Assembly: GCA_013331625.1 (NCBI GenBank)
Contig: DUGC01000051.1
Location: 14,234-31,578 of the forward strand
Length of the DNA: 17,345 bases
Direction: 5' to 3'
From: Candidatus Iainarchaeum sp.
Lineage (GTDB): Archaea > Iainarchaeota > Iainarchaeia > Iainarchaeales > Iainarchaeaceae
Both the position numbers and the translations under genes were made by a program. Each line of letters begins with the position of its first letter. The stretch's first letter is position 1. Positions 1 to 17,345 of the stretch are shown in pieces. The notes below the pieces were generated by a model. That model saw only the letters and a list, made by a program, of their open reading frames with translations, had not been told where the DNA came from and made no database searches.

Positions 1-174
1 GGCAATGCGTACAATTCGAGCTGCCCGAAATGTGAGAATGAAGCTGAAAAGCTCGTAATTGAAAAGTGCATTGGCGCGAGAATTAAGCTGATTTTAGCAC
101 TTTGCGAAATGGGGTTCACGTTTCAAATTCCTTTAGCGCCTTTTTTATCTCTTCGATCGTGCGCGTTGTTATGA
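1..174 (+). CDS. Possible 3' end of a Cys-containing protein (partial)
   Basis: Frame 1 is open from the window edge to a TGA at 172-174, so the start lies outside the window. The reading has a CPKC motif followed by a Glu/Lys-rich stretch and further cysteines, which resembles half of a zinc ribbon. The last 59 bases overlap the 3' end of the convergent regulator gene on the other strand. The final part, rich in Leu, Phe and Ser, reads like non-coding sequence. I recognise no family. The call rests on composition and the CPKC motif only. Chance openness antisense to the neighbour is a real alternative. Confidence 0.3.
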   Translation, partial: GNAYNSSCPKCENEAEKLVIEKCIGARIKLILALCEMGFTFQIPLAPFLSLRSCALL

Positions 175-820
175 GCAGCGGGATCTTTTCCGACTCCGCT
201 ATCTTTTGTGCTATCGGGTCGACCTTGTCGATTCCGTGCAGCACCACAAGCGCAGGCCTCATTTCTGTTGAGAACCTGCCCACTTTCACTGCAATCATCG
301 GGCTCCTGCCGGAACCCACCTGCATGAATATTAGCGCGCGCTCAGGGGTCTTCCCGTACATTTTGATGTATTCGTGGACCGGCACGTCTATTATGACCTT
401 GAGTGAATCAATGATGCTATACCCGTAAATCATTGTGTCCTTGAGCCTGCCCGGGTTTGCAACGCATTCTGCCCCCAGCAGCTCTGCAAATTTCCTGCCA
501 TCAATTGCCCTTGAAAACTCTGCGATGTCAAAGACGTCAGTGCGCGGGGCAAAATTCTTTTCAAGCTGCTTTTTTACCTTGTTGCCGCGGTTCTTGTCAA
601 TGTCAAGCAGGCTGTCAACAAGCCTTGCCACAACACCGATCCCCGGGCTTTTCCTCCTTCCGCCCTCATAATCAGAAATGGTGGAAGATGAGATCTTGAG
701 GACTTCGGCAAGCTCGGTCTGGCTCACGCCGAATATCTCGCGCCACTTTTTCATGCTCGATCCGGGGTCTTTGGAGAGGGCTATTTCTCCGGCAATTATC
801 GTAGCTAGCTGGTCTGCCAT
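116..820 (-). CDS. XRE-type HTH transcriptional regulator (COG1709-like)
   Basis: This 234-residue protein has an XRE/Cro-type helix-turn-helix at about residues 24-55 (VSQTELAEVLKISSSTISDYE, here split as VSQTELAEVL then KISSSTISDYE), with the usual RRKSPG stretch after the recognition helix. Residues from about 100 to the end form a second conserved domain, probably a ligand-sensing or dimerisation module. This layout matches a family of archaeal predicted regulators (COG1709 type). The family is widespread but its targets are mostly unknown. A TATA-like box at 841-849 lies about 26 bases before the ATG, so the mRNA is probably leaderless. The gene stands alone: it converges with the possible partial gene to its left and diverges from the mini-membrane gene at 969. 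DNA binding is well supported; the regulon is unknown. Confidence 0.85.
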   Translation of the reverse strand: MADQLATIIAGEIALSKDPGSSMKKWREIFGVSQTELAEVLKISSSTISDYEGGRRKSPGIGVVARLVDSLLDIDKNRGNKVKKQLEKNFAPRTDVFDIAEFSRAIDGRKFAELLGAECVANPGRLKDTMIYGYSIIDSLKVIIDVPVHEYIKMYGKTPERALIFMQVGSGRSPMIAVKVGRFSTEMRPALVVLHGIDKVDPIAQKIAESEKIPLLITTRTIEEIKKALKEFET

Positions 821-840
821 AGTATAATACGGGTTTAATC

Positions 841-849
841 CAATAAAAA
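841..849 (-). promoter_or_regulatory. TATA box of the XRE regulator gene
   Basis: The minus-strand sequence TTTTTATTG is centred about 26 bases upstream of the ATG at 820. That spacing would put the transcription start at or next to the start codon (leaderless mRNA). Confidence 0.5.
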
Positions 850-937
850 GGTTTCGTCAATCAACAGTTTTTGGCTTTGATGGGTGTCGAACCTGTTTTT
901 GGCGTCTTTTTGGCCCTTGCGACTTTTGCAAAGCAAG

Positions 938-946
938 ATTTATAAG
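938..946 (+). promoter_or_regulatory. TATA box of the mini-membrane protein gene
   Basis: The plus-strand sequence ATTTATAAG is centred about 27 bases before the ATG at 969. This is a good archaeal TATA box at leaderless spacing, and it supports the small ORF being a real gene. Confidence 0.6.
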
Positions 947-968
947 GGGCTAATGAGTATTGTAATGC

Positions 969-1130
969 ATGTTTGCAGTCGACAAGTTTGCCGTCGCAAT
1001 GCTCTTTATCGGGGCTGGCCTTGGGGGCCTCATAAAAGAGCTTCCACCGCCGGCTGATTTCCTCAACCCATTCCTTTCAATTGTGTTCCTTATAGTCGGC
1101 GTGCTGTTTTTGATTTCAAGGCAGAACTGA
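969..1130 (+). CDS. Small two-helix membrane protein (53 aa)
   Basis: The reading starts MFAVDKFAVAMLF and ends FLISRQN. It has two hydrophobic helices, at about residues 5-22 and 34-50, separated by a short Lys/Glu-containing turn with a PPP motif at 26-28. An in-frame TAA two codons upstream fixes the start at 969. A strong TATA box sits about 27 bases before this ATG. There is no Shine-Dalgarno, as expected of a leaderless gene. I recognise no family; it would be a helical-hairpin membrane protein. It is divergent from the XRE regulator and is the only plus-strand gene in this part of the window. The promoter and clean hydrophobic pattern make coding likely; the function is unknown. Confidence 0.65.
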   Translation: MFAVDKFAVAMLFIGAGLGGLIKELPPPADFLNPFLSIVFLIVGVLFLISRQN

Positions 1131-1164
1131 GGGTTATTGAAAGTGATTGTGTAAAACCGGCTGT

Positions 1165-1302
1165 TCAAAGACTTTTTTGTTGTCTTTCTTTTATCCTTCG
1201 TTGTCTTTCATTCCATTTGTTTCCCATTTCTTCTTTATGCATGGCCATTTGTTGATGCGTTTCCCGTCTGGCGTGTTGAACGGCTACAAATTTCGTTGTC
1301 AT
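1165..1302 (-). CDS. Small highly charged protein, possible gene (45 aa)
   Basis: The minus-strand ORF begins MTTKFVAVQHARRE and ends IKERQQKSL. It is rich in Arg, Lys, Glu and Gln, with almost no hydrophobic residues after the first eight, and would form a long charged helix. A GAGG Shine-Dalgarno-like stretch lies about 11 bases before the ATG, and an AT-rich element (AATAATTAT) lies about 30-40 bases upstream. It follows ftsZ on the same strand but is separated from it by the hairpin terminator at 1372-1393, so it is either read through or separately transcribed. Purine-rich DNA can yield such ORFs by chance. No family was recognised. Confidence 0.4.
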   Translation of the reverse strand: MTTKFVAVQHARRETHQQMAMHKEEMGNKWNERQRRIKERQQKSL

Positions 1303-1344
1303 CAATCGCAGTTCCTCAATGTTCAATTTGATAATTATTGCAAA

Positions 1345-1393
1345 ATGGCTTTTTTTAAAAAATAGAAATTCCCGGTGCCCTTTCAGGCACCGG
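1345..1393 (-). terminator. Hairpin terminator after ftsZ
   Basis: A perfect 8-bp stem (CCGGTGCC / GGCACCGG, 1372-1379 with 1386-1393) closes a 6-base loop 17 bases after the ftsZ stop. On the minus strand it is followed by a U-rich run (ATTTCTATTTTTT). Archaeal polymerase terminates mainly on U-tracts; the hairpin may aid this or stabilise the 3' end. Confidence 0.7.
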
Positions 1394-1409
1394 TTTTGGA
1401 ATTATCCAT

Positions 1410-2513
1410 CTAAAGGTACTTAAGGCCAAGGTCCTTGTCTTTTGATGGCCCCTTGTGCCCTGTAAGGTTCCTTTGCTTGCCTGTGATATATGGCGAGTTG
1501 ACTCCTGTAAAGATCGCAATGATCTCGATCTTGTTTTCGAATGTATTGTCAACCCTTGCCCCCCATATGACCTGCGCTTTGGGGTCTATCCTTTCTGTGA
1601 GCATTTCCCCCACGGCATTGGCTTCACCGAGCGTGAGTTCCGGGCCGCCTGTGATGTGTATCAGGCACCCCTGCGCCCCGCCTATGTCGACATCGAGCAA
1701 AGTGTTGTTGAGCGTGTCCTCGACTGCTTCCTCGACCTTGTTCACTGACTTGCTCTCGCCGACAGCGATGAGTGATAGGCCCCTGCCTGTCATTACGCTC
1801 CTGATGTCCGCAAAGTCAAGGTTGATGAGTGATGGCTGCGTGATTGTCTCGGTTATTCCGCGCACAGTCCTTGCAATTACTTCATCTGCTACCTTGAATG
1901 CGTCCTGTATTGGCAGGTTTGGCACGAGTTCCACAAGCCTGTTGTTATCAATTACAACAACGGTGTCTGAGAAGTCGCTTAGCTTTTGTATGCCTGCTTC
2001 TGCATTGATCATCCTTGCCCTTTCAAGTGAGAACGGGTAGGTCACTATTGAAACGACTATTGCGCCCTGCTCTTTTGCTATCTGCGCAACTATTGGCGCC
2101 GACCCTGTGCCTGTTCCGCCCCCCATCCCTGCGGAAACAAAGAGCATGTCAACCCCTTCAAGAAGCTGCACGAGTTCGTTCTTGCTGACTTCTGCCGCTT
2201 TTGCGCCTATTTCAGGGTACCCGCCCGCTCCAAGGCCGCGTGTGACAGACTTTCCAATGAGGACCTTTGTGACCTCATCGCCTACCATTGCAAGGTGCTG
2301 CTTGTCTGTGTTGATTGCCGCAAGCGTGGCTCCCTCAATATTCATCTTGCTGAGCCGGTTGATTGCGTTACAGCCTGCGCCCCCGCATCCTATAACCATT
2401 ATCTTTGGAGTTGAGAATTCCTCAATTCCCTTGTTTGCTTCTGCAGCCGCTGAGCTGCCATCTTTTTGTGTTGCTGAACTGACTAGAGACTTCAAGTGTT
2501 TCACCCCTTTCAT
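1410..2513 (-). CDS. ftsZ: Cell division GTPase FtsZ
   Basis: FtsZ is the tubulin-like GTPase that polymerises into the division ring at midcell. The 367-residue protein has a variable N-terminal extension (about 1-35), then the nucleotide-binding GCGGAGCN (42-49), the tubulin signature GGGTGTGSAP (131-140), and the T7 loop NLDFAD (231-236), whose Asp residues activate GTP hydrolysis in the neighbouring subunit. ITGGPELTL (287-295) marks the C-terminal domain. The protein ends in a short linker and LGLKYL, a plausible C-terminal peptide for membrane-anchor partners such as SepF. All catalytic positions I could check are intact. A TATATAC box at 2555-2563 predicts a leader of about 20 bases, and a hairpin terminator follows the stop. 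Whether it is FtsZ1 or FtsZ2 cannot be decided here. Confidence 0.97.
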   Translation of the reverse strand: MKGVKHLKSLVSSATQKDGSSAAAEANKGIEEFSTPKIMVIGCGGAGCNAINRLSKMNIEGATLAAINTDKQHLAMVGDEVTKVLIGKSVTRGLGAGGYPEIGAKAAEVSKNELVQLLEGVDMLFVSAGMGGGTGTGSAPIVAQIAKEQGAIVVSIVTYPFSLERARMINAEAGIQKLSDFSDTVVVIDNNRLVELVPNLPIQDAFKVADEVIARTVRGITETITQPSLINLDFADIRSVMTGRGLSLIAVGESKSVNKVEEAVEDTLNNTLLDVDIGGAQGCLIHITGGPELTLGEANAVGEMLTERIDPKAQVIWGARVDNTFENKIEIIAIFTGVNSPYITGKQRNLTGHKGPSKDKDLGLKYL

Positions 2514-2554
2514 CCACTCTTGCTTTTATTTGAAAGCAATTAGTAATGTGGACT

Positions 2555-2563
2555 GTATATATG
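2555..2563 (-). promoter_or_regulatory. Probable TATA box of ftsZ
   Basis: The minus-strand sequence CATATATAC lies about 46 bases before the ATG. It predicts a leader of about 20 bases, unlike the leaderless arrangement seen for most first genes here. Confidence 0.5.
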
Positions 2564-2589
2564 GTGCCTTTCTGATTAATAAATTAAAT

Positions 2590-2601
2590 TGCTTGCAAGC
2601 A
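2590..2601. repeat. 12-bp perfect palindrome upstream of the ftsZ promoter
   Basis: TGCTTGCAAGCA is a perfect palindrome about 30 bases upstream of the ftsZ TATA box. The position suits an activator or repressor site, but no binding protein can be named. Confidence 0.35.
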
Positions 2602-2686
2602 CGTGAATGCAACATTTATTCTGGCTTTAAAGCTTTGTTAAGCCATTTTTTCGCTAATGCGGGGAGAAATACGCCCTATTCTGTAA

Positions 2687-2700
2687 TTAACGTTCGTTAA
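2687..2700. repeat. Inverted repeat TTAACG-TT-CGTTAA
   Basis: Two 6-base arms flank a 2-base centre in the intergenic region between ftsZ and the zinc-ribbon gene, about 125 bases upstream of the ftsZ TATA box. It could be an operator or a short hairpin. The rest of 2514-2801 shows no convincing gene on either strand. Confidence 0.3.
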
Positions 2701-2801
2701 AGGGGTTGTTATTATGTTGAAGTCGGGTTATGTGTGGGAAAAAACAGGGTTTCCAATGCCTAGGTAGTTGAATTGTTGGTGGGGGGTCCCAATACTTGTT
2801 T

Positions 2802-2945
2802 TCACCACTTGAGTTCATGCATCGGTTTTCCGCAGCCCTCGCATGTCATGAACCCTTCTTTTGACTTAAATGACTTATCAGCCATCTTGAATGTATGGCA
2901 GTCATTGCACACTGCGTATACGTAATCCGCTGCTTTAGTATCCAT
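2802..2945 (-). CDS. Small zinc-ribbon protein (47 aa)
   Basis: The 47-residue ORF has two CxxC knuckles, CNDC (13-16) and CEGC (35-38), separated by a Lys-rich loop. This is the pattern of a single zinc ribbon binding one zinc ion. A textbook Shine-Dalgarno, GAGGTGA at 2951-2957, lies 5 bases before the ATG and fixes the start. It has no membrane segment or signal peptide. Such mini zinc ribbons in archaea often contact nucleic acid or larger complexes, but nothing in the sequence names the partner. It is on the ftsZ strand, about 290 bases upstream of ftsZ, and probably has its own promoter. Confidence 0.8.
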   Translation of the reverse strand: MDTKAADYVYAVCNDCHTFKMADKSFKSKEGFMTCEGCGKPMHELKW

Positions 2946-2950
2946 TTTGT

Positions 2951-2957
2951 TCACCTC
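2951..2957 (-). promoter_or_regulatory. Shine-Dalgarno of the zinc-ribbon gene
   Basis: GAGGTGA on the minus strand, 5 bases before the ATG at 2945, complements the conserved 3' end of archaeal 16S rRNA. It decides the start of a gene with otherwise weak evidence. Confidence 0.75.
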
Positions 2958-3248
2958 GAAGGATTATGTGTCAAGGCCGTTAAAACCCTTTTTTGGCGTT
3001 AATGGTTTTTAAAGAAGGGCCGGAATTGCTCAAGAACATGAATCGGCAACTGGTGCATGAGCGCAATAAACAAATTCACCCGAAACACTCAAAAAAGCAC
3101 AATCAGAAGCGTATGCACCCTCAAACCAATATACACTCTGGCGTGAAAAACACCCCAAAGACTTTCACCGATTGCTATAAGATTTTCTTTTGGATTTTTT
3201 CGCTCTCATTTCCCTCTCAGGGGCTGCAAATCCTTCTCCTGCATCGGC
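2958..3248. other. Intergenic region with no supported gene
   Basis: This stretch holds the probable promoter of the zinc-ribbon gene (AT-rich TTTAAAAACC near 3003-3012, minus strand) and the 3' flank of the 3249 gene. A plus-strand ORF from 2993 or 2999 to 3271 is open, but it reads as a His/Lys/Asn-rich low-complexity protein and runs into the 3' end of the opposing gene. I see no RNA gene. Confidence 0.4.
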
Positions 3249-4097
3249 TTATGCATGGAAAAGCCGCCTGAAAAATTCTCTCCTGCTTTGCGGTTTTGGC
3301 TTTGTTGGCTCTCTTTTCGCGGGAAATTGCACAGGTGAAGTTTTTTTGCCCGTAATCACAGCGTTCCTGTCAATTCGGAGTTCAATTATCCTGTCCGGCT
3401 CTTTTATCCAGCGTTCCAATCTGTTTTTCCGCAAATGCTTCTCTCTTGCCTGTTGATCCATCAGCATTTTTTTAAAGCCGTCATAGTGTCCCCTCCCCCA
3501 CACAATACCAATTGTTGGCTTTCTGCCAACTGTTTTTGCTAGTTGCGGTGCAACCACGGCTTCTGCTTTATATGCAGTCACCGCTTCCCTTGCTCTCATT
3601 ATGCCTTTTCCTGCCATTATTCTTGCGGGCAGGTGAATCATTTTAATTATAAGGGGATTTTTTATTTCCCCTTCAAGGTTGAGTGAATTTATGAACGGTT
3701 TATAACCAATAAGGGAAGTGCCTGCTGCTATCCCTGCTGCCTTTTTCAAGAACTTTCTTCTGGGCAGTTTAGCTTGGAGTGATTTTGATAAGGTGGCTGC
3801 TCCTGTGACAAGTGGTATTGCATGGCCGAGTTTAGCTCTGATCTCTGTGAGTTCTGTGACATCTCGGGCATCAGTAATCCAGATTTGCGCGCCGTCTCTT
3901 GCATAGTGCGCAACAAGGTCCCTTACCTGCACCGGCCGTGTGAAGTGGTCATTTGGAATATCTGACTGTGACGGGGTTCTAAGTTCGACAATGAGGCCAT
4001 CCATCGCGATTTTTGGAAAATCCTGCGGCCTGTGGTGGTGTCCATACATGAGCACATACTTTGCATTGAGCGTTTCCACAAGTTCCCACATGGCCAT
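3249..4097 (-). CDS. Double-GxxH protein of TIKI/TraB/EreA-like type, with Tat-like motif
   Basis: The 282-residue protein has GHHH at 19-22 and GRGH at 201-204, plus a VELRT segment (E38) after the first motif and an Arg-rich MRAREAV (167-173) before the second. This order (GxxH, Glu, Arg, GxxH) is the hallmark of the TIKI/TraB/EreA/ChaN-like superfamily, some members of which are metal-dependent hydrolases or proteases. The overall match is divergent. Inside the protein, PRRKFLKKAAG (112-122) is followed by a short hydrophobic stretch, like a twin-arginine signal in the middle of the chain. The C-terminus, SRREFFRRLF, repeats that motif style. A TATA box at 4113-4123 places transcription start within the first codons, so translation begins at the ATG at 4097 or, six bases on, at 4091. 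Substrate unknown. Confidence 0.55.
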   Translation of the reverse strand: MAMWELVETLNAKYVLMYGHHHRPQDFPKIAMDGLIVELRTPSQSDIPNDHFTRPVQVRDLVAHYARDGAQIWITDARDVTELTEIRAKLGHAIPLVTGAATLSKSLQAKLPRRKFLKKAAGIAAGTSLIGYKPFINSLNLEGEIKNPLIIKMIHLPARIMAGKGIMRAREAVTAYKAEAVVAPQLAKTVGRKPTIGIVWGRGHYDGFKKMLMDQQAREKHLRKNRLERWIKEPDRIIELRIDRNAVITGKKTSPVQFPAKREPTKPKPQSRREFFRRLFHA

Positions 4098-4112
4098 ACT
4101 AATGTTTTTTCA

Positions 4113-4123
4113 CATATAAATAG
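4113..4123 (-). promoter_or_regulatory. TATA box of the 3249-4097 gene
   Basis: The minus-strand sequence CTATTTATATG is centred about 21 bases before the ATG at 4097 and 27 bases before the in-frame ATG at 4091. The spacing slightly favours the second Met. Confidence 0.6.
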
Positions 4124-4363
4124 GTGACCAGCAGGTGCGGGAATTGCAAGTTGGTTCGTTTAACTGTGTTGTGGCAGTGGAAGGCTCGTGGGCATTTCCT
4201 GCTTGTGTTGCGCCCTACTGAACAGTTCAGCCATTTCGCTAAGGTCAATGTGAAGGGTGCCCTTCTCATCCACCCTTCTGTTTTGCCGAAACTATTATGC
4301 CGGGCATGTCTGCCCATTTTTCTTGTTTGCAGTATGTGCCAAAGCAGCTCCTACATTATTGAG
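4124..4363. other. Intergenic region without assigned gene
   Basis: Both strands carry short open frames without family likeness. The region has several short inverted repeats: GAAGGG-TG-CCCTTC near 4253-4266, CTGAAC-AGTTCAG-like arms near 4218-4231, and GGGCA-TGTC-TGCCC near 4302-4315. It could hold a small structured RNA transcribed with tRNA-Arg, but I cannot assign one. Confidence 0.3.
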
Positions 4364-4438
4364 CGGACCCGATGGGATTTGAACCCACGACCTTCACCTT
4401 AGGACGGTGCCGCTCTATCCTGGCTGAGCTACGGGCCC
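4364..4438 (-). tRNA. tRNA-Arg (anticodon CCT)
   Basis: The 75-base cloverleaf has acceptor arms GGGCCCG/CGGGTCC, D stem GCTC/GAGC, T stem GTGGG/CCCAT and a T loop TTCAAAT. The anticodon loop reads GTCCTAA, giving CCT, which decodes AGG (Arg). Discriminator is G73; CCA is not encoded. Two oddities are a G at position 32 and a G-A mismatch at the base of the anticodon stem (27-43). No intron is present. A TATA-containing palindrome lies 26 bases upstream. Confidence 0.93.
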
Positions 4439-4452
4439 ATCTATTAGGCTAG

Positions 4453-4474
4453 GGCTACGTTTAAAAACGTAGCC
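4453..4474 (-). promoter_or_regulatory. Palindromic TATA element upstream of tRNA-Arg
   Basis: GGCTACGTTT-AA-AAACGTAGCC is a 22-base inverted repeat with 10-base arms. Its TTTAAAAA centre lies about 26 bases before the 5' end of the tRNA, the expected TATA position. In RNA it could also fold as a hairpin 22 bases after the stop of the upstream gene, so it may serve as both promoter and terminator. Confidence 0.6.
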
Positions 4475-4496
4475 GATTGCTCTCAAGAAAAGCCTT

Positions 4497-5063
4497 TCAC
4501 AGCAGCAGCGCAAGGCAAAACCCTGCAGCAATGGGTATCGTGTAATTGTCATTGAGCGGGATGTATTCGGCGAGCAGGCCAACTATTGCTGTAATTATTG
4601 CGATGTGGATAGGGACAATGAATGAGAGCGCAATTGCCGCCGCAATCATCCCTGCAAGGGTTCCTTCGAGAGTGCGGTTTTTCATTATTTGGCGCTTTCC
4701 AAATAGCTTTCCCACAAGCGTGGACAATCCATCCCCGAATGTTACTGTGAGTATCGCCCCGATCAGCACCGTTTTGCCGAACGGGTAGAAAACAATGTTT
4801 GTGAGCAAAAGGCCGAATGTGAAAATAAGTGCGCCTTTTCCGGGGATGTCTGATTCGCCCCTGCGCTCGACATCGCTGACCACGGAGTGGATAAATGGGA
4901 TGTGGACAACATCCGTGTGCAGCCTTGAGAGCAGGTACCCCCCTGCAAGGATTGCTGCAAATGCGGCGATTGCGGCCTCTTTTGCCGGCGCGACAATCAC
5001 TATCGCCACTGCAATGAGCCCGCCGCATATGTGCATGAGCTGCCTTATGACCTCGCGCCTCAT
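4497..5063 (-). CDS. SEC59/dolichol kinase-like membrane enzyme (COG0170)
   Basis: The 188-residue integral membrane protein has about five or six hydrophobic segments. It carries the family's conserved polar islands: HICGG near the N-terminus (H11), PGKGALIF (74-81), TFGDGLSTLVGKLFGKR (108-124, Asp111) and K-x-RTLEGTLAG (128-138, Glu133). These match CTP-dependent lipid kinases such as dolichol kinase, phytol kinase and yeast diacylglycerol kinase, and related cytidylyltransferase-like proteins. In an archaeon the likely substrate is a polyprenol or another isoprenoid alcohol. Its ATG overlaps the stop of phosphopantothenate synthetase (ATGA at 5060-5063), so it is translationally coupled to the CoA genes. 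The substrate is not determined by sequence. Confidence 0.82.
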   Translation of the reverse strand: MRREVIRQLMHICGGLIAVAIVIVAPAKEAAIAAFAAILAGGYLLSRLHTDVVHIPFIHSVVSDVERRGESDIPGKGALIFTFGLLLTNIVFYPFGKTVLIGAILTVTFGDGLSTLVGKLFGKRQIMKNRTLEGTLAGMIAAAIALSFIVPIHIAIITAIVGLLAEYIPLNDNYTIPIAAGFCLALLL

Positions 5064-5806
5064 GCCCCCCGCTCCCTTACTCCTTTCCTGATCCTCATCT
5101 CGCTTTTCCTGAGCATTTTTTTATTATTGTATTCTGAGAGGATTTTTTGCAGTTGGGCTATTTTTTTCCCTTTGAGCCCATTCACTTTTTCTGCGAGTAA
5201 TGGAATGCAGCGCGTGATGTTGTCGACAATTGTAATATTTGCTTTTTTTGCAGTCCTGCTAATGGGATTGAGGTCTATAGCGATTACGAATTTTCCTGCT
5301 TTGCGTAATGCCCCTGTCCGGTCGCCATCCTCGAGCATCACCAGGACCACATCCGCTTTCCATATCCCGTTTTTGTCCGCAAGGCCCCTTTTTGAATTCA
5401 GGCCCGGAATTTTCTTTGCAGGGTTTGTCCCGAGTATTTTGGCCCCGAGCTTTGCGAATTCCTTTTCAATCAGACTTATCCGTTGCGGCGTGCGGTAAAA
5501 TAAATTCACCTCGATTTTTGCATCCGCGGCTTTTGCGAGCTCCGTGATCTCCCTTGCGCAGAGTGCTGTCGCGTTCCCGTTTACGGAAATCACTGGCCAT
5601 TTTGCCAAAATCAGCTTTGCCGCGGCTGCCTCTATCTGCACTTTTGCCTGCGCGGAGGTCTTCTCCCCCAAGAAATAATCCAGTGCTTCCCCCCTTCCGT
5701 GCGCGATCATCCCTGTTGCAGCAACGATGCCCTTGAGGAATGCCTGTTCCATTTTGTGGCGCTCCTCAAGCGATCTTTTGCGCGGGTGGTCTGCCGGAAT
5801 TGTCAT
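5060..5806 (-). CDS. 4-phosphopantoate--beta-alanine ligase (phosphopantothenate synthetase, archaeal)
   Basis: This enzyme joins 4-phosphopantoate and beta-alanine with ATP to give 4'-phosphopantothenate, the archaeal replacement for pantothenate synthetase plus pantothenate kinase. The 248-residue length fits the family (COG1701, formerly DUF137). Family segments seen are HPRKRSLEERHK (7-18), GMIAHGRGEALDYFLGEKT (32-50), PVISVNGNATAL (71-82) and KIEVNLFYRT (97-106), followed by GDRTGALRKAGK, which carries conserved nucleotide- and substrate-binding positions. It follows pantoate kinase with a 4-base ATGA overlap at 5803-5806, giving both steps in one transcript. No membrane segment; a cytoplasmic dimer is typical of the family. 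Confidence 0.95.
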   Translation of the reverse strand: MTIPADHPRKRSLEERHKMEQAFLKGIVAATGMIAHGRGEALDYFLGEKTSAQAKVQIEAAAAKLILAKWPVISVNGNATALCAREITELAKAADAKIEVNLFYRTPQRISLIEKEFAKLGAKILGTNPAKKIPGLNSKRGLADKNGIWKADVVLVMLEDGDRTGALRKAGKFVIAIDLNPISRTAKKANITIVDNITRCIPLLAEKVNGLKGKKIAQLQKILSEYNNKKMLRKSEMRIRKGVRERGA

Positions 5807-6636
5807 AAAAGCCTGGCTCCTTTTTTCGCTATTTTTGCGACCATTACTCTCTTGCAGTATCTGGCAAGCTCTTTTGCATCCTGCCGCGGCTTATTGGTCG
5901 GGATGAATATGGTCTCGCCAAGCATTGCCATGCTCGCATGCGGGATTTTTTCAATGATCCTGTTGATTGCAAAAGTGCCAAGCCCTGAAAAGAGGGTAAA
6001 GCGCCTTGATTGCAAAATGAAGCCCCTCATTGTTTTTTTAGCCAGAAATTCCTGCATGCATTGCATGCCAGCCCTGTTTATTTTCCTCGTCCATGCGCTG
6101 CTCCGTATTATTTTTTTTGTGCGTATCGGCCGTAAAAATCCCAGCACTACATATTTTTCTGCAAATTTTAGTTCCTGCGCCCCCTTTGATGGATATGGCT
6201 TTTTTCCAACCATGAGCCCTGCGTGGTTTTCCGCGATCACGTCCCCAAGGCCGGTGCCGCATTCGATTTCGGCCTGCTTTGCAATATTAGTCACATGCGC
6301 CCTTGAAAGCCCCAGCCTGAAAAATTTGTTGATGCAGATCGCAAGGCTCAGCGCCCCGGCCCCGGAAATCCCGAGCCCATACCCGATTGGGAACTTTGTA
6401 AAATGCCTCACTTCCACTTCGCCTTTAACGTTAAACTTTTCCCTGAAAATGGCAAGCACTGCCCTCGACACCTCGAGCCTCTTCTTTTTCCCGTTCAAGA
6501 AAAATGCGTCTTTTTCCGCCGGTTTCACGCTCGTGCGCATCCCGCCCTCAACATTGAGCCCGGCGCCGGTGGAGCCGTTTTTGTAAATCACGAAAAAGCC
6601 GGTGATATGGCCGGGGCTTTGAGCGCAAAATTGCAT
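5803..6636 (-). CDS. Pantoate kinase (GHMP family, archaeal CoA pathway)
   Basis: Pantoate kinase phosphorylates pantoate with ATP, the step before phosphopantothenate synthetase in archaeal CoA synthesis. The GHMP fold is marked by the N-terminal SPGHITGFF and by motif 2, PIGYGLGISGAGALS (83-97), which forms the phosphate-binding loop. The later SGLGTFAI-like segment (FSGLGTFAINR) corresponds to motif 3. The longest frame begins with TTG at 6642, but I choose the ATG at 6636 (277 residues, MQFCAQSPGH). A TATA box centred near 6663 lies 27 bases before it, and a start at 6642 would fall outside the mRNA. It is the first gene of a three-gene unit. Confidence 0.94.
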   Translation of the reverse strand: MQFCAQSPGHITGFFVIYKNGSTGAGLNVEGGMRTSVKPAEKDAFFLNGKKKRLEVSRAVLAIFREKFNVKGEVEVRHFTKFPIGYGLGISGAGALSLAICINKFFRLGLSRAHVTNIAKQAEIECGTGLGDVIAENHAGLMVGKKPYPSKGAQELKFAEKYVVLGFLRPIRTKKIIRSSAWTRKINRAGMQCMQEFLAKKTMRGFILQSRRFTLFSGLGTFAINRIIEKIPHASMAMLGETIFIPTNKPRQDAKELARYCKRVMVAKIAKKGARLL

Positions 6637-6656
6637 AGGCAATAATGGATACGAAC

Positions 6657-6668
6657 TGAATTAAAATG
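6657..6668 (-). promoter_or_regulatory. TATA box of the CoA gene unit
   Basis: The minus-strand sequence CATTTTAATTCA is centred 27 bases before the ATG at 6636. It supports a leaderless mRNA and excludes the longer TTG start. Confidence 0.6.
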
Positions 6669-6677
6669 ACTGTGATG

Positions 6678-7343
6678 TTAGGCGCGTCTTGCTTTTTGGA
6701 CCAATTTCCATACCCTGTGCTTGAGCCTATTAAATGCCAATCTGGGCCTTTTGAATTTTTCGCGAAGCTTGTAAACTCTCCTCAACCGTTTATCTTCCCC
6801 TGGAAACGGATACGGGTATAGGTTAATTATGCATTTGTGGGGTATTTTTTTAAAAGCGGGTAAATGGCCAGCCCCAACTATGATTATTTTTGGCTGCATT
6901 TTTTGGATTTCATGCAGGAATTTTTTTTCCCTTATCGGCGTTACTAAAAGATTTTCAATTTTATCAGCGTGTGGATTTGATGGCCGCTGCGGATAATGGG
7001 GGATGTCAATCCCCGTCGGTTTTATTCCTTTCCGTGAAAAGTAATCTCCTATTGTGATGAGGAATTCAAGCACATGAATCTTTTTTCTTATTTGGGCAAA
7101 TTCAAGAAGGCATGAATCTGGAAGCTTATTTCCTATCTCCTCCAATTCCTTTTCCCTCTTTTCAGCTTTTTCCAGTTCTTGGGTGTGTCTTTTTTGTGAA
7201 TCACCTATCCCTACTCCTGCCTTGAGGAATTCATATGCAACTTCATCAACTGCCGAAATATTGTGCTTTTCGAGTTCAGCAATCAGGATTTCAGCATTTT
7301 GTTTGTTTCGGTGTTCCACGCCAATTATTGTGGGCAGGTCCAT
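6678..7343 (-). CDS. Double-GxxH protein (TIKI/TraB-like), in the fibrillarin unit
   Basis: The 221-residue protein opens with TIIGVEHRNK (GxxH at 8-11) and has AYEFLKAG (E38), a long charged helix (about 50-75), TPIREKKFLHE (R138) and IIIVGAGHLPAFKK (GxxH at 157-160). The order GxxH, Glu, Arg, GxxH matches the TIKI/TraB/EreA-like superfamily. GAGHLPAFKK also resembles GRGHYDGFKK of the protein at 3249-4097, so the two may be distant relatives. The C-terminal 40 residues are strongly basic (many Arg and Lys), which suggests contact with RNA or membrane. Seven bases separate its start from the stop of fibrillarin, so they share a transcript. The reaction is unknown. Confidence 0.65.
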   Translation of the reverse strand: MDLPTIIGVEHRNKQNAEILIAELEKHNISAVDEVAYEFLKAGVGIGDSQKRHTQELEKAEKREKELEEIGNKLPDSCLLEFAQIRKKIHVLEFLITIGDYFSRKGIKPTGIDIPHYPQRPSNPHADKIENLLVTPIREKKFLHEIQKMQPKIIIVGAGHLPAFKKIPHKCIINLYPYPFPGEDKRLRRVYKLREKFKRPRLAFNRLKHRVWKLVQKARRA

Positions 7344-7350
7344 TGCGTAT

Positions 7351-8025
7351 TCACTTCCTCTTTCCCACGATCATCGCATGGTCCTTTTCATAGGGCTCGA
7401 GGTTGATTATCTCGGTTATCTCAAATTCCTTTTCAAGCTTTTTCGCCTCTTCTTCAACAACCACTGCAACAGGGTCGGTTGAGCTGATCGAGCGCACTTT
7501 CAATGAAAGGTATGCAAATCCCCCTGCCTTGAGGTATGCATGGCAGTTGCGCATGAGTATTTCAGCCTGGTTTTTCTGGCTGACATCTTGCACAATTGCA
7601 TCAATTGTAAACCCGCCCAGCTGCTCTTTATATGTCATCGGCGAGTTCGCGTCTGCAAGTATGGGCACGATGTTTGGCCGCTCCTCGCATAGATAAATGA
7701 ATTTGCGCATTGAGCGCGCGCTGATGTCAACGCCAAAAATCACGCCGTCAGCGCCCACTATATCGCTCATGTGCGAGATTGTTGTGCCTTCAGCAGCGCC
7801 CAAGTACAGTATCTTCGATCCGCTGCCAAAGGCCATGTTTGCCATTCCTTTTTTTATTGCAGCCCCTACCTTTGACCTGCTCGGGTCCCAGAACCTGTAC
7901 TCCTTCCCGCCGTATTTGAACAGCTGCTCCCCGTAAACGCTTTTTCCCGGGGCGAGGTTTTGCGTGGCGATGCTGTTGCCTACCGAGTAAACGCCGTCTG
8001 TGATTTTTGAAATGCCAAATCCCAT
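7351..8025 (-). CDS. flpA: Fibrillarin-like rRNA/tRNA 2'-O-methyltransferase
   Basis: Fibrillarin is the SAM-dependent catalytic subunit of C/D-box guide RNPs and methylates ribose 2'-OH groups in rRNA and tRNA. The 224-residue protein shows RFWDPSRSKVGAAI (44-57), the SAM loop YLGAAEGTTISHMSD (74-88), an acidic residue after beta-2 (GVDISAR, D100), QDVSQ (146-150), LSLKVRSI (173-180) and LEPYEKDHA (209-217). The catalytic Lys-Asp-Lys-His set is K52, D147, K176 and H216. As in other archaea, it lacks the Gly/Arg-rich N-terminus of eukaryotic fibrillarin. A TATA-like CCTAATAAAC at 8057-8066 would give a leader of about 10 bases. Its partner nop5 lies 150 bases upstream on the same strand. Confidence 0.97.
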   Translation of the reverse strand: MGFGISKITDGVYSVGNSIATQNLAPGKSVYGEQLFKYGGKEYRFWDPSRSKVGAAIKKGMANMAFGSGSKILYLGAAEGTTISHMSDIVGADGVIFGVDISARSMRKFIYLCEERPNIVPILADANSPMTYKEQLGGFTIDAIVQDVSQKNQAEILMRNCHAYLKAGGFAYLSLKVRSISSTDPVAVVVEEEAKKLEKEFEITEIINLEPYEKDHAMIVGKRK

Positions 8026-8173
8026 AGTGATTGCCGCTACATATCAATGTCTTGGGGTTTATTAGGTTAGCGATTTTGCGGGCAGGGGGAAATATTTTAC
8101 AATTGGCAATTGCCGGTATTTTCAGGTTTTTAAGGTTTGTCTATTTTTGAAATTTAGGGAAATGAATTTGGCG

Positions 8174-9637
8174 TTAGTATTTTCCCTTCTTCCACTTCCT
8201 GGCGCCAAAGCCCCTGTTTGCGCCTGCTGCGTCGTCCCGTTTGCCAAATGGTTTCCTGCCCTTATCAGGCCTGTCCCCGCCGCCTTCCCTTCTGCCGCCC
8301 CGGTCCCCATAAGGCCTTCCAAATCCTTCCCTTGCGCGATTTTCCCCGCCAAAACCAGTTCTTCCCCGCGGCCTCTCATCCCTTGCCCCAAACTTTCCCC
8401 TTCCGCCCTGCGGGCTGAGACGGGGCCTTCCTTCCCCGCCTCCTTCGCGCGAAAACGTCCTTCTCTCATCATTTCTCCTGAAAGATTTCCCCTGCCCGAA
8501 TTGTGGCCTGCGGCCTTCCCTTGCGCCAAACCCGCGTCCCTCGCCTTCAAATTTCCTGCCTCCAAACGGCTTTCTCTCGCTTCTGCCTTCAAACCGCCTG
8601 CCGCCAAAGCCGCTTCCAAAATCCCTGCCTGCTGGCCTTTCCCTTCTTCCAAAGTCCTGCTTTGCAGCCCTTATTGCGCCTTCAAAGTTTTTCCTTCCCT
8701 CAACCCTGTTGCCTTTCCTCTCAAACCCGCGCTTCTCAAACCTTTCCATCGCGGGGAGTTTAGGCTCCTGCCCGCGCGCTTTCATAGCATCATATTTTTC
8801 AGTGGGGGCCTTTGTTTCCTTGCGCGGCTTCTTTTCCGCCCCATGCAGCTGCTTTGCCCGCCCTTCTATGCCCCGGGCCAGCTGCTCTCCCTGGTCTTTT
8901 CCGCCAAAGTAATCGATTTTTGCCGCAATTGCAAGCTTTGATGCTATCGTGCGGCAAAGCCTTCCCTTGTCTTCCTGCTTTGCCGCCTTAATGAGCGGGT
9001 GCTGGTAGAGGTAGCCGTGCTTTGGGCTGCTTACCCCTTTTTTGAAATGCAAAAACAGCGCCTTCTCAGCTCCAATGACCTGTATTGTCGATGCAGGCAA
9101 AAGCGCAAGCCTTCTCTTGCTCCCTGCCTTTGCCAATATCTTTGCCCCGATCACAGGGCCTGCTACTGCGCAAAAATTAGGCATCTCGCGCTTCATTGTC
9201 TGCTCAAGGTACTTTGATAAATACTCCCGCTCCTGCCGCAGGTTCATGCAGTTGAGTGCAAGTGCCCTCATCTCTGCCATGTCAGCGTCCGAAACCGATG
9301 AGCCTATTGATTTTTGCGCTGCCTGAAAAATTCCTGCTGCAAGCTCGTCATTGTCAATTTGCTCCTTCACTTTTGCCTGAGTGAAGCTTTCCCTTTTCCC
9401 AAGGGCATTCACAAGCTTTATGTAATGGTCATTGTCCGCAACCATCTCATCAAGTTCGGGGAAGTGCACAGCGTGCCATTCGCGCAGCTGCTCAATTAGC
9501 AGGTTTGCAATAGGGTCGAGGTCTTCCAAGATATTGACTGATTTTATTATGTGCACGTCCTTTTCCTCGTATTTTTCCTGCACCTTTTTTTTTGCAGCGT
9601 CAATAAACTTGCGCCTCATTTCCTCAACCCTGTCCAT
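8174..9637 (-). CDS. nop5: Nop5/Nop56-58 family protein lacking the N-terminal domain, with an Arg/Gly-rich tail
   Basis: Nop5 is the scaffold of archaeal C/D RNPs, bridging L7Ae-bound guide RNA and fibrillarin. Residues 1-60 match the start of the central coiled-coil domain (MDRVEEMRRKF, then LREWHAVHFPEL at 51-62). The Nop domain is intact, with FCAVAGPVIGAKIL (155-168), LPASTIQVIGAEKALF (180-195), SPKHGYLYQHPLI (204-216) and KLAIAAKIDYFGG (234-246). The usual N-terminal domain of about 120 residues, which binds fibrillarin, is missing; an in-frame TAA directly before the ATG rules out a longer start. From about residue 298 to 487 the protein is a repetitive Arg/Gly/Phe-rich tail (RGFGAR, FGGR, FEGR units). 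A GGAGG Shine-Dalgarno lies 9 bases before the ATG. The start overlaps the glyS end by 14 bases. Confidence 0.93.
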   Translation of the reverse strand: MDRVEEMRRKFIDAAKKKVQEKYEEKDVHIIKSVNILEDLDPIANLLIEQLREWHAVHFPELDEMVADNDHYIKLVNALGKRESFTQAKVKEQIDNDELAAGIFQAAQKSIGSSVSDADMAEMRALALNCMNLRQEREYLSKYLEQTMKREMPNFCAVAGPVIGAKILAKAGSKRRLALLPASTIQVIGAEKALFLHFKKGVSSPKHGYLYQHPLIKAAKQEDKGRLCRTIASKLAIAAKIDYFGGKDQGEQLARGIEGRAKQLHGAEKKPRKETKAPTEKYDAMKARGQEPKLPAMERFEKRGFERKGNRVEGRKNFEGAIRAAKQDFGRRERPAGRDFGSGFGGRRFEGRSERKPFGGRKFEGEGRGFGAREGRRPQFGQGKSFRRNDERRTFSREGGGEGRPRLSPQGGRGKFGARDERPRGRTGFGGENRAREGFGRPYGDRGGRREGGGDRPDKGRKPFGKRDDAAGANRGFGARKWKKGKY

Positions 9638-11117
9638 TTATACGCGCCTCCAAAATTTCCCCAATTTCTGAAATTTTTACCCTCTCCTGCTTCATCGTGT
9701 CACGCTCACGCAGTGTGATGGTATTGTCCTTCATGGTGTCATAATCGATAGTGATGCCAAACGGCGTTCCCACAGCGTCCTGCCTGCTATAGCGCCTTCC
9801 GATGCTCCCCGATTCGTCATAGATGCAGAGGAATTTCTTCATCAAATTGTTGTAAATCTCTTCCCCCTTCTGCGCAAGGCCGTCTTTTTTGACAAGCGGG
9901 TAAATGCCGACATGCACTGGCGCGATCCATGCAGGGAGCCTCAGGAGCGTGCGCTGCTCATCTGCCTGCCTCTCGTCATAGGCCATGTCAAGGATGGCGA
10001 AGAGCGGCCTGTCGACCCCGAATGCAATTTCTATCACATGGGGTATTTCCTCTTTTCCCTCAGGTGTGCGCGCCGTGAGCTTTTGCCCTGAGAACTTTGC
10101 ATGCTGGCCAAGGTCATAATTTGTGCGATCGCTTATTCCGCACACTTCAAGCCAGCCAAAGCTGCGCAAACTGACTTCAATATCCCATGTGTCGTCTGAG
10201 TAGAATGCCTTCTCGTCGCCGTGGTGCTGGCGCAGCCTTATCTTTTCTCTGGGAATCCCGAATTCGAGAAACATTTTATATGAAAATGCAAGGTGCCATG
10301 CATAGGCCTTGTTTTTGAGCACTTTCTTCTCAATTGCATCCGAGAGCTCCATGCCCTCTGGCCCTTTGCCATCCTTTTGCAGCCCTTCAGTCCAAAGTGG
10401 CAGGATTTCCTCCTTCAACCCGTCAAATTTTTCCCAGTTTTTCTTCATTTCGGGGAATAAGAATGTCTGCGATTCCGCCTGCGTGAACTCGCGGCTGCGC
10501 AAAATGTGCTGCCTTGGCGAGATCTCGTTGCGGAACGCTTTCCCTATCTGGAAAACCCCGAATGGCAGTTTGTCGCGGAAGAAATTCATGTAATTTTTGA
10601 ATGGCAAATATGTCGTTGTCGCGGTTTCCGGCCTGTTGTATGCCCCGATATTTGTCCCTATAGTTGTTTTCATCATCAGGCTGTGCCGCCCGATTTTTTG
10701 CGCGAGCTTTTTTCCTGTCGGCGCCTTGATGTTCTTCTCATTTATTGCCCTGAGAAGCTCCCCATCATTGAAATGGTCTGCCTGAATGCCGGTCATTTCC
10801 TCTATGAGCTTGTCTGCCCTGTAAGATTCTTTTCCGTCCTCTGTAAGGATTACAGGGTCATTGAACCCTTCAAGGTGGCCTGACGCTTTCCAGACGATTT
10901 CAGGGGCAATGATAGGGTATTCGATCTCGAAAAACCCCTGTGAATTGAAGTGCTTCCTGATGACCGCTTCAATATTGTTTTTGAGCCTCTTTCCAAGCGG
11001 GCCATAGGCATAAAACCCCGAAATTCCGCCGTATATTTCAGGTTCCGGGCCGTATACAAACCCCTTTTCCTTCAAATAGGCCGTAAGGGTCTCTGAAAAA
11101 CTGTTTTTCTGCGCCAT
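9624..11117 (-). CDS. glyS: Glycyl-tRNA synthetase (alpha2, archaeal/eukaryotic type)
   Basis: This class II synthetase charges tRNA-Gly in the cytoplasm. The 497-residue protein has the N-terminal YGGISGFYAYGPLG (29-42), RPETATTTYLPFKNY in the catalytic core, motif 2 as FRNEISPRQ followed by LRSREFTQAE, and motif 3 as IEIAFGVDRPLFAIL. The C-terminal anticodon-binding domain is marked by APVHVGIYPLV and by RRYSRQDAVGTPFGITID. It is somewhat shorter than typical archaeal enzymes, with smaller insertions. The upstream TATA (ATTTTAATC at 11142-11150) lies about 29 bases before the ATG, giving a near-leaderless mRNA. The gene heads a unit with nop5 and possibly fibrillarin, and is divergent from tRNA-Thr. 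Confidence 0.97.
   Translation of the reverse strand: MAQKNSFSETLTAYLKEKGFVYGPEPEIYGGISGFYAYGPLGKRLKNNIEAVIRKHFNSQGFFEIEYPIIAPEIVWKASGHLEGFNDPVILTEDGKESYRADKLIEEMTGIQADHFNDGELLRAINEKNIKAPTGKKLAQKIGRHSLMMKTTIGTNIGAYNRPETATTTYLPFKNYMNFFRDKLPFGVFQIGKAFRNEISPRQHILRSREFTQAESQTFLFPEMKKNWEKFDGLKEEILPLWTEGLQKDGKGPEGMELSDAIEKKVLKNKAYAWHLAFSYKMFLEFGIPREKIRLRQHHGDEKAFYSDDTWDIEVSLRSFGWLEVCGISDRTNYDLGQHAKFSGQKLTARTPEGKEEIPHVIEIAFGVDRPLFAILDMAYDERQADEQRTLLRLPAWIAPVHVGIYPLVKKDGLAQKGEEIYNNLMKKFLCIYDESGSIGRRYSRQDAVGTPFGITIDYDTMKDNTITLRERDTMKQERVKISEIGEILEARINGQG
9647..9651 (-). promoter_or_regulatory. Shine-Dalgarno of nop5 inside glyS
   Basis: GGAGG on the minus strand lies 9 bases before the ATG at 9637 and within the last codons of glyS. 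It supports translation from 9637 and coupling of the two genes. Confidence 0.75.
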
Positions 11118-11140
11118 TAAGTAGTTTAATCAAGGCAAAG

Positions 11141-11150
11141 GATTAAAATT
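11141..11150 (-). promoter_or_regulatory. TATA box of glyS
   Basis: The minus-strand sequence AATTTTAATC is centred about 29 bases before the ATG at 11117. It lies next to the tRNA-Thr TATA box on the other strand, forming a compact divergent promoter. Confidence 0.5.
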
Positions 11151-11153
11151 AGC

Positions 11154-11162
11154 TGTTAAACC
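11154..11162 (+). promoter_or_regulatory. TATA box of tRNA-Thr
   Basis: TGTTAAACC on the plus strand is centred 26 bases before the tRNA 5' end, the usual spacing for archaeal tRNA promoters. Confidence 0.45.
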
Positions 11163-11183
11163 ATTTCTAATAGCAGTTTTCCA

Positions 11184-11257
11184 GCCGCAGAAGCATAGCC
11201 CGGTTTTGCAGCCGATTCGTAATCGGCCGGTCGAGGGTTCAAATCCCTCCTGCGGCT
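11184..11257 (+). tRNA. tRNA-Thr (anticodon CGT)
   Basis: The 74-base cloverleaf has acceptor arms GCCGCAG/CTGCGGC, a perfect anticodon stem GCCGA/TCGGC with loop TTCGTAA (anticodon CGT, codon ACG), T stem GAGGG/CCCTC and loop TTCAAAT. The discriminator is T73, as in archaeal tRNA-Thr. The D arm is weak: only GCA/TGC pairs, and position 8 is A instead of the near-universal T. CCA is not encoded, and a T-run follows. Confidence 0.92.
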
Positions 11258-11263
11258 TTTTTT
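11258..11263 (+). terminator. Oligo-T terminator of tRNA-Thr
   Basis: Six T residues directly follow the discriminator base, the standard archaeal termination signal, and precede the convergent gene at 11307. Confidence 0.6.
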
Positions 11264-11306
11264 GAATAAATGGAATTTATGCGGGTTCTTCGCAAGGCTT
11301 TTCTTC

Positions 11307-12800
11307 TCACTCCGTCATAAGTATAACCTGCTTCTCGTTGCTCCTTCTCTGGCCGCTTGGGTCTTTGTATACCACGGTAATTGTGCATGATGCGATTCTT
11401 GCGGCAGGGGTTGTGGACGGGAGGTCAATTATGTATGCTATGCCTTTCCTCTGCCCTTTTTCAAGCGAATCGATTGCATAATCCGTTGCCCCGCTGAATG
11501 TGAGCCATGCTGAGTCCTGCGGCTTGCAGTCAATCCTTGCCTCAATGTCGGTGAGCAGCACTTCCCCGCCATTCCTGATATCGAGCATCCCGACTTCTTT
11601 TTTGTAGGCATTATCCCTTCTTTGCAGGGTGTACTTTTCATTAATGCCGTCAATCAATATTTTCGCATCTATTTTCGCAGCATCGATCATGATGTCGAAT
11701 TTTTTCTCATAATAGCTCGTGCGCAAATAGAGGGCCCCTGTGATTGATTCTGTTTCCTTCCCCTGCGGGAACTGCATGCTTGCAGGGACCGTGAGCACAA
11801 CTGTCATCTGCCCTTCCTCGCCTGCAGGGACGCTGATGAAATTTTCCGGGCTGAAGCGGAACCACTTCTCGACATCTGAGGGCGTGCTGAACTGTGTTGA
11901 GCTTATTTTCACTTCCGCCTTTGCATTCCGGAAATCAAACACGTTGTCATTTGAAACCTTGAGTATCTTTTCCACGCTCTCTCCGGCCTTCACCTTGCCG
12001 TACTGGGCCTTGTCAAGCGAGCCTGCAAAGGTTACCCTGAATTTGTCGGTGCTGAACTGCGTGAGGGAATACTCTGCCCCTATCCTGGCATCCTTATTGC
12101 TCAGCCCTTCAATCCTGATAGCGCCGCTTTTGTTTTCCCCGCGCAGCTTGCTCTCAACTTCCCTGTCAACCTTGAGCTTTGCATTCACCACATTTTCCCC
12201 GGGCGCTATGAGCAGCGGCTCGCCATACTCCAGTTTCATTGCCCCTTTCATGTCGCCTTCAAGCAACAGTTTCACATCCTCATCCTGGTTGCCCCTGTTG
12301 GTGATGGTGAGGGTTATGTCCTTTTGTTCCCCTGTCACAAAGCTATCGGGGATTTCCCCTTTGAGCTCAAGCTGCTTTGCCGCTTCCATTTCTATCGCCA
12401 CAGGCCCAGTGCCGCTGATAGTGAGAGGATATTGCCGCAGGGTTTTTTTCCCTGCAGATGACACATCCGCCTTGTAGGGGCCATTCTTCAAGTTTACGGC
12501 CTCCCCGCCTTTTACTGTTTTGATCTCCTGCCCCTGCGGGTTGCTCAGCTTTATCGTGCCATCAATCGGCTTCCCTTCGGTATCAGTCAGCTCAATTTGT
12601 ACGGGGTGGTAGCTGCCGATGAAAAAATCGTAGGCAAAAAAAAGCACTGCAAGTGCCACTATGCCCCCTATGATCATCGGGGCGTACGGCTTTGCCTGCT
12701 CTACAATGCCGCCTATTGCTTCCCCCGCGTTCCCTAATTGGCTTTCATTATATTGCCCGCTGTCCTGCTCATCGCCCGGGCTGTCATACTTGTCATACAT
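11307..12800 (-). CDS. Membrane-anchored protein with extracellular beta-sandwich domains
   Basis: The likely 497-residue protein has an acidic N-terminus (MYDKYDSPGDEQ), a single membrane helix at about 41-63 (MIIGGIVALAVLFFAYDFF) and a long Thr/Ser/Val/Lys-rich remainder. That remainder reads as several beta-sandwich modules: a peptidase-regulatory-like segment after the helix (ELTDTEGKPIDGTIKLSNPQ), then Ig-like units with signatures such as LTITNRGNQDED and LDIRNGGEVLLTDIEA. Cysteines are rare (two near the end). No catalytic motif is seen, so a surface or adhesion-like role is inferred. The longest frame starts with GTG at 12863, but the TATA box at 12821-12830 is exactly 26 bases before the ATG at 12800, so I take the ATG. 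No close family recognised. Confidence 0.8.
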   Translation of the reverse strand: MYDKYDSPGDEQDSGQYNESQLGNAGEAIGGIVEQAKPYAPMIIGGIVALAVLFFAYDFFIGSYHPVQIELTDTEGKPIDGTIKLSNPQGQEIKTVKGGEAVNLKNGPYKADVSSAGKKTLRQYPLTISGTGPVAIEMEAAKQLELKGEIPDSFVTGEQKDITLTITNRGNQDEDVKLLLEGDMKGAMKLEYGEPLLIAPGENVVNAKLKVDREVESKLRGENKSGAIRIEGLSNKDARIGAEYSLTQFSTDKFRVTFAGSLDKAQYGKVKAGESVEKILKVSNDNVFDFRNAKAEVKISSTQFSTPSDVEKWFRFSPENFISVPAGEEGQMTVVLTVPASMQFPQGKETESITGALYLRTSYYEKKFDIMIDAAKIDAKILIDGINEKYTLQRRDNAYKKEVGMLDIRNGGEVLLTDIEARIDCKPQDSAWLTFSGATDYAIDSLEKGQRKGIAYIIDLPSTTPAARIASCTITVVYKDPSGQRRSNEKQVILMTE

Positions 12801-12820
12801 GCCATTCAAATATACTTTAA

Positions 12821-12830
12821 GATATATTAA
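12821..12830 (-). promoter_or_regulatory. TATA box of the membrane-anchored protein gene
   Basis: TTAATATATC on the minus strand is centred 26 bases before the ATG at 12800, giving a leaderless mRNA and excluding the longer GTG start at 12863. Confidence 0.65.
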
Positions 12831-12859
12831 ACGCTTGCGGTTATGTTTCCATTCCAGAC

Positions 12860-13804
12860 TCACTGTCCTGTAATCGCCATTCTTTTTGCCCCCATCACAG
12901 TATAGCGCGAATCACTCACAATGACCTTGCGGTAGCGCTCGATTATCCTGTAGCTTTTCAGGTGCACGCCCCATCCGCGCTTTCCAAGCTGCCTTGCAAG
13001 CTGGCTGAAGTCGACACGCCTTCGCGATTCGCGGCGCGCATCTGTAAGGTTCGCGCTCAAAAGCCTTTGCGCGCGGCCGCGGATATCCCCAACATCCTTC
13101 CTTCCCGCCCTTTCCTCAAGCCTGCAGATCCGCAGCCAGCGTCTGGCATTCATTTTCCATTCGGCAAGGATTTCACGCGCCCTTTTGTGCGGGCTGTCAA
13201 TGGCGAAAATTGCATCCGAAATTAAAGCAAGCTTTTTTATCACGGCAACCCGTTGTGCAGGCCTTACATGCGTGAGCACCTCGCCCGCAATAGCCGCGTC
13301 AAAATGCGGCCGCTTCGAGAGCTTGCGCACATCCTGCCTGTAATACTTCGCCCTGCCTGCAGCTAAACGTGAAAGCTTCACTTCCTTCACGACAATTCCC
13401 CCCTTGCGCCTCAGCGCCCTTTTCTCGCTCGGGGTGAGTTTAAAATAGCGCCCCATTGCCTGGGCATTGCCCGATTTGAGCGCAATCCGGATTTTTTTCC
13501 TTCGCAGCTGCATGAGCATTTTTGCACTGATGTCTGCAAAAAGTATTTTCCCAAACGGCAGCCTTGCGGCAACCGGCTCATCCCCCGGCCCTATTTCAAG
13601 GCAGCTCTTTCCAGCAGCGCCCCCAAGCATGTTCTCCATATCTTCGCAGACCATGCCTGCAATGTCAGGCCCTTTTCGCATAAGGGTTTCCCATGGCTGG
13701 GTTTCCATGAAATACTTGCCGCCAAACCAGTTTGCCTCATGCTGCCGCTCGCCCACTTTCCATTCAAGTTCCGGTATGGTCCGCTTTCCCTTCACATAAA
13801 TCAC
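12860..13804 (-). CDS. Class I SAM-dependent methyltransferase with an insertion
   Basis: The 314-residue protein has motif I as CLEIGPGDEP (68-77), an acidic residue at the end of beta-2 (FADIS, D91) and motif IV as FDAAIAGEVLTHV (168-180). These give a Rossmann-fold methyltransferase. Between beta-2 and the next strand lies a basic insertion of about 55 residues (about 100-155, rich in Arg and Lys). The C-terminal third (about 205-270) is also strongly basic, suggesting a nucleic-acid substrate. The only full-length start is GTG at 13804, 12 bases after the DUF2267 stop, so both share a transcript. No obvious Shine-Dalgarno precedes it. The substrate is unknown. Confidence 0.8.
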   Translation of the reverse strand: MIYVKGKRTIPELEWKVGERQHEANWFGGKYFMETQPWETLMRKGPDIAGMVCEDMENMLGGAAGKSCLEIGPGDEPVAARLPFGKILFADISAKMLMQLRRKKIRIALKSGNAQAMGRYFKLTPSEKRALRRKGGIVVKEVKLSRLAAGRAKYYRQDVRKLSKRPHFDAAIAGEVLTHVRPAQRVAVIKKLALISDAIFAIDSPHKRAREILAEWKMNARRWLRICRLEERAGRKDVGDIRGRAQRLLSANLTDARRESRRRVDFSQLARQLGKRGWGVHLKSYRIIERYRKVIVSDSRYTVMGAKRMAITGQ

Positions 13805-13816
13805 TTTGCAAAATTG

Positions 13817-14320
13817 CTATGTGGCTCCGGCCTCTGTTGCGCTTTTCCCATTCCCGCTGCCCTTTCCCCTGCCCCTGATCCCATGCGTGCTTGCGGCCGG
13901 CCAGAGTTCTTTTAGCTGCTTTGGCAATATTGCCTTCACATCTCCGATTTCGCCTTCACTGACCCTTTGTTCAAGGACGCGGAAAATTCCTTCTACCACC
14001 TTTTCAGGGTCAAAGGAAGTGTCATTTGCAAGGTGTGCATAAACCTTTGCGATGAATTCCTCCCTGTCCCTGACTTTTATAGGCGTTGCCGCAGGCTTCC
14101 AGTTCTCATAATAGGCCCCGCGTAGCACCATTGGCAGCTGCGCTGCAAGCTGCGCCGCCTCTTCGACGCTCAGGCAATCGCGCAGTTCAATCAGGGTCGC
14201 CTTGAGGGCCATGTATGCCTTTTCCCTGTCATCCGTGCCGATCTCGCGGCAGGCATCATTAATCCATTCATGCGCCTTCTGGATGGATTTGTCAAAGTAA
14301 CGTAACCCCGTACCCGTCAT
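13817..14320 (-). CDS. DUF2267 protein
   Basis: The 167-residue protein carries the DUF2267 (COG5502) core: AYMALKATLIELRDCLSVEE (35-54), AAQLPMVLRGAYYENWKP (59-76) and REEFIAKVYAHL (86-97), then a C-terminal helical half. The family is all-helical and of unknown function in bacteria and archaea. The tail (about 147-167) is Gly/Ser/Lys-rich and probably disordered. The ATG at 14320 has a G-rich Shine-Dalgarno-like GGGGGGAT about 6 bases upstream and a strong TATA region further up. It heads a unit with the methyltransferase gene and diverges from the gene at 14466. Confidence 0.85.
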   Translation of the reverse strand: MTGTGLRYFDKSIQKAHEWINDACREIGTDDREKAYMALKATLIELRDCLSVEEAAQLAAQLPMVLRGAYYENWKPAATPIKVRDREEFIAKVYAHLANDTSFDPEKVVEGIFRVLEQRVSEGEIGDVKAILPKQLKELWPAASTHGIRGRGKGSGNGKSATEAGAT

Positions 14321-14325
14321 TGCCT

Positions 14326-14345
14326 ATCCCCCCTTTTATATATAT
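14326..14345 (-). promoter_or_regulatory. TATA/Shine-Dalgarno region of the DUF2267 gene
   Basis: On the minus strand ATATATATAAAA (14334-14345) is followed by GGGGGGAT (14326-14333). The TATA centre is only about 20 bases from the ATG, which is too close, so the GTTAAAA-like element near 14359-14365 read in reverse could instead be the promoter. Confidence 0.4.
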
Positions 14346-14433
14346 CTCTCTTTTTTTGTTAAAAAGGGCTCGCAGGTGTTAGTAAAGCGCCTGCCGGCCA
14401 CTTCAGTCTTTATTTCGGCAATTGCCTGCTACT

Positions 14434-14443
14434 GTTTTAAATA
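14434..14443 (+). promoter_or_regulatory. TATA box of the lumazine-like gene
   Basis: GTTTTAAATA on the plus strand is centred 27 bases before the ATG at 14466 and lies inside the longest frame, so it argues for the shorter start. Confidence 0.6.
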
Positions 14444-14465
14444 CCACCAATGCCAGAATCTATCC

Positions 14466-14864
14466 ATGAAAGTGTGCCTCATATCGTCCGAAAACTCCGG
14501 CATAAACGTGGTGCCCGCAATTGCGGATGCGCTGCGCTCGCGCGTTCATGGGATCGAAGTTGTGCTAAAGGTTGCAGCTACCCCCCTTGATATTGTGAAT
14601 GAAGTGTCGCTTGCAGGTGGCTGCCGTGCTGTCGCCGTCATTTTGCACTATGAAAAGGAAAATGCGCAGGTGAGGGTGTTGATGGAAAAATTAGTGGACC
14701 TTGATTTGCAGGGCAAGCACACAATGAAGTTTCTGGAGCAGGACGTTGATTTGGATGGGGCGCAGGAGGCGGCAAGGATAGCCGACGCGATTATGGTGAA
14801 ATTATTCGGCAAAACCGGCCCGCAGCAGGCAGGTGGAAATAAGGCAAGCTACAAGGAACTGTGA
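14466..14864 (+). CDS. Small protein, possibly lumazine/riboflavin-synthase fold
   Basis: The 132-residue reading from MKVCLISSENSG has an alternating beta-strand/helix pattern: MKVCLISSE, then a helix, IEVVLKVAATPLDI, a helix, GGCRAVAVILHYEKEN, a helix, HTMKFLEQDVD and a final helix AQEAARIADAIMVKLFGK. Strand order, length and the ADAIMVKLFG end resemble archaeal riboflavin synthase and lumazine synthase, which share one fold. The lumazine synthase GxVIrGxTxHF signature is absent, so activity is doubtful and a divergent member is the best guess. The longest frame starts at 14376, but the TATA at 14434-14443 favours the ATG at 14466. It converges with the coiled-coil gene. Confidence 0.75.
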   Translation: MKVCLISSENSGINVVPAIADALRSRVHGIEVVLKVAATPLDIVNEVSLAGGCRAVAVILHYEKENAQVRVLMEKLVDLDLQGKHTMKFLEQDVDLDGAQEAARIADAIMVKLFGKTGPQQAGGNKASYKEL

Positions 14865-14912
14865 TATTTTAAAATTTTTAGCAGTTAAATAGTTTTGGGA
14901 ATTGCCCCGAAT

Positions 14913-16049
14913 TTATCCGTCCCTTTTTTCCCGCTCCTTCCCGTGGCGCAGCAGATGCTCTTTTATAGCATGGTGCTTGTGGTATGACTTGTTGATAAGC
15001 TGCAGCTTTTCCATTTCCCCCTCAAGATGCTGGATCTTTTTCTCACGTGCTGCAACCGTGTCGCGCAGATGCGAGAGCATCTGGTTCTTTTCATGGATGT
15101 CGCGCCGCGCTGCGGAGATTTCGCGCTCGTGCTTTTGCTCAAGCTCGTTTCGCGCCCCTATCTTTTCCTCCTGCATCGAAATCAGTTCCTTTGAGTATGT
15201 ATTGCGAAGCTGCACTGTGTCATGCTCGATTTCCATGAGGACTTTTTTCGTGTAATCGCGCTCCTTTTTGAGCACTGTTACAAGCTCGAATGTCTTTGCC
15301 GTGAGCTGGGCTTCAATGTCCTCAACGCTGCGCACGTGCTCGCCAACCCCCTGCAGCTGCCTCTCAAGCCTTGCCATGCTCTCTGTTGCCTCCTCAAACA
15401 TCCTTCGCGTTATCGCTGTCCTTGATTCGAGCTGCCTTGACGCCGCGTTCAGCTCGTTTTCTATGTCCGTTGCGGATTCCTTTTCAGCAAGGCCTAAAAA
15501 CGAGTTCTTCCTGTTTTCCTCATACTTTTCCCGCAGGTCCGAGAGTTCCTTTTCCTTTTGCTCTAAAAGCGTGATTATGTTTGCCTGGCCTGCTTTTGTG
15601 CTAAGCGTGCTGTCGCGCTTGCGGTCAAATACCCGCAGCCTTTCAGCCATGTAAGAACCCTTTAGCAGCGCGGCAAGGGTCTTTTGCTCAAGGTCGGCAT
15701 AAAGTTCGGGCACCGTGATGGTTTGCGCGAGCACATGGATCCCCTGCTCCTTGATCTTTCCTGTGCGTGCCTCCTCCATCTCACGGTTCCTTTTGAGCAC
15801 CCCGATAAGCTGTGAGAGCTCCCCGATTAGGCCTTTGAGTTCGGGCTTTCCCGCTTCGGGGCGCATTTCAAGCCCGGTCTTTGCGTCCCTGAAAAGCTGC
15901 AACAGCTGCTCTAGGAGGGGTATTATCCCATTAAGGTTCAGTATGAACGATTGCCTTGAGTATTCCCCCCAGTGGCGTGCCGTGGCCTTTTCACGCGCGG
16001 CCAGAACCGACTGCTCTATGAGTTCACAGATGTGGGCGAGTTCATGCAT
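14913..16049 (-). CDS. Long coiled-coil protein
   Basis: The 378-residue protein has a helical N-terminal part (about 1-110) and then extended heptad-rich segments from about 150 to the C-terminus, full of Glu, Lys, Arg, Gln and Leu with hardly any Pro or Gly. Cysteine is nearly absent and there is no membrane segment. It therefore looks like a cytoplasmic rod or scaffold of SMC-arm or spindle-like type, but it has no ATPase head. The C-terminus is very basic (HAIKEHLLRHGKEREKRDG). I recognise no family. The longest frame starts at 16064, but the TATA at 16073-16081 fits the ATG at 16049 (28 bases). Single-gene unit, convergent with the lumazine-like gene. Confidence 0.8.
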   Translation of the reverse strand: MHELAHICELIEQSVLAAREKATARHWGEYSRQSFILNLNGIIPLLEQLLQLFRDAKTGLEMRPEAGKPELKGLIGELSQLIGVLKRNREMEEARTGKIKEQGIHVLAQTITVPELYADLEQKTLAALLKGSYMAERLRVFDRKRDSTLSTKAGQANIITLLEQKEKELSDLREKYEENRKNSFLGLAEKESATDIENELNAASRQLESRTAITRRMFEEATESMARLERQLQGVGEHVRSVEDIEAQLTAKTFELVTVLKKERDYTKKVLMEIEHDTVQLRNTYSKELISMQEEKIGARNELEQKHEREISAARRDIHEKNQMLSHLRDTVAAREKKIQHLEGEMEKLQLINKSYHKHHAIKEHLLRHGKEREKRDG

Positions 16050-16072
16050 GCTAGCATATGGCATCTACCTGT

Positions 16073-16081
16073 ATTTATTGT
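16073..16081 (-). promoter_or_regulatory. TATA box of the coiled-coil gene
   Basis: CAATAAATA on the minus strand is centred about 28 bases before the ATG at 16049 and only 13 before the ATG at 16064. Confidence 0.5.
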
Positions 16082-16187
16082 TTATTCAGCGGGGGGGCTT
16101 TGTCCATAAAGTGCCTGATTTGGGATATAATGGCAATTGCGGCGCAATTGTAAATTTTAACCGGATTGACTTTTCAGGCAAAGCCAG

Positions 16188-16334
16188 TTGAGGAAAAAGA
16201 GGATATGGGCAGTCTTATTGCGCTTAATCTCTATTACTATAATTTTTGGTATTTTTTGGCTTTGGGTACTGGTCATGGAATTGTGCCGTGCTATTCCATG
16301 CGAGCCATGCGCGCCCCCTTTTCTCTTGCCCTAA
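16188..16334 (+). CDS. Possible 48-aa membrane protein with CxxC, antisense to the sigma-like gene
   Basis: From a TTG start the plus strand reads MRKKRIWAVLLRLISI, then a strongly hydrophobic helix (IIFGIFWLWVLV) and a CRAIPCEPCAPP tail with three cysteines. This resembles a real single-helix protein: positive N-terminus, helix, Cys-rich end. A TATA-like AAATTTTAACC at 16152-16162 lies about 31 bases before the TTG. Against it, the last 111 bases are antisense to the end of the sigma-like gene, the start codon is weak and no family is known. It may be a chance shadow. Confidence 0.25.
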   Translation: MRKKRIWAVLLRLISITIIFGIFWLWVLVMELCRAIPCEPCAPPFLLP

Positions 16335-17003
16335 TTGTCTGATGTGCCTGTTAATAACCTGTGTCGCAATTCCTTTGAGGAATTGGGAAATGCCGCCATG
16401 TTCTTTGGGGTTATATGCGTCAAGGGCCTCCCATGCCCTTAAGGCCACGTTCTGGAGAACATCTTCCCAGTCTTTTCCCTTGTACTTCTGCTGCACAAGT
16501 GCCTTAATTTGCGCATAGTATCTATCAAAGGCCCGCATTTTTTGTTCTTCGCGTATGGCGTTCGTGGCCTTCAATGCCCGGTAATCGATTCCATACTTGC
16601 GGAACCATGCGTATTCTCTTGCAGCCCTTTGCGCCAGCAGGGCTACGAAGACGTTTTGGGGGGCAATAGATGGTATGTAGAACGCAATCCTTTGCATGAC
16701 CTGCTTGCGGACAAATTTTCGAAACTCCGTGCTTTCAGTGCCAAAATGGTGGCCCGAAATGACTCTTTCAACTTCTTCCCTGTTCAATTGGAATATTGCC
16801 GCGCACTCCCGGACAGGCAATGGTTGGACTAAGTCGAGATGATATTTTTCCCTGATTTTTTGCAGCATGGAAGGGCTAAGGCCGCGTGCATTCCCGATGC
16901 TATAGCCGATTTCGGGAAGCCTTGGTCTTGCAGTGGCTGATACGTTTTTCACAACAGTTATTCTTGTAGGCGTTCCGAAGACTTGCTGTGATATTTGTAG
17001 CAT
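16224..17003 (-). CDS. Sigma-70 region-2-like protein (probable C-terminal part of a split gene)
   Basis: Residues about 157-230 of this 259-residue reading match sigma-70 region 2: RYYAQIKALVQQKYKGKD, then WEDVLQNVALRAWEALDAYNP, then GISQFLKGIATQVINRHIRQ, like the DxEDlxQExFLxxwxxxxxFdp...FxxxLxxIAxNxxxxxxR pattern of ECF and related sigma factors. Region 4 is absent: the protein ends about 29 residues later. The N-terminal half has another likely helix-turn-helix (PLPVRECAAIFQLNREEVERVISG, split here as PLPVRECAAI and FQLNREEVERV). The frame stays open to 17135, upstream of the first ATG, and the bases before that ATG encode HKQIIELLKNTPLTM, half of a helix-turn-helix. So this is probably the continuation of the upstream winged-helix frame. 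Confidence 0.65.
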   Translation of the reverse strand: MLQISQQVFGTPTRITVVKNVSATARPRLPEIGYSIGNARGLSPSMLQKIREKYHLDLVQPLPVRECAAIFQLNREEVERVISGHHFGTESTEFRKFVRKQVMQRIAFYIPSIAPQNVFVALLAQRAAREYAWFRKYGIDYRALKATNAIREEQKMRAFDRYYAQIKALVQQKYKGKDWEDVLQNVALRAWEALDAYNPKEHGGISQFLKGIATQVINRHIRQLGQEKRGRAWLAWNSTAQFHDQYPKPKNTKNYSNRD

Positions 17004-17290
17004 TGTAAGTGGTGTGTTTTTAAGCAGTTCAATGATTTGTTTGTGTTGGCCGGGTGAAATGGGTGAGGGCGGCCTCTTTTCACTGGGAGTATTGTGCCTT
17101 CTTTTTCCATGGCAGCAATATTGGGGTATGCACCCTCATGCGGCACGTTGGCGAGTTTTGCAATTTGCTGGATCGTAAGGCCCGGATTTGTGGTGATAAT
17201 CTGCTTTATCTTATTGCGGAGCGCAACATTCGGTGGGACGCCCCCTCCGTGCGCTGCTTTAGGCGCAGGTATTTCACCTGCTTTCACCAT
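16958..17290 (-). CDS. Winged-helix protein (probable N-terminal part of the sigma-like gene)
   Basis: Residues 22-73 form a helix-turn-helix with wing: VALRNKIKQIITTNPGLTI, then QQIAKLANVPHEGAYPNI, then AAMEKEGTILPVKRG. This resembles small archaeal wHTH domains used for DNA binding. After about residue 75 the reading turns into His/Asn/Lys-rich sequence unlike a domain. In the -1 frame a second, similar helix-turn-helix runs on into the sigma-like protein. I infer one gene with tandem wHTH modules and a sigma region-2-like end, broken by a single-base change around 17045-17090. A TATA-like ATATTTATATG (17306-17316) or GATTAAAAC (17320-17328) precedes the ATG at 17290. Confidence 0.7.
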   Translation of the reverse strand: MVKAGEIPAPKAAHGGGVPPNVALRNKIKQIITTNPGLTIQQIAKLANVPHEGAYPNIAAMEKEGTILPVKRGRPHPFHPANTNKSLNCLKTHHLQCYKYHSKSSERLQE

Positions 17291-17305
17291 ACTGCGGATA
17301 AGCCC

Positions 17306-17328
17306 ATATAAATATGACCGTTTTAATC
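17306..17328 (-). promoter_or_regulatory. Promoter region of the winged-helix/sigma-like gene
   Basis: Two TATA-like elements lie on the minus strand before the ATG at 17290: ATATTTATATG (centre about 21 bases away, slightly close) and GATTAAAAC (centre about 34 bases away, giving a leader of about 8 bases). I cannot decide between them. Confidence 0.4.
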
Positions 17329-17345
17329 CCGTGAGTTGTGCTATC

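Follow-up and report, generated by a model that had tools for sequence, protein, structure and literature searches.

The archaeal initiation factors are TBP, TFB and often TFE, and sigma factors were reportedly seen in archaeal single cells by Rinke et al. in 2013. According to the available part of a 2026 review, archaeal initiation needs no sigma factor (PMC12993045). A sigma-70 family, fam00359, is nevertheless described in the accessible text of another report as occurring in DPANN archaea and being prevalent in Woesearchaeota, mis-binning having been ruled out by its authors (PMC8204110). The clamp coiled coil of RNA polymerase is bound by sigma in bacteria and by TFE and Spt5 in archaea, as stated in the part available of a third (PMC3382729). 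The protein analysed here, encoded in a stretch of 17,345 nucleotides (the window) from Candidatus Iainarchaeum sp., resembles ECF and other sigma-70 factors (PF04542 with PF04545 or PF08281) in region 2 (sigma2) by both sequence and predicted fold. In those factors region 4 follows region 2, whereas the window protein begins with helix-turn-helix (HTH) modules, lacks region 4 and probably carries a second sigma2-like domain. Its likeness to fam00359, which we compare by description only, is that both are sigma-70 homologues of DPANN genomes; the available description of fam00359 makes no mention of HTH modules preceding the sigma part (PMC8204110). With TFE and the Spt5 NGN domain (PMC3382729, seen in excerpt) it would share a docking site on the clamp coiled coil, and no kinship is claimed. 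Titles and abstracts of the open-licence matches listed describe no HTH-first or tandem sigma2 protein in archaea; print elsewhere may differ. The window protein is a real, unusual sigma2 protein, and its architecture is a new variant among archaeal sigma-70 homologues.

The gene is encoded on the minus strand and is cut by the end of contig C2 (the window ends with the contig, at C2:31578), which belongs to a 1.43 Mb genome in 123 contigs that is 86.75% complete. Two overlapping frames are open on this strand, frame A from the contig end (17344..16961) and frame B (17135..16227), which contains a 259 aa ORF starting at ATG 17003 (17003..16224). TBLASTN of the intact relative P0002, itself a single frame, against the window aligns residues 69–116 with frame A (35%, E 1e-4) and residues 111–389 with frame B at 17087..16254 (51%). 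Therefore, frames A and B belong together, with the change of frame near 17060–17090, and the window copy is frameshifted and has lost its N-terminus. No canonical slippery site was seen by eye at the switch, which is an indel, an assembly error or the mark of a decayed copy. The gene start placed at 17290 by the first-pass annotation is indeed the first ATG of frame A; it is not the true start, since frame A is open to the contig end and the true start must lie off the contig. The two frames were kept separate, unjoined and unmended, in all analyses of the window protein (P0001; 5 sequences in 3 contigs). The features are collected in Table 1.

Table 1. Features of the sigma2 gene, in window coordinates
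Feature	Position	Strand	Basis
First HTH-like module, frame A, cut by contig end	17267..17344	-	P0002 alignment
Second HTH-like module, frame A	17072..17215	-	TBLASTN of P0002 aa 69-116
Switch from frame A to frame B	17060..17090	-	TBLASTN with P0002; P0002 itself one frame
HTH module, frame B	16920..17066	-	
Probable second, degenerate sigma2-like domain (sigma2')	16596..16817	-	
Sigma-70 region 2 domain (sigma2)	16302..16571	-	Pfam 16332-16529, NCBIfam, sequence profile and predicted fold
C-terminal tail, conserved F...P(K/R)PK	16227..16301	-	Stop 16224-16226, protein end

The sigma2 domain is homologous to sigma-70 region 2. Both segments on which the region 2 assignment had been based, EDVLQNVALRAWEALDAY and FLKGIATQVINRHIRQ, are present in frame and letter for letter in the 259 aa ORF, and Pfam Sigma70_r2 matches its residues 159–224 (E 3e-7, 30.6 bits; gathering score 24). 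NCBIfam agrees on a sigma factor, with scores below its cut-offs (sigma70-ECF, E 2.1e-6). The sequence profile of the domain matches sigma factors only and its predicted fold is that of sigma2, which makes it a member of that fold; window ORF and intact relative alike matched sigma region 2, and no unrelated fold appeared. Rows 34, 35, 37 and 42 of the structure comparison, with rmsd values of 15–19 Å, are meaningless, and searching the PDB by sequence with the window protein alone turned up one chance match and no sigma factor. Pfam Sigma70_r2 scores lower in the relatives, P0002 reaching 18.9 bits, below the cut-off of 24 that the window protein exceeds, and P0003 giving no match.

These relatives are few. 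About 5.8 billion proteins were searched, yielding the window protein itself and P0002 (394 aa, 53% identical, sigma2 domain at aa 284-373), which is encoded on CABMIU010000048.1 of an uncultured archaeon beside ORFs that read by eye as archaeal uS15 and eS1. P0003 (410 aa) is 28% identical to P0002 and lies on a Candidatus Diapherotrites contig. A two-row profile run at E 0.001 against the 75 genomes of the order gave four matches: both members used as queries, P0003 and, in genome G020, a match confined to sigma2. The family has three members among the matches listed. P0002 and P0003 are each encoded in one uninterrupted frame in which the full design is visible. A C-terminal sigma2 without region 4 is common to all three members.

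The best explanation of the locus is a chromosomal archaeal protein with the order HTH array, degenerate sigma2', sigma2 and short tail. HTH-like modules do precede sigma2, as had been proposed; the evidence supports HTH-like modules in general rather than the "winged" form in particular. All Pfam HTH matches of the window protein and P0002 are below cut-offs, P0003 has none, and fold matches to HTH were obtained for one module. The first module of frame A matches HTH_17 and HTH_IclR, both below cut-off, and frame A residues 1–26 align with P0002 residues 86–111 (46%, E 0.001, one comparison); the second matches TrmB at 20.5 bits against a cut-off of 25.6. Sigma2' is probably a second, degenerate sigma2 domain. 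Region 4 gives no Pfam match in the window protein, P0002 or P0003, in agreement with the claim that the window protein lacks it. The Sigma70_r2 match is followed by 35 residues in the window protein and 36 in P0002, and P0003 stops at a nearby alignment position. As both relatives end roughly where the window protein does, the lack of region 4 is not caused by the frame change. An ordinary ECF sigma factor was rejected, because no region 4 lies C-terminal of region 2. A region 4 moved to the front was also considered and rejected: hhalign of the middle region against ten classic sigma proteins detected no region 4, the sole match being a very weak one to sigma2 (probability 0.7%).

The core polymerase contact residues, which we take to be the D..QE positions of region 2.2, are kept in part. 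Asp is present in all three members; Gln occurs in the window copy alone, with His in P0002 and P0003, and the third position is N, D and N. Among 39 of 47 sigma2 proteins, including rows that seeded the profile, Asp is found in 12 of 14 HTH-first proteins versus 21 of 25 others, and Gln in 4 of 14 versus 21 of 25. This count lacks L072 (HTH-first), L058, L025, L019, L053, L055, L005 and L029, which dropped out; L080 and L082, identical over sigma2, were both counted, and the 5'-cut L022 was counted among the others. The rarity of Gln in the HTH-first set and the His in two of three members suggest that the polymerase contact may be altered or lost.

The neighbours described as archaeal bear this out: fibrillarin and the 4-phosphopantoate--beta-alanine ligase subfamily (PRK13761) exceed their cut-offs, and the matches to aNOP56 and pantoate kinase fall short of theirs. 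The aNOP56-like protein (8174-9637), matched by NCBIfam below cut-off over residues 4–293 of 487, has a long Gly/Arg-rich tail beyond the matched part. A 282 aa ORF at 3249-4097 contains an internal RRKFLKKAAGIAAGTSL that by eye resembles a twin-arginine signal. Downstream of the sigma2 gene, a 383 aa protein (14913-16064) looks coiled-coil-like by eye and has no Pfam match above cut-off. In the genome, at 86.75% completeness, a single ORF for TFB was found along with a single match to the N-terminal part of Rpo1, and the clamp sequence of the latter reads as archaeal by eye. The genome also has a second Sigma70_r2 match, cut by a contig end (L005 8-208, G000:C59; 24.3 bits in one scan and 22.9 in another).

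Sigma70_r2 is widespread in the order. At E 0.01 it matches 25 of 93 genomes, all 25 among the order's 75 and 21 of them over the cut-off; at E 0.001 it matches 22 of 75 genomes of the order versus 14 of 314 other archaea, the 14 possibly including contamination. ORFs were extracted for all 38 matches, and 35 were scanned with Pfam (L011, L019 and L022 were left out). Region 4 follows region 2 (E 0.05), as is usual for sigma factors, in 19 of the 35, and several of the remaining scanned proteins have at least 90 residues after sigma2, which could hold a diverged region 4. Fewer than 40 residues, too few for region 4, follow sigma2 in six of the 38 (window protein, P0002, L021, L023, L032 and the 5'-cut L022), L005 being excluded as cut by the contig end. 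A profile of this short-tail set and P0003 matched 14 of 389 genomes, 7 by construction and 13 in the order; the new matches include two of the three tandem paralogues of G049 and a near-identical gene pair of G020. The set of sigma2 proteins across the order includes other HTH-first forms, a label assigned by eye; L025 and L055, with HTH-like parts before sigma2, were never counted as such. A tree was built from the sigma2 domains of 37 of the 47 proteins (8 did not enter the alignment, and L022 and L079 were omitted). Of its 33 inner branches 8 are well supported, and a single origin of the 13 HTH-first rows is compatible with the tree (p 0.35), being neither rejected nor shown.

Several of these genes have features of their own. 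The G049 paralogues (L088 2962-5903; 303, 311 and 307 aa) consist of HTH, sigma2-like and region-4-like parts by eye and alignment, and are flanked by genes named by eye as aRF1-like and TruD-like. Their relative L072 has a Pfam region 4 match (E 3.7e-4), but L071 has no Pfam match to either region; a search with G049-type proteins, covering the best 8000 candidates, gave at least five proteins, one named Candidatus ainarchaeum. The two sigma2-HTH genes of G020 (L086 5577-6296 and L087 4673-5620) are 96–98% identical at distant places, differ in the number of TPEQRSE repeats, and their DNA identity stops close to the gene ends. In the same genome, a 198 aa HTH-sigma2 gene (L061 4891-5487) stands between a prs-like gene, whose stop its ATG overlaps, and downstream pyrB-, pyrI- and pyrD-like genes, all named by eye; its product is possibly a pyrimidine regulator. 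A 518 aa ORF in G032 (L058 533-2086) joins homing-endonuclease-associated repeats (PF18780) to sigma region 2 (19.5 bits) and region 3 (27.9 bits), of which only region 3 exceeds its cut-off.

How such a protein would work is a matter of weighing. We give an even chance to the explanation, taken as a whole, that a protein with HTH array, sigma2' and sigma2 acts through the clamp of the archaeal RNA polymerase. The HTH array would pick the DNA sites, taking over the promoter selection done by region 4 in bacteria, and sigma2 would dock on the clamp coiled coil, the site of TFE and Spt4/5, where it might either help to recruit or open the polymerase or displace TFE and Spt4/5 at chosen promoters. 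Sigma2', having lost the contact signature, would probably be a spacer, a dimerisation domain or a partner-binding domain. The first-pass annotation had set a rearranged sigma-like regulator beside a region 2 fold reused for another role; that interpretation is supported, and the sequence fits both alternatives, of which a regulator that would use the polymerase is the more probable. Weak points are the scarcity of Gln, the low or absent Pfam scores of P0002 and P0003, the three members among the matches listed and the frameshift of the window copy.

The sigma-like domain of bacterial PhyR is a decoy or partner-binding domain. It is possible, if less probable, that the fold of sigma2 has likewise been put to use here independently of RNA polymerase, be it as a DNA-binding helix bundle or as a decoy or partner-binding domain, which would make the protein a multi-HTH regulator of another kind. 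The missing Gln in P0002 and P0003, the already degenerate sigma2' upstream and an archaeal polymerase in the genome would fit such reuse, whereas the Asp kept in all three members and a sequence profile that matches sigma factors only argue against it. A decoy would moreover be without a known target, since the accessible text of one survey identified no anti-sigma factors in DPANN (PMC8204110). We consider it unlikely that the gene is selfish or decaying, that is, a sparse, moving sigma2-HTH gene of which the window copy is a pseudogene. The small membership, neighbours that differ by eye from member to member, the frame change, and the presence in the order of two near-identical genes that cease to match near their boundaries are what such a history might leave. 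However, P0002 and P0003 keep uninterrupted frames, shared blocks and the tail motif at 28% identity, which points to selection, and the viral scan gave no relative; its 175 matching stretches were pattern matches only, and a viral origin was rejected. Classic proteins with region 2 and region 4 do occur in the order, but it is very improbable that gene transfer brought in an ordinary sigma factor of the bacterial type, or that the contig is bacterial and mis-binned, given the lack of region 4, the HTH modules in front, the archaeal neighbours and the lack of a bacterial relative among 869 candidates or the best 8000 listed in a second search.

The window protein combines a rearranged sigma form, lacking region 4, with DNA-binding modules, and it comes from a genome in which one archaeal polymerase was found. 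Such proteins of some small archaea, in which several DNA-binding modules are joined to the part with which a bacterial sigma factor grips RNA polymerase, in an order foreign to classic bacterial sigma factors, may amount to a hybrid way of gene switching. More tentatively, Diapherotrites might have evolved a class of transcription initiators whose HTH arrays bring one or two sigma2 domains to the clamp of the archaeal polymerase, so that a bacterial initiation module would function within a TBP/TFB system and without region 4. The window protein offers a concrete case for asking whether a bacterial sigma2 can work on an archaeal polymerase and how factors replace one another on the clamp coiled coil.
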